Positions 1 through 64,000 of a stretch of 64,000 nt of DNA are shown here, piece after piece. A program made the position numbers and the translations under genes. The notes under the pieces were generated by a model. It saw only the letters and a program-made list of their open reading frames with translations, ran no database searches and was not told where the DNA came from. The DNA comes from Pseudonocardia sp. (GTDB taxonomy: Bacteria > Actinomycetota > Actinomycetes > Mycobacteriales > Pseudonocardiaceae), in NCBI GenBank assembly GCA_025869365.1, contig JAOZVV010000016.1, positions 1 through 64,000 on the forward strand. Reading direction: 5' to 3'. The number at the start of each line of letters is the position of its first letter. Position 1 is the first letter of the stretch.

Positions 1-142
1 GCTCGTCCGCGCCCTCGGCGTCGTAGACCGCGGCCATCTCGACCGGGTCCCCGGCGTCCCGGAGTTCCTTGAAGTTGACGCCCTTCACGACCCGCCCGGC
101 GTCGACGTCCAGGCAGGGGATGACACGGACCGCGACGCCCAC
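1..142 (-). CDS. hisF: Imidazole glycerol phosphate synthase cyclase subunit HisF (N-terminal part)
   Basis: HisF joins the HisH glutaminase to turn PRFAR into imidazole glycerol phosphate and AICAR in histidine biosynthesis, in the cytoplasm. Only the first 47 codons lie in the window. They read from a GTG at 142 and contain the strand-1 motif [15 protein letters not shown], whose Asp (residue 12) is the first catalytic aspartate of the family, followed by the usual [12 protein letters not shown] stretch. The start lies one base beyond the stop codon of priA upstream on the same strand, so the two are surely co-transcribed. The rest of the barrel is off the left edge. Confidence 0.93.
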
Positions 143-143
143 G

Positions 144-878
144 TCAGCCGACCGCGTTCACGGCGGCGAGGGCCCCGGCGAGGGTGAACCGGCCCGCGTA
201 GAGCGCCTTGCCGACGATGGAGCCCTCGATCGAGCCCGCCTCGGCCAGCGTGACCAGGTCCTGCACGGTCGAGATGCCACCGGAGGCGATCACCGGGGAC
301 GGCGTCACCGCGGCGACCTTCTTCAGCAGCTCGACGTTCGGTCCCTGCAGCGTGCCGTCCTTGCTGACGTCCGTGACGACGTAGCGCGCCACCCCGTCCC
401 GGTCCATCCGCTCCAGGGTCTCCCAGAGGTCCCCGCCGTCCTGCGTCCAGCCGCGCGCGGCGAGGCGGTGCCGGCCGTCGGAGATCTTGACGTCCAGCCC
501 GACGGCGATCTTCTCCCCGTGCTCCGCGCACACCTTGGCGCACCACTCCGGGTTCTCCAGCGCGGCGGTGCCGAGGTTGACCCGGGCGCAGCCGGTGGCG
601 AGCGCACGGGCCAGCGACTCGTCGTCCCGGATCCCGCCGGACAGCTCGACCTTCACGTCGAGGGCGCCCACGACCGAGGCCAGCAGCTCGGCGTTGGAGC
701 CCTTGCCGAACGCGGCGTCGAGGTCCACGAGGTGGATCCACTCGGCGCCGTCGCGTTGCCAGGTCAGCGCGGCCTCGAGGGGGTCCCCGTACCCGGTCTC
801 GGTACCGGCCTCCCCCTGCACGAGACGGACGGCCTGACCGTCGGCGACATCGACCGCGGGAAGCAACGTGAAACTCAC
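144..878 (-). CDS. priA: Phosphoribosyl isomerase A (PriA/HisA)
   Basis: A 244-residue (beta-alpha)8 enzyme that isomerises ProFAR in histidine synthesis. In many actinobacteria PriA also does the TrpF reaction of tryptophan synthesis. Visible features: N-terminal strand with Asp10, the Arg18 position typical of PriA, catalytic Asp129 in GLDV, the RGW segment (Trp144) that PriA uses to bind the tryptophan precursor, and the phosphate-binding TDVSKDGT loop at 169-176. The Arg18/Trp144 pair favours bifunctional PriA over plain HisA, but trpF absence elsewhere in the genome cannot be seen. ATG start at 878; downstream hisF follows directly. Confidence 0.95.
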
Positions 879-967
879 GCACCGAGCCTACCCACCGGCC
901 CCGACACGGCCGGGCCAGGGTGAGCGGCCCGCCGGCGCGCGGGGTCCGGTTCGCAGGGGGGTCCGGG

Positions 968-1129
968 CTACCGCAGCTGGCCGGAGGCGCGGCGCTTGAT
1001 CGCGCCGTAGGCGCCGGTCGCGAGGAACAGGACGATCCCGACGATCGCCAGCCAGAACAGCGACTTCACCACGAACCCGATCACGACGACGACCAGCCAG
1101 ATCACCAGCAGGGCAACGATCAGACCCAT
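968..1129 (-). CDS. Small hydrophobic membrane protein
   Basis: A 53-residue protein from ATG at 1129 to TAG at 968. Residues 3-41 are almost wholly hydrophobic (runs such as LIVALLVIWLVVVVIGFVV, then a second segment around FWLAIVGIVLFLATG), enough for one long or two short membrane helices. The tail KRRASGQLR is basic. It resembles the tiny phospholipid-embedded membrane proteins common next to housekeeping genes in actinomycetes, but no function is known. Codon use (GC-rich third positions) is as in its neighbours. It is separated from priA by about 90 bases and faces the gene at 1231, so it has its own promoter. Confidence 0.7.
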   Translation of the reverse strand: MGLIVALLVIWLVVVVIGFVVKSLFWLAIVGIVLFLATGAYGAIKRRASGQLR

Positions 1130-1195
1130 CGAGCTACCGCCTTCACTCCGCCCGCACGGTCGCGGGCACTGCTGCGGACGCTACGCCGAGTGGGG

Positions 1196-1221
1196 GTGTT
1201 CCGTCGGGCGACACGGGGTAC
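1196..1221 (+). promoter_or_regulatory. Possible SigB/SigF-type promoter
   Basis: GTGTT at 1196-1200, a 15-base spacer and GGGTAC at 1216-1221, ten bases before the ATG at 1231. This approaches the actinobacterial stress sigma consensus GTTT-N15-GGGTAT. The match is imperfect and would give an almost leaderless message, so it is a suggestion only. Confidence 0.25.
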
Positions 1222-1230
1222 GCGACCGTC

Positions 1231-1491
1231 ATGGCGAATCCGAGCATCAAGAACGAGAAGATGTACGAGGAGCTGCGGGACGAGGGCAACTCCGAGGAGA
1301 AGTCCGCACGCATCGCGAACGCGGCTGCCCGGGACGGGAGGTCCGAGGTCGGCAGGCGTGGCGGCAGGTCGGGCGGCTACGAGGACTGGACCCGGGACGA
1401 TCTCTACCGGCGGGCGCAGGAGATCGGTGTCGAGGGCCGGTCCGGCATGTCCGAGGAGGAGCTGATCGAGGCCCTGCGCTCCGGGAACTGA
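1231..1491 (+). CDS. Small Rho_N/DUF7218-like protein
   Basis: An 86-residue, highly charged protein. The first half (SIKNEKMYEELRDEGNSEEK followed by ARIANAAA) is the conserved start of a small actinobacterial family annotated DUF7218 or Rho termination factor N-terminal-like. Residues about 50-84 (DDLYRRAQEIGVEG through MSEEELIEALR) form a SAP/Rho_N-like helix-loop-helix, a fold that often binds nucleic acid. ATG start at 1231. No enzyme motif is present. Members are frequently stress-induced, which would fit the SigB/SigF-like promoter just upstream, but that is inference. Confidence 0.8.
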   Translation: MANPSIKNEKMYEELRDEGNSEEKSARIANAAARDGRSEVGRRGGRSGGYEDWTRDDLYRRAQEIGVEGRSGMSEEELIEALRSGN

Positions 1492-1512
1492 GGCGCCCGA
1501 GACGTGAACAAG

Positions 1513-1538
1513 GTTTGACGCGGTACGAATCGGGTCAT
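1513..1538 (+). promoter_or_regulatory. Possible SigB/SigF-type promoter
   Basis: GTTT at 1513-1516, a 15-base spacer and GGGTCAT at 1532-1538, 33 bases ahead of the DUF4383 gene. GTTT-N15-GGGT matches the stress sigma factor consensus better than a house-keeping promoter. A TTGACG overlaps the -35 part, so a SigA reading is possible. Confidence 0.3.
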
Positions 1539-1570
1539 TCCCTTCTCGAACACTGCTCGAGGAGGACCTG

Positions 1571-2275
1571 ATGAGCGCACGAACCGCCGCCACCGGCGCC
1601 ACCCGGAAGGACGGTCCCCGGACGCGTCTCGACCGGATCCACCGAACGGGATCGGCGGTCATCGGGGCGGGCCTGTGGGTCTTCGCCGTCCTCGGTCTCG
1701 TCCGCCGGCTGGACTTCTTCTCCACCGAGGGCACCCCCGTCCTGGGGCTGTCCTCCAACGGGCTGCTGTCCGTGATCTCGGTCGTGTTCGGCGCGGTGCT
1801 GATCCTCGCCGCCGTCCGGGGCGGCCGGATGGCGTCGACCACCGAGATGATCGTCGGCGCCCTGTTCATGGCGTCCGGCATCGTGAACGTCCTGCTGCTG
1901 GACACCGACCTGAACCTGCTCGCCTTCCGGATGCCCAACGTGATCTTCAGCCTGGTCGTCGGCGGGCTGCTGCTGTGCGTGGGCGCCTACGGCCGGTTCA
2001 CCGGCCGGCTGCCCGCGGACAGCCCGTACAACACCGACCGCGGCCGGTCCCCGCAGGACGCCGAGGGCGCCGACGGCGAGCGGTGGGCCGAGATCGGCGG
2101 CAACGAGCTGGACAACTCCCGGGCGGACGAGACGGCGGCCGCCGAGCTCGCCGCGGCCGAGCGGGCCGTCGCGCAGCACACCGCCGATCCGGCCCTCGTC
2201 GCGGCCGTCCGGGAGCTCGGGGGCATCCGCCGCCCCGAGGACCGCATCCGGGCCTGGGCCTCCCGCAAGGGCTGA
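1571..2275 (+). CDS. DUF4383-type membrane protein
   Basis: A 234-residue inner-membrane protein. After a basic N-terminal tail (to about residue 27) there are four hydrophobic segments near residues 28-46, 66-83, 91-108 and 118-140, an arrangement typical of DUF4383 proteins, then a long soluble acidic/Ala-rich C-terminal tail (about residues 150-234) predicted to lie in the cytoplasm. A strong AGGAGG sits six bases before the ATG. Function unknown; homologues are often in stress regulons, and a SigB/SigF-like promoter is seen upstream. The extended tail is longer than in most family members. Confidence 0.75.
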   Translation: MSARTAATGATRKDGPRTRLDRIHRTGSAVIGAGLWVFAVLGLVRRLDFFSTEGTPVLGLSSNGLLSVISVVFGAVLILAAVRGGRMASTTEMIVGALFMASGIVNVLLLDTDLNLLAFRMPNVIFSLVVGGLLLCVGAYGRFTGRLPADSPYNTDRGRSPQDAEGADGERWAEIGGNELDNSRADETAAAELAAAERAVAQHTADPALVAAVRELGGIRRPEDRIRAWASRKG

Positions 2276-2332
2276 CCGTCGGGTACCCCGGGTCACGTCC
2301 CCCGGCTGCGTCCCCCGGGCGACGACCCCCGG

Positions 2333-4600
2333 CTACGTCCGCGGCACGACGGCCGGGGGTTCGTGCGCCCGGACCGGCGGGACCTCGCCCTCCCAGCGGC
2401 TGAGCTGCACGACCGTCAGCTGCCCGGTGCAGCCCTGCGCGAGCCGCGAGCTGCCGACGTCGCGGGTCAGCACGTTCGGGTTGCCGTGCACGCAGGGCGA
2501 GGTGGGATCGTCGGGGTCCAGCGGGGTGTACCAGGCCCCGGTGGGCAGCTGGACCACGCCGCGCCGGACCTCGTCGGTGAGCCGGGCGGCGGCCAGGCAG
2601 GAGCCGCGGTCGTTGTGCAGCCGGACGATGTCGGAGTCCGCGATGCCGCGCGCGGCCGCGTCCCCGGGGTGCACCCGCACGACCTCGCGCCCGCGGACCT
2701 TGCCCGCCGCGCTCGTCGCACCGAAGTCCAGCTGGGAGTGCAGCCTCGTCGCGGGCTGGTTGGCGACGAGCCGCAGCGGGTGCCGCGCGTCCGGCACCTC
2801 CGTGGGCTCGAGCCAGGACGGGTGGCCGGGGCAGTCGGCGTAGCCGAAGCCGGCGATGGTCGTGGAGGCGAGCTCGATCCTCCCGCTCGGGGTGGGCAGC
2901 GGATGGCCCACGGGATCCGCGCCGAACGCGGCGAGCAGGCCGCCGTCGTCGGGCCCGGGGGGTAGCTCCCACTCCCCCGCGGCCCAGAACTCGTCGAAGT
3001 CCGGCGCCGGGAAGCCCTTGCCCGCCAGCGCCTTCTGCGTGCGTCCCCACAGGTGTTCGAGCCAGTCCCGGGCGGTGCGGCCCTCGGTGAACGCCTCCGC
3101 GACGCCGAGCCGGGCGGCGAGCCCGGTGAAGATCGCGTAGTCGTCGCGCGCCTCGCCGTAGGGTTTCGCGGCCCGGCGCATCGCGACGACGAGCGGGTCC
3201 GTCTGACCGGCGCCGATGTCGTCGCGTTCCAGCGTGACCGTGCACGGCAGCACGACGTCCGCGTGCCGGGCGGTGGCCGTCCAGGCGGGCTCGTGCACGA
3301 CGAAGGTGTCCACCCGGGCGACGGCCCGGCGCAGCCGGTTGAGGTCCTGGTGGTGGTGGAACGGGTTGCCGCCGCACCAGTAGAGGAGCCTCGTGTCCGG
3401 GTAGGTGCGGCGCTCCCCGTTGTACTCGTAGGGCTCGCCGGGGTGCAGCAGCATGTCCGCGACACGGGCGACGGGGATGAAGTCCCGCACCGGGTTGATC
3501 GTACGGACCAGCGACGGCACCGGGACCGCGTTGCGGGTGCGGCCGTAGTGGCCCAGCGAGCCGAGGCCGTAGACGAACCCGCCGCCGGGCAGCCCGACCT
3601 GGCCGAGCATCGCCGCGAGCGCGAGTCCGGCCCAGACGGGCTGTTCGCCGTGCTCGGCGCGCTGCAGGGACTGCGAGACGGTGATCAGGGTGCGGCCGCG
3701 GGCGATCGTGCGGGCCAGGTCCCGGATGTCGTCGGCGGGCAGGCCGCAGATGCGCGACGCCCAGACCGCGTCCCGGCCCTGCAGCGACGCGGCGAACACC
3801 GGCCAGCCCGCGGTGCGGCTGTCGAGGAAGCGTCGGTCGTGGAGGTTCTCGGTCAGCAGGGTGTGCGCCAGGCCGAGCATCAGCGCCGTGTCCGTGCCGG
3901 GCTCGATCGGCAGCCAGCGGGCGTCGACGTCCTCCGGGAGGTCCGCGCGCAGCGGGCTGACCAGCACGAACCGGGCGCCGCGGGTCTTCGCCGCCCGCAT
4001 CGCGTCCCGTTCGACGTGCCGGCTCACCCCGCCCGCGCCGACCGTCGAGTTCTTCAGCGCCATCCCGCCGAACGCGAGCACCGTGTCGGTGTGCCGCGCG
4101 ACCTGGTCCCAGGTGACGACGGAGCGGGTCACCGGGTCGAACGGGCCGAGGACGTGCGGGATCAGGACCTCCGCCGCGCCACCGCTGTAGGTGTTGACCG
4201 AGCGGGTGTACCCGCCGGCCAGCGACAGGAAGCGGTGCAGCTGGCCCTGCGCGTGGTGGAAGCGTCCGGCGCTGGCCCAGCCGTAGGAGCCGCCGTAGAC
4301 CGCCCGCGGCCCGTGCTCGTCGTACACCCGGCGCAGCTCGGCACCGAGGCGGTCCAGCACCTCGTCCCAGCTCACCTGCACGAACTCGTCCCGGCCGCGC
4401 CGCTCGTCCGGGCCGGGGCCGTCCTCCAGCCATCCCCGCCGGACGACGGGGCTCGCGATCCGCGCCCGGTGCGACACCGACGCGGGCAGGTTCTGCAGGA
4501 CCGGCGACGGGTTCGGGTCTCCCGGGTGGGGCAGCACCACGAGTTCGCCGTCGACCCACTCGGCCGAGAACGCACCCCAGTGCGAACTGTGCGGGATCAT
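2333..4600 (-). CDS. Molybdopterin oxidoreductase of the DMSO/biotin sulfoxide reductase family
   Basis: About 755 residues, starting at the ATG at 4600 (MIPHSSHWGAF, the usual start of BisC/TorA-type catalytic subunits); an upstream extension of the frame is not conserved-looking. The enzyme would reduce an S- or N-oxide with a bis-MGD cofactor. GSYGW at 104-108 supplies the Tyr/Trp pair of DMSO reductase (Tyr114/Trp116), and Ser139 in TYSGGA falls at the same spacing as the Mo-ligating Ser147. No N-terminal Cys cluster is present, as expected for this clade, and no twin-arginine signal, so it is probably cytoplasmic (biotin or methionine sulfoxide reductase-like). No partner subunits or cofactor genes adjoin it. 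It is transcribed away from the gene at 4684. Confidence 0.9.
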   Translation of the reverse strand: MIPHSSHWGAFSAEWVDGELVVLPHPGDPNPSPVLQNLPASVSHRARIASPVVRRGWLEDGPGPDERRGRDEFVQVSWDEVLDRLGAELRRVYDEHGPRAVYGGSYGWASAGRFHHAQGQLHRFLSLAGGYTRSVNTYSGGAAEVLIPHVLGPFDPVTRSVVTWDQVARHTDTVLAFGGMALKNSTVGAGGVSRHVERDAMRAAKTRGARFVLVSPLRADLPEDVDARWLPIEPGTDTALMLGLAHTLLTENLHDRRFLDSRTAGWPVFAASLQGRDAVWASRICGLPADDIRDLARTIARGRTLITVSQSLQRAEHGEQPVWAGLALAAMLGQVGLPGGGFVYGLGSLGHYGRTRNAVPVPSLVRTINPVRDFIPVARVADMLLHPGEPYEYNGERRTYPDTRLLYWCGGNPFHHHQDLNRLRRAVARVDTFVVHEPAWTATARHADVVLPCTVTLERDDIGAGQTDPLVVAMRRAAKPYGEARDDYAIFTGLAARLGVAEAFTEGRTARDWLEHLWGRTQKALAGKGFPAPDFDEFWAAGEWELPPGPDDGGLLAAFGADPVGHPLPTPSGRIELASTTIAGFGYADCPGHPSWLEPTEVPDARHPLRLVANQPATRLHSQLDFGATSAAGKVRGREVVRVHPGDAAARGIADSDIVRLHNDRGSCLAAARLTDEVRRGVVQLPTGAWYTPLDPDDPTSPCVHGNPNVLTRDVGSSRLAQGCTGQLTVVQLSRWEGEVPPVRAHEPPAVVPRT

Positions 4601-4683
4601 GAGCCCATTCTGCGCCCGGGCGCGGACGACCACGTTCCCTCGACGATTTCCGCGCACGAGCGCCGGAGGTGCACGATGGCGCC

Positions 4684-5460
4684 ATGCCTCGATCCCCGCG
4701 CCGTCACGATCACGATGCCGGCGGTGACCCCGAGGTGCTCGCCGCGAAGGCGGCGCTGCGGGACGAGGTCTGGACCGCACTCACCGAGGCCAGGGTCGCA
4801 CGTTTCCCCGGTGCGCGGCACCGCATCTCCAACTTCACCGGCGCCGAGGCGGCCGCCGAGCTGGTGCGGTCGCTGCCGGAATGGAAGGACGCCGCCGCGA
4901 TCAAGTCCAACCCGGACTCGGCGCAGCTCCCCGTCCGGCAGCGGGCCCTCGAGGACGGCAAGACGCTCTACATGGCCGTCCCGAAGCTCGCCGAGCAGGA
5001 CCCGTTCTTCCTCCTCGACCCGGAGCACCTCGCCGATCCGCCGCGCAAGGCCGTCTCGATCGCCAACGCCACCCGCTCGGCCCGCCGGGTGTCCGTCGAC
5101 GAGCTGGACCCGGTGGACCTCGTCGTCACGGGCTGCGTCGCGGTCGGCGAGGACGGCGCCCGGCTCGGCAAGGGCGGCGGGTTCGCGGACCTGGAGTTCG
5201 CGATCGCGGGTGCCGCCGGGCTGATCTCGGGGCGGACGCTCGTCGTCACGACCGTGCACGAGCTGCAGGTCCGGCCCTCCGGGGTGATCCCGACGGCCGC
5301 GCACGACATCCCGGTGGACGTCGTCGTCACCCCGGAGCGGATCATCGACTGCCGCCCCGGGCGCGGGGCGCGGCCGACCGGGGAGGTCCTCTGGGAGTCC
5401 CTGACCGAGGAGAAGATCGCGGCGATCCCGTTGCTGCGCAAGCTGAGAGGTGACCGATGA
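4684..5460 (+). CDS. 5-formyltetrahydrofolate cyclo-ligase family protein
   Basis: About 258 residues of the COG0212 fold, which in the best-known members converts 5-formyl-THF and ATP to 5,10-methenyl-THF. The C-terminal half has the family loop GKGGGFADLE followed by a conserved TVHELQV and the HDIPVDVVVTPERII strand; the Lys/Arg-rich N-terminus is unlike true FAU1, so it resembles the MTHFSD-like branch whose substrate is unknown. GGAGGT at 4665-4670 supports the ATG at 4684 rather than a GTG at 4669 that overlaps it. First gene of a four-gene operon; its stop overlaps the next start by four bases (ATGA). Confidence 0.8.
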   Translation: MPRSPRRHDHDAGGDPEVLAAKAALRDEVWTALTEARVARFPGARHRISNFTGAEAAAELVRSLPEWKDAAAIKSNPDSAQLPVRQRALEDGKTLYMAVPKLAEQDPFFLLDPEHLADPPRKAVSIANATRSARRVSVDELDPVDLVVTGCVAVGEDGARLGKGGGFADLEFAIAGAAGLISGRTLVVTTVHELQVRPSGVIPTAAHDIPVDVVVTPERIIDCRPGRGARPTGEVLWESLTEEKIAAIPLLRKLRGDR

Positions 5461-5972
5461 TGACGCGCATCGAGCTGGTGCAGGGCGACATCACCGAGCA
5501 GCAGGTCGACGCCGTGGTGAACGCGGCGAACTCGGGCCTGCTCGGTGGCGGCGGCGTGGACGGCGCCATCCACCGCGCGGGCGGCCCGGACATCCTCAAG
5601 GAGTGCCGGGAGCTGCGCGCCGGGCCGTTGAAGGACGGCCTGCCGACCGGGCAGGCGGTCGCGACCACGGCCGGCCGCATGCCCGCCCGCTGGGTGATCC
5701 ACACCGTCGGCCCGGTGTACGCGAAGCGGGAGGACCGCTCGGCCCTCCTGGCCTCGGCCTACCGCGAGTCCCTGCTCGTGGCGGACGGGCTGGGCGCGAC
5801 GAGCGTCGCGTTCCCGGCGGTGTCCGCGGGGGTCTACGGCTGGCCGATCGACGACGCCGCGCGGATCGCCGTCGAGACCGTGCGGCAGGCGGAGACGGCC
5901 GTCGAGCTGGTCCGGTTCGTGCTGTTCAGCGACGAGATCCTCGCCGCGTTCCGGAAGGCGGCGGGCGCGTGA
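5457..5972 (+). CDS. Macrodomain protein, probable O-acetyl-ADP-ribose deacetylase
   Basis: A 171-residue single macrodomain of the MacroD/YmdB type, which removes acetyl or ADP-ribosyl groups from ADP-ribose derivatives. The ligand-binding NAANSGLLGGGGVDGAIHR loop lies at 22-40, with the family's GVDGAIH catalytic segment, and a second glycine-rich FPAVSAGVYGWP loop occurs near residue 122. Length matches free-standing macrodomains. It overlaps both neighbours by four bases (ATGA upstream, GTGA downstream), so translation is coupled to a formyl-THF ligase-like protein and a dehydrogenase; the metabolic reason is not apparent. Confidence 0.92.
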   Translation: MMTRIELVQGDITEQQVDAVVNAANSGLLGGGGVDGAIHRAGGPDILKECRELRAGPLKDGLPTGQAVATTAGRMPARWVIHTVGPVYAKREDRSALLASAYRESLLVADGLGATSVAFPAVSAGVYGWPIDDAARIAVETVRQAETAVELVRFVLFSDEILAAFRKAAGA

Positions 5973-6916
5973 GGCTGGCCCTGCTCGACGACTACCAGGA
6001 CGTCGCCCTCGACCTGCTGAACCTGCCGTCCGGCGTCGAGGCCGTCTCGTTCACGGACCACGTGGCGGACCCGGACCGGCTGGTCACGCGGCTCGCGGGG
6101 TTCGACGCGGTGGTCTGCATGCGCGAGCGCACCCCGATCACGGCGGCGGTGCTGGAGGGGCTGCCGGACCTGCGGCTGCTGGTCACGACCGGCATGCGCA
6201 ACGCCTCGATCGACGTCGCCGCGGCCCGCGCCCGGGGCATCACGGTGTGCGGGACGGACAACCCGGCCGGCTCGTCCTCGACGAACGAGCACACCTGGGC
6301 GCTGCTCCTCGCCCTCGCCCGCAACGTCCCCGCCCAGGACGCCGCGGTCCGCGCCGGAGGCTGGCAGCTCGGGCTCGGGACCGTGCTCGCCGGGAAGACG
6401 CTCGGCCTCGTCGGGCTCGGGCGGCTGGGCGCGGCGATGCTGCCGGTCGCGCGGGCGTTCGGGATGAGGGTGACGGCGTGGAGCACCAACCTCACCGCGG
6501 AGCGCGCCGCCGAGGTGGGCGTGCAGGCGCTGCCGCACGACGAGTTCTTCGCCGGCGCGGACGTGCTCAGCGTCCACCTGGTGCTGTCCGCGCGGTCCGT
6601 CGACACCGTTGGGGCGGCGGAGTTCGCGCTGATGAAGCCCGGTGCGCTGCTGGTGAACACCTCACGGGGACCGATCGTGAACGAGGGCGCCCTGCTCGAC
6701 GCCCTGATGTCCGGTCGCCTCGCCGGTGCCGCCCTCGACGTCTTCGACACCGAGCCGCTGCCCCGCGACCATCCGCTGCGCCGGGCACCGAACACCGTGC
6801 TCTCCCCGCACACCGGATACGTGAGCGCCGAGTCCTACCGCGGCTTCCACGACGACATCGCCGAGGACGTCCGCGCGTTCCTCGACGGCTCCCCCGTCCG
6901 CGAACTGGAGGCCTAA
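5969..6916 (+). CDS. D-2-hydroxyacid dehydrogenase family protein
   Basis: A 315-residue NAD(P)-dependent oxidoreductase that interconverts a 2-oxoacid and a D-2-hydroxyacid. Dinucleotide motif GLGRLG at 149-154, and the catalytic triad Arg233 (TSRG), Glu262 (TEP) and His281 (PHTGY) are all present. The N-terminal substrate domain (VCMRERTPIT, LVTTGMRNASID) matches the actinobacterial branch related to phosphoglycerate and glyoxylate reductases; the exact substrate cannot be told. GTG start at 5969 overlaps the macrodomain stop as GTGA. The next gene begins directly after its TAA. Confidence 0.9.
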   Translation: MRLALLDDYQDVALDLLNLPSGVEAVSFTDHVADPDRLVTRLAGFDAVVCMRERTPITAAVLEGLPDLRLLVTTGMRNASIDVAAARARGITVCGTDNPAGSSSTNEHTWALLLALARNVPAQDAAVRAGGWQLGLGTVLAGKTLGLVGLGRLGAAMLPVARAFGMRVTAWSTNLTAERAAEVGVQALPHDEFFAGADVLSVHLVLSARSVDTVGAAEFALMKPGALLVNTSRGPIVNEGALLDALMSGRLAGAALDVFDTEPLPRDHPLRRAPNTVLSPHTGYVSAESYRGFHDDIAEDVRAFLDGSPVRELEA

Positions 6917-7444
6917 ATGATCAACCCCGACGCCGGGATCACCCTCGACGGCGTCGCGCCCGACGTCCACCCCGAGGCGTGGGTCGCCCCCGGCGCCGTC
7001 CTCGCCGGCCGCGTGACCCTCCGCGCCGGGGCGAGTGTCTGGTACACCTGCGTGCTCCGCGGGGACATGGACACGATCACGATCGGCGAGCGCTCCAACA
7101 TCCAGGACGGCACCGTCGTCCACGCCGATCCCGGCTTCCCGTGCACGGTCGGCGCCGGGGTGAGCGTCGGGCACCGCGCCGTGCTCCACGGCTGCACGAT
7201 CGGCGACGACGTCCTGGTCGGGATGGGCGCGGTCGTCCTCAACGGCGCGACGATCGGCTCCGGCTCCCTGATCGCCGCGGGCGCGGTGATCACCCAGGGA
7301 ATGGTGGTCCCGCCGAACTCCCTGGTCGCGGGCGTCCCGGGGAAGGTGCGCAAGGAGCTGAGCGAACAGGAGCGGAAGTCGATCCTGCTCAACGCGGCGG
7401 CCTACACGCACCTGGCCGGGGTGCACCGGACCGCCACCGCCTGA
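6917..7444 (+). CDS. Gamma-class carbonic anhydrase-like hexapeptide protein
   Basis: A 175-residue left-handed beta-helix protein (repeats such as AGASVW, IGDDVLVGMGAVVLNG, IGSGSLIAAGAVI). Three His at positions 69, 86 and 91 match the zinc or iron ligands of gamma carbonic anhydrases (YrdA/PaaY-like), so it may hydrate CO2 or hydrolyse a thioester. The C-terminal helix KELSEQERKSILLNAAAY closes the trimer in this family. It starts one base after the dehydrogenase stop and ends the operon; a GC-rich hairpin follows at 7462-7492. Confidence 0.88.
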   Translation: MINPDAGITLDGVAPDVHPEAWVAPGAVLAGRVTLRAGASVWYTCVLRGDMDTITIGERSNIQDGTVVHADPGFPCTVGAGVSVGHRAVLHGCTIGDDVLVGMGAVVLNGATIGSGSLIAAGAVITQGMVVPPNSLVAGVPGKVRKELSEQERKSILLNAAAYTHLAGVHRTATA

Positions 7445-7461
7445 GCGGCACCGCGCCCGAG

Positions 7462-7492
7462 CCCCGCGCGCCGTCCGGCCCGACGCGCGGGG
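7462..7492. terminator. GC-rich hairpin between convergent genes
   Basis: CCCCGCGCG (7462-7470) and CGCGCGGGG (7484-7492) form a perfect nine-base stem with a 13-base loop, in the gap where the operon ending at 7444 meets the opposing gene ending at 7553. No T-run follows, which is common for actinobacterial terminators. Confidence 0.5.
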
Positions 7493-7552
7493 TCGACTGC
7501 GCGCGTCGCACCGGACGGCGAGCGTCACGCCCCCGCCCTGCACACAGGACTG

Positions 7553-8626
7553 TCAGTCCAGGACGGACCACTCACCCCGGGCGATCTTGCCCGCCAGGCC
7601 CAGCAGGCCCTGCGCGTTGATGTGCAGCTTGTCCCCCGTCTCGACGGGGGCCAGGCCGGCCGAGGCGCGCGCCTTCGTCCCCTCCAGGACGATGCCGAGC
7701 TTGAAGCCCGCCAGCGCGGTGTACCAGTCGATGTGCACCGGCTCGCGGCCCCCGGCCGAGGCGTAGGCCTCGACGAGCTCCGCGCGCGTCGGCAGCCCGC
7801 CCGCCTGCGCGAACGGTCCCCCGACGTCCATCACCACCGGTTCCTGCCGCCAGGTGACCATCAGCCAGCCGAGGTCCAGCAGCGGGTCCCCGACCGTGCA
7901 CATCTCCCAGTCGATGATCGCCGCGACCCGCGGCTCGACGGGATCGAGCAGCACGTTGTTGAGGTGGAAGTCCCCGTGCATGAGCCCCGGGGCCGCGTCC
8001 GGGGGCCGGTTGTCCTCCAGCCAGCGCGCGACGAGATCGACGTCCGGCAACCCGTTCGCCTCGTAGTCCGGGAACTCCCGGTAGGACTCCAGGTGCGCGG
8101 TCCACTGCGGAACCTGCTTGCCCAGGAAGCTCCCCGGTTTCCGCATCGACCCGAGGCCGGCCGCCACCGGATCGACCGCACCGAGCCGGGCCACCGCGCG
8201 GGCGACGGCCAGCGCCGCGCCGTGCCGCAGCGACGCGTCCGCCGCCTGGGCGGGGCTGATCGTCTCGCCCGGGTTGACCCCGTCGACGGCCTCCATCAGG
8301 TAGAACACGACGCCCAGGACGTCGAGGTCCTCGCAGCCCGCGATCAACCCGGGGTGCGGGACGTCCGTGCCGGCGAGCCCCCGCAGGACCGCGATCTCGC
8401 GGGACATCGTGCGGTTGCTCGTCGGGCGCGGATGCGGCGGCGGGCGGCGCAGGACGACCTGCCGGCCGTCGAGCTCCAGCCGGACGACGACGTTCTGGGT
8501 GCCCCCGGCCAGCGGCTCGACGTCGCCGATCCGGCCCTCGTGGCCGTTCGCGCGCAGCCACTCCGACAGCCGGTCGAGGTCGATCAGCTCGCGCACGGAC
8601 CCGCGGTCGACCCCCGAGGCGGTCAC
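7553..8626 (-). CDS. Phosphotransferase family protein (APH/choline-kinase fold, ACAD10-like)
   Basis: A 357-residue kinase-fold protein. The catalytic loop HGDFHLNN is at 217-224 (base Asp219) and the metal-binding IDWE at 238-241; an N-terminal LAGGTQNVVVRL glycine loop is near residue 40. This branch resembles the kinase domain of ACAD10/11, which phosphorylates hydroxyacyl-CoAs so they can enter beta-oxidation, and actinobacterial members sit with SDR and TetR genes as here. Its start overlaps the stop of the TetR gene by four bases. Substrate not shown by sequence; aminoglycoside resistance is unlikely. Confidence 0.88.
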   Translation of the reverse strand: MTASGVDRGSVRELIDLDRLSEWLRANGHEGRIGDVEPLAGGTQNVVVRLELDGRQVVLRRPPPHPRPTSNRTMSREIAVLRGLAGTDVPHPGLIAGCEDLDVLGVVFYLMEAVDGVNPGETISPAQAADASLRHGAALAVARAVARLGAVDPVAAGLGSMRKPGSFLGKQVPQWTAHLESYREFPDYEANGLPDVDLVARWLEDNRPPDAAPGLMHGDFHLNNVLLDPVEPRVAAIIDWEMCTVGDPLLDLGWLMVTWRQEPVVMDVGGPFAQAGGLPTRAELVEAYASAGGREPVHIDWYTALAGFKLGIVLEGTKARASAGLAPVETGDKLHINAQGLLGLAGKIARGEWSVLD

Positions 8627-9330
8627 GCCTCCGCCTTCTGCCTGCGCCCGGCGCTGAGCCGGCGGGTCTCCTCCGACACCCCGGCCGAGAGCAGGCCCGC
8701 GGCGGCGTCGACCAGCTGGCTGACGAACAGCCGGTGGTCCGTCCGGCCGGGCACCCGGGACCGCTGGGCGAGCTCGACGGCCACGAACCGGATGACGTGG
8801 AAGCGGCGGTGCAGCGCGACGGCCTCCGGTTCGAGCAGCGGCTCGACCAGCAGGCGCCAGCGCATGATGCTGGAGTCGCTGCCGTCGATCCCCAGCGGCT
8901 CGATCGCCGGCTCGGGCCGGGTGATCAGGTCCGCGACGGTGCGCAGGTAGCCCGCACCGCTCGCCCCCTGGTCGAGCTTCACCGCGTACGGTCGGGCGAT
9001 CGCGCCGGCGAGCGCGTGGAAGCGGGCGCCGCGGTCACTGCCGCCCTCCGCGCCCCCGCCGCTCTCGTAGGCGTCGAGCAGGGCGTGGCGGCGGGCCTCG
9101 ATCTCCGTGCGGTGCCGGTCCAGCAGCGCACGGATCAGCCCGTCCCGGTCGTTGAACCAGTACTGCGCGGCGATGACGTTGCGCGCACCGGCCGCACGGC
9201 CGATCTCGCGCAGCGACACCGCCTCGGTGCCCCGCTCGGCGAAGAGTGTCTCGGCCGCGTTGAGCAGCCGGGTGCGGGTGTCCTGGCCCTCCGCCTGGGT
9301 GGTGCGGCCGGCGGTGCCGGCGTCGTTCAC
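8623..9330 (-). CDS. TetR family transcriptional regulator
   Basis: About 235 residues. The N-terminal helix-turn-helix covers RTRLLNAAETLFAERG, VSLREIGRAAG and the recognition helix with NVIAAQYWFNDRDGLIRALL; the C-terminal ligand domain is of the type often annotated for fatty-acid or lipid catabolism regulators. I chose the GTG at 9330 because it overlaps the SDR stop as GTGA, the habit in this genome; an ATG at 9342 would add four residues. Middle gene of an SDR-TetR-phosphotransferase operon that it probably autoregulates, perhaps through the inverted repeat at 10158-10171. Confidence 0.88.
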   Translation of the reverse strand: MNDAGTAGRTTQAEGQDTRTRLLNAAETLFAERGTEAVSLREIGRAAGARNVIAAQYWFNDRDGLIRALLDRHRTEIEARRHALLDAYESGGGAEGGSDRGARFHALAGAIARPYAVKLDQGASGAGYLRTVADLITRPEPAIEPLGIDGSDSSIMRWRLLVEPLLEPEAVALHRRFHVIRFVAVELAQRSRVPGRTDHRLFVSQLVDAAAGLLSAGVSEETRRLSAGRRQKAEA

Positions 9331-10091
9331 GCCGGTGACCACGCCATGCCCCCGTCCACCTTCAGGACCGAGCCGGTGGTGAAGCTCGATCCCTCCCCGG
9401 TCAGGTACCGGATCGCGCCGACGATCTCGTGCGGCTCGCCGATCCGCTTCAGCGCCGCGTCCGCGCTGCCGTGGGCGATCATCTCCTCGTCCCAGGCCAG
9501 GCTGATGTCCGTGCGGAACATGCCGGGCATGACCGCGTTGACCCGCACCGTCGGGCCGAACGCGCGCGCGAGGCCGAGGGTGATCGTGTTCAGCGCGGAC
9601 TTCGCCGCGGCGTAGGGCAGCTCACCGACGGCCGGGACGACCGCCGCGATGCTGCTGACGTTGACGATCTGCCCGCCGTCCCCGGCCTGCATCGCCTCCC
9701 CCGCGCGGACGGCCAACCGGAAGGCGCCCTTGAGGTTCACGCCGATGACCTTGTCGAAGAGCTCCTCGGAGATCTCGCCGAGCGACGGGTACAGCGGGGA
9801 CATGCCGGCGTTGTTGATCAGTACGTCGATCCGGCCGTACTCGGCCAGCACCCGGTCGATCAGCGCGTCACAGTCCTGCCACCGCCCCACGTGGCACGCG
9901 ACGCCGATGGCCTCGACCCCGAACTCCGAGCGCAGCTCGGCGGCGAGCTTCTCGCACGCCTCGACCTTGCGGCTGGCCACCACGATCCGATGTCCGTCCG
10001 CGGCGAACGAGCGGCACATCTCCCGCCCGAGGCCGCGACTGCCCCCGGTCACCACGACCACCCGACCGGCTGGATCCGCCGTCATCGCCAT
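9327..10091 (-). CDS. Short-chain dehydrogenase/reductase (SDR)
   Basis: A 254-residue classical SDR. NAD(P)-binding TGGSRGLG at 15-22, NNAG at 93-96, and catalytic Ser147, Tyr160 and Lys164 are all in place; the C-terminus SFTTGSVLKVDGGMAW is the usual classical SDR ending. The family oxidises or reduces hydroxyacyl or sugar substrates; with an ACAD10-like kinase two genes downstream, a hydroxyacyl-CoA or fatty-acid role is plausible but inferred. First gene of the operon, start ATG at 10091. Confidence 0.92.
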   Translation of the reverse strand: MAMTADPAGRVVVVTGGSRGLGREMCRSFAADGHRIVVASRKVEACEKLAAELRSEFGVEAIGVACHVGRWQDCDALIDRVLAEYGRIDVLINNAGMSPLYPSLGEISEELFDKVIGVNLKGAFRLAVRAGEAMQAGDGGQIVNVSSIAAVVPAVGELPYAAAKSALNTITLGLARAFGPTVRVNAVMPGMFRTDISLAWDEEMIAHGSADAALKRIGEPHEIVGAIRYLTGEGSSFTTGSVLKVDGGMAWSPA

Positions 10092-10157
10092 GCTCCCTCG
10101 CCTCGAACCCCACTGCCCGACGACGGACCCGGAGCGGGGCGGCGTCGATGCACTGTC

Positions 10158-10171
10158 GATGCAACTGCATC
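10158..10171. promoter_or_regulatory. Inverted repeat, candidate TetR operator
   Basis: GATGCA-AC-TGCATC, perfect six-base arms, about 67 bases upstream of the SDR start. A further GATGCA copy lies at 10147-10152. Position fits autoregulation by the TetR encoded in the operon; no binding evidence. Confidence 0.35.
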
Positions 10172-10213
10172 ATCGCGGGAAGCGTACGCATGGAAGGCGA
10201 ACCGGGCGAGCGT

Positions 10214-10411
10214 TCAGTTCGTCGTACTCCCCTTCTCCCGCCACTCCTCGTCGGCGCGGTCCGCGGCCTCGGTCCGCTCACGCGCGATCTCGAGCGCCCG
10301 CGCGGCCGTCTCCTTGTCCGGGTACGGGCCCAGCCGGTCCGCGGCCCGGCAGCCCTCACTCGGCTCCACGGTGTGGTGCTTGAGGCAGTAGAACCATTGC
10401 TCGTCGCTCAT
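10214..10411 (-). CDS. Small conserved SPOR-like hypothetical protein
   Basis: A 65-residue protein (ATG at 10411). The beginning EQWFYCLKHHTVE, then GCRAADRLGPYPDKETAARALE, is the pattern of a small actinobacterial family with a partial SPOR-like alpha/beta unit: a strand, the turn LGPYPDKETA and a helix. Cys9 and Cys21 with His11/His12 could bind a metal but this is speculation. The C-terminus is charged and probably disordered. No membrane segment. Function unknown. It faces the SDR operon's upstream region and is transcribed in the same direction. Confidence 0.75.
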   Translation of the reverse strand: MSDEQWFYCLKHHTVEPSEGCRAADRLGPYPDKETAARALEIARERTEAADRADEEWREKGSTTN

Positions 10412-10414
10412 GGG

Positions 10415-10795
10415 TCACAGCGTCCCAGGTCTGCCGCGCCCGCGCTGCTCCGCGAACGCCCGCGGCGCGTCGGCGAGCTGACCGCCGAGCTCGGGACCAG
10501 CCGGCCCGGGACCTCGGAGCATCTCCGCGTCCTGCGCGAGGCCGGGCTCGTCGAGGTGCAGGCCGACGCCCAACGCCGGCGCTACGCCCTGCGCCCGGAA
10601 CCGCTCGCCGAGCTCGACGCCCGGCCGGCCCCGTACCGCGCGCTGTGGGACCGCAGCCTCGACACCCTCGACCGACACCCGGACGAGGTGCCGGCGAGGA
10701 CCCCGGGAGCCGGCCGACCGCCGTGGCCCGAGCCGCGGCCGGGAGCGGAGATCACCTTCGACGGCACACCCCGTGGTGCGATCACCGTAGACTGA
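10415..10795 (+). pseudogene. Remnant of an ArsR-family regulator
   Basis: The plus-strand frame reads a recognisable ArsR winged helix: RERPRRVGELTAELG, then SEHLRVLREAGLVEVQ, QRRRYALRPEPLAELDA and APYRALWDRSLDTLDRH, the typical sequence of ArsR partners of SRPBCC proteins. The expected start (MxxxFxALADPTRRxLL) is missing: upstream is VAHGSQRPRSAAPALL, with no usable start codon, and it runs into the start of the opposing gene at 10411. The tail after residue DEVPAR is not family-like. I read it as a decayed regulator. With the bases to 10866 it makes up a 455-base stretch holding no intact gene. Confidence 0.5.
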
Positions 10796-10866
10796 GCACC
10801 CGCCCGACCGGCACGGACGATCGGCCCGGACGGGCACGGCGAACCGCACGGACGACGGGGGGACCG

Positions 10867-11466
10867 ATGCCGAAGATCATCGGACGGTCGCTCACCGAGC
10901 ACCGCAGCGAGGTCCGCAGCCGGCTCTTCGACGCGCTGCGCGAGCAGCTCTACGAGGGCGGCTTCGAGGCCGTCACGCTGTCCGGGGTCGCGTCCGCGGC
11001 CGGCGTCGGCCGCTCGTCGGTCTACAACCACTTCCCGGACAAGTCGAGCCTGCTCGTCGCCTTCGTCGAGCACGAGGCCGCCCGGTACGTCGAGGACCTC
11101 ACCGAGGCCCTGGACGCCGCGTCGACGCCGGTCGACCAGCTCGCGGTGTACGTCCGGCTGCAGCTGCGGCGGCTCGCGGACTTCCATCTCCCGCCCGGCC
11201 CCACGCTCGCCTCCGCGCTCGACCCGGTCGCGTACCGGCGGATCGCCGCCCACGCGGACCCGCTGACCCGGCGCCTGACCGCGATCCTGCGGGACGGCGT
11301 CGCCGCAGGTCAGATGGCAGACGAGGACCCGGCGGTGCTCGTGGCCATGATCGGGGCGGCGCTGTCGGCCCGGCAGATCGTGGACGTCGCGCCGCCGGAC
11401 GTCCCGGGGACGATCGAGGCGGCGGTCCGGGTCGTCCTGCGGGCCGTGGGCGCGAACTTAGGCTAG
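10867..11466 (+). CDS. TetR family transcriptional regulator
   Basis: A 199-residue regulator with helix-turn-helix VTLSGVASAAGVGRSSVYNH then FPDKSSLLVAFVEHEA in the first 65 residues and a TetR C-terminal ligand domain of the type that begins with a conserved DQLAVYVRLQLRR helix. ATG at 10867 follows a GGGGGGA Shine-Dalgarno. The gene ends only 68 bases before the haem oxygenase start, and a candidate iron box overlaps its last codons, so it may either share transcription with hmuO or be separate. Ligand unknown. Confidence 0.9.
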   Translation: MPKIIGRSLTEHRSEVRSRLFDALREQLYEGGFEAVTLSGVASAAGVGRSSVYNHFPDKSSLLVAFVEHEAARYVEDLTEALDAASTPVDQLAVYVRLQLRRLADFHLPPGPTLASALDPVAYRRIAAHADPLTRRLTAILRDGVAAGQMADEDPAVLVAMIGAALSARQIVDVAPPDVPGTIEAAVRVVLRAVGANLG

Positions 11467-11476
11467 CCTCATCGCC
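11458..11476 (+). promoter_or_regulatory. Candidate DtxR/IdeR iron box
   Basis: The 19 bases starting TTAGGCTAGCCTCA agree at 13 of 19 positions with the DtxR/IdeR consensus TTAGGTTAGSCTAACCTAA. It overlaps the stop codon of the TetR gene and lies 58-76 bases before the haem oxygenase GTG, a position where iron-loaded repressor could block an hmuO promoter. DtxR control of hmuO is established in corynebacteria; here it is inferred. Confidence 0.5.
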
Positions 11477-11534
11477 AGCGCTGCCGTACGCTCGTTTTCT
11501 GACACGGCGTCACGAAAACGTGCGGAGGCAACCG

Positions 11535-12191
11535 GTGAGCGACCTTTCCCCGCTGTCCCAGGCCCTGCGTTCCTCCACCCGCGCGGCGCACGAACGCGCG
11601 CACCACTCGTCCTACATGGACGAGCTGCTGGGCGGCCGCCTGCCCCTGGACGCCTACGCCCTGCTCGCCGAGCAGTACTGGGTGCTCTACGGCGCCCTGG
11701 AGGCGGCGACCGACGCGATGCGGACGGATCCGGTCGGCCGCCCCTTCGTCATCGACGAGCTACGCCGGGTACCCGCGCTACGCGCGGACCTGGAGTTCCT
11801 CCGCGGGCCGGGCTGGGAGCAGCGGCTCACCGTCCTGCCCGCCACCCAGGCCTACGCGGACCGGCTGCGCACCGCGGGCACCACGTCCGCGGCCGTGCAC
11901 GTCGCGCACCACTACACGCGCTACCTGGGCGATCTCGCCGGCGGCCAGATGGTGGGCAAGCTCCTCGAGCGCACCTACGGGATCACCGGCGCCGGCGCGC
12001 TGTTCTACGACTTCGCCGCACTCGGCAGCCCGTCGGCGTTCCGCACCCGCTACCGCGAGCTGCTGGACACCGCGCCGTTCGACGAGCTCGCCCGCCAGCA
12101 GGTCACGGACGAGGCACTGCACGCGTTCGAGCTGAACATCGCCCTGCTCGACGAGCTGGCCTCGGCCGTCGGGCTCCCGGTCGCCGCCTAG
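11535..12191 (+). CDS. hmuO: Haem oxygenase
   Basis: A 218-residue biliverdin-producing haem oxygenase: it opens haem to biliverdin, CO and Fe(II) with electrons from a reductase partner, releasing iron in the cytoplasm. The proximal ligand is His19 in STRAAHERAH; the distal helix YTRYLGDLAGGQ carries the flexible glycines that cover haem. Length and motifs match HmuO of corynebacteria. GTG at 11535 has GGAGG seven bases upstream; a GTG at 11520 is too far upstream. A strong hairpin follows. The iron box at 11458 suggests induction under iron shortage. No haem uptake genes lie nearby. Confidence 0.95.
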   Translation: MSDLSPLSQALRSSTRAAHERAHHSSYMDELLGGRLPLDAYALLAEQYWVLYGALEAATDAMRTDPVGRPFVIDELRRVPALRADLEFLRGPGWEQRLTVLPATQAYADRLRTAGTTSAAVHVAHHYTRYLGDLAGGQMVGKLLERTYGITGAGALFYDFAALGSPSAFRTRYRELLDTAPFDELARQQVTDEALHAFELNIALLDELASAVGLPVAA

Positions 12192-12200
12192 CCGTCTCGC

Positions 12201-12237
12201 GTGCGCGTCCCGCCGCCGGGTGCGGCGGGAGGCGCAC
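12201..12237 (+). terminator. Stem-loop after hmuO
   Basis: GTGCGC and TCCCGCCGC (12201-12216) pair with GCGGCGGGA and GCGCAC (12222-12237) with one G-G mismatch and a five-base loop. It starts nine bases after the hmuO stop. Very stable, no T-run. Confidence 0.6.
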
Positions 12238-12280
12238 GGCCCGGTCGCGTTACCTCTGACTGCGAGCTATTGTCGCCGGC

Positions 12281-12745
12281 GTGACCACATCGAGCGCGAC
12301 CCTCACCGCGGATGCCCTGATGGGCGCCGTCACCGGCCTGCGCCGGGTGGTGCGGCGACGATTGCGTGGGCGGATACCGGGGCCGCCGCTGCGCGGTGCC
12401 CAGGTGGAGCTCCTGCAGCTCGTCGAGGCCGAGCCGGGGATCGGGGTCGCCGCGTCCGCCCAGGCGCTGCACCTCGCGGGGAACTCCGTGTCCACGCTGG
12501 TCAACCAGCTCGTCGGGGCCGGGTACCTGCTCCGGGGGACCGATCCGGCGGACCGGCGCGCCGCCCGGCTGCACCTCACCGACGCCGCCACCGAACGGCT
12601 GACCCGGTGGCGTTCGAGCCGGCGCGAGCTCGTCGGGGACGCCCTGGACCGGCTCCCCGCGGCCGAGGTCGACGCGCTCGCCGCGGCCCTGCCCGCCCTC
12701 CACCACCTGCTCGACGTGCTGGCGTCGGCCGAGGAGACCCCATGA
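12281..12745 (+). CDS. MarR family transcriptional regulator
   Basis: A 154-residue winged-helix regulator. The wing motif DPADRRAARLHLT and the recognition helix region AGNSVSTLVNQLVGAGYLLR are typical MarR. GTG start at 12281. Its stop overlaps the start of the ABC ATPase (ATGA), so it heads a regulator-ATPase-permease operon, a common layout for drug-responsive exporters in actinomycetes in which the MarR represses its own operon and is released by the exported compound (inferred). Confidence 0.88.
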   Translation: MTTSSATLTADALMGAVTGLRRVVRRRLRGRIPGPPLRGAQVELLQLVEAEPGIGVAASAQALHLAGNSVSTLVNQLVGAGYLLRGTDPADRRAARLHLTDAATERLTRWRSSRRELVGDALDRLPAAEVDALAAALPALHHLLDVLASAEETP

Positions 12746-13611
12746 GCACCGATCCCGCGTCCGCCGGGTCCCCGCACCCCGGCCCGGCCGTCCGCTGCGC
12801 CGGGCTGCGGCACGCCTTCGGCACCACCGTCGCCGTCGACCGCCTGGACCTCGAGGTCCGCCGGGGCGAGGTCTTCGGCCTGCTCGGCCCCAACGGCGCG
12901 GGCAAGACCACGACGATCCGCATGATCACCACGCTGCTGCCCGCTCCGCCGGACGCGATCACCGTCCTCGGTCGGGACGTCGCCCGGCAGCGGACGGCCG
13001 TGCGCCGGCTCATCGGCTACGTCCCGCAGCAGCTCTCGGCGGACGGCACGCTGAGCGGCCGGGAGAACGTGATGCTCTTCGCCCGGCTCTTCGACGTGCC
13101 CCGCCGCGAGCGCCGGGCGCAGGTCGAGTCCGTGCTCGACGCGATGGACCTCACCGAGGCCGCGGACCGCCCGGCCAAGACCTACTCCGGCGGCATGGTC
13201 CGCCGCCTCGAGCTGGCGCAGGCCCTGGTCAGTGCGCCGAAGCTGCTGGTGCTCGACGAGCCGACGGTCGGCCTGGACCCCGTCGCCCGCGACGGCGTGT
13301 GGGACCGGATCGCCGCGATCCGCGAGGCCACCGGGATGACGGTGCTGGTCACGACGCACGCCATGCAGGAGGCGGACGAGCACTGCGAGCGGATCGCGCT
13401 CATGCACCGCAGCCGGATCCGCGCGCTCGGCACGCCCGCGGAGCTCAAGGCCGAGATCGGGCCGGATGCCACCCTCGACGACGTCTTCCGGCACAACACC
13501 GGGGACGCCCTGTCCGGTGAGGCGGACGGGAAGCCTGCGGACCGGACCATCGAGACAGGAGGGATGCGAGATGTCCGTGCTGCCCGCCGCACCGCCGGCC
13601 GCGTCGGCTGA
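12742..13611 (+). CDS. ABC transporter ATPase (DrrA-like exporter)
   Basis: A 289-residue nucleotide-binding subunit. Walker A GPNGAGKTT at 49-57, Q-loop YVPQQLS, signature TYSGGMVRRLELAQAL, Walker B LLVLDEPTVGLD and the switch His in VTTHAMQEAD are all intact. The C-terminal AELKAEIG and DATLDDVFRHNTG belong to the DrrA/CcmA-like group that energises drug or lipid export. Its last 40 bases overlap the permease gene in another frame, an unusually long overlap, so the extreme C-terminus (from about DGKPADRT) may be unconserved. Confidence 0.93.
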   Translation: MSTDPASAGSPHPGPAVRCAGLRHAFGTTVAVDRLDLEVRRGEVFGLLGPNGAGKTTTIRMITTLLPAPPDAITVLGRDVARQRTAVRRLIGYVPQQLSADGTLSGRENVMLFARLFDVPRRERRAQVESVLDAMDLTEAADRPAKTYSGGMVRRLELAQALVSAPKLLVLDEPTVGLDPVARDGVWDRIAAIREATGMTVLVTTHAMQEADEHCERIALMHRSRIRALGTPAELKAEIGPDATLDDVFRHNTGDALSGEADGKPADRTIETGGMRDVRAARRTAGRVG

Positions 13612-14401
13612 CGCCGAGCCGGGGCCGCTCCGGCTCACCCGGACCGCGCTGTCGCGGATCGCCACCATGTGCCTGGTGGAGCTGCAGAAGCTGCGCCACG
13701 ACCGCACCGAGCTCGTCACCCGTGCGGTGCAGCCGGCGTTGTGGCTCATCGTCTTCGGCCAGGTCTTCACCCGCATCCACGCGATCCCGACCGGCTCGAT
13801 CCCGTACCTGGACTTCCTCGCGCCCGGCATCCTCGCCCAGTCCGCGCTGTTCATCGCGATCTTCTACGGCATCCAGATCATCTGGGAGCGGGACGCCGGG
13901 GTCCTCTCGAAGCTGATGGTGACGCCGACACCGCGCGTCGCGCTCGTCGCGGCGAAGGCGTTCGCGGCCGGGGTGCGGGCGGTGGCGCAGGCGGTCGTCG
14001 TGCTCCTCCTGGCCCTGGTCCTCGGCGTCTCGCTGACCGCGAACCCGCTGAAGCTCCTCGGCGTGGTCGTCGCGCTCCTGCTCGGCTCGGCGTTCTTCTG
14101 CTGCCTCTCGATCACGATCGCCGGCCTGGTGCTGTCCCGGGACCGGCTGATGGGGATCGGACAGGCGATCACGATGCCGCTGTTCTTCGCCTCGAACGCG
14201 CTGTACCCGGTGGAGCTGATGCCCGGCTGGCTGCAGGCGATCAACCACGTGAACCCGCTGTCCTACGAGGTCAACGCGCTGCGGGGGCTCCTGATCGGCG
14301 TGGACACGAACCTCGCCCTGGACTTCGGCGTCCTGGTCGTCGCGGCCGCGTTCATGATCACGGTCGCCTCGGCGCTGCTGCCCCGCCTCGCCCGCGGCTG
14401 A
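13571..14401 (+). CDS. ABC-2 type transporter permease (DrrB-like)
   Basis: A 276-residue permease with six hydrophobic segments (for example ALWLIVFGQVF, ALFIAIFYGIQII, AVVVLLLALVLGVSL, LLLGSAFFCCLSITIAGLVL, AITMPLFFASNALYPV, FGVLVVAAAFMITVASALL). The ABC-2 signature around LFFASNALYPVELMPGWLQ is clear. AGGAGG at 13557-13562 supports the ATG at 13571 inside the ATPase gene. Together with the ATPase it forms a half-size exporter in the plasma membrane. The 3' end overlaps the opposing TetR gene by 44 bases. Confidence 0.92.
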   Translation: MSVLPAAPPAASADAEPGPLRLTRTALSRIATMCLVELQKLRHDRTELVTRAVQPALWLIVFGQVFTRIHAIPTGSIPYLDFLAPGILAQSALFIAIFYGIQIIWERDAGVLSKLMVTPTPRVALVAAKAFAAGVRAVAQAVVVLLLALVLGVSLTANPLKLLGVVVALLLGSAFFCCLSITIAGLVLSRDRLMGIGQAITMPLFFASNALYPVELMPGWLQAINHVNPLSYEVNALRGLLIGVDTNLALDFGVLVVAAAFMITVASALLPRLARG

Positions 14402-14954
14402 CGCCGCAGATCCGGCACACGACCGTCGCGATCTGCAGGGCGACCGCGTCCGCGGGGTGCAGCGGCAGCACCAGGTGGCTGACGGTCAGCCGCGTCGCGG
14501 TCTCGGCGGCCAGGGCCACGTCGTCCGGGTCCAGGTCCGGCCAGCGCCGGAGCAGGAACGCCGACGCCCGGTCCCGGGCTGCCGCCACGATCGGCTCGCT
14601 GTCGGTACTGAACAGCTCCGGCATGCCGTCGCCCGTCAGCAGGGTCTTGACCAGCGGGTTGCCCGCCGCGGTGGACAGCGCGCCGCGCACCGCGGCGACC
14701 CAGGCGGCGTGCAGGTCCTGCTCACCGGCCAGGGCCGCCTCGATCTCGTCGAGGAAACGCCGGGTGGAGCGAAGGACGAGCGCGGAGGCGACGCCGCGCC
14801 GGTCCCCGAACTCGCTGTAGAGCGTCTGCCGGCTGACCCCGACGCGCGTCGCGAGGTCCCGCATCGAGAACGCGGCGAACCCCCGCCCGACGACCATCTC
14901 CTCGGCGGCGTCGAGCGCGTCGTCCCGGAGGCGAGCGCGGGCACGCTGGGCCAT
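14358..14954 (-). CDS. TetR family transcriptional regulator
   Basis: About 198 residues from the ATG at 14954 (MAQRARARLRDDALDAAEEM); an upstream ATG would add 30 residues that look unlike a TetR start. The helix-turn-helix spans roughly 30-50 (SMRDLATRVGVSRQTLYSEF). The C-terminus resembles the TetR_C group with an EPIVAAARDRASAFL helix. It is divergent from the P450 gene at 15074 with 119 bases between, which contain a GACAC-N11-GTGTC repeat, so local control of the P450 is likely. Its 3' end overlaps the ABC permease gene on the other strand. Confidence 0.87.
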   Translation of the reverse strand: MAQRARARLRDDALDAAEEMVVGRGFAAFSMRDLATRVGVSRQTLYSEFGDRRGVASALVLRSTRRFLDEIEAALAGEQDLHAAWVAAVRGALSTAAGNPLVKTLLTGDGMPELFSTDSEPIVAAARDRASAFLLRRWPDLDPDDVALAAETATRLTVSHLVLPLHPADAVALQIATVVCRICGVSRGRGGAAAPRRP

Positions 14955-15011
14955 CGACTGCGGTTCCACGACCCCACCCTGGACGGTGAATCCCTTGCCG
15001 TCAACATTCTG

Positions 15012-15032
15012 GACACATGATGCTGAAGTGTC
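15012..15032. promoter_or_regulatory. Candidate TetR operator, TetR/P450 divergent promoter
   Basis: GACAC (15012-15016) and GTGTC (15028-15032) form an inverted repeat with an 11-base spacer midway between the divergent TetR and P450 starts. Short arms; position is the main argument. Confidence 0.3.
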
Positions 15033-15073
15033 TAACGTCGGCACGACCCGAAGCAGAGTGTCGAAGGAGATCC

Positions 15074-16510
15074 ATGGCCGTCGTCGATCGTGCCGTCACC
15101 CGTGCGCGGGAACGCTTCTCGTCCGTGCTGACCCTGCCGGTGCCGGAGCGGGTGGACGCGGCGCTGCTGGACCGTCACGGGGAGCCGCGCGCGCTGAGCA
15201 GCGCCCCCGGCGGGCTGCGTCCGGTCCCCGGGGACGACGGGTTGCCCCTGCTCGGCCACGCCCTGCAGTACGTCCGCCACGGCAGCGACTTCACCCGGCT
15301 CCGCTCGGAGCGGCTCGGCCCCGTGTGGTGGATGCGCAGCCCGGCCGGGCGCGCCGTCGTCGTCACCGGCCCCGCCGCCACCCGCGAGGTACTCACCAAC
15401 CGGGACAAGGCCTTCTCCCAGCAGGGCTGGCGCGATCTCGTCGACCGGTTCTTCCACCGCGGCCTGATGCTCCTGGACCTCGACGAGCACAAGGCCCACC
15501 GGCGGATCATGCAGGAGGCCTTCACGGCGGACCGGGTCGCGTCCTACGTGGACGAGACCGTCCCCGTGGTGCGCGAGATGGTGCCGACCTGGGAGCGGGA
15601 GCTGCGCCTCTACCCGGCACTGAAGCGGCTCACCCTGGACGTCGCGACGCGGGTGTTCATGGACGGCCGGAGCGGGCCCGAGGCGGCCCGGATCAACCGC
15701 GCGTTCGTGGACTGCGTGCGGGCGGCCAACGCGTTCGTCCGCCGGCCGATCCCGGGGACGCGCTGGCACAAGGGACTGCGCGGGCGGGCCGTGCTGGAGC
15801 AGTGGTTCCGGGAGACCCTGCCCGCCAAGCGTTCCGGGGACGGCGACGACCTGTTCACCGCGCTCTGCCACGCCGTGACGCCGGACGGCGAGCGCTTCTC
15901 CGACGACGACGTCGTCAACCACATGATCTTCCTGATGATGGCCGCGCACGACACGTCGACGACGGCGACGGCCGCCGCGGCCTACCACCTGGGCCGCAAC
16001 CCGGAGTGGCAGGAGAAGGCCCGCGCGGAGTCCCTCGCCCTGGGCGACGCGCCGCCGGACGCCGCGGCCCTGCGGTCGCTGACCACGCTCGAGCGGGTGG
16101 TGAAGGAGGCCCTGCGGATGAACGCGCCCGTCCCGGTCGTGATGCGCAGCGCGGTGCGGGACACCTCCGTCGCCGGACATCACGTGCCGGCGGGGACCCG
16201 GGTCGTCGTCGCGCAGGCGGTGAACCACTTCGACCCGACGTGCTGGACGGAGCCGGACACCTTCGATCCGGACCGCTTCGGCCCGGACCGGCGCGAGGAC
16301 CGCTCGGACAGGGACGCCTGGGTCCCGTTCGGCGGCGGCGTGCACAAGTGCATCGGCTTGGCGTTCGGGACCCTCGAGGTGACGGCGATCCTGCACGAGA
16401 TGCTGCGGACCTACCGCTGGGACGTGGCGCCCGGCTACCGGCTGCGGTGGGACAACACGTCCCTGCCCGTCCCGGTCGGCGGGATCCCCGTGCGCCTCGG
16501 CCCGCTCTGA
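15074..16510 (+). CDS. Cytochrome P450
   Basis: A 478-residue P450 mono-oxygenase. I-helix MMAAHDTSTTA supplies the acid-alcohol oxygen-activating pair, the K-helix ExxR is in VVKEALRM, and the haem loop FGGGVHKCIG puts the thiolate Cys at 426. The N-terminal proline-rich stretch and the length (longer than the usual ~400) resemble mycobacterial P450s of the CYP51/CYP26-like clan rather than CYP105/107; substrate unknown, perhaps a lipid or sterol. AAGGAG lies just before the ATG. No ferredoxin or reductase gene adjoins it. Likely controlled by the divergent TetR. Confidence 0.93.
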   Translation: MAVVDRAVTRARERFSSVLTLPVPERVDAALLDRHGEPRALSSAPGGLRPVPGDDGLPLLGHALQYVRHGSDFTRLRSERLGPVWWMRSPAGRAVVVTGPAATREVLTNRDKAFSQQGWRDLVDRFFHRGLMLLDLDEHKAHRRIMQEAFTADRVASYVDETVPVVREMVPTWERELRLYPALKRLTLDVATRVFMDGRSGPEAARINRAFVDCVRAANAFVRRPIPGTRWHKGLRGRAVLEQWFRETLPAKRSGDGDDLFTALCHAVTPDGERFSDDDVVNHMIFLMMAAHDTSTTATAAAAYHLGRNPEWQEKARAESLALGDAPPDAAALRSLTTLERVVKEALRMNAPVPVVMRSAVRDTSVAGHHVPAGTRVVVAQAVNHFDPTCWTEPDTFDPDRFGPDRREDRSDRDAWVPFGGGVHKCIGLAFGTLEVTAILHEMLRTYRWDVAPGYRLRWDNTSLPVPVGGIPVRLGPL

Positions 16511-16540
16511 GCGGGAGGCGCGCCGGGGACCGCAGCGCCG

Positions 16541-16572
16541 GCCCGCACCTGACCGGGCCCGCACCTGACCGG
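16541..16572. repeat. Two tandem copies of a 16-base unit
   Basis: GCCCGCACCTGACCGG occurs at 16541-16556 and again, identical, at 16557-16572, in the gap before the dGTPase gene. Probably a slippage duplication; it would change promoter spacing for the downstream gene. Confidence 0.8.
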
Positions 16573-16612
16573 CACGGGCGGACCCGGCCGCGGGCGGGCT
16601 AACCTCCCGGCC

Positions 16613-18100
16613 GTGACCGCGCTCCCGCCGCTGATCTCCGAGTCCGCCCGGGCCGCCCGCGCGCCCGGCGCCGACGAGTCCGGGGCCGGGCTCGCGCGCA
16701 GCCCGTTCCGGGTGGACCGGGACCGCATCGCCGCCTCGCCGTTCTTCGCCCGGCTCGCCGCGGTGACGCAGGTGGTGAGCCCCACCGGTTCCGGGCTCCT
16801 GCTGCACAACCGGCTGACGCACAGCCTGCAGGTCGCGCAGGTCGCCCGGGCCATCGCGGAACAGCTCACCCCCGAGCGGACGGTCGCCGGCCTCGGTGGC
16901 TGCGACCCGGACGTCGTCGAGGCCGCCGCGCTCGCCCACGACCTCGGCCATCCGCCCTTCGGGCACCTCGGCGAGCAGGTGCTGGACCGGCTGGCCCGCG
17001 AGCGGCTGGGCCTGACCGACGGGTTCGAGGGCAACGCGCAGAGCTTCCGGATCGTCACCACCATCGACCTGCACGGCCCCGGCCGCGAGGGGCTCGGGCT
17101 CACCGCCGCCGTCCGGGCCGCGATCCTGAAGTACCCGTGGACGCGGCGGGGGCACCCCGATCCGCACCCGAGCGCCGCGCCCCTGCCGCCCCGCGGCGGC
17201 GGTCCGTTGCCGGACGCCCCGCACGCCGGGTCGGCGAAGTTCTCCTGCTACCGCACGGAGCTCGGCGAGCTGATCGACAGCCGCGCGCCCTTCGACGGAG
17301 TGATCGGCCCGTGGCAGCAGACGGTCGAGGCGGCCGTCATGGACACCGCGGACGACATCGCCTACGCCATCCACGACGTCGAGGACTTCCACCGCGTCGG
17401 GATCCTGCAGCAGGCCGGCGTGTCCGCGGAGCTGAACGACTGGCACCGCTCCCCCGCCGCGGGCCCGGGCAGCTCGCTGGAGCGGCTGCGGGTCCGGATC
17501 CGGGAACGGGACAGCTGGATCTACGACGAGGGCGCCTTCCGCGACGCGGTCGCGCGGGTCCGGGACGAGCTGGCGGACGGCCTGCTGGCGATCCCCTTCG
17601 ACGGGTCCATGGCGGCGGAACGGGCGGTCGCGGAGTTCTCGGCCCGCTGGACGTCGCGGCTGGTGGCGGGCGTGCGCGTGCTCCCGGAGCCACCGGTCCG
17701 TGCGGCCCACGTCGTCCTGGAGACCGAGCAGTGGCACGAGGTGGCGGTGCTCAAGTTCGTGCACCAGCAGTTCGTGCTGCGCCGGGCGGATCTCGCGTCC
17801 GTCCAGCGCGGGCAGGCGACGATCGTGACGGGCCTGGTCGGCGCCCTCTACGACTGGCTCAGCGACCGGAGCTCCCCCTCGCTGCCGCCCCGCCTGCACG
17901 ACCTGGTCGAGCTCGCGCGCGGTGAGTACACCGCGCTGGCGGACGCGGACGTCGTCGAGCAGCGGGAGGTGGAGGACCTCGCGCGCGGACGGGCGGTCGT
18001 GGACTACGTCGCCTCCCTCACCGACGTCCAGGCGGGCGCGCTCCTGGACGTCCTCACGGGCCGCTCGGCCCGCCTCTGGACGGACGCGATGGCCCTCTGA
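16613..18100 (+). CDS. dgt: dGTP triphosphohydrolase (HD domain)
   Basis: A 495-residue HD-superfamily enzyme that cleaves dGTP (or other dNTPs) to the deoxynucleoside and triphosphate. The HD metal site is complete: His70 in NRLTHS, His109-Asp110 in LAHDLGHPPFGHLGEQ, and a later conserved Asp in the MDTADDIAYAIHDVEDF helix. GTG start at 16613. Length and the SCYRTELGEL / ELAR segments fit the actinobacterial group. Stand-alone gene; convergent with the epimerase-like gene at 18171. Confidence 0.93.
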   Translation: MTALPPLISESARAARAPGADESGAGLARSPFRVDRDRIAASPFFARLAAVTQVVSPTGSGLLLHNRLTHSLQVAQVARAIAEQLTPERTVAGLGGCDPDVVEAAALAHDLGHPPFGHLGEQVLDRLARERLGLTDGFEGNAQSFRIVTTIDLHGPGREGLGLTAAVRAAILKYPWTRRGHPDPHPSAAPLPPRGGGPLPDAPHAGSAKFSCYRTELGELIDSRAPFDGVIGPWQQTVEAAVMDTADDIAYAIHDVEDFHRVGILQQAGVSAELNDWHRSPAAGPGSSLERLRVRIRERDSWIYDEGAFRDAVARVRDELADGLLAIPFDGSMAAERAVAEFSARWTSRLVAGVRVLPEPPVRAAHVVLETEQWHEVAVLKFVHQQFVLRRADLASVQRGQATIVTGLVGALYDWLSDRSSPSLPPRLHDLVELARGEYTALADADVVEQREVEDLARGRAVVDYVASLTDVQAGALLDVLTGRSARLWTDAMAL

Positions 18101-18170
18101 CCGGTCCCGTCCCGCGCGCGTCGGGGCCGGCCCCCGGCGGAGATCACGGTCATGATGCGGACGGGGTCGG

Positions 18171-18950
18171 TCACAGGGTGAAGGCGCCACCCACGTAGCG
18201 GCGGCCCGCCTCGTCGTGGGCCTCGTCCCGCGGGCCGATCCGCCCCGCGAAGACCTCCGCGTCGTCCTCCGGCGCGTAGCCGATCGCACGGCCGCCGTCG
18301 AGGGACCAGACCCGGCGGGTGTTCGCCGAGACGCCCCACACCGTGCGGAAGCCCGGCTCCGGACAGGCGAGCGCGGCCTCGACGAGGCGGGCGCAGTCGT
18401 CGGGCGAGAGCCACGTGGAGAGTCCGCGCAGGTCGTAGGGCATCTCGGCGCAGGTGCCGATCCGCAGGCACACCGCGTCGAGGCCGTGCCGGTCGTGGTA
18501 GAGCGCGCCGAGCGCCTCCCCCAGCACCTTGCTCACGCCGTAGAAGGTGTCCGGCCGGGGGGCCAGGTCGTCCGGCATCTCCAGGTCCGGGTCGTCCGGC
18601 TGCACCTGGAACCCGACGGCGTGGTTCGAGCTCGCGTAGACCACCCTCGACACCCCGGCCCGTCTGGCCGCCTCGAACACCGCGTACGTCCCCTCGATGT
18701 TGACGTCCCGGATCGACGCCCAGTCCGCCTCCCCCGAGATGCCGCCCAGGTGGACCACGGCGTCGACGCCGGCGCAGGCGACCACCATCGCGTCCAGGTC
18801 CGCGACGCTCGCCGTGACCACCTCGGTGCCCGGCGCCGGCTCGATCGGCGCGATGTCCAGCAGCCGCAGCGTGCGCCCCTCGCGCGGCATCCGTTCGCGC
18901 AGCATCCGGCCGATCCCGCCCGCCGCACCCGTGATCAGCACCGTCTCCAT
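18171..18950 (-). CDS. NAD-dependent uronate dehydrogenase-like SDR
   Basis: A 259-residue extended SDR. Rossmann loop TGAAGGIG at 7-14, YASSNHAVGF at 105-114, and YxxxK as Tyr137/Lys141. The STWLSPDDCARLVEAAL helix and the NTRRVWSLDGGRAIGYAPED region match characterised uronate dehydrogenases, which oxidise glucuronate or galacturonate to the aldaric acid lactone. ATG at 18950; longer in-frame starts look non-coding. Divergent from xylA, sharing 137 bases that contain a palindrome typical of a ROK operator, so it may be co-regulated with xylose use. Confidence 0.82.
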   Translation of the reverse strand: METVLITGAAGGIGRMLRERMPREGRTLRLLDIAPIEPAPGTEVVTASVADLDAMVVACAGVDAVVHLGGISGEADWASIRDVNIEGTYAVFEAARRAGVSRVVYASSNHAVGFQVQPDDPDLEMPDDLAPRPDTFYGVSKVLGEALGALYHDRHGLDAVCLRIGTCAEMPYDLRGLSTWLSPDDCARLVEAALACPEPGFRTVWGVSANTRRVWSLDGGRAIGYAPEDDAEVFAGRIGPRDEAHDEAGRRYVGGAFTL

Positions 18951-19053
18951 GGGGTGATCCTGCCGTGCGGGGCGGCCTCCCCGCTCGGGCACGGCTGTCG
19001 CGGTGGGACCGCCGCCGGTCGCGCACCGGCGGCGGGGGCGCTACGCTCCCGTT

Positions 19054-19076
19054 ATTAGTTCAGGTCCTGCCTTAAT
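19054..19076. promoter_or_regulatory. 23-base palindrome, candidate operator for the ROK/XylR repressor
   Basis: The sequence from ATTAGTT to CTTAAT is an odd-length inverted repeat centred at 19065 with 8 of 11 arm positions matching. It ends 12 bases before the xylA ATG, overlapping its ribosome-binding region, and begins with TTAGTT as do Bacillus XylR operators. Likely repressor: the ROK protein at 21740. Confidence 0.55.
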
Positions 19077-19087
19077 GAGGAGACGCC

Positions 19088-20263
19088 ATGTCGCCCACCC
19101 CGGCCCCCACCCCCGCGGACCGCTTCTCCTTCGGTCTCTGGACCGTCGGGTGGCAGGCCCGGGACCCGTTCGGCGACGCGACCCGTCCCGCGCTCGACGT
19201 GGTCGAGGCCGTCGAGCGGCTGGCCGAGCGCGGCGCGTGGGGCCTGACCTTCCACGACGACGACCTGATCCCCTTCGGCGCGGACGCGGGCACCCGGGAC
19301 AAGCAGATCGCCCGCCTGCGCGACGTCCTCGCCGCCACCGGCATGACGGTCCCGATGATCACCACCAACCTCTTCACCCACCCGGTGTTCAAGGACGGCG
19401 GCTTCACCAGCAACGACCGCTCGGTCCGCCGCTTCGCGTTGCGCAAGGTGCTGCGCAACGTCGAGCTCGCCGCCGAGCTGGGCGCCAGGACGTTCGTGCT
19501 GTGGGGCGGCCGCGAGGGCTCGGAGTACGACTCGGCGAAGGACATCCGGGCCGCGCTCGACCGCTACCGCGAGGCGATGGACCTGCTGTGCCAGTTCGTG
19601 ATCGACCGCGGGTTCGATCTCCGCTTCGCCATCGAGCCCAAGCCCAACGAGCCCCGCGGGGACATCCTGCTGCCGACCGTCGGGCACGCCATCGCGTTCA
19701 TCTCCGGGCTCGCGCACCCCGAGCTGGTCGGGGTGAACCCCGAGGTCGGGCACGAGCAGATGGCCGGGCTGAACTTCGTCCACGGCATCGCGCAGGCGTT
19801 GTGGCACGGCAAGCTCTTCCACATCGACCTCAACGGCCAGCGCGGCATCAAGTTCGACCAGGACCTGGTGTTCGGCCACGGGGACCTCGTCAACGCGTTC
19901 TCCCTCGTCGATCTCCTGGAGAACTCCGGCTACGACGGCCCGCGCCACTTCGACTACAAGCCCTCGCGCACCGAGGACATCACCGGCGTCTGGGACTCCG
20001 CCGCCGCGAACATGCGGATGTACCTGCTGCTCAAGGAGCGCGCGGCGGCCTTCCGGGCGGACCCGGAGGTCGTCGAGGCGCTGGCGACGGCGGGTGTCCC
20101 GGACCTCTCGACGCCGACGCTGGCCCCCGGCGAGGGCCATGCCGAGCTGCTCGCGGACCGCTCCGCGTTCGAGGACTTCGACCCCGACGCCGCCGGGAAG
20201 CGCGGCTACGGGTTCGTCCGGCTGCACCAGCTGGCGCTCGAGCACCTGCTGACGGCACGCTGA
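19088..20263 (+). CDS. xylA: Xylose isomerase
   Basis: A 391-residue class I xylose isomerase, the size of the Streptomyces enzyme. It converts D-xylose to D-xylulose using two divalent metals. [11 protein letters not shown] holds the catalytic His; metal ligands are in [24 protein letters not shown] and FHIDLNGQ, and the conserved [19 protein letters not shown] follows. A Shine-Dalgarno GAGGAGA precedes the ATG. It is followed after six bases by xylulokinase, and a candidate repressor site covers its 5' region. Confidence 0.97.
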
Positions 20264-20268
20264 CCGGC

Positions 20269-21660
20269 ATGGCTCTGGTCGCCGGGATCGACTCGTCCAC
20301 GCAGTCCTGCAAGGTCGTCGTCCGGGACGCGGACAGCGGCGAGCTCGTCCGGTCCGGGCGGGCCGCCCATCCCGACGGCACGGAGATCGAGCCGAAACAC
20401 TGGTGGGACGCGCTGCAGCAGGCCGTCGAGCAGGCCGGCGGCCTCGACGACGTCGACGCCGTGAGCATCGCCGGGCAGCAGCACGGGATGGTCTGCCTGG
20501 ACTCCGCCGGGGACGTCGTCCGGCCCGCCCTGCTCTGGAACGACACCCGGTCCGCACCCGCGGCCGCCGCGCTCGTCGAGGAGCTGGGGGCGCAGGCGTG
20601 GGCGGACGCCACCGGCACCGTGCCCGTCGCGTCGATCACCGTGGCGAAGCTGCGCTGGCTGGCGGAGAACGAACCCGCCCACGCGGCGCGGACGGCCGCG
20701 GTCTGCCTCCCGCACGACTGGCTGACCTGGCAGCTCGCGGGAGCACCCGGCATCGACACGCTGGTCACGGACCGGTCCGACGCGTCGGGCACCGGCTACT
20801 TCGACGCCCGCAGCGGCGAGTACCGGCGGGACCTGCTCCGCCGGGGCCTCGGCCGGGACGACGTGGTGCTCCCCCGCGTGCTCGGCCCCCGCGAGGCCGT
20901 CGACGGACCCGGTTTCCGGATCGGCCCGGGCGCCGGGGACAACGCGGGCGCGGCGCTCGGGCTCGGTGCCGGGGACGACGTGATCGTCTCGCTCGGGACG
21001 TCCGGCGTGGTCTCGGCCCGGGGCGCGCAGCAGGCGGCGGACCCGACCGGCACGATCGCCGGGTTCGCGGACGCGACCGGCGCGTTCCTGCCGCTGGTCG
21101 TCACGCTCAACGCGGCCCGGGTGCTCGACGCCGCCGCGCGGATGCTCGGGGTGGATCTCGACGAGCTCAGCAGGCTCGCGCTGTCCGCGCCCGCCGGCGC
21201 CGACGGCGTCGTGCTCGTCCCGTACCTGGAGGGTGAGCGGACGCCGAACCTGCCGGACTCCACCGGCGCGATCCACGGGCTCACGCTGCGCACCGCAACG
21301 CCCGCGACCCTCGCGCGGGCCGCCGTCGAGGGGATGCTCAGCGGACAGCGGGTGGGGATCGACGCGCTCGCCGGGGCCGGGGTGTCGCTCGCGGGCGTCC
21401 GGCTGATCGGCGGCTCGGCGCGCTCGCAGGCCGTCCGGGAGATCGCGCCCACGGTGTTCGGGGTGCCCGTGACCGTCCCCGCGCCGGGCGAGTACGTGGC
21501 CGACGGCGCCGCCCGGCAGGCCGCCTGGGTGCTGGCCGGCGGCTCGGAGCCCCCGGAGTGGCCGGCCGGCGGCGGGACCGAGGTGTTCGAGGCCCCCGAG
21601 ACCGACGGGCTGGCCGAGCGCTACCGGGACGCGGCCGGGAAGTACCTGGACCGCCGGTGA
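20269..21660 (+). CDS. xylB: Xylulokinase
   Basis: A 463-residue FGGY kinase that phosphorylates D-xylulose to xylulose 5-phosphate for the pentose phosphate pathway. N-terminal phosphate loop [10 protein letters not shown], the xylulokinase-specific [20 protein letters not shown] with the catalytic Asp region, ATP-site [15 protein letters not shown] and C-terminal [10 protein letters not shown] are present. The ATG is six bases downstream of the xylA stop, so the pair form one operon. Confidence 0.96.
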
Positions 21661-21739
21661 CGGCCATCCGCCATGATCGCCGCACCGGTGCCGTGGACCG
21701 CGCCCACCGCGGCCGACCGTTCCAGAAAGGCGATCACCA

Positions 21740-22936
21740 GTGACGCTGGCAGCTGCCCCGGCGGGTCCTTCGGCCTTGCGCCGGCACAACCTCGGGCTGG
21801 TGCTGGCGTCCCTGCGCGAGTCCGGCGGCGCCTCCCGGGCCGAGCTCGCCGCGCACACCGGGCTGACCCGCGCCACGGTCGCCACCCTGCTCGACCCGCT
21901 GCTCACGGCGGAGGTACTGGCCGAGGAGACCGCCCCGCCCCGGGGGGTCGGGCGCCCGTCGCGGCCGGTCCGGTTCCATCCGGGCGGGCCGGTGGCGCTG
22001 GGGATCGCGATCGACGTCGACTCCCTGGCCGTGTGCGCGACCGACCTCGCCGGACGGGTGTGCGCGCACCGGCGGGTGGGCGGGGACAACCGCGGGCGGA
22101 CCGCGGAGGAGGTCTACGCCGCGGCCGCCGACCTCGCCGGGGAGGTCCGCAGGGCCCTCGGCCGGCGGGTGCTCGGGGCCGGGGTGGCCGTTCCGGGCCT
22201 GCTCGGGGACCGCCGTCCCGTCGAGGACGGGGTTTCGGCCACGACCGCGGACCGCGCCGAACCCGTCGTGCTGCGGGCCCCGAACCTCCCTGCGCTCACC
22301 GGCACCCGGCCCGGCTCCGCGCTCGCGGACCGGCTGGACGTCCCGGTCGTCGTCGAGAACGAGGCGACCCTCGGCGCCCTCGCCCATCTCGGGCTCGCGC
22401 CGGACTTCGTGTCCGTGTCCGGTGAGATCGGGGTCGGCGGCGGGATCGTGCTCGGCGGGCGGGTCTACCGGGGCGCGAACGGGCTCGCGGGCGAGCTGGG
22501 GCACGTCGTCGTCGACCGCGACGGGCCGGCCTGCGGCTGCGGCGGCCGGGGCTGCGTCGAGCAGTACGCGGGGAAGTCCGCGGTGCTCGGCGACGCCGGC
22601 GTGGCGGACGTCGAGGCCTTGCGCGAGGCACTGGCCGGTGGGGACGGCCGGGCGGTCGCCGCCGTCGGCCGGGCCGGGACGGCGCTGGGGGTCGCGCTGG
22701 CCTCCGTCGTCAACGTGCTGGACGTGCCGGTGATCGTCCTGGGCGGGATCTACGCCGAGCTGGCACCGGACCTGCGCCCCGCGCTGGAGGCGGAGCTGCG
22801 GGCCCGGTCGCTGCAACCGGCCGGCCCCACCGTGCTGGCCTCGGAGCTCGGCGAGGACGCCGCGGTGCGCGGCGCGGCGGACGCGGTCCTGGCGGACGTC
22901 CACCGCGACCCCGACCGCCTCGTCCCCGCTGCCTGA
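21740..22936 (+). CDS. ROK family transcriptional regulator (XylR-like)
   Basis: A 398-residue ROK protein: an N-terminal winged helix (RRHNLGLVLASLRESG, SRAELAAHTGLTRATV) and a C-terminal sugar-kinase-like domain with DVDSLAVCATDLAGR, the ENEATLGALAHLG active-site segment, GVGGGIVLGG, and the zinc motif CGCGGRGCVEQYAG. Such proteins bind xylose or other sugars and repress pentose genes. It lies 79 bases after xylB on the same strand, probably in the same transcript, and is the likely reader of the palindrome at 19054. GTG start at 21740. Gene is followed by a long hairpin. Confidence 0.88.
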   Translation: MTLAAAPAGPSALRRHNLGLVLASLRESGGASRAELAAHTGLTRATVATLLDPLLTAEVLAEETAPPRGVGRPSRPVRFHPGGPVALGIAIDVDSLAVCATDLAGRVCAHRRVGGDNRGRTAEEVYAAAADLAGEVRRALGRRVLGAGVAVPGLLGDRRPVEDGVSATTADRAEPVVLRAPNLPALTGTRPGSALADRLDVPVVVENEATLGALAHLGLAPDFVSVSGEIGVGGGIVLGGRVYRGANGLAGELGHVVVDRDGPACGCGGRGCVEQYAGKSAVLGDAGVADVEALREALAGGDGRAVAAVGRAGTALGVALASVVNVLDVPVIVLGGIYAELAPDLRPALEAELRARSLQPAGPTVLASELGEDAAVRGAADAVLADVHRDPDRLVPAA

Positions 22937-22957
22937 CCGGCCACCGAGTTCGGCACC

Positions 22958-23012
22958 GAGTTCGACAGCAGGGTGGTCGGGGACGGGCCCGGACCACCCT
23001 CCTGTCGAACTC
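22958..23012. terminator. Long near-perfect palindrome between convergent genes
   Basis: A 21-base arm starting GAGTTCGACAG (22958-22978) pairs with 22992-23012 with a single mismatch around a 13-base loop. It lies between the ROK gene (ends 22936) and the SMC-like gene (ends 23029). It would act as a bidirectional terminator; an extra copy of GAGTTCG just upstream hints that it may be a dispersed palindromic element. Confidence 0.65.
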
Positions 23013-23028
23013 GACGTCACATCTGCGC

Positions 23029-26000
23029 TCACAGCAGGGTGAGCACCGGGTCGTCCCGGTGGATCCGCGTGGTGTCCACCGCGCCCGACGGGTCCTCCCC
23101 CGCCAGCGTCCGGTCCGCGACCCGGACGTATTCGCGGCCCCGGTTCGCGGTGTTGCGCATCCGGATGACGTTCGGGAAGCGACCGACGGCCTTCATATCC
23201 CCGACCCCCGTCAGGAAGATCAGCTGGACGCCGTTGGCCGCGGCCACCTTGCGCTGCAGGTCCAGGAACACCACGTAGTTCGCCTTGCCGAGCGGGTTGT
23301 CCAGCGGCAGCGCACCGAGTCCGGGCAGGTCCCGGCCCCGGCTCGTGGCGCGCAGCTTCGCGACCATGCAGAACAGCAGCAGCGAGATCGTGACCTTCTC
23401 CCCGCCGGACCACTTGCGCATCCGTTCGACGGACACCCGCTCCAGCGCCAGCGCCGTGGACGGTTTGAGCACCCGGGCCCGCCAGTTCCCGTCCCCGACG
23501 ACGGCGTTGGTGGCCTGCCAGAGCAGCTCCTGACCGCGCGGCACCTCCGCCCCCCGGGCCGTCAGCGCGTCGACGAGCCGGGCGCAGCGGTCCCGGACCA
23601 CCGCGTCCGCGGTCTCGACGGCCGAGCGCGGCCCGACGTCCAGGAACCGGTGACCGGCCCAGGCCCCGAGACTCTCGGGCAGCTCCGACAGCGACTGCGC
23701 CCGGGCCAGCGACTTCAGGGCCTGCCGCACCATGCCCGTCATCGCCGTGACGACGACGGACTTGTGCTCCTCCAGCTCCTCGAGCCGCCCGCGCAGGTTC
23801 GCGGCGAACAGCTCCAGCTCCCCGGAGAGCGCCCCGGCCTCCGGACCGAGCTCCCCGGCCACGTCCGTGACCCGGAAGCGGTCCCGGACGGTGGGGTTGA
23901 CCTCCGCGAACCGCTCCGCCGACGCCCAGACGACGATCTCCCGGGCCACCTTCTCGACCAGCGCGCGGGCCCGGCGGGCGTCCGCGGCGACGGCGTCGAT
24001 CCGCCCGCGGATGGCGGCCACCGCGACCCGCACGTCCTCGACGCCGCCGGGATCCGGCGCACCGTCGGCCTGCTCCCCCGGTGCGACGCCCAGCAGCTCC
24101 GCCTGGTGTGCCAGCCCGGTGTGCCGTTCCCGCGCCTCGGCGTGCCGGGCCTTCTCCGCCTCGACCTCGCCGCGGCACGCCTCGACGGCCGCGCGGAGCC
24201 CCGCGAGGTCCTCCTCCGCCACCTCGGCCGCCGCCAGCGCGGCCGCCCGGTCCGCCGGGAGCTCGTCCGCCGGCAGGGTCTCGTCCGGAGCGGGGAACGT
24301 CGCGAGCTCCGCCTCGGCCGCCCGCAGCTCCGCCTTCGCCGCACCGACCGCCTCGCCCGCGCGGTCCGCGGCCTCCTCGGCCCGGGCCAGCGCGGCGGCG
24401 AGCGAGCCCGGGTCCGCGGCCTCGGCGGTGTCCGCGAGGTCCGTCGCGGACTCCCGCACGGCGGTGCTCAGGCCGGCGACCCGCGCGGACGGCTCCTCGA
24501 CGGCCCGGCGGGCCTCCTCCAGGGACGCCGCCAGCGCCGAGTCCGAGACCTCGCGGCGGTAGGCCTGCTCCGCGCTCTCGTAGGCGCGGCGGGCCTCGGC
24601 AAGGGGGACCGCCGCCACCGCCGCCGAGCCGAACAGCCCGTCCGACCGCTCCTCGGCCAGGGACAGGGCGGAGCGGGCCTCGCGGTAGCCGCTCACGGCC
24701 CGCCGGACGGCGTCGAGCCGCTGGGCGGCCTCGGCCCCGGTGCGCCGCTGCGCGTCCTCCTCGGCGGCCGCACGCTCGATCGCGGCGCGATGGACCTCGA
24801 TCTCACCGGGCAACGCGCGGGCCCGGGCCCGGATCGGCTCGGAGCGCGCCAGCCGCGCGCCGAGCCCCGCCAGCACCGCCCCGGCCACGGCCGCGACCCG
24901 GCGGATCTCCTCCTGCGCGGCCCGCCGCTCGTCGAGGGCGTGTTCCTGCTCCTCGACCGAGGCGCGGTCCGCCTCGACCCGCGCCAGGTCCTCGGTGATC
25001 GCCGCGAGCCGGGCCTCCGCGTCGGAGATCCGGGCCTGCAGCGTCTCCAGGGTGCCGGGCGGGCAGTCCGTGCGCAGGGCGCGCAGGCGGCGGCGGAGCT
25101 CGTCGTCCCGCTCCCGCAGGGCGACGAGCCCCACGTCCGCGGCCGCGCGGCCCGCCCGGGCGGCCTCCCGCGCACCGATCTCGGAGCCCGCCGCGGCCGG
25201 GTCCAGCAGCGCGGCGGCCGGCGGGACGAGGAACGGGGTCTGCGCCCGGAGCCCGGCGTCCACGACGGCCTGCAGGTCCGCGGTGGTGGCCACGACCACG
25301 GGCGACGTGGGCCGCAGCCCCGCCGCGGCGAGGGTCTCCTCCGCGGTCCCCAGGTCCGCCGGATCGTGCACGAGCAGGCCCGCGGCCAGCGCGGGAGCCG
25401 CGCGGAGCACCGCGGCGTGCTCGGCCGCGGAGACGGACTCCGCGAGGTAGCGCCAGCCGGTGGTGGCGCCGATCCCTGCCGCCTCGACCGTCTCGTGGGC
25501 CCGGACCAGGTCCAGGGTGGCGGGCAGCAGGCCGGTGGCGGCCAGGGCCGCGAGGGAGCGCTCGTCCTCGGCACCCTCGACCGCGAGCTCGATCCGCTGC
25601 CGCTCCGAGCGGGAGATCGCCGTGGTGAGCAGCTCCACCAGGTCCCCGGCCTCGGCGACCGGCTCGATCAGGTCTCCCCCGGACAGCGTGCGCAGCCGGT
25701 CGTCCCCGGCGAGCTCGTCGATCACCTCGCGCAGGGTCGCGACCCGTTCGGCGTCCGCCCGGCGGGCCTCGGTGAGCGTGCGCCGCTCGGCCGCCAGCTC
25801 GTCCGCGGCCTGGACGATCTCCTGGCGGCGTTCCCGCAGCCGGGGACGGTCCTCGCGCAGCCGCTCGAGGTCCGCGGCCGCGTCCGCGTCCGCCGTCTCG
25901 TGCCGGGCGATCGCCGCCGCGACGTCCTCCTCCGCGTCGAGGAGACCCTGGGTGCGCGCCGCGCCGAGCGCCGCGTCCAGGTCCGCCAGCGCTGCGGTGA

Positions 26001-27423
26001 CGGCGGCGAGCTCACCGGTGAGCCGGCCCTGGTCCGCCGTGGCCGCCCGGGCCCGGGTCCGGGCGGCCGTCTCGGCCTCCCGCGTGGCCGCGACCGTGTC
26101 CGCCAGGCCCGCGGCCTGCTCGTCGTGCTCGGACAGGGCGACGTCCAGGCTCCGCGCGTACTCCGCCGCGGCCTCGTCCCGGCGCACGCGCAGCGGCTCG
26201 GCGTCCGCCGTCGCGGCGGCGAGCTGCTCGGCGAGTGAGGTGACCCGGGCCCGGGCGTCCCGCAGCCGTCTGACCTCGGGCACCGCCCGCCATGCCGCCT
26301 TCTGCGCCGACGCCCGCTGCTGGGCGGCCCGCGCGGCCTCCGCCGCGCGCTGCGCCGACGCCCGCCGGTGCTCCGCCGCGATCCGGCGCAGCCCGCGCAC
26401 CCGGGACTCGGCCAGCGCCGCCCGGTCCCGGTGCTCGGCCACGGCCGCGCACAGCTCGGTGATCCGGTCCTCGTGCCCGGCCGCGGCCCGTTCGGCGCCC
26501 GCAACCGCGGCCGCGACCGCCGTGGCCAGCGCGACCGCCGAGCCCTCCAGCTCCCGGTGGGCTGTCTCGGCGCCCGAGTGCGCGGCGCGGTTCTCCGCGA
26601 GGCGGTGCAGCAGCGGCGTGGCCTCGTCCGCGAAGGTGAGGTCCGCGAGCAGCTGGGGACGTTCGGCCAGGCCCGCGCGAACCCGTTCGAGGATCTCCGA
26701 GACCTGCCCGGGCACCTCGGGATCGACGATCAGCTCGAGCAGGTAGCGGACGAACTGGTCCGCGCTGCGGAACTGGAACTGGCCCTCGATGCCGCCCTCG
26801 GTGGCGTTCATCTGCAGCAGCGCGGTGAAGATCGCGGGATCCAGGCCGTGCTCGTCCAGCATCCGGCTCCAGCGGTCCTGCCCGTCCGTGACGGCGACGC
26901 CCGCGTTCGGGATCACGTCCCACGCCCGGACGGCCGCGACGAACTCCTTCTGCGCGGTGGGCCGCCCGTCCGTCTCGAACGGCAGCGTGTCGAGCGAGGC
27001 CCGGCCGTCGGTGTCCGGGCGGAAGAGGTACCAGCGCGCGGAGAGCCGGTCGTGGTCCCGGTTCGGGTCCGCGGGCTGGCTGCGGTCCGCCCACTCGTAC
27101 ACGGCACCGGTGACCAGGCGCCGCCCGTCCGGCCCCGACCACTCGACGACGACGTGCGCGGTGTCCGCCCCGAGCACGTAGTCCTCGAGGTGCTTGCCGG
27201 TGGCCGCGGTGGCGAGGAAGTCCCGGCGGTGCGGCCGGATCAACGCGCAGATCAACGACAGGACGGTGGACTTCCCGCCGCCGTTGCGCAGCCACAGGAT
27301 CGAGTCCAGCGGATGGCCGTCCGCCCCGGTGAAGTCCAGCGTGACGTCGAGGAACCGGGCGGCGGTGGGGCCGATGCGCTCCAGCCGGACGCGGCGCATC
27401 TGCCACATCGGGGCGGGACTCAC
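23029..27423 (-). CDS. SMC/MukB-JetC-like ATPase with long coiled coils
   Basis: A 1464-residue ATPase. The N-terminal head has Walker A LRNGGGKST at 45-53; the C-terminal head has signature WSGGEKVTISLLLF (from 1338) and Walker B LGALPLDN with Asp1375. Between them lie two very long Ala/Glu/Arg heptad-rich coiled-coil arms around a globular hinge near 630-770 (GWRYLAESVS through LVPPAAALLDPAA). This is the layout of MukB, MksB and JetC condensins, which extrude DNA loops; the size is right. GTG at 27423 overlaps the upstream gene's stop. Odd points: Asn1376 stands where most SMC proteins have the catalytic Glu, and the P-loop has Arg46 for Gly. Family membership is inferred from architecture and operon order. 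No nuclease partner is next to it. Confidence 0.82.
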   Translation of the reverse strand: MSPAPMWQMRRVRLERIGPTAARFLDVTLDFTGADGHPLDSILWLRNGGGKSTVLSLICALIRPHRRDFLATAATGKHLEDYVLGADTAHVVVEWSGPDGRRLVTGAVYEWADRSQPADPNRDHDRLSARWYLFRPDTDGRASLDTLPFETDGRPTAQKEFVAAVRAWDVIPNAGVAVTDGQDRWSRMLDEHGLDPAIFTALLQMNATEGGIEGQFQFRSADQFVRYLLELIVDPEVPGQVSEILERVRAGLAERPQLLADLTFADEATPLLHRLAENRAAHSGAETAHRELEGSAVALATAVAAAVAGAERAAAGHEDRITELCAAVAEHRDRAALAESRVRGLRRIAAEHRRASAQRAAEAARAAQQRASAQKAAWRAVPEVRRLRDARARVTSLAEQLAAATADAEPLRVRRDEAAAEYARSLDVALSEHDEQAAGLADTVAATREAETAARTRARAATADQGRLTGELAAVTAALADLDAALGAARTQGLLDAEEDVAAAIARHETADADAAADLERLREDRPRLRERRQEIVQAADELAAERRTLTEARRADAERVATLREVIDELAGDDRLRTLSGGDLIEPVAEAGDLVELLTTAISRSERQRIELAVEGAEDERSLAALAATGLLPATLDLVRAHETVEAAGIGATTGWRYLAESVSAAEHAAVLRAAPALAAGLLVHDPADLGTAEETLAAAGLRPTSPVVVATTADLQAVVDAGLRAQTPFLVPPAAALLDPAAAGSEIGAREAARAGRAAADVGLVALRERDDELRRRLRALRTDCPPGTLETLQARISDAEARLAAITEDLARVEADRASVEEQEHALDERRAAQEEIRRVAAVAGAVLAGLGARLARSEPIRARARALPGEIEVHRAAIERAAAEEDAQRRTGAEAAQRLDAVRRAVSGYREARSALSLAEERSDGLFGSAAVAAVPLAEARRAYESAEQAYRREVSDSALAASLEEARRAVEEPSARVAGLSTAVRESATDLADTAEAADPGSLAAALARAEEAADRAGEAVGAAKAELRAAEAELATFPAPDETLPADELPADRAAALAAAEVAEEDLAGLRAAVEACRGEVEAEKARHAEARERHTGLAHQAELLGVAPGEQADGAPDPGGVEDVRVAVAAIRGRIDAVAADARRARALVEKVAREIVVWASAERFAEVNPTVRDRFRVTDVAGELGPEAGALSGELELFAANLRGRLEELEEHKSVVVTAMTGMVRQALKSLARAQSLSELPESLGAWAGHRFLDVGPRSAVETADAVVRDRCARLVDALTARGAEVPRGQELLWQATNAVVGDGNWRARVLKPSTALALERVSVERMRKWSGGEKVTISLLLFCMVAKLRATSRGRDLPGLGALPLDNPLGKANYVVFLDLQRKVAAANGVQLIFLTGVGDMKAVGRFPNVIRMRNTANRGREYVRVADRTLAGEDPSGAVDTTRIHRDDPVLTLL

Positions 27424-28133
27424 GAGCCGCTCCGCAGGGCGCGCAGGGCGTCCAGCGCCGCCCCGCCCGCCGAGTCCCCGACCAGCAGCCGGAACCGGTC
27501 CGTGAGGTGGTAGACGTCCGGACCGAGCGTCGGCGCCTCCTTGGCCGCACCCTGGTCCGCGAGCCAGCCCAGCGTGTCCTCGATGGCCTTGAGCGTGCAG
27601 CCTCGGGCGCGCCGCCCGGTCTGCGTGGTGATCAGCTGAGGCAGGTCCGCATAGGCCTCCGCGGCCGCCCGCGCGCGCTCCTCGGCCGAGCCCTCGCCGC
27701 CCTCCTGGGCCCGCAGGGTCCCGATGGCGGACCGGAGGAACTCGTCGATCCTGACGACGTCCACGAGCTTGGTCTCCGGGTCGTCGAAGTCCACGTCCTG
27801 CGGGTAGGCGTAGGCGGCGATGCCGAGCAGGACCAGCCCGAACACGAGCCTGTCCTCGGCGTCCATGGCCCGCAGGTCCCCGAGCCGGGTCGCGAACGGG
27901 CCGCTCGGCTCCGGCGCCAGGACGATGCCGGAGCGCGGTGTCCCCAGCACCTCCAGCCCGAGTCCCTCGGCCATCGTGTCCACGACGTCCCGGAACCGCA
28001 GCTCACTGCGGTAGCGGTCCAGCAGGGCGCGGTACTCGCTGCCCTCGACGGGCCGGGAGCGGCGCTGCAGGCCGAAGCCCACGAGCTCCGCGGCCGCCCG
28101 CACCTCGGTCAGGTCCGCCGCCACGGCCGTCAT
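27420..28133 (-). CDS. MukE/MksE/JetB-like (DUF4194-type) accessory subunit
   Basis: A 237-residue soluble, mostly helical protein from the ATG at 28133. The pattern of an N-terminal winged helix (SEYRALLDRYRSELRFRDVV, then MAEGLGLEVLG), a central VFGLVLLGIAAYAYPQ helix and a C-terminal winged helix (GCTLKAIEDTLGWLADQGA, DVYHLTDRFRLLV) is that of MukE/JetB proteins, which bind the kleisin and modulate the SMC heads. I assign it by fold pattern, size and position between the kleisin-like and SMC-like genes, not by a diagnostic motif. ATGA overlap upstream, GTGA overlap downstream: one coupled operon. Confidence 0.68.
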   Translation of the reverse strand: MTAVAADLTEVRAAAELVGFGLQRRSRPVEGSEYRALLDRYRSELRFRDVVDTMAEGLGLEVLGTPRSGIVLAPEPSGPFATRLGDLRAMDAEDRLVFGLVLLGIAAYAYPQDVDFDDPETKLVDVVRIDEFLRSAIGTLRAQEGGEGSAEERARAAAEAYADLPQLITTQTGRRARGCTLKAIEDTLGWLADQGAAKEAPTLGPDVYHLTDRFRLLVGDSAGGAALDALRALRSGS

Positions 28134-29644
28134 GCACTGAGCTCCTCGTCCTCGATGTCCCTCGCCCGGACGGCGGCGCGCAGCACCAGGTCCCGGCCCC
28201 GGGCCAGCGGGTGGTCCAGCACCCGGCCGTCGTCCTCCGCGACCAGGCCGGACGCGAGCGCGCCCGCGTCGCTCCGCTCGTCCGCGGACTCGTCGTCCGC
28301 CGCGTCCGGCGCGAACGCCCACAGCGCCGTGAGCAGCACCAGCTCCGCCACCTGGTCCGCGGACTCGTCCCCGTTCTCGCACGCGTCGAGCAGGTCCGAG
28401 AGCCGCGCGGGCTCCGCGCGGGCGGCGTCCAGCACCTCCCGCGCCGCCGCGACGACCGGCACCGGGTAGCGCTGCACGTCCTCCTCGGCGTCCGGGGCCG
28501 CGAGCCCGACGTCCTCGGCCTCCGGCTCCGCCGCCTCGCGCTGCCGCGGGGGCGCCCAGAGCTGGTCCACCAGGTCGTCGAACCGGACCAGCCGGGGGAC
28601 GCTCACCCCCAGCGCGCGGTCCGCGAAGGCGCCGGTCACCGCAGCCGCGTCCGCGCGCGGGGAGCCCAGTACCGGGAGCAGCAGATCGTCCCCCAGGGCG
28701 AGCATGCGCAGCCGCCTCCGACGGGCGAGACGCTGCCTGACCTGCGCGGACAGGAACACCTCCCGCGCCCCGACGAGCCGGCGCTCCAGGTCCAGGTGCA
28801 CGCTCCGCACCCGGCCGAGCAGGTCCACGATCCGGCCCGACGCGGCGCGGACGTCCGGCGACGTCGCTGAGGGTTCAGTGTCCAGGCCCTTCAGAACGTG
28901 TTCGAGGAACCGGTCGTCCTCCCCGATCCGCTCCTCCACGTGCCGGCGGGCGACCGCGAGCCGCTCCGGCACGTCCACCAGCCAGTCGTGCGTGCCGACG
29001 TCCCGGCGGGTGGCGTCGAGCAGCTCGGAGAGCGTGGCGGAGATCCCGACGCTGGTGCGCTCGGCCTGCGCGGCGGTGCGGACGGCGGCGTCGAACCGGC
29101 GGTCGTCCAGCTGGCGCTGCAGCACGTGCGCGAGCGCCCGGTCCGCGTCCTCCAGGTCCACGTCCAGGCCGTGCAGGAACAGGGTGATCGCCTGGTCGCT
29201 CGCCACCAGGACGGGGCCGTACTCGGCGTCCCGCAACGCGAGGAGCCGGAAGCTGTAGGGCTCGGACCGGGCGACCTCCCCGGACAGGTCGGCGAAGCGG
29301 TAGGTGAAGCGGCGGTGCTCGTGCGCCTCGTTGAGCAGCCCCTTCAGCACGACGGTGGCGACGTCCCGGGCCTGCCGCGCGTGCGCGGGGGCCATCCGGG
29401 CGGCGAGCCCGGTGAGCGTGTCCGAGACCTCCTCGAGCGTGGCCTCCCGCGCGAACCCCATCGACCCGACGACCACGTCCACCGCGGCGAGGGCGAGCTG
29501 GCGGAGATCGAACAGCTCGTCGTCGATCCCGGAGTGGGCGGCGTTGCGGACCAGCCGGGAGATCGGGTCCGTGAGGGCGAGGGCACGCCAGCGGGACCGC
29601 GCGGTGGCATCCGCGGCGGGCGAGACGACGGACGGTCCGGTCAC
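28130..29644 (-). CDS. MukF/MksF/JetA-like kleisin candidate
   Basis: About 504 residues, nearly all helical, with an acidic C-terminal half. An N-terminal helical/winged-helix region (DPISRLVRNAAHSGI, FDLRQLALAAVDVVVGSMGF), a central segment of amphipathic helices (RRHVEERIGEDDRFLEHVL, LDLERRLVGAREVFLSAQV) and a C-terminal winged-helix-like region with an acidic linker resemble MukF/JetA kleisins, which bridge the SMC heads. The start is uncertain: I take the GTG at 29644 because an ATG at 29737 would leave only 26 bases for two divergent promoters. First gene of the three-gene operon. No sequence motif proves the family. Confidence 0.62.
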   Translation of the reverse strand: MTGPSVVSPAADATARSRWRALALTDPISRLVRNAAHSGIDDELFDLRQLALAAVDVVVGSMGFAREATLEEVSDTLTGLAARMAPAHARQARDVATVVLKGLLNEAHEHRRFTYRFADLSGEVARSEPYSFRLLALRDAEYGPVLVASDQAITLFLHGLDVDLEDADRALAHVLQRQLDDRRFDAAVRTAAQAERTSVGISATLSELLDATRRDVGTHDWLVDVPERLAVARRHVEERIGEDDRFLEHVLKGLDTEPSATSPDVRAASGRIVDLLGRVRSVHLDLERRLVGAREVFLSAQVRQRLARRRRLRMLALGDDLLLPVLGSPRADAAAVTGAFADRALGVSVPRLVRFDDLVDQLWAPPRQREAAEPEAEDVGLAAPDAEEDVQRYPVPVVAAAREVLDAARAEPARLSDLLDACENGDESADQVAELVLLTALWAFAPDAADDESADERSDAGALASGLVAEDDGRVLDHPLARGRDLVLRAAVRARDIEDEELSA

Positions 29645-29763
29645 GGGCAAGAGCGTAGGGAGGAGGTCCGACCCTTCCGGCTCCGGGGGAACTCTCAGTT
29701 CCCTCTCACCTCTGACGGGCACACTCGGTACGGACATACCGGAGCAAGCGGTGGGAGCGTCCC

Positions 29764-30051
29764 GTGATCGTGGCCAGTGTGGTCGGGCTCGTCCTGATCC
29801 TGTTCCAGCTCGTGCTCGTGGCCCGCGTGATCGTCGACTGGGTCGGCGTGCTCTCCCCCGGCAGCGGCGGCAACGGCCTCTACCAGGCCCGCCGGATCAC
29901 CCACGGGATCACCGAGCCGGTGATCGAACCCGTGCGCCGGGTGCTCAAGCCCGTGCGGTTCGGGTCCGTGGCGATCGACCTGGCGTTCGTCGCCGTCTTC
30001 ATCGGCGTGATCCTGCTCAGGACGATCGTCGTCCCCCTCATCCCCTTCTGA
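29764..30051 (+). CDS. YggT family membrane protein
   Basis: A 95-residue inner-membrane protein with the YggT layout: a first hydrophobic segment (about residues 3-24), a loop containing YQARRITHGITEPVIEPVRRV with the conserved TEPxxxPxRR core, and a second segment at about 68-92. YggT proteins are linked to cell-division clusters and osmotic-shock tolerance; in actinobacteria one usually sits after sepF near ftsZ, but no such genes are here, so this is a stray copy or a second paralogue. GTG start at 29764. A 41-base tandem repeat follows its stop. Confidence 0.88.
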   Translation: MIVASVVGLVLILFQLVLVARVIVDWVGVLSPGSGGNGLYQARRITHGITEPVIEPVRRVLKPVRFGSVAIDLAFVAVFIGVILLRTIVVPLIPF

Positions 30052-30061
30052 CCCGCACCCT

Positions 30062-30156
30062 GGCTCCACAACGCCAGATCCAGGCCTCCAAAAGCGCGTC
30101 AAGGCTCCATAACGCGAGATTCAGGTGTCCACAAGCGCGTTGTGGCTCCACAACGC
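30062..30156. repeat. 41-base tandem repeat, about 2.3 copies, with internal hairpin
   Basis: GGCTCCA(C/T)AACGC recurs at 30062, 30103 and 30144, exactly 41 bases apart; between them the second half-unit TCCAmAAGCGCGT also repeats, at 30087 and 30128. Within it CCACAA-GCGCG-TTGTGG (30129-30145) is a small perfect hairpin. It sits between the convergent YggT and KipA-like genes and could terminate both; it looks like a dispersed intergenic repeat. Confidence 0.75.
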
Positions 30157-30161
30157 GGGGG

Positions 30162-31139
30162 TCAGGGGGTGGCCAGGGCGGTGTGGAGGGACTCCAGGCG
30201 CTTCTTGCGGTCCGCCCGGGCGGTGAGGGCTCCGTCCAGGGTCACCTCGACGAACCTGGTACGGGTCCGCGGGGCGGACTGGGCGACGACGTCGAGGTCC
30301 CCCGAGATCACGGTCCCGACCATCATGTAGCCACCGCCGGAGACCGCGTCGCGGTGCAGCACGATCGGCTCCACGCCGCCCGGGACCTGGATGGAGCCGA
30401 TGGGGTAGGGCGCGTCGACGATGTTCGACGGGTCCTGTCCGGCGCCGAAGGGCGGCTCCCGGTCCACGGTCTCCAGCTCACCTCCCGAGTAGCGGAAGCC
30501 GATCCGGTCCGCGACCGGGGTGAGGTTCCAGGTCGTGGCCAGGAAGGTCTCCCTGCCCGCGGCGGTCAGCCGATGGTCGTAGAGCCCCATCACGACCCTG
30601 ACCTCGACGTCCTTGGCCAGCGCCGGGCGCAGCTCGTCGGGGACGACCAGGCCGGGACGGCCCCGGCCGGACCCGATCGGCACCACGTCCCCCTCGGCGA
30701 GCGGCCGCCCGGAGAACCCGCCGAGCGCCCCCAGGCCGTAGGTGGAGCGGCTGCCGAGCACCTCCGGCACGTCGATCCCGCCGGACACCGCCAGGTACGC
30801 CCGGGCGCCGCCCGCGAGGTAGGCGAAGTCCAGGACGTCGCCCGCCGCCACGGCGAAGGACTCCCAGATCGGCCGCTCCTCGCCGCCGACCTTCGGGACC
30901 ATCGTCGCGCCCGCCACGGCGACCGTCGCCGCGGCCGTGAACCGCAGCTCGGGACCCATGTAGACGCACTCCAGCACCGCCGCGTCCGCCGGGTTGCCGA
31001 CGAGCAGGTTGGCCGCGGTGAGCGAGTACTGGTCCAGCGCGCCCGACGGCGGGATGCCCAGGTGGTAGTAGCCGGTGCGCCCGGCGTCCTGCACCGTCGT
31101 GGAGAGGCCGGGCTTGCGGACCTCGATCGTCCCGCTCAC
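30162..31139 (-). CDS. KipA/PxpC-like biotin-dependent carboxyltransferase domain protein
   Basis: A 325-residue protein of the AHS2/KipA family, found as 5-oxoprolinase subunit C and as the C-terminal half of the carboxyltransferase domain in urea carboxylase. The hallmark KPGLSTTVQDAGRTGYYHLG with the following PPSGALDQYS is at the N-terminus; YLAVSGGIDVPEVLGSRST and the late GGVEPIVLHRDAVSGGGYM are also typical. GTG at 31139 overlaps the KipI-like stop (GTGA). Last gene of the six-gene operon with biotin carboxylase and BCCP, so here a true biotin-dependent transferase role is plausible. Confidence 0.85.
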   Translation of the reverse strand: MSGTIEVRKPGLSTTVQDAGRTGYYHLGIPPSGALDQYSLTAANLLVGNPADAAVLECVYMGPELRFTAAATVAVAGATMVPKVGGEERPIWESFAVAAGDVLDFAYLAGGARAYLAVSGGIDVPEVLGSRSTYGLGALGGFSGRPLAEGDVVPIGSGRGRPGLVVPDELRPALAKDVEVRVVMGLYDHRLTAAGRETFLATTWNLTPVADRIGFRYSGGELETVDREPPFGAGQDPSNIVDAPYPIGSIQVPGGVEPIVLHRDAVSGGGYMMVGTVISGDLDVVAQSAPRTRTRFVEVTLDGALTARADRKKRLESLHTALATP

Positions 31140-32023
31140 GTGAGCACCTCCAGCAGCCGCGCGTTGTACCCGTCGGGGTCGTCGAGGAAGGGCTGCAGCG
31201 CGAACTCGACGTCGCGGGCGTGGATCCGGAACTCGCGCCTCTCGACCTCGGCCAGGTACGCGTCGTAGCGCTCGCGGTCGATCGGGGTGAACTTCACGAT
31301 GTCCCCCGGCCGGAAGTAGACGAGGAAGTCCGCGAAGTCCGGGTAGGACTGCGTCGGGTCGTAGATCGGCGCCGGGGTGATGCCGAACATCTGGTAGCCG
31401 CCCGCGCCGCGCACCGAGTAGATGCAGGAGAAGCAGCCGCCGTAGCCGACCGTCTGCTTCGGGGTGTCCGTCCGCGGCCGCAGGTACTTGGGCACCAGGA
31501 TCTGCCGCTCCCGGGGCACCATCTGGTACTTGAACGGCAGGCCGGCGACGAACCCGACCATCGAGGTGAACCAGGGCGAGCCGGAGTGCGCGGCGATGAA
31601 CCCGTCCACGTCGGAGAAGCCGTTGATCCGCGCCGCGTACTCGATGTCCGTGGCGTCCGGGTCCTGGTGACGGTCCCGGAACCGCATGAGCGTCTCGGTG
31701 GTCCACGGGTCCCGGTAGAGCACCGGGATCTCCAGGACCCGGGACGGCAGGGTGACGTCGTGGGCGTCCCCGACCGCGCGCTCGAGGTCTCGCAGATGGT
31801 CCAGCAGGATGTGCGGGTCCAGCACGTCCGGGTCGTAGCGGACCTGGTAGGAGGCGTTCGCCGGGCAGATGTCGAGCAGGCCGTCCGGCCGCTCGTCGCG
31901 CAGCCGGGAGGTGATCGCCATGGCCCGGAAGTTGGCCTGCAGGCTCATCTCCTCGGCCAGCTCCACGAACACGAACTCGTCCCCGCCCCAGCTGTACCGG
32001 GCGGCCTGCACTGCAGTACTCAC
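31136..32023 (-). CDS. KipI/PxpB-like protein, close to the urea carboxylase transferase domain
   Basis: A 295-residue AHS1/KipI-family protein, clearly longer than the stand-alone PxpB (208 residues at 47746). Its C-terminal part, VPKYLRPRTDTP and then SCIYSVRGAGGYQMFGIT, follows the pattern of the urea carboxylase carboxyltransferase domain (VPKYxPARTWTP, CIYxMEGPGGYQFVGRT) more closely than that of PxpB. It would form the N-terminal half of the carboxyltransferase with the KipA-like protein. GTG start at 32023 overlaps the biotin carboxylase stop. Substrate unknown; urea-like or lactam amide groups are candidates. Confidence 0.82.
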   Translation of the reverse strand: MSTAVQAARYSWGGDEFVFVELAEEMSLQANFRAMAITSRLRDERPDGLLDICPANASYQVRYDPDVLDPHILLDHLRDLERAVGDAHDVTLPSRVLEIPVLYRDPWTTETLMRFRDRHQDPDATDIEYAARINGFSDVDGFIAAHSGSPWFTSMVGFVAGLPFKYQMVPRERQILVPKYLRPRTDTPKQTVGYGGCFSCIYSVRGAGGYQMFGITPAPIYDPTQSYPDFADFLVYFRPGDIVKFTPIDRERYDAYLAEVERREFRIHARDVEFALQPFLDDPDGYNARLLEVLT

Positions 32024-33375
32024 GCGTTCTCCTTCCGGGACACGAGCCACTCCTCGAGGGTCCCCGTGTGGAACTCCCCCGCCTCGAACCACGGCTCGTC
32101 GAGCAGCTCGGTGAACAGGCCCGCGGTCGTGGGGACGCCCTCGACGGAGAACTCCGCCAGTGCCCGGCGGGCCCGGCGCAACGCCTCCTCCCGGTCCGCA
32201 CCCCAGACGACCACCTTCGCGAGCAGCGAGTCGTAGAAGGGCGGGACCGTGCCGTCCGGTTCCAGCCAGGTGTCGCAGCGCACCCACGGCCCGGCGGGCA
32301 GGGTCACCCGGCCGACGTTCCCCGGCGACGGCAGGAAGTCCTGCGCCGGGTCCTCGGCGCACACCCGGAACTCGACGGCGTGCCCGCGGGGCACGATGTC
32401 CCCCTGGGTGAGGCGCAGCGGCTCCCCCGCGGCGATCCGCAGCTGCTCGGCCACCAGGTCGACGCCGGTGACCAGCTCCGTCGTCGGGTGCTCGACCTGG
32501 ATGCGGGTGTTCATCTCGATGAAGAAGAACTCGTCACTCTCGTCGTCGACGAGGAACTCGACGGTCCCCGCGCTGCGGTAGCCGACCTCCCGGCAGAGCG
32601 CGACCGCCGCCGCCGTCATCGCCTCGCGCACACCGGGATCGAGCCCGGGCGCGACCGCCTCCTCGACCATCTTCTGCCGGCGTCGCTGCAGCGAGCACTC
32701 GCGCTCGTAGAGGTGCACGACGTCCGCGCCGTCGCCCAGCACCTGCACCTCGACGTGCCGCGCCCGGCGGACGAACCGCTCCAGGTACATCGTCCCGTCC
32801 CCGAAGGCCTTCTCCGCCTCCCGGGACGCCCCGCCGAACGCGGACCGCAGCCCGTCGGCGTCGTCCAGCACCCGGATCCCCCGGCCCCCGCCGCCGGCGG
32901 CGGCCTTGAGCATCACGGGATAGCCGACCTCGTCCGCCGCGGCCACGGCCTCCTCGACGTCCGCGACCCCGCCCGGCGTGCCCGGCACCGTCGGCACCCC
33001 GGCCGCCCGCGCGACCTCGCGCGCCACGACCTTGTCCCCCATGCGCTCGATCACCGCGGCCTCCGGACCGACGAACGCCAGCCCGGCGTCCGCGACGGCG
33101 GCGGCGAAGCTCGCGCGCTCGGACAGGAACCCGTAGCCCGGGTGCACGGCGTCCGCGCCGGACTCCTTCGCCGCCCCGAGGATCGCGTCGGCGAGCAGGT
33201 AGCTCTTCGACGCCGGGGACGGCCCGATCGCGACGGCGCTGTCCGCGAGCCGGGTGTGCAGCGCCTCGGCATCCGCCTCGCTGTGCACCGCCACCGTGGA
33301 GATGCCCAGGTCACGGGCGGCCCGGATGATCCGGACGGCGATCTCCCCGCGGTTCGCGACGAGCAGCCGCCTCAT
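32020..33375 (-). CDS. Biotin carboxylase subunit (AccC-like)
   Basis: A 451-residue ATP-grasp biotin carboxylase: it carboxylates BCCP-bound biotin with ATP and bicarbonate. N-terminal MRRLLVANRGEIAVRIIRAA, the glycine loop KAAAGGGGRGI, the ERECSLQRRRQKMVEEAVAP segment and the catalytic EMNTRIQVEHPTTE are complete. Start ATG at 33375 overlaps the BCCP stop (ATGA) and its stop overlaps the KipI-like start, so stoichiometric synthesis is expected. It is too closely embedded to be the general fatty-acid AccC; it probably serves the KipI/KipA-like transferase. Confidence 0.95.
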   Translation of the reverse strand: MRRLLVANRGEIAVRIIRAARDLGISTVAVHSEADAEALHTRLADSAVAIGPSPASKSYLLADAILGAAKESGADAVHPGYGFLSERASFAAAVADAGLAFVGPEAAVIERMGDKVVAREVARAAGVPTVPGTPGGVADVEEAVAAADEVGYPVMLKAAAGGGGRGIRVLDDADGLRSAFGGASREAEKAFGDGTMYLERFVRRARHVEVQVLGDGADVVHLYERECSLQRRRQKMVEEAVAPGLDPGVREAMTAAAVALCREVGYRSAGTVEFLVDDESDEFFFIEMNTRIQVEHPTTELVTGVDLVAEQLRIAAGEPLRLTQGDIVPRGHAVEFRVCAEDPAQDFLPSPGNVGRVTLPAGPWVRCDTWLEPDGTVPPFYDSLLAKVVVWGADREEALRRARRALAEFSVEGVPTTAGLFTELLDEPWFEAGEFHTGTLEEWLVSRKENA

Positions 33376-33617
33376 CCGGTCTCCACCACCGCCACCGGCT
33401 GGCCGGCGTCGACCTCCGCCTCGTCCTCCACCAGGAACTCCACCAGGGTGCCCGCCGCGCCCGCGTGCACCTGGTGGAAGGACTTCATGACCTCGACGAG
33501 CCCGACGGCCTGGTCCTCGGCGACCGCTGTGCCGTCCTCGGCGAACGGCGGGCTCTCCGGGTCGGGACGGCGGTAGAAGACGCCGGGGATCGGGGAGACG
33601 ATCTCGTGACGGGACAA
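33372..33617 (-). CDS. Biotin carboxyl carrier protein (BCCP)
   Basis: An 81-residue stand-alone biotinyl domain with the biotin-acceptor Lys45 in VEVMKSF (family AMKM variant) and the flat beta-sandwich pattern IVSPIPGVFYRRP through AGTLVEFLVEDEAEVDAGQPV. It carries carboxybiotin between the biotin carboxylase and the transferase. The N-terminus lacks the long linker of AccB, typical for dedicated BCCPs beside LamB/YcsF genes. Start ATG at 33617; 44 bases after the LamB/YcsF gene. Confidence 0.92.
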   Translation of the reverse strand: MSRHEIVSPIPGVFYRRPDPESPPFAEDGTAVAEDQAVGLVEVMKSFHQVHAGAAGTLVEFLVEDEAEVDAGQPVAVVETG

Positions 33618-33661
33618 CGGGACTCCTTCTTCTGGGCCTGGGCAAAGGGGTCGGCGGGGTC

Positions 33662-34387
33662 TCAGGTCGTGAGGTGGGGCCTCAGCGCCTCGTGCACGGC
33701 GCGGGCGAGGTCGACGGCGTTCGGGGTGTCCGAGTGGACGCAGACGGAGTCCGCCCGCACGGTCAGCTCCTTGCCGTTGACCGAGCTCGCCTTGCCCTCG
33801 GTGACGGCGCGGAGCGCGGCCTCGGCCGAGGTCACCGGGTCGAACGGCAGGTGCTCGCGGGTGATGATCAGCGAGCCGTCGTCGCGGTAGTCCAGGTCCG
33901 CGTAGTACTCGGAGATGAACCCGGCGTCACGCGCGCCCCAGACCTCCTCGTGCACGGTGCCGGACATCCCCATCAGCGGGGCGCCGAACACGTCCGCCGC
34001 GTCCGCGACGGCGGCCGCGACCTCCGGGTCCCGGGCGGCCATGCCGTAGAGCGAGCCGTGCGGCTTCACGTGGTTGAGCTCCATGCCCTCCGCCCGCAGG
34101 AAACCGGACAGCGCGCCGATCTGGTAGACGACCGCGGCCGTCAGCTCGTCGCGGTCCAGCTTCATCTCCCGGCGGCCGAAGCCCTCCCGGTCCGGCAGCG
34201 AGGGGTGCGCGCCGACCCGCACGCCGTGCTCCTTGGCCAGCTTCACCGTGCGGCCCATCACCCGCGGGTCCGATGCGTGGAACCCGCAGGCCACGTTGGC
34301 GACCGTGACGAACGGGATCAGCCCCTCGTCGTCACCGCAGTGGTAGATGCTGAAGGACTCGCCCATGTCGCAGTTGATGGCGACCAT
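33662..34387 (-). CDS. LamB/YcsF family protein (PxpA-like)
   Basis: A 241-residue member of the family that includes 5-oxoprolinase subunit A. Metal/active-site segments INCDMGESF, NVACGFHASDPRVM, VGAHPSLPDREGFGRR and NHVKPHGSLYGMA are all conserved. In PxpABC the protein helps open the lactam of 5-oxoproline with ATP; in this operon it is joined with biotin carboxylase and BCCP, so the substrate could be another lactam or amide. Fifteen bases separate it from the molybdenum hydroxylase gene upstream on the same strand. Confidence 0.9.
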   Translation of the reverse strand: MVAINCDMGESFSIYHCGDDEGLIPFVTVANVACGFHASDPRVMGRTVKLAKEHGVRVGAHPSLPDREGFGRREMKLDRDELTAAVVYQIGALSGFLRAEGMELNHVKPHGSLYGMAARDPEVAAAVADAADVFGAPLMGMSGTVHEEVWGARDAGFISEYYADLDYRDDGSLIITREHLPFDPVTSAEAALRAVTEGKASSVNGKELTVRADSVCVHSDTPNAVDLARAVHEALRPHLTT

Positions 34388-34402
34388 TCCCGGCTCCTCT
34401 CC

Positions 34403-36784
34403 TCATCGGTTCGTGCCCGCAGTCTGGCCCGACGCGAGCAAGATCGCCCGCCATACGGCCTGCGGGGTCGCGGGCATGTCCACGTGCCGCACCCCGAGAT
34501 GGGCCACCGCGTCGATGACGGCGTTCACCACGGCCGGCGACGAGCCGATCGCGCCGGACTCGCCGATCCCCTTGACGCCCATCGGGTTGGTCGGCGAGGG
34601 CGTCACGGTCTGGTCCAGCTCGAAGAGCGGCAGGTCCGCCGCGGTGGGGATCGTGTAGTCCGCGAGCGTCCCGGTCGTCGGGTTGCCGTCGGCGTCGAAG
34701 CGGGCGTGCTCGTAGAGCGCCTGACCGATCCCCTGGGCGATGCCGCCGTGCAGCTGGCCCTCCACGATCCGCGGGTTGACGAGGTTCCCGCAGTCGTCGA
34801 CCGCGACGTAGCGGCGGATCCGGGTGAAGCCGGTCTCGACGTCCACCTCGGCCACGCAGATGTGCGTGCCGAACGGCCAGGTGAAGTTCGGCGGGTCGAA
34901 GTGGTGGTCCGCGGTCAGGTTGGGTTCCATGCCCTCGGGCAGGTCCGCGGCCAGCGACGCCGCCGCGGCGACCTGCTGGATCGTCACCCCCGGACCGGCG
35001 GTGCCCGCGACGGTGAACCGGCCGCCGGTGAACTCGAGATCGGCCTCGGCCGCCTCCAGGAGGTGCGCGGCGATCGTCGTCGCCTTGTCCAGCACCTTCC
35101 CCGCGGCCAGGTGGACCGCCACGCCGCCGACGGGCAGGCTGCGCGAGCCGTAGGTGTCCCGGCCGAACGGGGCGATCAGGGTGTCCCCGTGCAGCACCTC
35201 GACGTCGTCGGGATGGACGCCGAGCCGGTCCGCGACGATCTGCGACCACGCGGTCTCGTGCCCCTGGCCGTGCGGGGACGTGCCGGTGACGACCTCCACC
35301 TTGCCGCTGGTGGTCATCCGCACGGTCGCGGCCTCCCACCCGCCGGACTGCAGCCGGACGCCCGCGGCGACCTTCGACGGGGACAGCCCGCCGCTCTCGG
35401 TGAAGTTCCCGATCCCGATGCCGATCTGGACCGGCCCGTCCTCCGCGCGCAGCCGCGCCTGCTCGGCGCGGACCTCGTCGTAGCCGACGATCTCCAGCGC
35501 GCGGCGCATGCACGCCTCGTAGTCCCCGGAGTCGTAGAGGACGCCGGACGGCACCGCCCGCGGCTCGGCGAAGGCCGGGTGCAGGTTGCGCAGCCGCACC
35601 TCCGCGGGATCCATGCCCAGCTCCCGGGCGAGGTCGTCCATGATCCGCTCGTGGGCGTAGGCGGCCTCGGAGCGACCGGCACCGCGGTAGGCGTCCGTCG
35701 GGGTGAGGTTGGTGAACACGCCCTTGCACTCGAAGGAGTAGGCCCCGAAGTCGTAGAGCCCGCAGTAGGTGAAGGCGCCGAACACCGCGATCCCCGGGGT
35801 GAGGAGCTGCAGGTAGGCACCCATGTCCGCGAGCAGGTTCACCTTCATGCCGAGGATCCGGCCGTCCCGGGTGGCGGCGACCGCCATGTGCTGGACCTGC
35901 CCCCGCCCGTGCGTGGTGGCCTGGTGGTGCTCGGAGCGGGTCTCGGTCCACTTGACCGCCCGGCCGGTGCGCCGGGCCAGGACGAGGGCGAGCGCCTCCT
36001 CGGCGTAGACGTTGAGCTTCGCGCCGAACCCGCCGCCGACGTCCGGGGCGATCACCCGGAGCTTCGTGTCCGACACCCCGCAGATTGCCGCCAGGATGTC
36101 CCGGACGAAGTGCGGGACCTGCGTCGCGGTGTACATCGTGAACCCGCCGCCCACCCGGTCCGGCTCGACGACGACGGCGCGGGTCTCCATCGGTGACGGG
36201 ATGACCCGCTGCTGCAGGTAGCGGCCCTGCACGACGACGTCCGCCTCGGCGAACGCCGCCTCGACGTCCCCGGTCGCGAGCGGCCAGGTGTAGCAGTGGT
36301 TCGTCCCCAGCTCCTCGTGCACCAGCGGGGAGCCCGGCTCGAGCGCCGCCTCGACGTCGACGACGGCGGGCAGCGGCTCGTAGTCCACCTCGATCAGGTC
36401 GAGCGCGTCCCGGGCCGTGGCGGCGTCCGTGGCCAGGACGACGGCGACGCCGTCCCCGACGTGGTTCACCTCCCGGCGCGCGATCGGCATGTGCTCGGGG
36501 ACCCTGATGTCCTCGGTGACCGGCCAGCCCGTGGGGATCCCGGCGACGAACTCGCCCGCCAGGTCGTCGCCGGTGAGAACGGCGAGGACCCCGGGCAGCT
36601 CCCGCGCGGCGGTGCTGTCGATCGCGCCGATCCGGGCGTGCGGAACCGGGCTGCGCAGGACCGCCAGGTGCTGGACGCCGGCGGGCGCCAGGCCGTCCGT
36701 CCAGGTCCCCCGGCCGGTGAGCAGCGCCCGGTCCTCCTTGCGCGGCAGGCTCATGCCGACGTACCGCTCGACGGTCTGGGTCAC
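34403..36784 (-). CDS. Molybdenum hydroxylase large subunit (CoxL/xanthine dehydrogenase family)
   Basis: About 793 residues of the molybdopterin-cytosine-dinucleotide catalytic subunit: it hydroxylates heterocycles or aldehydes with water. The GTG at 36784 is six bases after GGAGGA. The N-terminal a/b hammerhead begins YVGMSLPRKEDRALLTGRG; active-site loop AYRGAGRSE near residue 365 lacks the Cys of form I CO dehydrogenase (AYRCSFR), and the catalytic Glu is in KGIGESG near 741. CO oxidation is therefore unlikely; an N-heterocycle or aldehyde is. No FAD (CoxM) or 2Fe-2S (CoxS) subunit gene is adjacent, which is unusual. First gene of the operon with LamB/YcsF and the biotin enzymes. Confidence 0.92.
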   Translation of the reverse strand: MTQTVERYVGMSLPRKEDRALLTGRGTWTDGLAPAGVQHLAVLRSPVPHARIGAIDSTAARELPGVLAVLTGDDLAGEFVAGIPTGWPVTEDIRVPEHMPIARREVNHVGDGVAVVLATDAATARDALDLIEVDYEPLPAVVDVEAALEPGSPLVHEELGTNHCYTWPLATGDVEAAFAEADVVVQGRYLQQRVIPSPMETRAVVVEPDRVGGGFTMYTATQVPHFVRDILAAICGVSDTKLRVIAPDVGGGFGAKLNVYAEEALALVLARRTGRAVKWTETRSEHHQATTHGRGQVQHMAVAATRDGRILGMKVNLLADMGAYLQLLTPGIAVFGAFTYCGLYDFGAYSFECKGVFTNLTPTDAYRGAGRSEAAYAHERIMDDLARELGMDPAEVRLRNLHPAFAEPRAVPSGVLYDSGDYEACMRRALEIVGYDEVRAEQARLRAEDGPVQIGIGIGNFTESGGLSPSKVAAGVRLQSGGWEAATVRMTTSGKVEVVTGTSPHGQGHETAWSQIVADRLGVHPDDVEVLHGDTLIAPFGRDTYGSRSLPVGGVAVHLAAGKVLDKATTIAAHLLEAAEADLEFTGGRFTVAGTAGPGVTIQQVAAAASLAADLPEGMEPNLTADHHFDPPNFTWPFGTHICVAEVDVETGFTRIRRYVAVDDCGNLVNPRIVEGQLHGGIAQGIGQALYEHARFDADGNPTTGTLADYTIPTAADLPLFELDQTVTPSPTNPMGVKGIGESGAIGSSPAVVNAVIDAVAHLGVRHVDMPATPQAVWRAILLASGQTAGTNR

Positions 36785-36831
36785 GGTCACTCCTCCGCGA
36801 GGCATCCGGGCATGGGTACGACCAGAGTGAT

Positions 36832-36886
36832 CCGGAACACGTCGAGAGGGTAGTGTCCAGTTCGTCCTGTTCCGGCCGCCGGACAC
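36832..36886. promoter_or_regulatory. Inverted-repeat region between pucR and the coxL-like operon
   Basis: CCGGAACA (36832-36839) pairs with TGTTCCGG (36868-36875), and GTGTCC (36853-36858) pairs with GGACAC (36881-36886), with another GTGTCCGG at 36893. The repeats fill the divergent promoter region and are candidate PucR sites. Confidence 0.4.
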
Positions 36887-36928
36887 GCCGATGTGTCCGG
36901 TCGCCGTCACCGGCCCCAGGAGGCTCCG

Positions 36929-38490
36929 ATGCCCGCGAGGCTGCGAGACCTGGTCGCGGACCGCACCCTCGGGATCCGGGCCGCGTGTCCCGCCGCAGAT
37001 CTGGAACGACCCATCGCCTGGGTGCACAGCAGCGAGCTCCCGGACCCCACCCCGTACCTGGACGGCGGCGAGCTGCTGCTGACGACCGGGCTCGTGTTCA
37101 CGGGACACGAGGACACCGCCGCGTACGTGGAACGGCTCGCCCGGCACGAACTCGCCGGGCTGGGATTCGGCACCGGGCTGGGCCATACCGCGATCCCCGC
37201 GGAGCTCGTGGAGGCCTGCGCGCGGCACCGGCTGCCACTGCTGGAGATCCCCGAGCGGACGCCGTTCATCGCGATCACCAAGGCCGTGTCCTCGGCTCTG
37301 GCGGCGGACGCCTATGCCGACGTCGTCCGCACGGACGAGGCCCGGCGGGCGCTCACCTCGGCCGCACTGGGCCGGGCCGGGACGACCGGGGTGCTGCGCC
37401 GCCTCGCGGACCGCCTCGACGCCTGGGCCCTGGTCGTCGACGTGCACGACGCCGTCCGGCACGCCGCGCCACGCGGGGCCGGGCGGCACGCGGCCGGGCT
37501 GCGCCGGGAGATCGACCAGGTCCGCGGGCACCGGGGGCCCACGAGCGTGACGGTCGCCGGGAACGGCGGCCAGGTCGTCCTCCAGCCGGTCCGCCTGCCC
37601 GCACCCGGGGTCCTCGCGGTCGGCCGCGCCGAGCCGTTCTCACCGGTGGACCGGCAGGTGATCGGTGCGGCGGTGTCCGTCCTGACCCTGTTGCACAGCC
37701 GGACGACGGCGGTGGGTCGCGCGGAGCGCCGCCTGCGCACCTCCCTGTTCACGCTGATGCTGGACCCCGCCGGCACCGACGCCGCGGACATCGCCGCGGA
37801 CCTGTGGGGGCGCCTGCCCGGCCGTGGATCCAGGATCGTCCTGCTGCGCCGCCCGGGCGCCGCGGACGATCTCCTCGACGCGCTGGAGAGCCTCGGCGAG
37901 CGGCCCGGCCGCTGTTCTTCGCCGCGCACGGCGCACACGGCACCTCCCGGGGCGACACGGTCGTCGTGCTCGTCGGCCCCGAGGCCGAGGAGCCGGTCCT
38001 CGCCCTGGCCGGCCGCCTCGGCGGGACCCGGGCGGGGGTGTCGGACCCGCTCGCCCCGGAGGGAGGGCGGGACCCGGCCGGGGCGGCGGACCTGCGGACC
38101 GGGCTGCACCAGGCCGACCGGGCGCTCGACGCCGCCCGCCGGCAGGGGCGCCCGATGGTCCGCTTCGCCGAGCTGGCGGGGCAGGGGCTGCACGACCTCG
38201 TCCCGGCCGCGGACGCCGCCGGGTTCGCCGAGTCCCTGCTGCGCCCGCTGGTGCGGCACGACGCCCGGCGGCGCGGCGAGCTGGTCCGCTCCGTGCGGGA
38301 GTGGCTCGCCCACCACGGCCAGTGGGACCCCGCGGCGAGCGCGCTGGGCGTCCACCGGCACACCCTGCGGGCGCGGATCGACAGGGCCGCCCGGCTCCTC
38401 GGCCGGGACCTGGACTCACCGGGGGTGCGGGCGGAGCTGTGGTTCGCCCTCCAGGTGCCGCGGCAGGTCGGCTCCCCGGAGCCCGGCTGA
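36929..38490 (+). pseudogene. PucR family regulator, frameshifted
   Basis: PucR-type activators of purine or heterocycle catabolism have an N-terminal PucR sensory domain and a C-terminal helix-turn-helix. From ATG 36929 (CAGGAGG upstream) the frame reads a good PucR domain (RLRDLVADRTLGIRAACPAA, LLLTTGLVF, LPLLEIPERTPF) to LGERPGR near 37910; then the homology moves to the next frame (LFFAAHGAHGTSRGDTVVVL and the HTH region WDPAASALGVHRHTLRARID) to a stop at 38490. One missing C in CGC(C)TGTTC at about 37912 explains it. Read on, the first frame gives a non-family tail. Either a real loss of function or a sequencing error. It is divergent from the coxL-like operon, its likely target. Confidence 0.82.
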
Positions 38491-38496
38491 GCGAGG

Positions 38497-38847
38497 TCAG
38501 GCCATCCGGGAGTCCTGCCCCGGGTGGGCGGGGAAGAGCACGCCCGCCCCGGTGGTCTCCAGCACCCGCTGCAGCGCGCCCTGCACGCCGCGCAGGACGA
38601 CGCTCCCGCCCCGCCGTGCCGCGCGGCGTTGCACGCCGATGATCGTGGCGAGGCCGGCCGAGTCGCAGAAGGTGAGGTCCGAGACGTCGAGCTCGAGATC
38701 GGGACCGTCGGTCTCCGGGATCGACCGGACCCGGCGCTCGAGGGCGGGCGCGGAATGGTGGCTCAGCTCGCCGCGCAGGACGACCCGCACGCACCCGTCA
38801 CCGGTGGTGAGCTCGATCCGCAGCGGCTGCTCCGAGCGCCCGCTCAC
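38497..38847 (-). CDS. STAS domain anti-sigma factor antagonist
   Basis: A 116-residue SpoIIAA/RsbV-like protein. The phosphorylation site is Ser63 in LTFCDSAGLATI, the canonical DSxGL motif. When unphosphorylated such proteins bind the anti-sigma kinase and free the sigma factor; PP2C phosphatases reactivate them. GTG at 38847 overlaps the stop of the B12-binding gene (GTGA), and that gene in turn overlaps a PP2C phosphatase: a linear signalling operon. The anti-sigma kinase partner is not in the operon; a fused STAS-HATPase protein is at 56767. Confidence 0.9.
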   Translation of the reverse strand: MSGRSEQPLRIELTTGDGCVRVVLRGELSHHSAPALERRVRSIPETDGPDLELDVSDLTFCDSAGLATIIGVQRRAARRGGSVVLRGVQGALQRVLETTGAGVLFPAHPGQDSRMA

Positions 38848-39863
38848 GACGCGCTCCGGGCCGCGCCGGCCAGCTGGGCGCCGCCGCGCGCCAGCGTGTC
38901 CTGGGCGAACGGGAAGTCGTGCAGGCCCGAACGGAACTCGTCCAGGACGGCCGCGAGGGCGTCGGTGCGCGCCGAACGGGAGTCCAGGACGTCCCGCAGC
39001 CAGCTCAGGTAACCGGTGAACACGTCCGGATCGCCCAGGTAGACCGCGGCGGAGAGGAAGTCCACCGCCTGCCCGAGATCGTCCTCGAGGCCCGCGTCCA
39101 CCCCGGCCCCGCCGCCGAGCCGGTACCCGTCCCCGAGCCGCGCGCCGGCGGCCGCGACCAGGGACGATCGCCTGGACCGCAGGCCCGCGTACTCGGGTCC
39201 GGCGTCCTCGCCGAGCTCCGGCACGGGCTCCGGCCACGGGAGCCGGTCCAGCAGGGTGACCGCCTCGGCCGCGTTCGGCGCCCACGCGTCGACGCCGAGC
39301 CGCCGCGCCCACCGGCCGTCCGCGCCGAAGCCCGGGCCGCCGGCGAGCACCGGTGTCCCCGTCCGCTGCGCGGCGACGATCGTCCGGTGCGCCGCGGGCA
39401 GGTGCACCGGCAGCGCGCAGCTCACGGCGACGACGTCCGGGCCCTGTTGGTGCAGGTAGGACACGAGCTGGGCGGCCGGGACGCTCGCCCCGAGGAAGGT
39501 CACCTGCCAGCCCGAGAGCCGGAGCACCTCGGCCACGAGCCGGGCGGGCAGCGCGTGCCACTCGCCGTCGAGGCAGGCCAGCACGACGTGCCCCTTCTCG
39601 CCGGTCCCCCGGGTGCGGCGGGCTACCGCGGCGACCACCCGCTCGTTGACGGCGGTCGCCGCGTGCTCCTGGGCCACGTTCCACTCCCCGGACTGCCAGC
39701 GGAGCCCGACCTGTTCCTGGGTGCGCGCGACCAGGCCCAGCAGCACGTCCTGCGCGGGGACCCCGTCGTCCAGCAGGTCCTGGGCGAGCCCGACGGCGGC
39801 GGTCTCGTCCGCCCGGCCCAGCGCCTCGAGGAAGGGCGCCAGCACCGCGTCGAGCCGGTTCAC
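38844..39863 (-). CDS. B12-binding protein with CarH-like photosensory signature
   Basis: A 339-residue protein. Residues 1-90 form the four-helix cap and about 92-215 the Rossmann B12-binding domain of the MetH/CarH type. Trp56, Glu66 and His67 give the W-x9-EH motif that in CarH marks the adenosylcobalamin light-sensing cap, and His103 in GEWHALP sits at the lower-ligand position (CarH His177), although the final Gly of ExHxxG is Pro106. There is no MerR DNA-binding domain; instead a C-terminal helical region (215-339, containing YLGDPDVFTGYLSWLRDVL) of unknown role. Coupled by overlaps to a PP2C phosphatase upstream and a STAS protein downstream, so it probably passes a light or cobalamin signal to partner switching. 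Confidence 0.85.
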   Translation of the reverse strand: MNRLDAVLAPFLEALGRADETAAVGLAQDLLDDGVPAQDVLLGLVARTQEQVGLRWQSGEWNVAQEHAATAVNERVVAAVARRTRGTGEKGHVVLACLDGEWHALPARLVAEVLRLSGWQVTFLGASVPAAQLVSYLHQQGPDVVAVSCALPVHLPAAHRTIVAAQRTGTPVLAGGPGFGADGRWARRLGVDAWAPNAAEAVTLLDRLPWPEPVPELGEDAGPEYAGLRSRRSSLVAAAGARLGDGYRLGGGAGVDAGLEDDLGQAVDFLSAAVYLGDPDVFTGYLSWLRDVLDSRSARTDALAAVLDEFRSGLHDFPFAQDTLARGGAQLAGAARSAS

Positions 39864-41593
39864 GGGCCCACCTCCGGGGCGACGTCGTCCGGGGTCCGGA
39901 CGGAGTGCAGGTGCCGGCCCACCGCGACCGGGTCCGGGGCGGTCGGCACGCCGGGGGCGCGGACCACGAGGACCGCGATGTCGTCGTGCGCACCGGAGGA
40001 CAGCCAGCGCACGGCGTGCTGCTCGATCCGCTCCGCGATCGCCTGGGCGGGCATCAGGTGCCCGTCCACGAGCAGCTGCGCCAGACGCTCCTCGCCGAGG
40101 ACCTCGAGGCCGTCCGTGCCGCCGCGGGCCTCGACGACGCCGTCGGTGTAGAGGACGCAGGACTCACCGGGCGCCAGGTCCACGGTGCACGCCTCGAACC
40201 GGGCCGCCGGCACCGCGCCGACGAGCATCCCGCCGATCTCGATCTCCTCGACGCCGTCGCGGCGCAGCACCAGCGGCGGGAGGTGGCCGCCCCCGGCCAG
40301 CTGCAGCCGCACCCCGCCGTCGTCGCGCGGCGTGGCGCTGCCGAGCACCATCGTGGCGAAGGCGGGGGCCGCGTCGGGGTCCGAGCCGTCCAGCATCGTG
40401 TCGTTGAGCAGGCGCAACAGGGCGACGGGATCGCGTTCGACCCGGCGCAGCGCCTGCACCGAGTGCCGCAGCCGGCCGGTGCTGACCGCCGCGTGCACGC
40501 CCTTCCCGCAGACGTCCCCGAGCACGAACGTCGCGGAGCCGCCTGCCGGGTCCACGTGCACGTCGTAGAAGTCCCCGCCGATCAGCAGGCCCTCCTCGGC
40601 GGGCCGGTACGCGGCGCCGAAGGTCATCCCGCGGACCTCGGGCAGCTCGGGCTGCTGCAGGCTGCGCTTGAGGACCGCGGCCGTGCCCGCCTGCGCGGCG
40701 TAGAGCGCGGCGGCCGCCAGGGCGAGCCCGGCGCGCTGGGAGAACTCCTCGGTCAGGGCCGTGTCGACGACGTCCGCCATGACCTCGTCGACCTCGCGGC
40801 GCAGCAGGACCAGCGCCCCGGCGGGGTGCCCGTTCCCGGGCAGCGTGACGATCGCCGCGGCGGCGGCGGAGCCCAGCCGCGCCGCCCACGGCTGCCCCGC
40901 GAGGTCCTCGGCCAGCATCGGCCGCGATCCGGTGGCGGCGCCGGCGAGCGCGTCCCGCAGCTCCTGCGGCATCGCGGCGAGATCCGCGGACCCGGTCCAC
41001 GGACGCGCCTCCCGGGCGCAGGCGAACCACTCGGACTCCCCTGCCCGGCCGGGCAGGACGACGACCGCCCCGTCCGCGAGCCGCTCGGACGCGAGCTCGA
41101 CGACCGCCTTGGCCGTGCGCCCCGGGTGCAGGGACAGGCCGAGCCGGCGGCTGGCGGCGGCGAGGAAGCGCGAGCGGGCCCGTTCGGCCAGGAGGGTGTC
41201 CAGGCGCTGGTGGGCGTCGGTGACGTCCGTGACGTGCCAGGCGAGCCACCCGTCGGCCAGCTCCTGGCGGCGGGCGGTGAGCCGGCGCCCGCCGAGGGTC
41301 AGCTCGGGGTCCCGGGGCCCGGCCGCCAGGGCCGCGAGCTCGGGCGGGAGGAGCTCGCCCACCCGCACCCCGGGGAGCATCCGCAGGGCGGCCTCGTTCG
41401 CCGAGCGGACGATCCCGCCCGGGTCGCGCGCGAGCATCCCGGTGGCCGAGCCGTCGAGCAGGCGCCCGGCCAGGGAGCGGTCCCGCTCCGGTGCGGCTGG
41501 GGCGGACGGCACGGCGGACGGGGCGTCGACGACCCCACCGCCGAGGTCCGCCCCGGCACGTCCGATGTCCGCGTCCTTGCTCGAGATGACCAA
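39860..41593 (-). CDS. PAS/GAF-containing PP2C (SpoIIE/RsbU) phosphatase
   Basis: About 577 residues. An N-terminal PAS-like domain (GRLLDGSATGMLARDPGGIV, RSANEAALRMLPG), a GAF-like domain in the middle (FLAAASRRLGLSLHPG onward), then a PP2C phosphatase domain in the last 230 residues with metal-binding GGDFYDVH, LGDVCGKGVHAAV, YTDGVVEARG and SGAHDDIAVLV. It would dephosphorylate a STAS antagonist, probably the one at 38497. The start is unclear: a TTG at 41593 has GGAAGGG in front; longer starts reach 41698. The stop overlaps the B12-protein start as GTGA. Confidence 0.88.
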   Translation of the reverse strand: MVISSKDADIGRAGADLGGGVVDAPSAVPSAPAAPERDRSLAGRLLDGSATGMLARDPGGIVRSANEAALRMLPGVRVGELLPPELAALAAGPRDPELTLGGRRLTARRQELADGWLAWHVTDVTDAHQRLDTLLAERARSRFLAAASRRLGLSLHPGRTAKAVVELASERLADGAVVVLPGRAGESEWFACAREARPWTGSADLAAMPQELRDALAGAATGSRPMLAEDLAGQPWAARLGSAAAAAIVTLPGNGHPAGALVLLRREVDEVMADVVDTALTEEFSQRAGLALAAAALYAAQAGTAAVLKRSLQQPELPEVRGMTFGAAYRPAEEGLLIGGDFYDVHVDPAGGSATFVLGDVCGKGVHAAVSTGRLRHSVQALRRVERDPVALLRLLNDTMLDGSDPDAAPAFATMVLGSATPRDDGGVRLQLAGGGHLPPLVLRRDGVEEIEIGGMLVGAVPAARFEACTVDLAPGESCVLYTDGVVEARGGTDGLEVLGEERLAQLLVDGHLMPAQAIAERIEQHAVRWLSSGAHDDIAVLVVRAPGVPTAPDPVAVGRHLHSVRTPDDVAPEVGP

Positions 41594-41784
41594 CGGTGCC
41601 CTTCCGGTCCGGATGCGTCCGCCGTCCCGGCGCACCTCGCTCGCTCCGCCCGAGATTACCGACTCCGCGTCCGGGTGCATCTCGTGGCGGAGCCCCACAG
41701 CCGGCTCGTGGGACCCTGACCAGCGCGAACTCCGGCGGGAGCACCGTACGGACCGTTCGTCGCGAACCCGTACGCTGGGCGGCG

Positions 41785-42738
41785 ATGAGGCGCAAGCTCC
41801 GCTCGCCCCTGCCGCAGCGGCACGGGCTGGACCCGGTCCGGCTGCGGACCCCCGACGACGGCCCGTGGGCCACCATGCGCGAGCACCTCGTCGAGCGGCT
41901 GCCGCGGGTGGATCCCGCCCGGATCGACGAGATGCTCCGCGAGGAACGGATCGTGGACCTCACCGGGCCGCTCGCCGTCGACGCCCCGTTCGTGCCTCGC
42001 TCGTTCCTCTGGTTCCACCGGGACCTGCCCGTCGAGGCGCCCGTGCCGTTCGAGATCGGGATCGTGCACCGGGACGAGCACCTGCTCGTCGTGGACAAGC
42101 CGCATTTCCTCGCGACGATCCCGCGCGGGCGCCACGTCGTGGAGACGGCGCTGGTGCGGCTGCGGCGCGATCTGGGGCTGCCGACGCTGAGCCCCGCGCA
42201 CCGGCTGGACCGGGTGACGGCCGGACTCGTGCTGTTCGTGATCACCCCCGAGCTGCGGGGCCGCTACCAGACGCTGTTCCGGGACCGGCTCGTCCGCAAG
42301 ACCTACGAGGCCGTCGCGCCGTACCGCCCGGAGCTTGAGCTGCCCCGCACCGTGCGCAGCCGGATCGTGAAGGAGCGCGGCGTGATCCGGGCGCAGGAGC
42401 TGCCCGGCGAGGTCAACGCCGTGACGCGCGTCGAGCTCGTCGACCACGCGGGCGGGCTCGGCCGTTACCTGTTGCACCCGCTGACCGGGCGCACCCACCA
42501 GCTGCGGCTGCACCTGTGCTCGCTGGGCATCCCGATCCTCGGCGACGACCTCTACCCGGATCTGCGGGACACCCCGTTGGACGACTACCGCAGCCCGTTG
42601 CAGCTCCTGGCCCGCACACTGGAGTTCACCGACCCGCTCAGCGGCGAGGAGCGGCGGTTCACCAGCGGGCTGCGGCTGCGGGCGTGGGAGCCGGACGGTC
42701 GGACCGCCGATCCGGACGGTACCTGCGCGCGATCCTGA
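41785..42738 (+). CDS. RluA family pseudouridine synthase
   Basis: A 317-residue RNA pseudouridine synthase. Catalytic Asp lies in AHRLDRVTAGLVLF; KTYEAVAP, the PLTGRTHQLRLHL segment and GDDLYPD are standard RluA blocks. The N-terminal 80 residues replace the S4 domain with an actinobacterial-type segment (VERLPRVDPARIDEMLREERIVD), so target RNA cannot be told. ATG at 41785. Divergent from the PP2C operon; the 190 bases between hold no other gene. Confidence 0.9.
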   Translation: MRRKLRSPLPQRHGLDPVRLRTPDDGPWATMREHLVERLPRVDPARIDEMLREERIVDLTGPLAVDAPFVPRSFLWFHRDLPVEAPVPFEIGIVHRDEHLLVVDKPHFLATIPRGRHVVETALVRLRRDLGLPTLSPAHRLDRVTAGLVLFVITPELRGRYQTLFRDRLVRKTYEAVAPYRPELELPRTVRSRIVKERGVIRAQELPGEVNAVTRVELVDHAGGLGRYLLHPLTGRTHQLRLHLCSLGIPILGDDLYPDLRDTPLDDYRSPLQLLARTLEFTDPLSGEERRFTSGLRLRAWEPDGRTADPDGTCARS

Positions 42739-42991
42739 AAGACCGCATGGCATTCGGAGCAGAGTTCGCGGCGGTCGGACGTAGGGCGCACCGCTCGGCG
42801 CGCACGACCGGTCACGCAGCGTGTGGGGCCCTCAGCTTCGCAACGCGGGCCCGCGATCTTCCTACGGTTCTGCGTCGGGGCCCGCGGCGAGCGCAACGCC
42901 CCCCGCCGCAGGTCGCGGGCCCCGATTCCCACCCTCGACGCAGGATCCCCAGCCTGTGCCGGGGTCGCTCCCCAGCGACAAGGACACCACG

Positions 42992-43636
42992 ATGACCAGC
43001 TCGAACCCGCCGGACGACCGTCCGGACCCTTCCCGCGCGCTCCGCCCCACCCCCGGTGGCACGCGCCCGACCACCCGTCGCGGTCCCCGCTCGGCCCGGC
43101 TGCTCGGCACCGGCTTCGCCGTCGGTGCGCTGCTGCTGGCGACCGCGTGCGGCACCGGCGGCTACGTCGACGCCAAGGACGCGCTGCCGGCCGGCGGAGC
43201 CTCCGCGGCGGGCGCGCTGACCGTCGACCCGACCGGCGGGCTCGGCGCCGCGATCACCTCCGTGGGCACCGTCGCGACCAGCGACGGCTTCACCCTCTAC
43301 CGCTACGCGAAGGACACGGCGAACCCGTCGGCGGCCACCTGCACCGGGGCCTGCGCCACGGCGTGGCCCCCGGTCCTCGGCGACGGCGTCCCGGCCCTGC
43401 AGGGCGTCCCGGCGAACCTGGTGGGCACGGTCGGCCGCCCGGACGGCAGCCAGCAGCTCACCCTCGGCGGCTGGCCGCTGTACCGCTTCGCCAAGGACAG
43501 CGCACCCGGCGACGTCAGGGGCGAGGGGGTGGGCGGGACCTGGCAGGCGGTCGGCGTGGACGGCAAGCCCGCCGCCACCGCCCATGCCGGCGGCGCCCAC
43601 CTGACGACCGCGCCGGACGGCTTCCTCACCAGGTAG
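42992..43636 (+). CDS. Secreted-repeat (PF03640-type) lipoprotein
   Basis: A 214-residue exported protein. A basic N-terminus and hydrophobic segment lead to the lipobox LLATAC, so Cys at about residue 52 would be lipidated and the protein anchored outside the membrane. Two copies of the actinobacterial secreted repeat follow: DGFTLYRYAKDTANPSAATC with TAWPPV, and LGGWPLYRFAKDSAPGDVRG with GTWQAV. Function of these repeats is unknown (often next to cytochrome or redox genes). ATG at 42992. The 253 bases before it hold no gene that I can support and probably contain its promoter. Confidence 0.88.
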   Translation: MTSSNPPDDRPDPSRALRPTPGGTRPTTRRGPRSARLLGTGFAVGALLLATACGTGGYVDAKDALPAGGASAAGALTVDPTGGLGAAITSVGTVATSDGFTLYRYAKDTANPSAATCTGACATAWPPVLGDGVPALQGVPANLVGTVGRPDGSQQLTLGGWPLYRFAKDSAPGDVRGEGVGGTWQAVGVDGKPAATAHAGGAHLTTAPDGFLTR

Positions 43637-43672
43637 CTGTTCGATCGTCCGTTCAGGAACTACGGTCAGGGC

Positions 43673-45430
43673 ATGCGCGCGGTGCGGATCGGCAACTTCT
43701 CGGGATATCTGGGCGACCGGTACACGGCGATCGACGAGGCCCTCGCCGGCGATCCGGTGGACGTCCTGATGGGCGACTACCTGGCCGAGGTCACCCTCGC
43801 CGCGCTGGCCGCGGGCGCACGGCGGCACGCCGCGGGCGGGTACGTCAGCTACTTCCTCGACCAGCTCCGGCCCCACCTCGCGACGATCGCCGAACGCGGC
43901 ATCAAGATCGTGAGCAACGCGGGCGGGTTCAACCCGGCCGGCCTGGCCACGGCGCTGCGGGCGATGATCGCCGAGGCCGGGGTGTCGCTCACGGTGGCGC
44001 ACGTCGAGGGGGACAACGTCCTCGACGAGCTCGCGACCTACCACGCCGAGGGCCACGGCATGGAGCACCTGGACACGGGCGCCCCGCTCAAGGACTGGGG
44101 CGTGGATCCGATCGCGGCCAACGCCTACCTCGGCGGGTTCGGCATCGCCGAGGCGCTGAAGGCCGGTGCGGACATCGTCGTCACCGGGCGGGTCACGGAC
44201 GCCTCGCTCACCGCGGGACCCGCGGCGTGGTGGCACGGCTGGACCCCGGACGACTTCGGCCCGCTCGCCGGCGCCGTCACCGCGGGCCACATCATCGAGT
44301 GCGGCGCCCACGCCACCGGCGGCAACTTCTCCGGCTTCCTCACCGTGCCGGGCATGGTGAAGTGCGGCTTCCCGATCGCGGAGGTCGCCGCGGACGGCAG
44401 CAGCGTGATCACCAAGCACGCCCGCGACGGCGGCATGGTCACCGTGGACACCGTCACCGCCCAGCTCGTCTACGAGATCCAGGGTCCGCGCTACCTCAAC
44501 CCGGACGCGACGGTGCACCTGGACACCGTGACCCTCACCCAGGTCGGGAAGGACCGGGTCGCGATCGCGCCGGTGACGGGCTCCGCTCCCCCGCCGACGG
44601 CCAAGATCGCGGTGTTCGCGCGGATCGGCTACGAGATCTCGCAGATGCTGTTCTGCACCGCCCCGAACGTCACCGAGAAGGCAGCGCTGCTGCGGGACCA
44701 GCTGCGCGCCCAGCTCGAGGGCCACGTCGACGAGCTGGACGTGACGGCCCTCGGGGTGGCCGCGGAGAACCCTGCCTCCCAGTCCGAGGCGACGGTCGGG
44801 ATCCGGGTGATGGCCACCGCGCGCGATCCCGAGCCGCTGCGCCGCTTCCCCGCCGCGGTGGGCAGCCTCTACCTGCAGGGCTTCCCGGGCTTCTTCCACG
44901 ACGGGCACGCGCAGCGGGTGAGCGAACCGTGGGCGCGGATCGACTACTGGCCCGCGCTGCTGCCGGCCGAGCTCGTGCCGCACCGGGCCGTGCTGGAGGA
45001 CGGGACGGTGCTGGAGGCCCCGGTGCCGTCGTCCACGTCCGCCGAGCCGCAGCCGGTCCAGCCCGAGCCGCCGGCGCCGCCGTCGGTGGGTGGGAGGCAG
45101 GTCCCGCTCGGGACACTCGCCTACGCCCGCAGCGGGGACAAGGGCGGGAACTCCAACATCGGGATCTGGGTGCCGGACCCCGGGGCCTGGGAGTGGCTGC
45201 GCACGACCCTGTCCACCGAGGGGATCCGCGCGCTGATCCCGGAGGCGAAGGGCTGCGAGATCACCCGGCACGAGTTCCCGCACCTGCGGGCGGTGCACGT
45301 GGTGCTGAAGGGCCTGCTCGGGACGGGCGGCTCGTCGAACCTGCGGGTGGACCAGATGGGGAAGTCCGTGTGCGAGTACGTCCGGGCGAAGCACGTCACC
45401 GTGCCGGAGGAGCTCCTCACGGGAGCCTGA
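43673..45430 (+). CDS. AtuA family (DUF1446) acyclic terpene utilisation-like protein
   Basis: A 585-residue protein with the conserved DUF1446 core: RIGNFSGYLGDRYTAIDE, DVLMGDYLAEVTLAAL, IVSNAGGFNPAGLA and IVVTGRVTDASLTAGPAAWW, followed after a Pro/Ala linker (about residues 440-475) by the C-terminal AtuA-like ferredoxin-fold domain (LAYARSGDKGGNSNIGIW). Family members function in terpenoid (citronellol) or leucine-type acyl-CoA catabolism, but the biochemical role of AtuA is unproved. Here it stands beside a P450 gene with only 11 bases between stops, and none of the other atu genes is present. Confidence 0.88.
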   Translation: MRAVRIGNFSGYLGDRYTAIDEALAGDPVDVLMGDYLAEVTLAALAAGARRHAAGGYVSYFLDQLRPHLATIAERGIKIVSNAGGFNPAGLATALRAMIAEAGVSLTVAHVEGDNVLDELATYHAEGHGMEHLDTGAPLKDWGVDPIAANAYLGGFGIAEALKAGADIVVTGRVTDASLTAGPAAWWHGWTPDDFGPLAGAVTAGHIIECGAHATGGNFSGFLTVPGMVKCGFPIAEVAADGSSVITKHARDGGMVTVDTVTAQLVYEIQGPRYLNPDATVHLDTVTLTQVGKDRVAIAPVTGSAPPPTAKIAVFARIGYEISQMLFCTAPNVTEKAALLRDQLRAQLEGHVDELDVTALGVAAENPASQSEATVGIRVMATARDPEPLRRFPAAVGSLYLQGFPGFFHDGHAQRVSEPWARIDYWPALLPAELVPHRAVLEDGTVLEAPVPSSTSAEPQPVQPEPPAPPSVGGRQVPLGTLAYARSGDKGGNSNIGIWVPDPGAWEWLRTTLSTEGIRALIPEAKGCEITRHEFPHLRAVHVVLKGLLGTGGSSNLRVDQMGKSVCEYVRAKHVTVPEELLTGA

Positions 45431-45441
45431 CGGGCCGAGGC

Positions 45442-46677
45442 TCAGGGCCGCACGCGCACCGGCAGGCTCGTGAGGCCCCGGATGAGCGTGCTGCTCCGCC
45501 AGCCCAGGGTCTGCGGCTCGGCCGCCAGGGCCAGGTCCGGGAAGCGGTCCAGGAGGGTGCGGAAGGCGATCTCGCCCTCCAGCCGGGCCAGCGGCGCGCC
45601 CAGGCAGTGATGGATCCCGTAGCCGAAGGCGACGTGCTGGCCGGTGTCTCGGTGCAGGTCCAGCGTGTCCGGCTCCGGGTAGCGCCCGGCGTCCCGGTTC
45701 GCCGCGCTCAGGGCCACCATCACGACCTCACCGGCGGGGATCTGGGTGCCGGCGATCGTCACCGGCTCGGTGGTGTGCCGCAGGGTCGCGAGGTTCACCG
45801 GGCCGTCGAAGCGCAGGAACTCCTCGACGGCGGCCGGGGTCAGCGACATGTCCGCGCGCAGCTCGGCGAGCTGGTCCGGATGGGTGAGCAGGGCGAGGAC
45901 GCCGTTCCCGATCAGGTTCACCGTCGTCTCGTGCCCCGCGACGAGCAGCAGGAACGCCATCGACGTCGCCTCCCGCGGCGACAGCCGGTCCGCGTCCTCC
46001 GACGCCTGCACGATCGCCGAGAGCATGTCCTCCCCCGGGTTCGCCGCCTTGTCCGCGACGAGCCGGCCGAGGAACTCCGCCATCGCCGCCGCGGCCGCGC
46101 CCCGCGCCTCCGCGGACCCGGCCGAGAGCAGGGTGTTCGACCACTCCCGGAACGCGTCCCGCTCCCCGTCCGGCACCCCGAGCAGCTCGCAGATCACGGT
46201 CATCGGCAGCGGGAACGCGTAGGTGTCCAGCAGGTCGACGGTCCCGTCGCCGGCCGCCGCGCGCGCCTCGACGTCGTCCGCCAGCGCGTCCGCGATCGCC
46301 TGGATCCGCGGGCGCATCCGGCTGATCGCCCGGACGGTGAACGCCCGGCTGACGAGCTTGCGCAGCCGGGTGTGGTCGGGCGGGTCCGTGTTGAGCATGT
46401 GCCCGGCCAGGGAGTCCGCGAACTGCGCGCGCTGCTCGGGGGCGACGGAGTGGCGCTCCAGCAGCGAGAGGAACCGCGAGCCGTCCTTGGACAGGCGCGC
46501 GTCGTTCAGCGCCTCGCGGGCGTCCTCGTAGCGGGTGACCAGCCAGACGCGCAGGCCCAGCGGCGTCACCGCGCGGGCGACCGGCTTCTCCTGCCGCAGG
46601 ATCCGGTAGAGGGCGTGCGGATCGGTGAGGAAGTCCTCGCCGAGGTCCAGCGGTTCGGTCGTGGCGGTGCTCGTCAT
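45442..46677 (-). CDS. Cytochrome P450 (CYP107/CYP105-like)
   Basis: A 411-residue soluble bacterial P450. I-helix LLVAGHETTVNLI with the acid-Thr pair, K-helix EEFLRFDGPV (ExxR), and haem loop FGYGIHHCLGAPLARLE with thiolate Cys358. Length and motifs fit class I actinobacterial P450s such as CYP107, which hydroxylate small natural products or xenobiotics; no ferredoxin gene adjoins. ATG at 46677, with a longer frame upstream that is unlikely. It lies downstream of pxpC on the same strand after 205 bases that include a 15-base triple repeat, so its own promoter is likely. Confidence 0.95.
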   Translation of the reverse strand: MTSTATTEPLDLGEDFLTDPHALYRILRQEKPVARAVTPLGLRVWLVTRYEDAREALNDARLSKDGSRFLSLLERHSVAPEQRAQFADSLAGHMLNTDPPDHTRLRKLVSRAFTVRAISRMRPRIQAIADALADDVEARAAAGDGTVDLLDTYAFPLPMTVICELLGVPDGERDAFREWSNTLLSAGSAEARGAAAAAMAEFLGRLVADKAANPGEDMLSAIVQASEDADRLSPREATSMAFLLLVAGHETTVNLIGNGVLALLTHPDQLAELRADMSLTPAAVEEFLRFDGPVNLATLRHTTEPVTIAGTQIPAGEVVMVALSAANRDAGRYPEPDTLDLHRDTGQHVAFGYGIHHCLGAPLARLEGEIAFRTLLDRFPDLALAAEPQTLGWRSSTLIRGLTSLPVRVRP

Positions 46678-46840
46678 GCGCGGGCTCCTCGCGTCGTCCG
46701 GCCCACACCCCGCGGCGGGCTCGTCCGCCACGGTAGGCCCGGACCCGCTGAGCGCCTCTCAGCTCGGACGAATCCGGCTCGCGCCCCTCACGGATCCACC
46801 CGGTACCGCGCGCCCCGGGCGGGCAGGTCACCCGGGGTCG

Positions 46841-46885
46841 GGGCAGGCGGGTTCAGGGCAGGCGGGTTCAGGGCAGGCGGGTTCA
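46841..46885. repeat. Three perfect tandem copies of a 15-base unit at the pxpC stop
   Basis: GGGCAGGCGGGTTCA repeats at 46841, 46856 and 46871. The third copy contains the pxpC stop codon (46883-46885 on the minus strand), so each unit carries an in-frame TGA. Looks like slippage expansion of the gene end. Confidence 0.85.
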
Positions 46886-47749
46886 GGAGACTCCGCCCAC
46901 GTAGCGGAAGCGGACGGGCTGGCCGGGCCGGACCTGCGCCGCGCGGTCCGTGTCCGCGTCGAGCACGACGGCGATCACCGGGTACCCGCCGGTCACCGGA
47001 TGGTCCGCGAGGAAGACGACGGGCGCGCCGCCCGGCGGCAGCTGCACCGCGCCCCGGCCGATGCCCTCGCTCGGCAGCGACCCCGCCCCGTCCGGGACGG
47101 CCAGCGTCCCGCCCTCGAGACGCATCCCCACCCGGTCCGTCCGCGACGACGCGGTCCACGCCACCCCGGCGAGGCCGCGCGGGTCCGCCGCGTGCTCGTC
47201 CCGCGGCCCGGCCACCACCCGGAGCGTGACGGCGCCGGCCGGCGGCGGCGCGACCGGCGCCACGTCGACCAGCGGGAACGCCTCGGGCTCGGGCCCCACC
47301 GGCAGCTCGTCGCCCTTCGCCAGCGGCGCCGGGCCGATGCCGGACAGGACGTCCGTGCTCCGCGAGCCGAGCACCGGCGGGACCTCGATCCCGCCCCGGA
47401 CGGCCAGGTAGGTCCGCAGCCCGGCGGGCGGTGTCCCCAGCCGGAGCTCCTGCCCGCGGCGCAGGAGGATCACCGCGTGGTGCCCGACCGGCCTGCCGTC
47501 GACCGTCGCCGGGGCGGCGGCGCCGGTGAGGGCGACCGTGAGCAGGGCGGCGGCGCGCACCGCGAACCCGCCCAGGACGATCTCGATCCCGGCGGCCCCC
47601 TCGGGATTCGCGACGAGCCGGTTGCCCAGCCACAGCGCCGCCCGGTCCGCGGCGCCCGAGCGCCCGACCCCGGACGCGGCGTGCCCGGGCCGGCCGAGGT
47701 CCTGCACCAGGGCCTGCGGCCCGGTGGAGAGCACCTCGAGCGCTCTCAC
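46883..47749 (-). CDS. pxpC: 5-oxoprolinase subunit C (KipA-like)
   Basis: A 288-residue KipA/AHS2 protein. The N-terminal VQDLGRPGHAASGVGRSGAADR and YLAVRGGIEVPPVLGSRSTD blocks, and the C-terminal GAPVVFLADHPVTGGYPVI with LRPGQ-like VRPGQPVRFRYV, are standard for PxpC. With PxpA and PxpB it hydrolyses 5-oxoproline to glutamate using ATP. GTG at 47749 overlaps the pxpB stop. Its stop codon lies inside a 15-base tandem repeat. Compared with the KipA-like protein at 30162 it is shorter and lacks a biotin carboxylase partner. Confidence 0.9.
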   Translation of the reverse strand: MRALEVLSTGPQALVQDLGRPGHAASGVGRSGAADRAALWLGNRLVANPEGAAGIEIVLGGFAVRAAALLTVALTGAAAPATVDGRPVGHHAVILLRRGQELRLGTPPAGLRTYLAVRGGIEVPPVLGSRSTDVLSGIGPAPLAKGDELPVGPEPEAFPLVDVAPVAPPPAGAVTLRVVAGPRDEHAADPRGLAGVAWTASSRTDRVGMRLEGGTLAVPDGAGSLPSEGIGRGAVQLPPGGAPVVFLADHPVTGGYPVIAVVLDADTDRAAQVRPGQPVRFRYVGGVS

Positions 47750-48372
47750 CTCCCCTCCACGACGAACCGCACCTCCGCGCCCGGTGTGAGCAGCGCGGGC
47801 GGGTCCCGGGCCAGGTCCCAGAGCACCGCGTCCGTGCGGCCGATCAGCTGCCAGCCACCGGGGGACGAGCGGGGGTACACCCCGCTGAACTCCCCCGCGA
47901 GGCCGACCGATCCGGCCGGGACGCTGGTCCGGGCCTCGGCCCGGCGGGCCACGGCGAGCCGCGGGTCCCCGCCGGTCAGGTAGGCGAACCCCGGTGCGAA
48001 CCCGCCGAACGCCACCCGCCAGGGCCGCCCGGTGTGGGCGGCGACCACCTCGGGCTCCGAGAGCCCAGTGAGCCGGGCGACCTCCGCGATGTCCTCCCCG
48101 TCGTAGACGACGGGGATCTCGACGCTGCCCGCCGGCGCCGCGCCCGCAGGGCCGGTCCGCACCTCCAGCCCGGCCACGGCCCGGCGGACGGACCCGAGAT
48201 CGGTCCCGGGGACCAGGACGAGCAGCACGGTCCGTGCCGCAGGGACGACGTCGAGCACTCCCGGCAGGTCCGCGGCCCGGCACGCGTCCGCGAGCACCAC
48301 GACCTCGGCGGTGTCCGCGACCTCCAGCAACAGCCCCGCGTCCCCGTACGGGAGCAGGGTGGGGGTGATCAT
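47746..48372 (-). CDS. pxpB: 5-oxoprolinase subunit B (KipI-like)
   Basis: A 208-residue KipI/AHS1 protein of normal PxpB length. The signature [36 protein letters not shown] and [11 protein letters not shown] are complete, and the N-terminal [12 protein letters not shown] is typical. It forms the PxpBC complex, which with PxpA cleaves 5-oxoproline. ATG at 48372 overlaps the pxpA stop (ATGA) and its own stop overlaps pxpC. Confidence 0.93.
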
Positions 48373-49127
48373 GCGAAGGGCCGCAGTGACACGCCGGCGC
48401 GGTCGAGCCCGGCGCGCACCGCCGTGGCCATCGCGACGGCGCCGGGCGAGTCCCCGTGCACGCACGCGGACTCCGCACGCACCGGCACGTCCGTCCCGTC
48501 GACGGCGCGGACCACACCCTCCTCCAGCAGGCGCAGGAGGCGGGCGGTGACCTCCTCCGCGTCGTGCAGCAGGGCGCCCGGCTCGCGCCGGGAGACCAGC
48601 ACACCCTCCGGGGTGTACCCGCGGTCGACGAAGAACTCCGGCACCGCGCGCAGGCCCGCCCGCTCCGCGGCCCGCAGCAGCGCGGACCCCGGCAGGCCCA
48701 GGATCGGCAGGGCCGGGTCGTAGTCCCGGACCGCCGCGACGACCGCCGCCGCCTGTTCCTCGTGGTGCACGGTCGCGTTGTACAGCGCGCCGTGCGGCTT
48801 GACGTAGCGCACGGAGGTCCCGGTCACCCGGCACATCGCCGCGAGCGCGCCGAGCTGGTACACGACGTCGTCCGCCAGGTCCGCGGGCGGGACGTCGATG
48901 AACCGGCGGCCGAAGCCCACGAGGTCCGCGTAGGCGACCTGGGCCCCGACCACGACCCCTTTGGCCGCGGCGCCCGCGCAGGTGCGGCGCAGGGTCGACG
49001 GGTCCCCCGAATGGAATCCACAGGCCACGTTCGCGCTGGTCACCAGCCCGAGCATCGCCTCGTCGTCGCCGAGTTCCCAGCGGCCGAAGGATTCGCCGAG
49101 GTCGCTGTTGAGGTCCAGGGTGCTCAC
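48369..49127 (-). CDS. pxpA: 5-oxoprolinase subunit A (LamB/YcsF)
   Basis: A 252-residue LamB/YcsF protein with [46 protein letters not shown] and [11 protein letters not shown], the conserved active-site blocks of PxpA. GTG start at 49127. First gene of a canonical pxpA-pxpB-pxpC operon with four-base overlaps, the usual 5-oxoproline disposal system. It is the second LamB/YcsF gene in this window (the other is at 33662 beside biotin carboxylase). Confidence 0.93.
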
Positions 49128-49203
49128 CCGCCCGCGAGTAGGGATGTCCCTGCAGGATGCCCCGTCCGCCGCGCCGTCGCACGGGAGAGCCGTGGCCGGG
49201 ACC

Positions 49204-50856
49204 TCAGTCGTGGCGGCCCCACGGGTCGTCGTCCCGTTCGAGCCACGGCTCGCTGCGCCAGGTGTCCTGCTCCGGGCTCCGGGTGGATCCCCAGCCCCCG
49301 GCGGTCTCCCGCTCCTCGTCCCACACACCCGTGCCGCCGACGCCGCCCACCGCGGGGTCCTCGACCGCGGTCCCGGACCCGGAGGAACGGCCGTTCGTCC
49401 CGTTGACGGCCGAGCCGGCGGGCGAACCGGCACCGTCCTCGCCCCCGGCGTCGTCCGCGCGGTGCCGGCCGGCCTCGAGCCCGCGCTGATAGGTCGCCAG
49501 CCTGCGGCGGACCTGTTCCGGCTCGCGCTCGGTGGAGACGACCGGCCTGCTCGACATCTCCCGCAACGGCGGCGGGACCATCTGCCGGCCGGGCCGGCGC
49601 TGGGGCAGCCCGCTGGAGGTGAGCGGCAGCTCCTCCTCCTCGGCGCGGGCGGCCCGCTCGGTGGCCAGCCGCCAGCCCTCGTCGCCACCGCTGACCCAGT
49701 TCCGCGGCGCCCCGTTGCCGGTACCCGGACCGGGGCCGCCGTCCAGCCAGGAGTCCGCGAGGCCCGTCCCGTCGTGGCCGTTCACCGCGGGCAGGTCGTC
49801 CCCGGTGCGGAACCAGGCCGACGCGACCTCCGCGAAGATCGGGGTGCCGGCGACGTCCCCGCTGCCGGAGCCCCCGACGTCGAACGACCCGAAGAGCTCC
49901 TCCGCCGAGCTGGCCGTCCCGAGGACGACCGCGGACGACCCGCGCCGTCCGCCGGTGCCGGCGGGGACGCGACCGGAGGAGACCAGGTCGGCGGGGACCG
50001 ACTCGGCGGAGACGGGCGCGGACCGCGTCGGCGCGCCGTTCGCGGGCAGGGCGGCGGACTCCCACGCGGACGGGTAGACGGGCGCGGGGTCCGCGGCGGA
50101 GGACTCCACGGCCTCCCGCGGGAACCGCACCAGCGCGACGAGCCCCGTCCCGGGCGGCAGCGACGCCCCGGCCGGTACCTGCAGCTCGACGCGGGCCCCG
50201 CAGTGCCGGGCCAGCCGGGCGGCGAGGAACAACCCGATCCGCGGGGCCGGGACGGCCTCGGCCGGGGTGCCGGCGAGCTCGCGTTCGCGCTCCTCGGCCT
50301 CGTACCAGGGCAGGCCGGCACCCTTGGCCCGGAGCTCGACGGTGACCCCGCCGTCCCCGGCCCAGCGGCCGACGACGTCCACCCGGGTGCCGGGCGCCGT
50401 GGTCTTCGCCGCGTAGGTGAGGAGCTCGGTGATGATCTGGGTGGCCGTGACGGCGACGCCCGGCACGAACGAGGCGGACGGCGCGGCGGCGACGGAGACG
50501 GCCGACGGGTCCGACGCTCCGGCGACGGCCCCGGCGAGGACGTGGGCGATGTCCCCGGACACCGGCGTGGGGCGCTCGGGGCGGCCACCGCTGAGGACCA
50601 GCAGGTTCTCCCCGTCCCGCAGGGTGCGCCGGGCCGCGAAGGCGATCTCCCCGGCATCCGCCAGGGCCCCGGGTCGCTGTTCCCCGGCGCGCAGGCGCTC
50701 GGCGAGGATCAGGGTGCGCTCACCCTGGGCGCACATGCGCCGGGCGAGCGCCTGCAGGACACCGTCCGGGAGTGCGGCGCCGGCGTCGGTGGGGCGTCCG
50801 TGCCACGCGCCGGCCGGCTCGCCCAGCCAGGAGCCGGACGGGGTGTCTCGCTCCAC
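49204..50856 (-). CDS. CvnA-like ATP-binding (histidine-kinase-type) protein
   Basis: About 550 residues from a GTG at 50856 with GGAGGAA upstream. Residues about 30-240 look like the dimerisation plus degenerate HATPase part of streptomycete conservon CvnA kinases ([62 protein letters not shown]). The long disordered Pro/Ser/Gly tail ends with [13 protein letters not shown] and [18 protein letters not shown], the CvnA C-terminal pattern. It lacks the CvnA N-terminal sensor and transmembrane region, and no cvnBCD genes follow, so it is an orphan or truncated form. Function unknown. Confidence 0.72.
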
Positions 50857-51335
50857 ACTTCCTCCGCAACGACGACCTGTTTCTCCTCCGCGGCCGCACG
50901 GCGACGCGTGCTGCGTCACCCGCTGATCCTTCGCGAGCCCACCACATCGGACCCGGCGCGAACGGCGGCGAGCCCGGGGTCCGTCGTGGGGAGCGTGCGG
51001 CCCGGAGCCTGTCGGGAGCCGAGATTACCGGCGGAGGGGGCCCGGCGCCTCCCTGTCTGCGGTGGCCGGTCGCCCCGGTGGGGTCGGACGGCCGCCTGGC
51101 AAGCCGACACGCCGGGAGCTGATCGACTCTCCGCCCGGCGCAGCCGACGCACCGGTGGGACGTGCGCGAACGCCGGGGATCGGCCGCGCGGGATCCGGCG
51201 GCCGGGTTCGGGAGGGGGGACAGGCGACCCGACCGCGACGCTGCGGCGGGTTCGCCCGCACGGAATCTAGGGGACCCCTGCCCGGACGTCCAGGGGTCCG
51301 TCCCCGGCGTCTCGACCCGGCCGGCGGTTCCCCCG
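50857..51335. other. Intergenic stretch without a supported gene
   Basis: These 479 bases lie between the CvnA-like start and the Sua5-like stop. The open frames here are rich in Arg/Pro/Ala and match no family, and codon bias is poor. The left end should contain the promoter of the CvnA-like gene. I see no tRNA, convincing hairpin or repeat. Confidence 0.6.
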
Positions 51336-51956
51336 TCACTGGAAGCGGGACGGGTCCCCGGCCCCCTTGCGGAGGATCTCGGGCTCCGGCCCGGACAGGT
51401 CGACGACGGTGGTGGGCTCGACGCCGCACTCCCCGGAGTCCAGGACCGCGTCGACGGCGTTGTCCAGGCGTTCCTTGATGTCCCAACCCTGGGTCAACGG
51501 CACCTCCTCCCCCGGCAGCAGCAGGGTGGAGGACAGCAGCGGCTCGCCCAGCTCGTCGAGCAGCGCCTGGACGACCGGGTGGTCCGGGATCCGCACGCCG
51601 ACCGTCTTCTTCTTGGGGTGCAGCAGCCGCCGGGGCACCTCCTTGGTGGCCGGCAGGATGAAGGTGTAGCTGCCGGGGGTCGACGCCTTGACCGACCGGA
51701 AGACCGCGTTGCCCACCTGGACGAACTGGCCGAGCTGGCTGAAGTCCCGGCAGACGAGGGTGAAGTGGTGCTTGTCGTCGAGCTGGCGGATCGCGCGGAT
51801 CCGCTCGAGGCCCTCCCTGTTCCCCAGGGCGCAGCCCAGCGCGAAGCAGGAGTCCGTGGGGTAGGCGATCAGCCCGCCCTCCCTGATGAGGGAGACCACC
51901 TGGCCGATCGTCCGTCGTTGGGGATCATCCGGGTGGACGTCGTAGTAGCGCGCCAT
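51336..51956 (-). CDS. YrdC/Sua5-like protein, YciO type
   Basis: A 206-residue single YrdC domain, the fold that makes threonylcarbamoyl-AMP for tRNA t6A. The substrate-binding GGLIAYPTDSCFALGCALGN, KHHFTLVCRDFSQL, KASTPGSYTFILPATK and VGVRIPDHP blocks are clear. LDDKHHF in place of the Kxxx-P of TsaC, and the very similar E. coli YciO, suggest the paralogue whose exact role is unsettled rather than the essential TsaC. Start ATG at 51956; divergent from the DinB gene. Confidence 0.88.
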   Translation of the reverse strand: MARYYDVHPDDPQRRTIGQVVSLIREGGLIAYPTDSCFALGCALGNREGLERIRAIRQLDDKHHFTLVCRDFSQLGQFVQVGNAVFRSVKASTPGSYTFILPATKEVPRRLLHPKKKTVGVRIPDHPVVQALLDELGEPLLSSTLLLPGEEVPLTQGWDIKERLDNAVDAVLDSGECGVEPTTVVDLSGPEPEILRKGAGDPSRFQ

Positions 51957-52060
51957 GGCGGGCAGCGTACGAGAAGTCGGCCTGGCGTGCGGAGATCATC
52001 CGGCCTGCGTAGCGTCGCTGCCGTGGCCGACCCTCGACGAGTGCGATCCCGGAGGACCCC

Positions 52061-52564
52061 GTGAACGTCGCAGCCCTGCTGATCGAGTCCTTCGGACGTG
52101 TCGCCGAGGGTGTCCCCGCCGTGGTCGACGGCCTGGACGAGACCCAGCTCGCGCTGCGCGTCGACGGCGAGGCGAACCCGATCGCGTGGCTGGTCTGGCA
52201 CCTGACCCGGGTCCAGGACGACCACGTCGCCGACGCGTTCGGCGGGGACCAGGTCTGGACGTCCGGCGGGTGGGCGGAGCGGTTCGGGCTGGACCTGCCC
52301 ACCGGTGACACCGGCTATGGCCACGGCCCCGTGCAGGTCGCCGCGGTGCGGGCGGACGCGGGGCTGCTCGCCGGGTACCACGCCGCCGTCGCGGAACGCA
52401 CGGTCGCGCTCCTCGGCGAGCTGACGGAGGACGACCTGGACCGCGTCGTCGACGAGCGGTGGGACCCCCCGGTGACCCTCGGCGTCCGGCTGGTCAGCGT
52501 GATCGACGACGACGCGAGGCACCTCGGCCAGGCCGAGCTCGTCCGCGGCCTCCTGCCCGGCTGA
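52061..52564 (+). CDS. DinB/DUF664 mycothiol transferase-like protein
   Basis: A 167-residue four-helix DinB-fold protein. His residues at WLVWHLTRVQDDH and DDDARHLGQAELVRGLL are the spaced metal ligands of the DUF664 group, mycobacterial members of which transfer mycothiol. Another DinB branch is the mycothiol-dependent maleylpyruvate isomerase of corynebacteria. The stop lies 11 bases from that of fumarylacetoacetase, pointing to a role in the homogentisate pathway where the glutathione-dependent maleylacetoacetate isomerase would be needed (inference). GTG start at 52061. Confidence 0.85.
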   Translation: MNVAALLIESFGRVAEGVPAVVDGLDETQLALRVDGEANPIAWLVWHLTRVQDDHVADAFGGDQVWTSGGWAERFGLDLPTGDTGYGHGPVQVAAVRADAGLLAGYHAAVAERTVALLGELTEDDLDRVVDERWDPPVTLGVRLVSVIDDDARHLGQAELVRGLLPG

Positions 52565-52575
52565 CCCCGCGCCGC

Positions 52576-53748
52576 TCAGGCGGGCAGGACCCGCCCGCGG
52601 ACCTCGCCGAAGCCGATCCGGCCGCCGCCGGCGCCGGGGGCCGTCGCGGTGAGGACGACCTCGTCCCCGTCGAGCAGGAAGCTGCGCTCCTCGCCCCGCA
52701 CCGTGACCGGCTCCCTCCCGCCCCAGGTCAGCTCCAGGAACGCGCCGCGCTGGTGCCTCTCCGGACCGGAGATCGTGCCCGAGCCGTACAGGTCCCCGGT
52801 GCGCGACGACGCCCCGTTGACCGTCATGTGGGCGAGCATCTGCGCGGGTGACCAGTACATCCCGCGGTAGGGCGGGCGGGAGACCTCCTCGCCGTTCCAC
52901 TCGACGACGAGCTCGACGTCGAGCCCCCAGGAGCTGCTCTCCCGCAGGTACGGCAGCGGCTGCGGGTCCGTCTGGCCGGGCAGCGGGACCCGGGCGGCGT
53001 CCAGCGCGAGGATCGGCACGACCCACGCCGAGACGGACGTCGCGAAGCTCTTGCCCAGGTTCGGCCCCAGCGGCACGTACTCCCAGGCCTGGATGTCCCG
53101 GGCGGACCAGTCGTTGAGCAGCACCACGCCGAACACGTGCCGGGCGAAGTCGTCGACCGGGATCGGGGAGTTCCTCGGCGTCCCGGTCCCGACGACGAAG
53201 CCCAGCTCGGCCTCGATGTCCAGCCGCACGCTCGGCCCGAACGACGGGGCCGCCTCGGTGGGCGCCTTGCGCTGCCCGCTCGGCCGCACGACGTCGGTGC
53301 CGGAGACGACCACCGTGCCGGCCCGGCCGTGGTAGCCGACGGGCAGGTGCTTCCAGTTCGGGAGCAACGGTTCGGCATCCGGGCGGAACAGCCGCCCGAC
53401 GTTCGACGCGTGGTGCTCCGAGGCGTAGAAGTCGACGTAGTCCGCGACGGCGAACGGCAGGTGCAGCTCCACGTCCCGGACCGCGTGCACCGCGGGGTCC
53501 GGCACGTCCCCGGCGACGAGCTCGGTGATCCGCTCGCGGACCGCGACCCAGCGCTCGAACCCCTGCGCCATGAACGGGTTCAGGGTGGGCGCGGCGAACA
53601 CGTCCTCACCCAGCGCGGCGGCGAGGTCCACGACGGACCCGCCCACCCGCACCCCGACGCGAGGGGCGTCCCCACCCACCGAGAACACCCCGTACGGCAG
53701 GTTGTCCGTCCCGAAGGGCGAGCCGGACGGGATGTCGATCGCGGTCAC
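52576..53748 (-). CDS. fahA: Fumarylacetoacetase
   Basis: A 390-residue FahA: it hydrolyses fumarylacetoacetate to fumarate and acetoacetate, the last step of tyrosine/phenylalanine breakdown. The N-terminal SH3-like domain begins FGTDNLPYGVFSVGG; the catalytic domain shows VDFYASEHHASNVGRLFR, YHGRAGTVVVSGTDV, ELGFVVGTGTPRN with the metal Glu, LLNDWSARDIQAWEYVPLGP and SGPERHQRGAFLELTWGG. GTG start at 53748. Same strand as hmgA upstream, 178 bases apart; convergent with the DinB gene. Confidence 0.96.
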   Translation of the reverse strand: MTAIDIPSGSPFGTDNLPYGVFSVGGDAPRVGVRVGGSVVDLAAALGEDVFAAPTLNPFMAQGFERWVAVRERITELVAGDVPDPAVHAVRDVELHLPFAVADYVDFYASEHHASNVGRLFRPDAEPLLPNWKHLPVGYHGRAGTVVVSGTDVVRPSGQRKAPTEAAPSFGPSVRLDIEAELGFVVGTGTPRNSPIPVDDFARHVFGVVLLNDWSARDIQAWEYVPLGPNLGKSFATSVSAWVVPILALDAARVPLPGQTDPQPLPYLRESSSWGLDVELVVEWNGEEVSRPPYRGMYWSPAQMLAHMTVNGASSRTGDLYGSGTISGPERHQRGAFLELTWGGREPVTVRGEERSFLLDGDEVVLTATAPGAGGGRIGFGEVRGRVLPA

Positions 53749-53874
53749 GCGTGGGCTCCTCGCGGTGCCGGTCGGTGCCGCGTCGCCCCCAGCTCCCCCA
53801 GCACCGAGGCCGGGAGCACCGGCGGCCCGGCGTCGTCGAGCAGGCCCGGGGCGAACGCCGGGAGGGCGTCGGGG

Positions 53875-53909
53875 ATACCGCGACTCGGTGACGGGAATAC
53901 CGCGACTCG
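53875..53909. repeat. Two direct copies of ATACCGCGACTCG, 22 bases apart
   Basis: Identical 13-base copies at 53875-53887 and 53897-53909 in the hmgA-fahA gap. The 22-base spacing is close to two helical turns. It may be a dispersed intergenic repeat or a pair of protein-binding sites for fahA expression. Confidence 0.7.
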
Positions 53910-53926
53910 CGGGGGATCGGCGGGGG

Positions 53927-55126
53927 TCACGCGGTGGGGCCCCGGCCGGACCAGGTCCAGGCGTACGCGGGGTCCTCGCTCGCGAGGCCGCCCTCGCCCA
54001 GCTCCAGGGGGCGGAAGGTGTCCACCATGACGGCCAGCTCGTCGAAGGACTCCGCGCCGATCGACCGCTCGACGGCGGCCGGCTGCGGGCCGTGGCTGTG
54101 CCCGCCCGGGTGCAGGCTGATCGAGCCCTGCTCGATGCCGGACCCCTTGCGCGCCTCGTAGTTCCCGCCGCAGTAGAACATCACCTCGTCCGAGTCCACA
54201 TTGGAGTGGTAGTAGGGCACGGGGATCGACAGCGGGTGGTAGTCCACCTTGCGGGGCACGAAGTTGCAGATCACGAAGTTGTCGCCCTCGAACACCTGGT
54301 GCACGGGCGGGGGCTGGTGCACCCGGCCGGTGATCGGCTCGAAGTCGGAGATGTTGAACGTGTACGGGTAGAGGCAGCCGTCCCAGCCCACGACGTCGAA
54401 CGGGTGCGTCGGGTAGACGTAGCGCGTGCCGACCACCCCGCGGGAGCCGCGGTGCTTCACCAGCACCTCGACGTCCGTCCCGTCGACGAGCAGCGGCTCG
54501 GCCGGGCCGGTGAGGTCCCGCTCGCAGTAGGGCGCGTGCTCCAGCAGCTGCCCGAAGCGCGAGAGGTAGCGCTTCGGCGGCGCGATGTGCGAGTTCGCCT
54601 CGATCACGTAGGCCCGCAGCGGGTCCGGACCCGTCGGGACCCAGCGGTGCGTCGTCGACCGGGGCAGCAGGACGTAGTCCCCCTGCACCGCCTGGAGCGC
54701 GCCGAACATCGTCTCCACCCGCGCCGAGCCGGACTCCACGTAGACGCACTCGTCACCGGTCGCGTTGCGGTACAGGGGCGAGGCCTCCCCGGCGGCGACG
54801 TAGGAGATCCGCACGTCCGCGTTGCCCAGGACGAGCCGGCGCCCGGTCACGGCGTCCGCGCGCTTCCACTCCTCCCCCGGGAACAGGCTGTGCAGCCGCA
54901 GGTGCCGGGGCAGCAGCGGCCGGTTCTCGGTGAGGCCGAGGTCCGGGAGCTCCCACGCCGTCGCGTCGACGATCGCCGACGGCACCCCGCGGTGGTAGAG
55001 CAGCGAGGAGTCCGACGAGAAGCCCTCCTCGCCCATCAGCTCCTCGTAGTAGAGCCCGCCGGTCGGCGTGCGGTGCTGGGTGTGCCGCTTGGGCGGGATG
55101 CTGCCCGCACTGCGGTAGTACGCCAT
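53927..55126 (-). CDS. hmgA: Homogentisate 1,2-dioxygenase
   Basis: A 399-residue non-haem iron ring-cleaving dioxygenase converting homogentisate to maleylacetoacetate. Iron ligands and active-site His are in PYYHSNVDSDEVMFYCGGNY and LHPGGHSHGPQP; RRLVLGNADVRISY and RHRG-like blocks agree. Start ATG at 55126 (MAYYRSAGSIPPKRHTQHRT). It leads the hmgA-fahA gene pair. A MarR gene sits upstream on the same strand, and a shared-looking site (55184-55206) lies in its promoter region. The 4-hydroxyphenylpyruvate dioxygenase gene is not in the window. Confidence 0.95.
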   Translation of the reverse strand: MAYYRSAGSIPPKRHTQHRTPTGGLYYEELMGEEGFSSDSSLLYHRGVPSAIVDATAWELPDLGLTENRPLLPRHLRLHSLFPGEEWKRADAVTGRRLVLGNADVRISYVAAGEASPLYRNATGDECVYVESGSARVETMFGALQAVQGDYVLLPRSTTHRWVPTGPDPLRAYVIEANSHIAPPKRYLSRFGQLLEHAPYCERDLTGPAEPLLVDGTDVEVLVKHRGSRGVVGTRYVYPTHPFDVVGWDGCLYPYTFNISDFEPITGRVHQPPPVHQVFEGDNFVICNFVPRKVDYHPLSIPVPYYHSNVDSDEVMFYCGGNYEARKGSGIEQGSISLHPGGHSHGPQPAAVERSIGAESFDELAVMVDTFRPLELGEGGLASEDPAYAWTWSGRGPTA

Positions 55127-55183
55127 GGTCGCCTCCTCGCGGATCCGGCGGCACCGGACGGGCATCGCCAGCCGAGCATCAAC

Positions 55184-55206
55184 TGATTCATACGTTTACT
55201 ATTTTC
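55184..55206. promoter_or_regulatory. Candidate MarR site before hmgA
   Basis: TGATTCATACGTTTACTATT reads in the hmgA upstream region, AT-rich against the local background. It shares 14 of the first 21 positions (TGATnCATnCnnnnACTAnTT) with a site upstream of the marR gene at 55839. Confidence 0.5.
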
Positions 55207-55243
55207 GGCTCAGACTAGCCCCGTCGTCGGGAGAGCGGAAGGG

Positions 55244-55813
55244 CTACCGGCGGCCGCGGGCGTCGAACCCGTCGTGGCCGGTGATCAGCTTGTCCAGGAG
55301 CAGTACGAGGATCCGCTGCTCGGCCTCGGTGAGCGCGCCCGCCCAGCCGAACTCCCGCTCGTTGTGCTCGCGGAAGACGGAGACCATCTCGGCGTGCCCC
55401 GCCCCGGTCAGCGACAGCTGCACGGACCGGCCGTCGCGCTCGTCCGGGGTCCGGTCCAGCAGGCCGTCCGCGACGAGCGACTTGCCCAGGTTGGACACCG
55501 CGGCGCGGCTCATCCCGGTCAACCTGGCCGCGTTCCTGGGCTCCAGCGGCCCGGCCAGCCAGACGACGAACATCAGCCGGAACGCGGACCACGAGCGCCC
55601 GCGCGGGCGGTGCACCGCGGCCTCGAGGTCGTAGGTGACCAGGTCCGAGGCCCGGTTCAGGGTGAGCAGGACCTCGGTCGCCAGCTGGTGGCGGAACCCG
55701 TACTCCTCGGCGAGGCGCCGGTTGGCGAGTGCCACGAAGGACCAGAAGTCGAGATCCGCTGCCGCGTCGGGCCGGCCCCGGTCCTGCTCGTCGCGCGTCG
55801 ACTTGGCCGCCAT
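55244..55813 (-). CDS. MarR family regulator of the homogentisate locus
   Basis: A 189-residue MarR-type winged-helix protein. FVVWLAGPLEPRNAARLTGM, SRAAVSNLGKSLVADGLLDR and TPDERDGRSVQLSLT make the wHTH with the DxRxxxxxLT wing. It lies between hmgA and a divergent SDR gene; AT-rich similar elements are found on both sides of it (55184 and 55839), which suggests that it represses hmgA, itself and perhaps the SDR. Ligand probably an aromatic acid (inferred). ATG at 55813. Confidence 0.88.
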   Translation of the reverse strand: MAAKSTRDEQDRGRPDAAADLDFWSFVALANRRLAEEYGFRHQLATEVLLTLNRASDLVTYDLEAAVHRPRGRSWSAFRLMFVVWLAGPLEPRNAARLTGMSRAAVSNLGKSLVADGLLDRTPDERDGRSVQLSLTGAGHAEMVSVFREHNEREFGWAGALTEAEQRILVLLLDKLITGHDGFDARGRR

Positions 55814-55838
55814 GGGCGCACCCTAGCTCCCGGAGAGG

Positions 55839-55861
55839 TGATACATCCAGAAACTAGTTCA
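55839..55861. promoter_or_regulatory. Candidate MarR site in the marR/SDR divergent region
   Basis: TGATACATCCAGAAACTAGTTCA, 26 bases upstream of the marR start and 79 before the SDR ATG. It matches the hmgA upstream element as TGATnCATnCnnnnACTAnTT. Confidence 0.5.
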
Positions 55862-55939
55862 CCGCGGACGCCCGGGACCGGTGCCGCGACAGCTCGGGGC
55901 CCCTCGCCGCAGGCGTCCTGTCGGGGGCAGAGTGGGCGC

Positions 55940-56737
55940 ATGGATCTTCAGCTGAAGGGCAAGCGGGCGATCGTCACCGGCGGGAGCCGCGGGATCGGCT
56001 TCGCCGTCGCGGACACCCTGGCCGCCGAGGGCGCCGACGTCGTGATCGTGTCCCGCAACCAGGGCTCCCTCACCGAGGCCGCGGAGAAGCTCCGGGCCCA
56101 CGGCGGGCGGGTGCTCCCCCTGGTCGCGGACACCTCGGACGACGCCTCCGTCCGCGCGATGGTCGACGCCGCGGTGGCGGAGCTCGGCGGCGTGGACGTG
56201 CTGGTCAACTCCGCCGCGAGCCCGGCGAGCGCGGGCTCCGCGGCCGATCTCGCGGGTACCACGGACGACGCCGTCCGCGAGCAGATCGAGGTGAAGGTGC
56301 TGGGCTACCTGCGCTGTGCCCGCGCCGTCGCCCCGCACATGACCGCCCAGGGCTGGGGCCGGATCGTGCACGTCAGCGGGCTGAACGCACGGAGGTCCTC
56401 GCAGCTCGTCGGTGCGATGCGCAACGTCGCGGTCGCCGCGATGGGAGCCGCGCTGGCCCAGGAGCTCGGGCCGCACGGCGTCAACGTCTCCGTCGTCCAC
56501 CCGGGCTTCACGGTCACCGAACGCACGCCCGGGATGATCGCGCGCAGCGCCGGGGCGCAGGGGATCTCCGAGGCCGAGGCGGAGGCGCGGTTCGCGGCGA
56601 CCACCACCGTCGGACGGCTGATCACCGCCCAGGAGGTCGCCGACGTGATCGCGTTCCTGGCCTCACCGCGCAGCGTCTCGATCAACGGCGAGTCGATCGC
56701 GGCCGGGGGCGGGACCCCGGACGTCATCCACTACTGA
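55940..56737 (+). CDS. SDR family protein lacking the catalytic Tyr/Lys
   Basis: A 265-residue SDR with an intact NAD(P) site (TGGSRGIG at 14-21, VSRN at 37-40). Ser146 is present, but the positions where classical SDRs have YxxxK are Gly158 and Asn162 (in SSQLVGAMRNVAVAAMG). The remainder of the fold and the C-terminal SINGESIAAGGG ending are normal. The gene is not decayed in other respects, so it may belong to a divergent SDR subgroup with other chemistry or a binding role. Divergent from the MarR gene and possibly co-regulated with homogentisate breakdown. ATG at 55940. Confidence 0.88.
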   Translation: MDLQLKGKRAIVTGGSRGIGFAVADTLAAEGADVVIVSRNQGSLTEAAEKLRAHGGRVLPLVADTSDDASVRAMVDAAVAELGGVDVLVNSAASPASAGSAADLAGTTDDAVREQIEVKVLGYLRCARAVAPHMTAQGWGRIVHVSGLNARRSSQLVGAMRNVAVAAMGAALAQELGPHGVNVSVVHPGFTVTERTPGMIARSAGAQGISEAEAEARFAATTTVGRLITAQEVADVIAFLASPRSVSINGESIAAGGGTPDVIHY

Positions 56738-56766
56738 CGTCCTCCCCGGCCGCGATCCGGCCGGGG

Positions 56767-57666
56767 TCACGCCGAGGCCCGGACCCGGGCCCAGACGGTC
56801 TTGCCCTCCCCACCCGGGGACCTCGGACCCCGGTCGGTCCCCTGGCCTGCCCAGCCCCCGACGGACCACGCCCCGACGGACCAGGCCCCTTCGGACCAGC
56901 CTCCCTCGGACCAGTCCCATTCGTCCGTGACCGCCTGCACCATCTGCAGCCCGCGGCCGCGGGCCGCCCCCGGGTCGAAGGGGCGGAGCGTGGGCGGGCG
57001 GGGCGAGCCGTCCCGGACCTCGAGCCGGACCGCCCGGCCGTCGAACGCGAGGCCCAGCCGAAGCGGGGTCCCGGCGTGGTCGACGACGTTCGCGAGCAGT
57101 TCGGTGGCGGCGAGCACCAGGTCGTCCGGGTCCACCGGGGCCTGCCAGAGCGCGAGCCGGGAACGGATCAGCTCCCGCGCGGTGGCGAGGATCCGGGGGT
57201 CCGGGTCGAAGTCCCATGCGGCGCGGACGAGCCGCGGCCGGTGTCCTCCCCGGATCCTCGCGAGGGACAGCGAGTCCACCACGACCACGAGGTCGCTCAC
57301 CCCGGACGCGGCCAGCGCCTCCCGGGCCGGCCCGTCCGGGACCACCAGCACCAGCTCGGCCGCCGGCCATCCCCCGGCCCGGTCCAGCGCGGCGGCGAAG
57401 ACCTGCAGGTGGGCGAGCCCGTCCGGGCTGAGCTCGGTGAGGTCCGCGACCACGCGGGCGGCACCGGTGAGCAGCTCCGTGAGCAGCGAGAGGACCTCGT
57501 CCTCCGCCCCGGCGCCCAGCACCCCGTGCAGGCGCAGCAGGACGCCGTCCCCGTCGGGCCGGACAGCGGCCCGGAAGCCGGCCTGATCGAACTCGGCGGC
57601 CCGGACGGCGGCCGCACCGGACTCCCCGGCGGTCCGGCCGAGGGTCACGAACTCCACATCCGTCAC
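56767..57666 (-). CDS. STAS-like plus HATPase anti-sigma regulatory protein
   Basis: A 299-residue fusion. Residues about 28-138 have a STAS-like alpha/beta pattern without the DSxG serine; residues about 150-299 are an RsbW-type ATPase with N-box ATELLANVVDHAG (188-199), G1 box VRDGSPRPP and G2 GRGLQMVQAV. Between G2 and the last strand (KTVWARV) is an insertion containing four WS(E/V)G(G/A) pentapeptides at 252-271. Such proteins bind sigma factors or phosphorylate STAS antagonists; a PP2C, B12 protein and STAS are encoded 17 kb away. ATG at 57666. Confidence 0.84.
   Translation of the reverse strand: MTDVEFVTLGRTAGESGAAAVRAAEFDQAGFRAAVRPDGDGVLLRLHGVLGAGAEDEVLSLLTELLTGAARVVADLTELSPDGLAHLQVFAAALDRAGGWPAAELVLVVPDGPAREALAASGVSDLVVVVDSLSLARIRGGHRPRLVRAAWDFDPDPRILATARELIRSRLALWQAPVDPDDLVLAATELLANVVDHAGTPLRLGLAFDGRAVRLEVRDGSPRPPTLRPFDPGAARGRGLQMVQAVTDEWDWSEGGWSEGAWSVGAWSVGGWAGQGTDRGPRSPGGEGKTVWARVRASA
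56862..56921. repeat. Four 15-base tandem units within the STAS-HATPase gene
   Basis: Units beginning CGGACCA at 56862, 56877, 56892 and 56907. In frame on the minus strand they encode the WSxGx pentapeptides of the preceding entry. Fifteen bases keep the frame, so copy number can vary without breaking the gene. Confidence 0.85.
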
Positions 57667-57994
57667 TTCGGTGCGACGGGCCGGACGTTAGCCTCCGCGC
57701 CGGAGGCATCCGCAGGTGTCCGCTCCGGTGCGCCGAGCGGCACGGGCGGCCACGATCGGCATCGAGCAGCACCGGACGAGAACGAAGCGATGGCCGGGGC
57801 CGTGGCCCCCGAGACCACGGTCCCGGCCCGCAACCGCCTGCCCGCTCCCCAGCGACCGGCGGCAAGTCCACAGGGTGATCCCTGCACAGGTACCTGGTCT
57901 ACCCGGCTCCCCGTGAGTGAACCCGTTCGTGAGCAATTGTGTCACAGCTCACCGAGCTGTGTCCCGTCCTCTTCGTCCGCCGGCCGGAGCGGGG
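57667..57994. other. Intergenic stretch without a gene
   Basis: These 328 bases separate the STAS-HATPase start from the desaturase stop. No coding frame with family similarity is seen. The left part should hold the promoter for the STAS-HATPase gene; the right part has a terminator-like hairpin at 57943. Confidence 0.6.
57943..57961 (-). terminator. Hairpin after the desaturase gene
   Basis: CACAGCTC-ACC-GAGCTGTG, a perfect eight-base stem with a three-base loop, 33 bases beyond the desaturase stop in its direction of transcription. There is no T-run on that strand. Confidence 0.55.
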
Positions 57995-58987
57995 TCAGGA
58001 GTCGGTGCGCAGCCGGGCCAGCCGGCGCGTGGTGGGCCAGCGGACCTCACTCGCCCAGCCGAACTTCTCGAAGAGCCAGATGACCCGGGCCGAGATGTCG
58101 ATCTGGCCGGGGAGGACGCCGTGCCGGGCGCAGGTGGGGTCCGCGTGGTGCAGGTTGTGCCAGGACTCCCCCATGGAGAGCACCGCGAGCGGCCAGAAGT
58201 TGCGGGAGCGGTCCCGCGAACGGAACTGCCGCCGGCCGACCATGTGGCAGATCGAGTTGATCGACCAGGTGACGTGATGGCAGAGGCCCATCCGGACCAG
58301 CCCGCCCCAGAAGAAGCCGGTCAGCACCCCCCACCAGGACCAGCTCAGCAGGCCGCCGAGGATCGCCGGCAGCGCCAGGCTGATCAGCACCCAGACCCCG
58401 AAGAGCCTGCTGACCCGGCTGACCGCACGGTCCGCGAGCAGATCGGGGATGAAGCGCTCCCAGTTCGTCTTGCGCCGCTCGAAGAGCCAGCCGATGTGCG
58501 CCCAGAGGAAACCCTTGCCGACGGCCCACGGCGACGTGCCGTAGCGCCATGGGCTGTGCGGGTCCCCGTCCTTGTCCGAGAAGGCGTGGTGGCGGCGGTG
58601 GTCCGCCACCCAGGCCATCACCGAACCCTGGATCGCGATCGAACCGCTGATCGCGAGCGCGACGCGGAGCCACGGCCTGGCCTTGAACGAGCTGTGGGTG
58701 AAGTGGCGGTGGTAGCCGACGGTCACACCCAGGATCCCGACGACGTAGAACACCGCCGCGATCACGATGTCCCACCACCCGATCCCCCAGCCCCACACGA
58801 ACGGGACGGTGGCCAGCAGCGCGAGCCCGGGCCCGACCACGAACGACCAGACCAGGCCCTGCTGCCAGCGGCTACGGATGGCCCCCAGGACCGGTTTGGG
58901 CCCCGTCTCGCCGTCGACCGGACGGTCGTCCACCGGACCGGAGTCGGTGCTGGCGGGCGTGGCGGGGCCGGCGGCCTCGACGGACAA
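57995..58987 (-). CDS. Membrane acyl-CoA (delta-9-type) fatty acid desaturase
   Basis: A 330-residue di-iron integral membrane desaturase. His boxes HRHFTH (93-98), HRRHH (130-134) and HNLHH (277-281) fit stearoyl-CoA-type delta-9 desaturases. Hydrophobic pairs near 45-66, 72-92, 108-127 and 197-232 give the usual four membrane helices. It introduces a double bond in acyl chains, maintaining membrane fluidity; electron donor genes are not adjacent. The start appears to be TTG at 58987 with GAGGTG upstream. Stand-alone gene followed by a hairpin. Confidence 0.92.
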   Translation of the reverse strand: MSVEAAGPATPASTDSGPVDDRPVDGETGPKPVLGAIRSRWQQGLVWSFVVGPGLALLATVPFVWGWGIGWWDIVIAAVFYVVGILGVTVGYHRHFTHSSFKARPWLRVALAISGSIAIQGSVMAWVADHRRHHAFSDKDGDPHSPWRYGTSPWAVGKGFLWAHIGWLFERRKTNWERFIPDLLADRAVSRVSRLFGVWVLISLALPAILGGLLSWSWWGVLTGFFWGGLVRMGLCHHVTWSINSICHMVGRRQFRSRDRSRNFWPLAVLSMGESWHNLHHADPTCARHGVLPGQIDISARVIWLFEKFGWASEVRWPTTRRLARLRTDS

Positions 58988-59209
58988 TGGTCACCTCACG
59001 AGTCGTCTCTGCGGTCCGTCGTGCAAGGACCATCCGGGACCGAGCGTAGGTGTTGCTCACCTCGCGTCACAGTCCAGCCCGTCACATACCCGCCGTCACG
59101 CGATCCTGAACCCCTCACCGCACGTGAGCATCGATCACCCGATCGTGCGGTACGTCACCTGGTCGCCTCGGAACGGAAGGCGCTCCCGCAGCGATGATCA
59201 GGTGTGTAC

Positions 59210-59524
59210 ATGGTGGAGCCCCGGCCCGAGCCGGAGACGAGCGGATCGGCGAACGTCGTGCCGATCCGGCCGCCCACGCGTGCACGGGGCGACGGCGTGG
59301 CGTACCGGCCCGCCGAGCGCCGTCCCGACGTGGAGTGGTCCGGCGACGCGCCGGCGGTCCTGGCCGACGACCGGCTGATCGAGGACGTGCGGGCCGGGCG
59401 GGTGTCGCCCGCGGACACCGACCCGGTGGCCGCCCTCCTCGCCTTCTGGCGGCAGCTGGCCTGGAGCCCGCGTGCCGTCGCGGGAGGCGCCGCCCTCCCC
59501 TGCCGACGCCGCCGGACCGGCTGA
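59210..59524 (+). CDS. Short RsdA-like sigma-binding protein
   Basis: A 104-residue protein from ATG 59210. Residues about 52-80, LADDRLIEDVRAGR then DTDPVAALLAFWRQLAW, match the sigma-factor-binding region of anti-sigma-D RsdA (DxLLDALAxR and the AALLxxWR helix). Unlike RsdA it has no transmembrane segment and no extracytoplasmic domain: it ends after GGAALPCRRRRTG. So it may be a soluble sigma-binding protein or a gene truncated at its 3' end. The N-terminal 50 residues are low-complexity. No sigma factor gene is next to it. It is convergent with the membrane gene at 59597, 72 bases away. Confidence 0.6.
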   Translation: MVEPRPEPETSGSANVVPIRPPTRARGDGVAYRPAERRPDVEWSGDAPAVLADDRLIEDVRAGRVSPADTDPVAALLAFWRQLAWSPRAVAGGAALPCRRRRTG

Positions 59525-59596
59525 CCGTCCCGGCCACATCCGGTCCCCCGCCCCGGCCCTCTCCCGCCCCGGTCCTCCCCCGGCCCCGGTCCCCGG

Positions 59597-60220
59597 TCAG
59601 CCGGACGGACGGTCGAGGGGGTCCGGCCGGCCACGCAGGCCCAGTGCCCGCAGCTCCAGCTCGGCCAGTCCCGCCAACGCCGTCGGATCCTCGGCCCGCC
59701 AGGCCGCGACCGGGTCCGGGTCCACCGCCAGCAACCGGCGGACCGACCGGTTGGTGAGCGCCCGCAGGGCGAGCAGCTCGGGCCCGGTCTCCCGGGCGGC
59801 CGCACCCGCGGTCGCCGCCCGGGCGTAGCGGATCCGCATCGGCAGCCACACCAGCACCACCGGCAGCGCGCCCAGGACGGCGATGCCGACCCCGGTCCCG
59901 ACGGCCAGCGCGGCGACCGTGTCGATCTGGTTCTGGCCCGCCGCGGCCAGCGACGCCCCCGCGTCCGTCCCCGAGCCCAGCGAGCGGGCGAGGTCGTCCC
60001 CGACGAACGGGACCCCGCCCGCGGTCCGCGCGGCGTCGTCGAAGGTCCTGGCCACGGCCTGACCGGCGGTCACCAGCGTCCGGCCCGGACCCTGCAGGGC
60101 GAGCAGCAGGCCGTGGACGGTGACCCCCGCGACGACCCAGCCCACGATCCACGCGAGGGCCAGGGCGTCCGTCAGCAGCTGCCGGGCGGCCCTGCCGGGT
60201 CGTTCCGCGTAGATCCGCAT
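59597..60220 (-). CDS. Two-helix membrane protein of unknown function
   Basis: A 207-residue protein. Hydrophobic segments at about 16-45 (DALALAWIVGWVVAGVTVHG) and 103-128 (ALAVGTGVGIAVLGALPVVL) flank a probably extracytoplasmic stretch of 60 residues; the C-terminal cytoplasmic part ends ALRALTNRSVRRLLAVDPDP and LGLRGRPDPL. This is a conserved actinobacterial family of unknown function. ATG at 60220, start MRIYAERPGRAARQLL. It stands downstream of the sulfatase gene on the same strand, 83 bases away. Confidence 0.75.
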   Translation of the reverse strand: MRIYAERPGRAARQLLTDALALAWIVGWVVAGVTVHGLLLALQGPGRTLVTAGQAVARTFDDAARTAGGVPFVGDDLARSLGSGTDAGASLAAAGQNQIDTVAALAVGTGVGIAVLGALPVVLVWLPMRIRYARAATAGAAARETGPELLALRALTNRSVRRLLAVDPDPVAAWRAEDPTALAGLAELELRALGLRGRPDPLDRPSG

Positions 60221-60303
60221 CGCGCAGGTCTACCGCAAGCCGCCGGCGCGCCGGCACCCGCTCCGGCCGGGACCGGCCCTCGGGTCACCCGGTCGCCGGG
60301 CCG

Positions 60304-61980
60304 TCAGCCCCCGAACGCCCCGAGGAACCGGTCCCGGAAGGTGTCCATCCGCCACACCGGGGCCGCCGCGCCGGGCCGCAGGCCATCGTCCCAGCCCCAT
60401 TCGGCGATCCGGTCCAGGACCGCGGGGTCCTTCGCGAGCACCGTCACCGGCACGTCCCGGCTCGCCCCGTCCCCGGTGATCGTCGACGCCGGTTGGTGGT
60501 CCCCGAGGAGGACGAGGACGAGGTCGTCCCGGCCGTAGGTGCGCACCCACGAGATCACGCTGGACAGCGAGTAGCCGATCGAGTCCCGGTAGCCGTCGCG
60601 GACCTTCTCCGGGTCCCCGAACACCTCGCTGGACGGCTCGCCCGCCGCGATCGCCGCGTCGTAGGACGGGCCGTCGTCGACGTCGTCCCAGGGACGCATC
60701 GTGGGTACCGGCGTCCAGGGCGCGTGGCTGGAGGTCAGGACCACCTCCGCCATCATCGGTCCGCGATCGGGCCTGCCGTACGCGGCGCGCTGGAAGGCCG
60801 CGAGGGCGTACTGGTCCGGCATCGGCGACCAGGAGAACTTCTGCCCGCGGTAGCCGAGGTTGTCCGAGTCGTAGAGGGTGTCGAAGCCGTAGAAGCGGGC
60901 CTCCGGCCAGACGCCCTCGGTCCCCGGCATCACGGCGACCGTGTCCCAGCCGGCCCGGTCGAAGGCGCCGGGGAGGGTGAGCCGGTCGCTCGAGACCAGG
61001 TTGCGGTCCCGCTGCTGGTTGTCGATCCACAGACCGGACGAGAACGTGGCGTGGGCCAGCCAGCTGCCCCCGCCGGACACCGGCGAGGTGAGGAACGCGC
61101 TGCGCGCCGCGAACCCGGCCGCCGCCAGCTCCCGCGTACCCGCGTCGAGCACCCCGCCCACCTGCGGCGCGTAGCGGGGGTCCTCGATCGCGCTCCGCCC
61201 GTAGCTCTCGATGAACGTCACCAGCACGTCCTTGCCGCGCAGCGCGGCGAGCCGCTGGGCGTCGGGGACGTCCCGGAAGGCGTCGACGGAGGCCTCCCGG
61301 GCGAACGCCTCCTCGTCCCGCAGGCTCGCCGGGATCGCGCGGGCCTGCTGGTAGGCGAGGGACGCGACGCTGCGCGACGCCACGGGCACCGGTGGGACCA
61401 GCTGGGCACCGGTCAGCGCGCAGAGGAGCCAGACGACCGCGAGCACCGCGACGACCCGGGCCGGGACCGTCCGGCGCCGGGTCACGAGCCGGCTCAGCCG
61501 CAGCGCGGCGAGCGTCATCAGCACGACGACGCCGAGCACCAGCACGGCCACCCCGACCACGGCGCCGATCGCGCCCGCCCGGCCGAGGGTGTCGTCCAGG
61601 AAGGAGACGCCGTCGTCGAGGAGCACCCAGTCCAGCACCGGGTCGAACGGGCGGCCGAGCGTCTCGACGAAGCCCATGTCCAGCAGCCGGACGAGCGTCA
61701 GCACGCCCAGCAGCGCACCGCCGACCGCGGCCAGCACGCGTCGTGGGCGCGCCGGCAGGACCAGCAGGAGCGCCACGCCGAGCAGGCCCTCGACCGGGAT
61801 GCGCACCAGCGCTCCGGGCGTGAGCTGGGACAGCAGCTGCGGTGCGACGAGGGCGGCGAACACGAGCGCGGCGGCCAGCGCCGTGATCACCCACGAGACG
61901 GTCCTGCGCACCCGCCCGCGCGGGGCCGGGTCGGGCCGGTCCCCCTCGGCGGGGCGCCGGGGGGCGGTGGAGAGCGACAC
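60304..61980 (-). CDS. Membrane sulfatase/phosphoglycerol transferase-like protein
   Basis: A 558-residue protein of the alkaline-phosphatase superfamily. Five hydrophobic segments in the first 200 residues anchor it; the C-terminal catalytic domain faces outside. FIESYGRSAI contains the conserved acidic residue and a Ser nucleophile candidate; LTSPVSGGGSWLAHATFSSG and LLGDHQPAS (metal ligands) complete the site. The family includes LtaS and actinobacterial envelope-modifying phosphotransferases and sulfatases. Substrate unknown. ATG at 61980. 31 bases downstream of the ribA stop on the same strand, so possible co-transcription. Confidence 0.86.
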   Translation of the reverse strand: MSLSTAPRRPAEGDRPDPAPRGRVRRTVSWVITALAAALVFAALVAPQLLSQLTPGALVRIPVEGLLGVALLLVLPARPRRVLAAVGGALLGVLTLVRLLDMGFVETLGRPFDPVLDWVLLDDGVSFLDDTLGRAGAIGAVVGVAVLVLGVVVLMTLAALRLSRLVTRRRTVPARVVAVLAVVWLLCALTGAQLVPPVPVASRSVASLAYQQARAIPASLRDEEAFAREASVDAFRDVPDAQRLAALRGKDVLVTFIESYGRSAIEDPRYAPQVGGVLDAGTRELAAAGFAARSAFLTSPVSGGGSWLAHATFSSGLWIDNQQRDRNLVSSDRLTLPGAFDRAGWDTVAVMPGTEGVWPEARFYGFDTLYDSDNLGYRGQKFSWSPMPDQYALAAFQRAAYGRPDRGPMMAEVVLTSSHAPWTPVPTMRPWDDVDDGPSYDAAIAAGEPSSEVFGDPEKVRDGYRDSIGYSLSSVISWVRTYGRDDLVLVLLGDHQPASTITGDGASRDVPVTVLAKDPAVLDRIAEWGWDDGLRPGAAAPVWRMDTFRDRFLGAFGG

Positions 61981-62011
61981 GGGGGTCCTTCCGTACCGGT
62001 GCGGGTCGGGC

Positions 62012-62638
62012 TCAGCCCCGCCGGACCGGGTCGAGGTGCGGCAGGTCGTGACCGAGACGGTCCCGTTTCGCCGTGAGGTAGCGGATGTTGTGCTCGGTCA
62101 CCGGCTCCAGCAGCGGGACCCGTTCGGCGATCCGGATGCCGTGCGCGAGGAGGGACTCGACCTTGTCCGCGCTGTTGGACAGCAGCCGGACCGAGGTGAT
62201 CCCGAGGTGGCGCAGGACGCGGGCGGCCGCGCCGAAGTCCCGCACGTCGACCGGGAGGCCGAGGGCGGTCGCGGAGTCGACGGTGTCGAGGCCCTGCTCG
62301 TCCTGCAGGACGTGGGTGCGGACCTTCGCGATCAGGCCGATCCCCCGGCCCTCGTGCCCGCGCAGGTACACCAGCACGCCCGAACGCTCGGCGACCAGCG
62401 CGTCGAGCGCGGTGGACAGCTGCGCCCCGCACTCGCACCGCAGGGCCTCGAACACGTCCCCGGTGAGGCATTCGGAGTGCACCCGGACGAGGACGTCCTC
62501 GCCGGGTCGCGGGTCGCCGTGGACGAGCGCGAGGTGCTCGGGCCCGCCGGGCCGGTCCCGGAAGGCGACGGCGCGGAACATCCCGCGCCGCGTGACCAGC
62601 TCGGACTCCGCGACATCGGTCAACATCTCGTTCGGCAT
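62012..62638 (-). CDS. ribA: GTP cyclohydrolase II-family protein (RibA paralogue)
   Basis: A 208-residue RibA-fold protein. Zinc Cys57, Cys68, Cys70 in SECLTGDVFEALRCECG, GTP-binding RGHEGRGIGL and LLSNSADKVESLLAHGI are intact. Canonical RibA (E. coli Tyr105 in KIRAY) has a catalytic Tyr; here the aligned residue is His109 in KVRTH. A Streptomyces coelicolor paralogue with a non-Tyr residue (Met) at that site makes the formamidopyrimidine (FAPy) instead of the riboflavin precursor. A creatininase-family gene, the fold that deformylates FAPy in archaea (ArfB), is divergent 50 bases away. So the riboflavin role is not certain. Confidence 0.9.
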   Translation of the reverse strand: MPNEMLTDVAESELVTRRGMFRAVAFRDRPGGPEHLALVHGDPRPGEDVLVRVHSECLTGDVFEALRCECGAQLSTALDALVAERSGVLVYLRGHEGRGIGLIAKVRTHVLQDEQGLDTVDSATALGLPVDVRDFGAAARVLRHLGITSVRLLSNSADKVESLLAHGIRIAERVPLLEPVTEHNIRYLTAKRDRLGHDLPHLDPVRRG

Positions 62639-62688
62639 GGGTGTCCCCTCTTCTTCCCTGGGCTGCTGACGTGAGAAGGTCCGCCGTG

Positions 62689-63384
62689 ATGGACCTCCTG
62701 CCCTCCGACACCACGCTCGACGAGCGGATGCGGTCCGCGTCCGTGGCGCTGCTCCCGATCGGGAGCCTCGAGCAGCACGGGCCGCACCTGCCGCTGACCA
62801 CGGACACGGTCGTGGCGGCGACCCTCGCCGGCGAGATCGCGGCTGCGTACCCCGCGGTCCGCCGCCTCCCGCCGGTGACCATCTCGTGCTCCCACGAGCA
62901 CGCGGCCTGGCCGGGCACGGTGAGCATCTCCGCCACCACGCTGGTGGCGATCGTGCGGGACGTCGCCGAGTCCGTTCGCCGCGCGGGCATCACGTCCCTG
63001 GTGCTGGTCAACGGGCACGGCGGCAACTACGTGCTGGGCAACGTGGCGCAGGAGGCGAGCCTCGGGCCGTTGCCGATGGCGCTGTTCCCGGGCGAGCCGG
63101 ACTGGGACGCCGCCCGCGCCGCCGCGGGGCTGGCCACCTCCGGCTGGAGCGACATGCACGCCGGTGAGCTGGAGACCTCGATCCTGCTGCACAGCCACCC
63201 GGATCTCGTCCGGCCGCCGCTCGACGACCTCGACGAGCTGGCCGACGACCGGCGCCACCTGCTCAGCCGCGGCCTCGCGGCGTACACGGACAGCGGGGTC
63301 GTCGGCCGTCCGTCGCTCGCCTCGGCCGCCAAGGGCCGGGACGTGCTGGCGAGCCTGGTGGCGTCGTTCGTCGAGTACCTCTGA
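62689..63384 (+). CDS. Creatininase family amidohydrolase (MftE/ArfB-like)
   Basis: A 231-residue metal-dependent amidohydrolase. Metal-binding LPIGSLEQHGPHLPLTTD gives Glu28, His30 and Asp39; SHEHAAWPGTVSIS, VNGHGGN and DMHAGELETS complete the site. The family includes creatininase, the mycofactocin peptidase MftE and the archaeal FAPy deformylase ArfB. No mycofactocin genes are near, whereas a RibA paralogue is divergently transcribed, so a FAPy- or pyrimidine-related amide is the better guess (inference). ATG at 62689, directly after an in-frame GTG. Confidence 0.9.
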   Translation: MDLLPSDTTLDERMRSASVALLPIGSLEQHGPHLPLTTDTVVAATLAGEIAAAYPAVRRLPPVTISCSHEHAAWPGTVSISATTLVAIVRDVAESVRRAGITSLVLVNGHGGNYVLGNVAQEASLGPLPMALFPGEPDWDAARAAAGLATSGWSDMHAGELETSILLHSHPDLVRPPLDDLDELADDRRHLLSRGLAAYTDSGVVGRPSLASAAKGRDVLASLVASFVEYL

Positions 63385-63413
63385 CGGACGGCTGCGGGAC
63401 AACGGACCCCCTC

Positions 63414-63441
63414 GTGGGTGACGACCTTCTCGTCAGCCCAC
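63414..63441. terminator. Hairpin between convergent genes
   Basis: GTGGGTGACGA (63414-63424) pairs with TCGTCAGCCCAC (63430-63441) with one bulged base and loop CCTTC. It lies 30 bases past the creatininase stop and just before the opposing monooxygenase stop, so it can serve both. Confidence 0.6.
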
Positions 63442-63463
63442 ACGGCGCGGGGACCCGGACGGT

Positions 63464-64000
63464 TCACCCGGATCCGGCGGGGACCTCCGCGGCCGGTCCG
63501 ACGGCGCCGGCCGACCCGATGTCGTGCTCTGCCCCGACCGCGCGCCGCACCGCGCGCACCACGCCGTCCGTGTCCAGGATCGGCACGACCGCGGCGACGT
63601 GGGCGTCCGGCCGGATCACCCAGACCTCGCCCGGCCGGGCACCGAGCGCCTCGCGGAGCACCCCGTCGCGGTCCAGCGCCGCGAGCGGCTCGACGCGGAC
63701 CGGCCCGACACCCGCGCGCACGGCGACCGCCAGGAGGCCGGCGGTGACGGGGTGGCCGGCGGGGCCGGCGGGGCCGGTCTCCTCGTCCACGGTGAGCAGC
63801 AGGAGGCCGGACCGGGCGATCGCGCGCAGCCGCGTCCCGCCGCCGGCCACCGGGCCGTCCGGGACCAGCACCCCCGGCGCGGCGGCCGGGGCGGTGCCGC
63901 GCGGGGGCCGGGCCGGCGCCGGGCGCCCCGGGTCCGGGGTCGTCAGGGGTGAGGCCGCGTACCAGAACGGCTCCGCGAGCCGGCCGGAGTCGACCTTCGC
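63464..64000 (-). CDS. FAD-dependent aromatic hydroxylase (MhpA/PheA-like), C-terminal part
   Basis: The last 178 residues of a flavin monooxygenase; the gene continues past the right edge, so the FAD domain is not visible. The segment KVDSGRLAEPFWYAASPL is the conserved C-terminal block of MhpA-type 3-(3-hydroxyphenyl)propionate hydroxylases. It is followed by a thioredoxin-like terminal domain (GVLVPDGPV, LRAIARSGLLLLTVD, EVWVIRPDAHVAAVV). These enzymes hydroxylate phenolic rings with NAD(P)H and oxygen. The protein ends EHDIGSAGAVGPAAEVPAGSG-like and is Ala/Gly-rich. Partners unseen. Confidence 0.82.
   Translation of the reverse strand, partial: AKVDSGRLAEPFWYAASPLTTPDPGRPAPARPPRGTAPAAAPGVLVPDGPVAGGGTRLRAIARSGLLLLTVDEETGPAGPAGHPVTAGLLAVAVRAGVGPVRVEPLAALDRDGVLREALGARPGEVWVIRPDAHVAAVVPILDTDGVVRAVRRAVGAEHDIGSAGAVGPAAEVPAGSG

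Follow-up and report, generated by a model that had tools for sequence, protein, structure and literature searches.

The window, by which we mean the whole 64,000-nucleotide stretch of Pseudonocardia sp. DNA that was analysed, carries an operon of three genes on its minus strand (38497..41593). The genes encode a PP2C phosphatase, a predicted photocobilin and a STAS protein, in that order (Table 1). Consecutive genes overlap by four bases and both junctions read GTGA, as an earlier note on this DNA had claimed. The three domain types named in that note were also recovered with Pfam: B12-binding_2 plus B12-binding in the middle protein, a SpoIIE-type PP2C domain and a STAS domain.

Table 1. Features of the operon, predicted functional residues and one further gene in the window.
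Feature	Position	Strand	Evidence
SpoIIE/RsbU-type PP2C serine phosphatase, putative PAS-GAF, TTG start proposed	39860..41593	-	PF07228, E 8.2e-40
Photocobilin (predicted)	38844..39863	-	phmmer to 8j2x/8j2w plus structure model
W56-x9-E66-H67 adenosyl-pocket motif	39663..39698	-	sequence; W, E, H in 81/81
His103, predicted lower axial cobalt ligand (SasPcob His108)	39555..39557	-	8j2w alignment; 81/81
Asp262, predicted biliverdin-binding Asp (SasPcob Asp270)	39078..39080	-	phmmer alignment, numbering of PMC10979010; 80/81
Trp288, predicted biliverdin D-ring Trp (SasPcob Trp296)	39000..39002	-	80/81; 25/25 in diverse alignment A2
STAS anti-sigma-factor-antagonist-like protein, DSAGL motif	38497..38847	-	PF13466, E 4.7e-18; TIGR00377 over cut-off
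Heme oxygenase, possible biliverdin source, outside operon	11520..12191	+	sole PF01126 match in genome

By sequence and structural model, the middle protein is a member of the photocobilin family, the B12-plus-biliverdin photoreceptors published in 2024 (PMC10979010), and thus a predicted adenosylcobalamin (AdoCbl) plus biliverdin photoreceptor. Residues 11-332 matched SasPcob, the standalone photocobilin of Saccharothrix syringae (PDB 8j2x/8j2w; PMC10979010), with E-values of 2.6e-91 and 2.8e-91 in phmmer, and the predicted structure (pLDDT 92.9) aligned with 8j2x at a Foldseek TMq of 0.88. The protein is predicted to consist of an N-terminal four-helix bundle, a B12-binding Rossmann domain (to ~205) and a C-terminal photoglobin domain (~222-338). 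The last of these, about 120 residues, was missing from the earlier description; by both the phmmer and the model match, the B12 domain is followed at the C-terminus by a globin-like domain of the bilin-binding kind. The absence of a DNA-binding domain was borne out, as the 339 amino acid protein begins in the B12 four-helix domain.

The protein had been described as a CarH-like AdoCbl photosensor. At the level of sequence the AdoCbl photosensor reading stands, but assignment to the CarH family does not, because the photocobilin match is far better. The CarH match was restricted to residues 11-194 (E ~2e-6), compared with 2.6e-91 over residues 11-332 for SasPcob. NCBIfam matches did include the CarH and corrinoid protein MtgC models, which might suggest that the B12 protein is of CarH or corrinoid methyltransferase type and is not related to photocobilins. 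We regard this as extremely improbable: both matches were far under their cut-offs (48.9 bits versus 400 for CarH; 51.7 versus 310 for MtgC) and left the C-terminal domain uncovered, whereas SasPcob matched the whole length of the protein in sequence and fold, which already refutes such a reading. The scores alone rejected a corrinoid methyltransferase partner. CarH identity was rejected on its score, on its weak and partial match, and on the CarH His132 position, which is Gln57 in the window protein and Ala, Gln or Glu, never His, in all 81 aligned proteins. We take His132 to be the residue of the bis-His light state of CarH (H132A variants appear in PDB titles).

Key residues were compared in a reference alignment of 81 proteins, namely the window protein and those of the 80 best loci from genome contigs. 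Trp56, Glu66-His67 and His103 are present where the earlier note had placed them. All 81 proteins keep the W, E and H as well as the ligand His; thus, the motif is not due to chance, and none of these homologues has lost it. The ligand motif of photocobilins, E/DxH, corresponds to E101-W-H103. Additionally, the window protein has all four motifs that SignatureFinder gives for B12 domains responsive to light (GxxW, EH, GxxH and GxxxP; PMC11796333). At the position of SasPcob His137 it has Gln132, the residue in 1 of the 81 proteins; 77 have His. This histidine is described as touching the biliverdin propionate from the partner monomer (PMC10979010), a feature of SasPcob and not one shown to define the family. 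The CxQD motif named for photoglobins (PMC10151467) is absent in the window photocobilin, which has L259-E-D-D262 there; SasPcob itself is reported to be without the Cys of this motif (PMC10979010). By homology, the window photocobilin should sense light via AdoCbl plus biliverdin.

The flanking proteins resemble components of partner-switching systems. The closest solved relative of the phosphatase is the Rv1364c RsbU domain. Residues D340, D359, D483 and D536-D537, which from the family we presume to be the PP2C metal-site aspartates, are invariant in 41/41 aligned PP2C proteins. The earlier reading of this protein as a PAS/GAF-PP2C was secure for the PP2C part and weaker for the PAS/GAF part: the N-terminal region matched PAS_8 below threshold and, in a profile search, the GAF domain of DevS, and its AlphaFold model contains two alpha/beta sensor modules that fit phytochrome PAS-GAF structures loosely (rmsd ~16-27 Å). 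The closest solved relatives of the STAS protein are SpoIIAA and RsbV-type proteins, and the Ser of DSAGL, the residue predicted to be phosphorylatable, is kept in 53/54 aligned STAS proteins.

We then asked how gene order is conserved. The 80 loci are the best 80 of at least 576 relatives and so do not form a random sample. A PP2C gene lies directly upstream of the photocobilin gene in 80/80 of them. A start codon overlapping the PP2C stop by four bases is available in 62/80, an upper bound, as the start nearest the upstream stop was chosen each time. STAS genes lie closely downstream in 52/80, so that the three-gene set, whose conservation the earlier note had proposed to check, is constant in its upstream part only. 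In the other 28 a STAS gene was not found directly downstream; at one of these (L106) the contig ends, and at three scanned loci a response regulator takes its place. In a class-wide sample, PP2C lies directly upstream of at least 57 of 72 photocobilin genes, plus two tandem second copies. The underlying count, 56 of 73 matches with phosphatase matches at E <= 1e-25, is a lower bound, to which one locus (L202) was added by Pfam. For eleven of the more divergent photocobilin genes, PP2C was not seen in the fetched stretch. STAS genes adjoin the photocobilin gene in at least four class-sample genomes (G049, G189, G252 and G434), with 52 of 65 genomes searched. The PP2C, STAS and photocobilin search models were seeded from the window's own proteins, and divergent genes may escape them.

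This gene order bears on which protein the photocobilin would act upon. PMC10151467 treats photoglobins as homologues of the globin domain of RsbR, and like the RsbR-type globin-STAS sensors of stressosomes, the photocobilin could target the STAS protein or a kinase, not PP2C. Same-strand HATPase genes do lie beside photocobilin genes at 4 of 31 loci examined (L039, L040, L198 and L202). At three related loci (L039, L040 and L202) the gene, a HATPase_c_2 kinase gene, is directly upstream of the PP2C-photocobilin pair; L202 also has an upstream STAS gene, and at L039 there is one that falls slightly short of the Pfam cut-off. The fourth, L198, has no PP2C match. However, the constant partner in the 80 closest loci is PP2C, with STAS in 52 only, and a same-strand kinase was not found in these loci with a model built from nine sequences of the window's own genome, which divergent genes may escape. 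We therefore consider a STAS or kinase target unlikely, and favour action on the phosphatase.

No kinase, sigma or anti-sigma gene is present in the operon. Elsewhere, the genome encodes three sigma factors of the SigB/F/G type that score over cut-off, and HATPase_c_2 has 36 matches, 21 of them over cut-off; none is tied to the operon. Ordinary histidine kinases may be among the 36. One candidate HATPase kinase gene (C58:2586-2888) adjoins a SigB/F/G-type sigma gene (C58:3035-3703). The sigma search model for the 80 loci was built from five own-genome sequences, and divergent genes may escape it.

As for the chromophores, a cobalamin adenosyltransferase gene is present in the genome. The heme oxygenase gene sits 26.7 kb from the operon in the window. 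This closeness is probably incidental, because phmmer found no homologue in the flanking sequence fetched for the 80 loci, which was short at some of them. In the class sample, a strong PF01126 match occurs in 33/66 photocobilin genomes (35/66 counting two weak ones) and in 116/328 others (Fisher p 0.036, not corrected for phylogeny). Among photocobilin genomes of family f8 it occurs in 0/10 (1/10 counting a weak one). For these counts, 11 of 160 matching genomes were left out as weak (E > ~1e-9), including the photocobilin-bearing G225 and G252, and both gene sets were assumed to cover one set of 394 genomes, as the number and the handles listed are the same. We do not count this co-occurrence as evidence that biliverdin is used.

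No strong PF01126 match is present in half of the class-sample hosts, which would be in keeping with a photocobilin that senses cobalamin availability (apo versus AdoCbl-bound) and controls the phosphatase without light. In AbDPcob, AdoCbl binding alone is reported to reduce enzyme activity relative to the apo form (PMC10979010). Even so, we think light-independent sensing quite unlikely, since SasPcob is photoactive by experiment (PMC10979010), and the adenosyl-holding dimer-interface residues (W and E-H in 81/81) and the biliverdin Asp (80/81) fit photochemistry.

In sum, as far as sequence and predicted structure reach, the family assignment, the domain layout, the key residues and the conservation of gene order are established. 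Based on these, we think it probable that the three proteins form a partner switch gated by light. Without light, the photocobilin would hold AdoCbl via His103, plus biliverdin, as a dimer arranged head to tail. Upon absorption of green light by AdoCbl or of red light by biliverdin, the Co-C bond would be cleaved, the adenosyl group released and the dimer broken; in SasPcob, light is reported to cleave the Co-C bond, free the adenosyl group and split the dimer, leaving a monomer as the light state (PMC10979010). The altered photocobilin may then act on the co-translated PP2C, probably via the N-terminal sensor half of the phosphatase, and the phosphatase would determine how far the STAS protein is phosphorylated at the DSAGL Ser. 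The STAS protein may bind or release an anti-sigma kinase encoded elsewhere, so that a sigma factor is freed or held. The earlier note had suggested control of a stress sigma factor by partner switching; the partner-switching context finds good support in the sequence, and the sigma factor step goes beyond the genes of the operon. With a photocobilin, a phosphatase and the likely target of the phosphatase encoded side by side, the operon may place a stress-type signalling pathway under the control of light.

A STAS/SpoIIE/PP2C link was predicted for SasPcob from interaction networks in 2024, photocobilins were reported to act in trans on a separate enzyme and alter its activity, and the function of standalone photocobilins was called less clear (PMC10979010). 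In a literature search on B12 photosensing tied to STAS/PP2C, all terms occurred together only in PMC10979010 among the matches listed. The PP2C gene next upstream at each of the 80 closest loci points to a concrete partner for standalone photocobilins, and thus makes their function a simple biochemical question. More broadly, standalone actinobacterial photocobilins could serve mainly as dedicated light inputs of RsbU-type phosphatases. They would form a widespread photo-partner-switch of two colours (green by B12, red by bilin) with a constant phosphatase and an exchangeable third component, either STAS or a response regulator. Where a lineage has no PF01126 heme oxygenase, another bilin may occupy the bilin site. 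We hold this wider model tentatively, with belief and doubt nearly in balance and doubt slightly ahead. Should the light-gated model be right, RsbU-type signalling in soil actinobacteria would commonly be controlled by light, and photocobilin and PP2C together would make a compact two-colour optogenetic phosphatase switch.

Several known systems share parts of this arrangement. The window photocobilin resembles SasPcob in its full-length homology, two-domain layout, ligand His, adenosyl-pocket W and EH, and biliverdin Asp and Trp; it differs in having Gln132 for His137, and is known from sequence and a model. With AbDPcob (photoreceptor part PDB 8j2y) it shares the photoreceptor fold (Foldseek TM 0.83, 34% identity). 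AbDPcob is fused to GGDEF (diguanylate cyclase), whereas the window photocobilin has separate output proteins; in AbDPcob a His replaces the biliverdin Asp and biliverdin binding is reported to be weak (PMC10979010), whereas the window protein has the Asp. The B12-binding light-sensing core is common to the CarH/LitR repressors (5c8e_D, TM 0.85 by target and 0.54 by query length, 211 columns). Unlike them, the window protein has neither a MerR DNA-binding domain nor a His at the His132 position, and it has an extra globin domain. Finally, the operon resembles the RsbU-RsbV, SpoIIE-SpoIIAA and Rv1364c modules in pairing a SpoIIE-type PP2C that keeps its conserved Asp residues with a STAS antagonist that keeps the Ser. 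It differs from them in being without an RsbW/RsbT-type kinase or a sigma factor, and in having a photocobilin as its sensor.

We conclude from sequence and model comparisons that the middle protein of the operon is a predicted photocobilin, in which a bilin-binding globin domain comes after a CarH-like B12 domain. We make this assignment because the standalone Saccharothrix syringae photocobilin SasPcob (PMC10979010) matches along the protein's length, whereas CarH matches only part. In a phmmer search of all solved protein sequences, SasPcob ranked first over query residues 11-332 (8j2x, E 2.6e-91; 8j2w, E 2.8e-91) and AbPcob next (8j2y, E 5.6e-47), whereas CarH matched residues 11-194 only (E about 2e-6). 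The AlphaFold model, built on 40 sequences (mean pLDDT 92.9, pTM 0.89), aligned with 8j2x over 338 columns (TM 0.88 by query length, 0.89 by target length); the alignment with CarH (5c8e_D) was limited to 211 columns. Thus, the CarH-like B12 photosensor described in the earlier note holds for the first half of the protein, but the C-terminal globin domain had been overlooked.

The sensor residues W56, E66-H67 and H103 lie where that note placed them. When SasPcob numbering (PMC10979010) is carried over through the phmmer alignment, they correspond to Trp61, Glu71-His72 and His108, while Asp270, Trp296 and His137 correspond to D262, W288 and Q132. A genome_contigs scan gave at least 576 relatives. 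Among the window protein and the best 80 of these, the adenosyl-pocket W, E and H and the ligand His were kept in 81/81; thus none of these homologues lacks the W-x9-EH residues on which the light-sensor reading had been staked. The biliverdin (BV) Asp and the BV Trp were each kept in 80/81 of this set, the partner-monomer His (SasPcob His137) was present in 77 and is Gln in the window protein, and every one of the 81 had Ala, Gln or Glu at the position of CarH His132. The window photocobilin carries all four motifs put forward as marks of light-responsive B12 domains (GxxW, EH, GxxH and GxxxP; PMC11796333). In AbPcob, a His replaces the BV Asp and biliverdin binding is weak (PMC10979010), whereas the window protein is SasPcob-like in having the Asp. 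The photoglobin motif CxQD (PMC10151467) is absent from the window photocobilin, which has LEDD at 259-262; its Cys is also missing in SasPcob (PMC10979010).

Features of the window and of related loci (L, relative's locus)
Feature	Location	Strand	Remarks
Three-gene unit	41593-38497	minus	phosphatase, then B12 protein, then STAS protein
Phosphatase	first gene of unit	minus	577 residues; TTG start proposed
B12 protein (photocobilin)	middle gene of unit	minus	339 residues
STAS protein	third gene of unit	minus	116 residues
PucR-family regulator	36893-38490	plus	beside operon
PucR-family regulator	L039 360-1556; L040 2687-3883		near related operons
AtuA-type terpene utilisation protein	43673-45430	plus	PF07287, E 5.1e-160
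Heme oxygenase	11520-12191	plus	PF01126
HATPase_c_2 in same run as PP2C and photocobilin	L039 1692-7113; L040 4010-7577; L202 2002-5639
Photocobilin tandem (two genes) flanked by PP2C and STAS	L209 1857-6046; L210 1670-5793

The predicted four-base overlaps on both sides of the B12 gene were borne out: each start overlaps the preceding stop as GTGA. Pfam assigned a SpoIIE-type PP2C, B12-binding_2 plus B12-binding, and STAS to the three proteins. This supports the PP2C part of the proposed PAS/GAF-PP2C phosphatase; the PAS/GAF part is weaker. The phosphatase model (pLDDT 87.9) predicts two alpha/beta sensor modules N-terminal to the PP2C domain. In the sensor half, Pfam detected nothing beyond a sub-threshold PAS; a sequence profile matched the DevS GAF domain, and phytochrome PAS-GAF structures aligned loosely and at lower rank (TM < 0.3 by query length). 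The structures nearest to the PP2C half were Rv1364c RsbU, SiaA and RssB, and its residues D340, D359, D483 and D536-D537 were unchanged in 41/41 aligned sequences. The third protein agrees with the STAS antagonist expected: SpoIIAA and RsbV-type antagonists were nearest, it passed TIGR00377, and the DSxG Ser was present in 53/54 aligned STAS proteins. The PucR-family gene beside the operon has counterparts near related operons in a different position, and an AtuA-type gene also lies in the window.

Conservation of the three-gene set differed between its two flanks in the best 80 of at least 576 relatives. A same-strand PP2C catalytic domain matched immediately upstream of the photocobilin gene in 80/80, with the sensor part also matched in 79 (the other is cut by a contig end), and the PP2C stop overlapped an available photocobilin start codon by four bases in 62. 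STAS was downstream on the same strand in 53/80, within 152 bases in 52. In several of the remaining 28 loci, STAS lies upstream in the opposite orientation, and in one (L106) the contig stops just past the photocobilin gene. We scanned one downstream frame in each of 10 of the 28; three, the Micromonospora loci L076, L081 and L103, encoded a response regulator (PF00072) in the STAS position just downstream of the photocobilin, and STAS was not found in seven. Because the PP2C neighbour is constant and STAS is exchangeable, gene order makes PP2C more likely than STAS to be the direct photocobilin target.

Across the class, 66/394 genomes and 27/138 genera had a photocobilin match (E <= 1e-30). 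Outside the window's own genome, a phosphatase match lay directly upstream, on the same strand and within 400 bases, for 56 of 73 matches. One of the other 17 only completes a match that was split in two, which brings the total to 72 genes; two more are second copies in PP2C-photocobilin-photocobilin-STAS runs (L209, L210), possibly a heterodimeric or two-receptor version. In L202, PP2C is present and was missed by the initial phosphatase search; L195 is at a contig edge; and L204 looks like a deletion remnant. In 11 of the 17, among the more divergent members, PP2C was not seen with the models used. Truncated photocobilin copies beside PP2C pieces, resembling deletion remnants, occur in L044 (G031:C76) and L204 (G317:C1). 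Within the window's genus, 8/35 genomes had a match at E <= 1e-50; therefore, the system is patchily distributed there.

The own genome encodes a cobalamin adenosyltransferase (PF01923, E 8.9e-60). Its sole heme oxygenase, 26.7 kb from the operon, is a possible biliverdin source, and its closeness is probably incidental. TetR- and MarR-like regulators and an ABC transporter (named by eye) adjoin it. With 11 weak matches excluded, strong heme oxygenase matches occurred in 33/66 photocobilin genomes of the class sample versus 116/328 others (p 0.036, uncorrected). In family f8 (Mycobacterium-like by inference), strong PF01126 matches occurred in 0/10 photocobilin genomes and a weak one in 1, and both aligned photocobilins (L008, L174) have the BV Asp; this family might use another bilin or none. 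Judged by these data, biliverdin use is plausible for the window photocobilin but not general.

The window operon contains no kinase or sigma gene. In its genome we counted 36 matches to HATPase_c_2, together with three SigB/F/G factors above their cut-off; a HATPase-sigma pair on contig C58 is among these. The two kinase matches in the best 80 loci (L074, L078) are on the opposite strand. HATPase_c_2 is directly upstream of PP2C on the same strand in 3 of the 31 loci examined: L039 and L040, from the window's genus, and L202, from a different family of the class. An upstream STAS is above the Pfam cut-off in L202 and slightly below in L039 (28.2 vs 29.2 bits), and in L202 the HATPase_c_2 stop and a possible start of PP2C share the bases GTGA. 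The Bacillus gene order is rsbS-rsbT-rsbU, and the L202 order STAS-HATPase-PP2C-photocobilin resembles it. These kinase-bearing loci are the best genetic evidence for photocobilins feeding partner switching.

We propose a model by analogy with SasPcob, which is a head-to-tail dimer in the dark and a monomer in the light, and whose Co-C bond is cleaved when AdoCbl absorbs green light or biliverdin absorbs red light; photocobilins are described as changing a separate enzyme in trans (PMC10979010). The window photocobilin would likewise be expected to alter the co-translated PP2C, which would set STAS phosphorylation and so act on a kinase-sigma pair or another client. Photocobilins and their structures are already published, and interaction networks had predicted a link of SasPcob to STAS, SpoIIE and PP2C (PMC10979010). 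The window operon is thus a further photocobilin member, to which we add, though some may already be known, the linked-gene counts, conserved overlaps, exchangeable third gene, tandem receptors and kinase-bearing variants.
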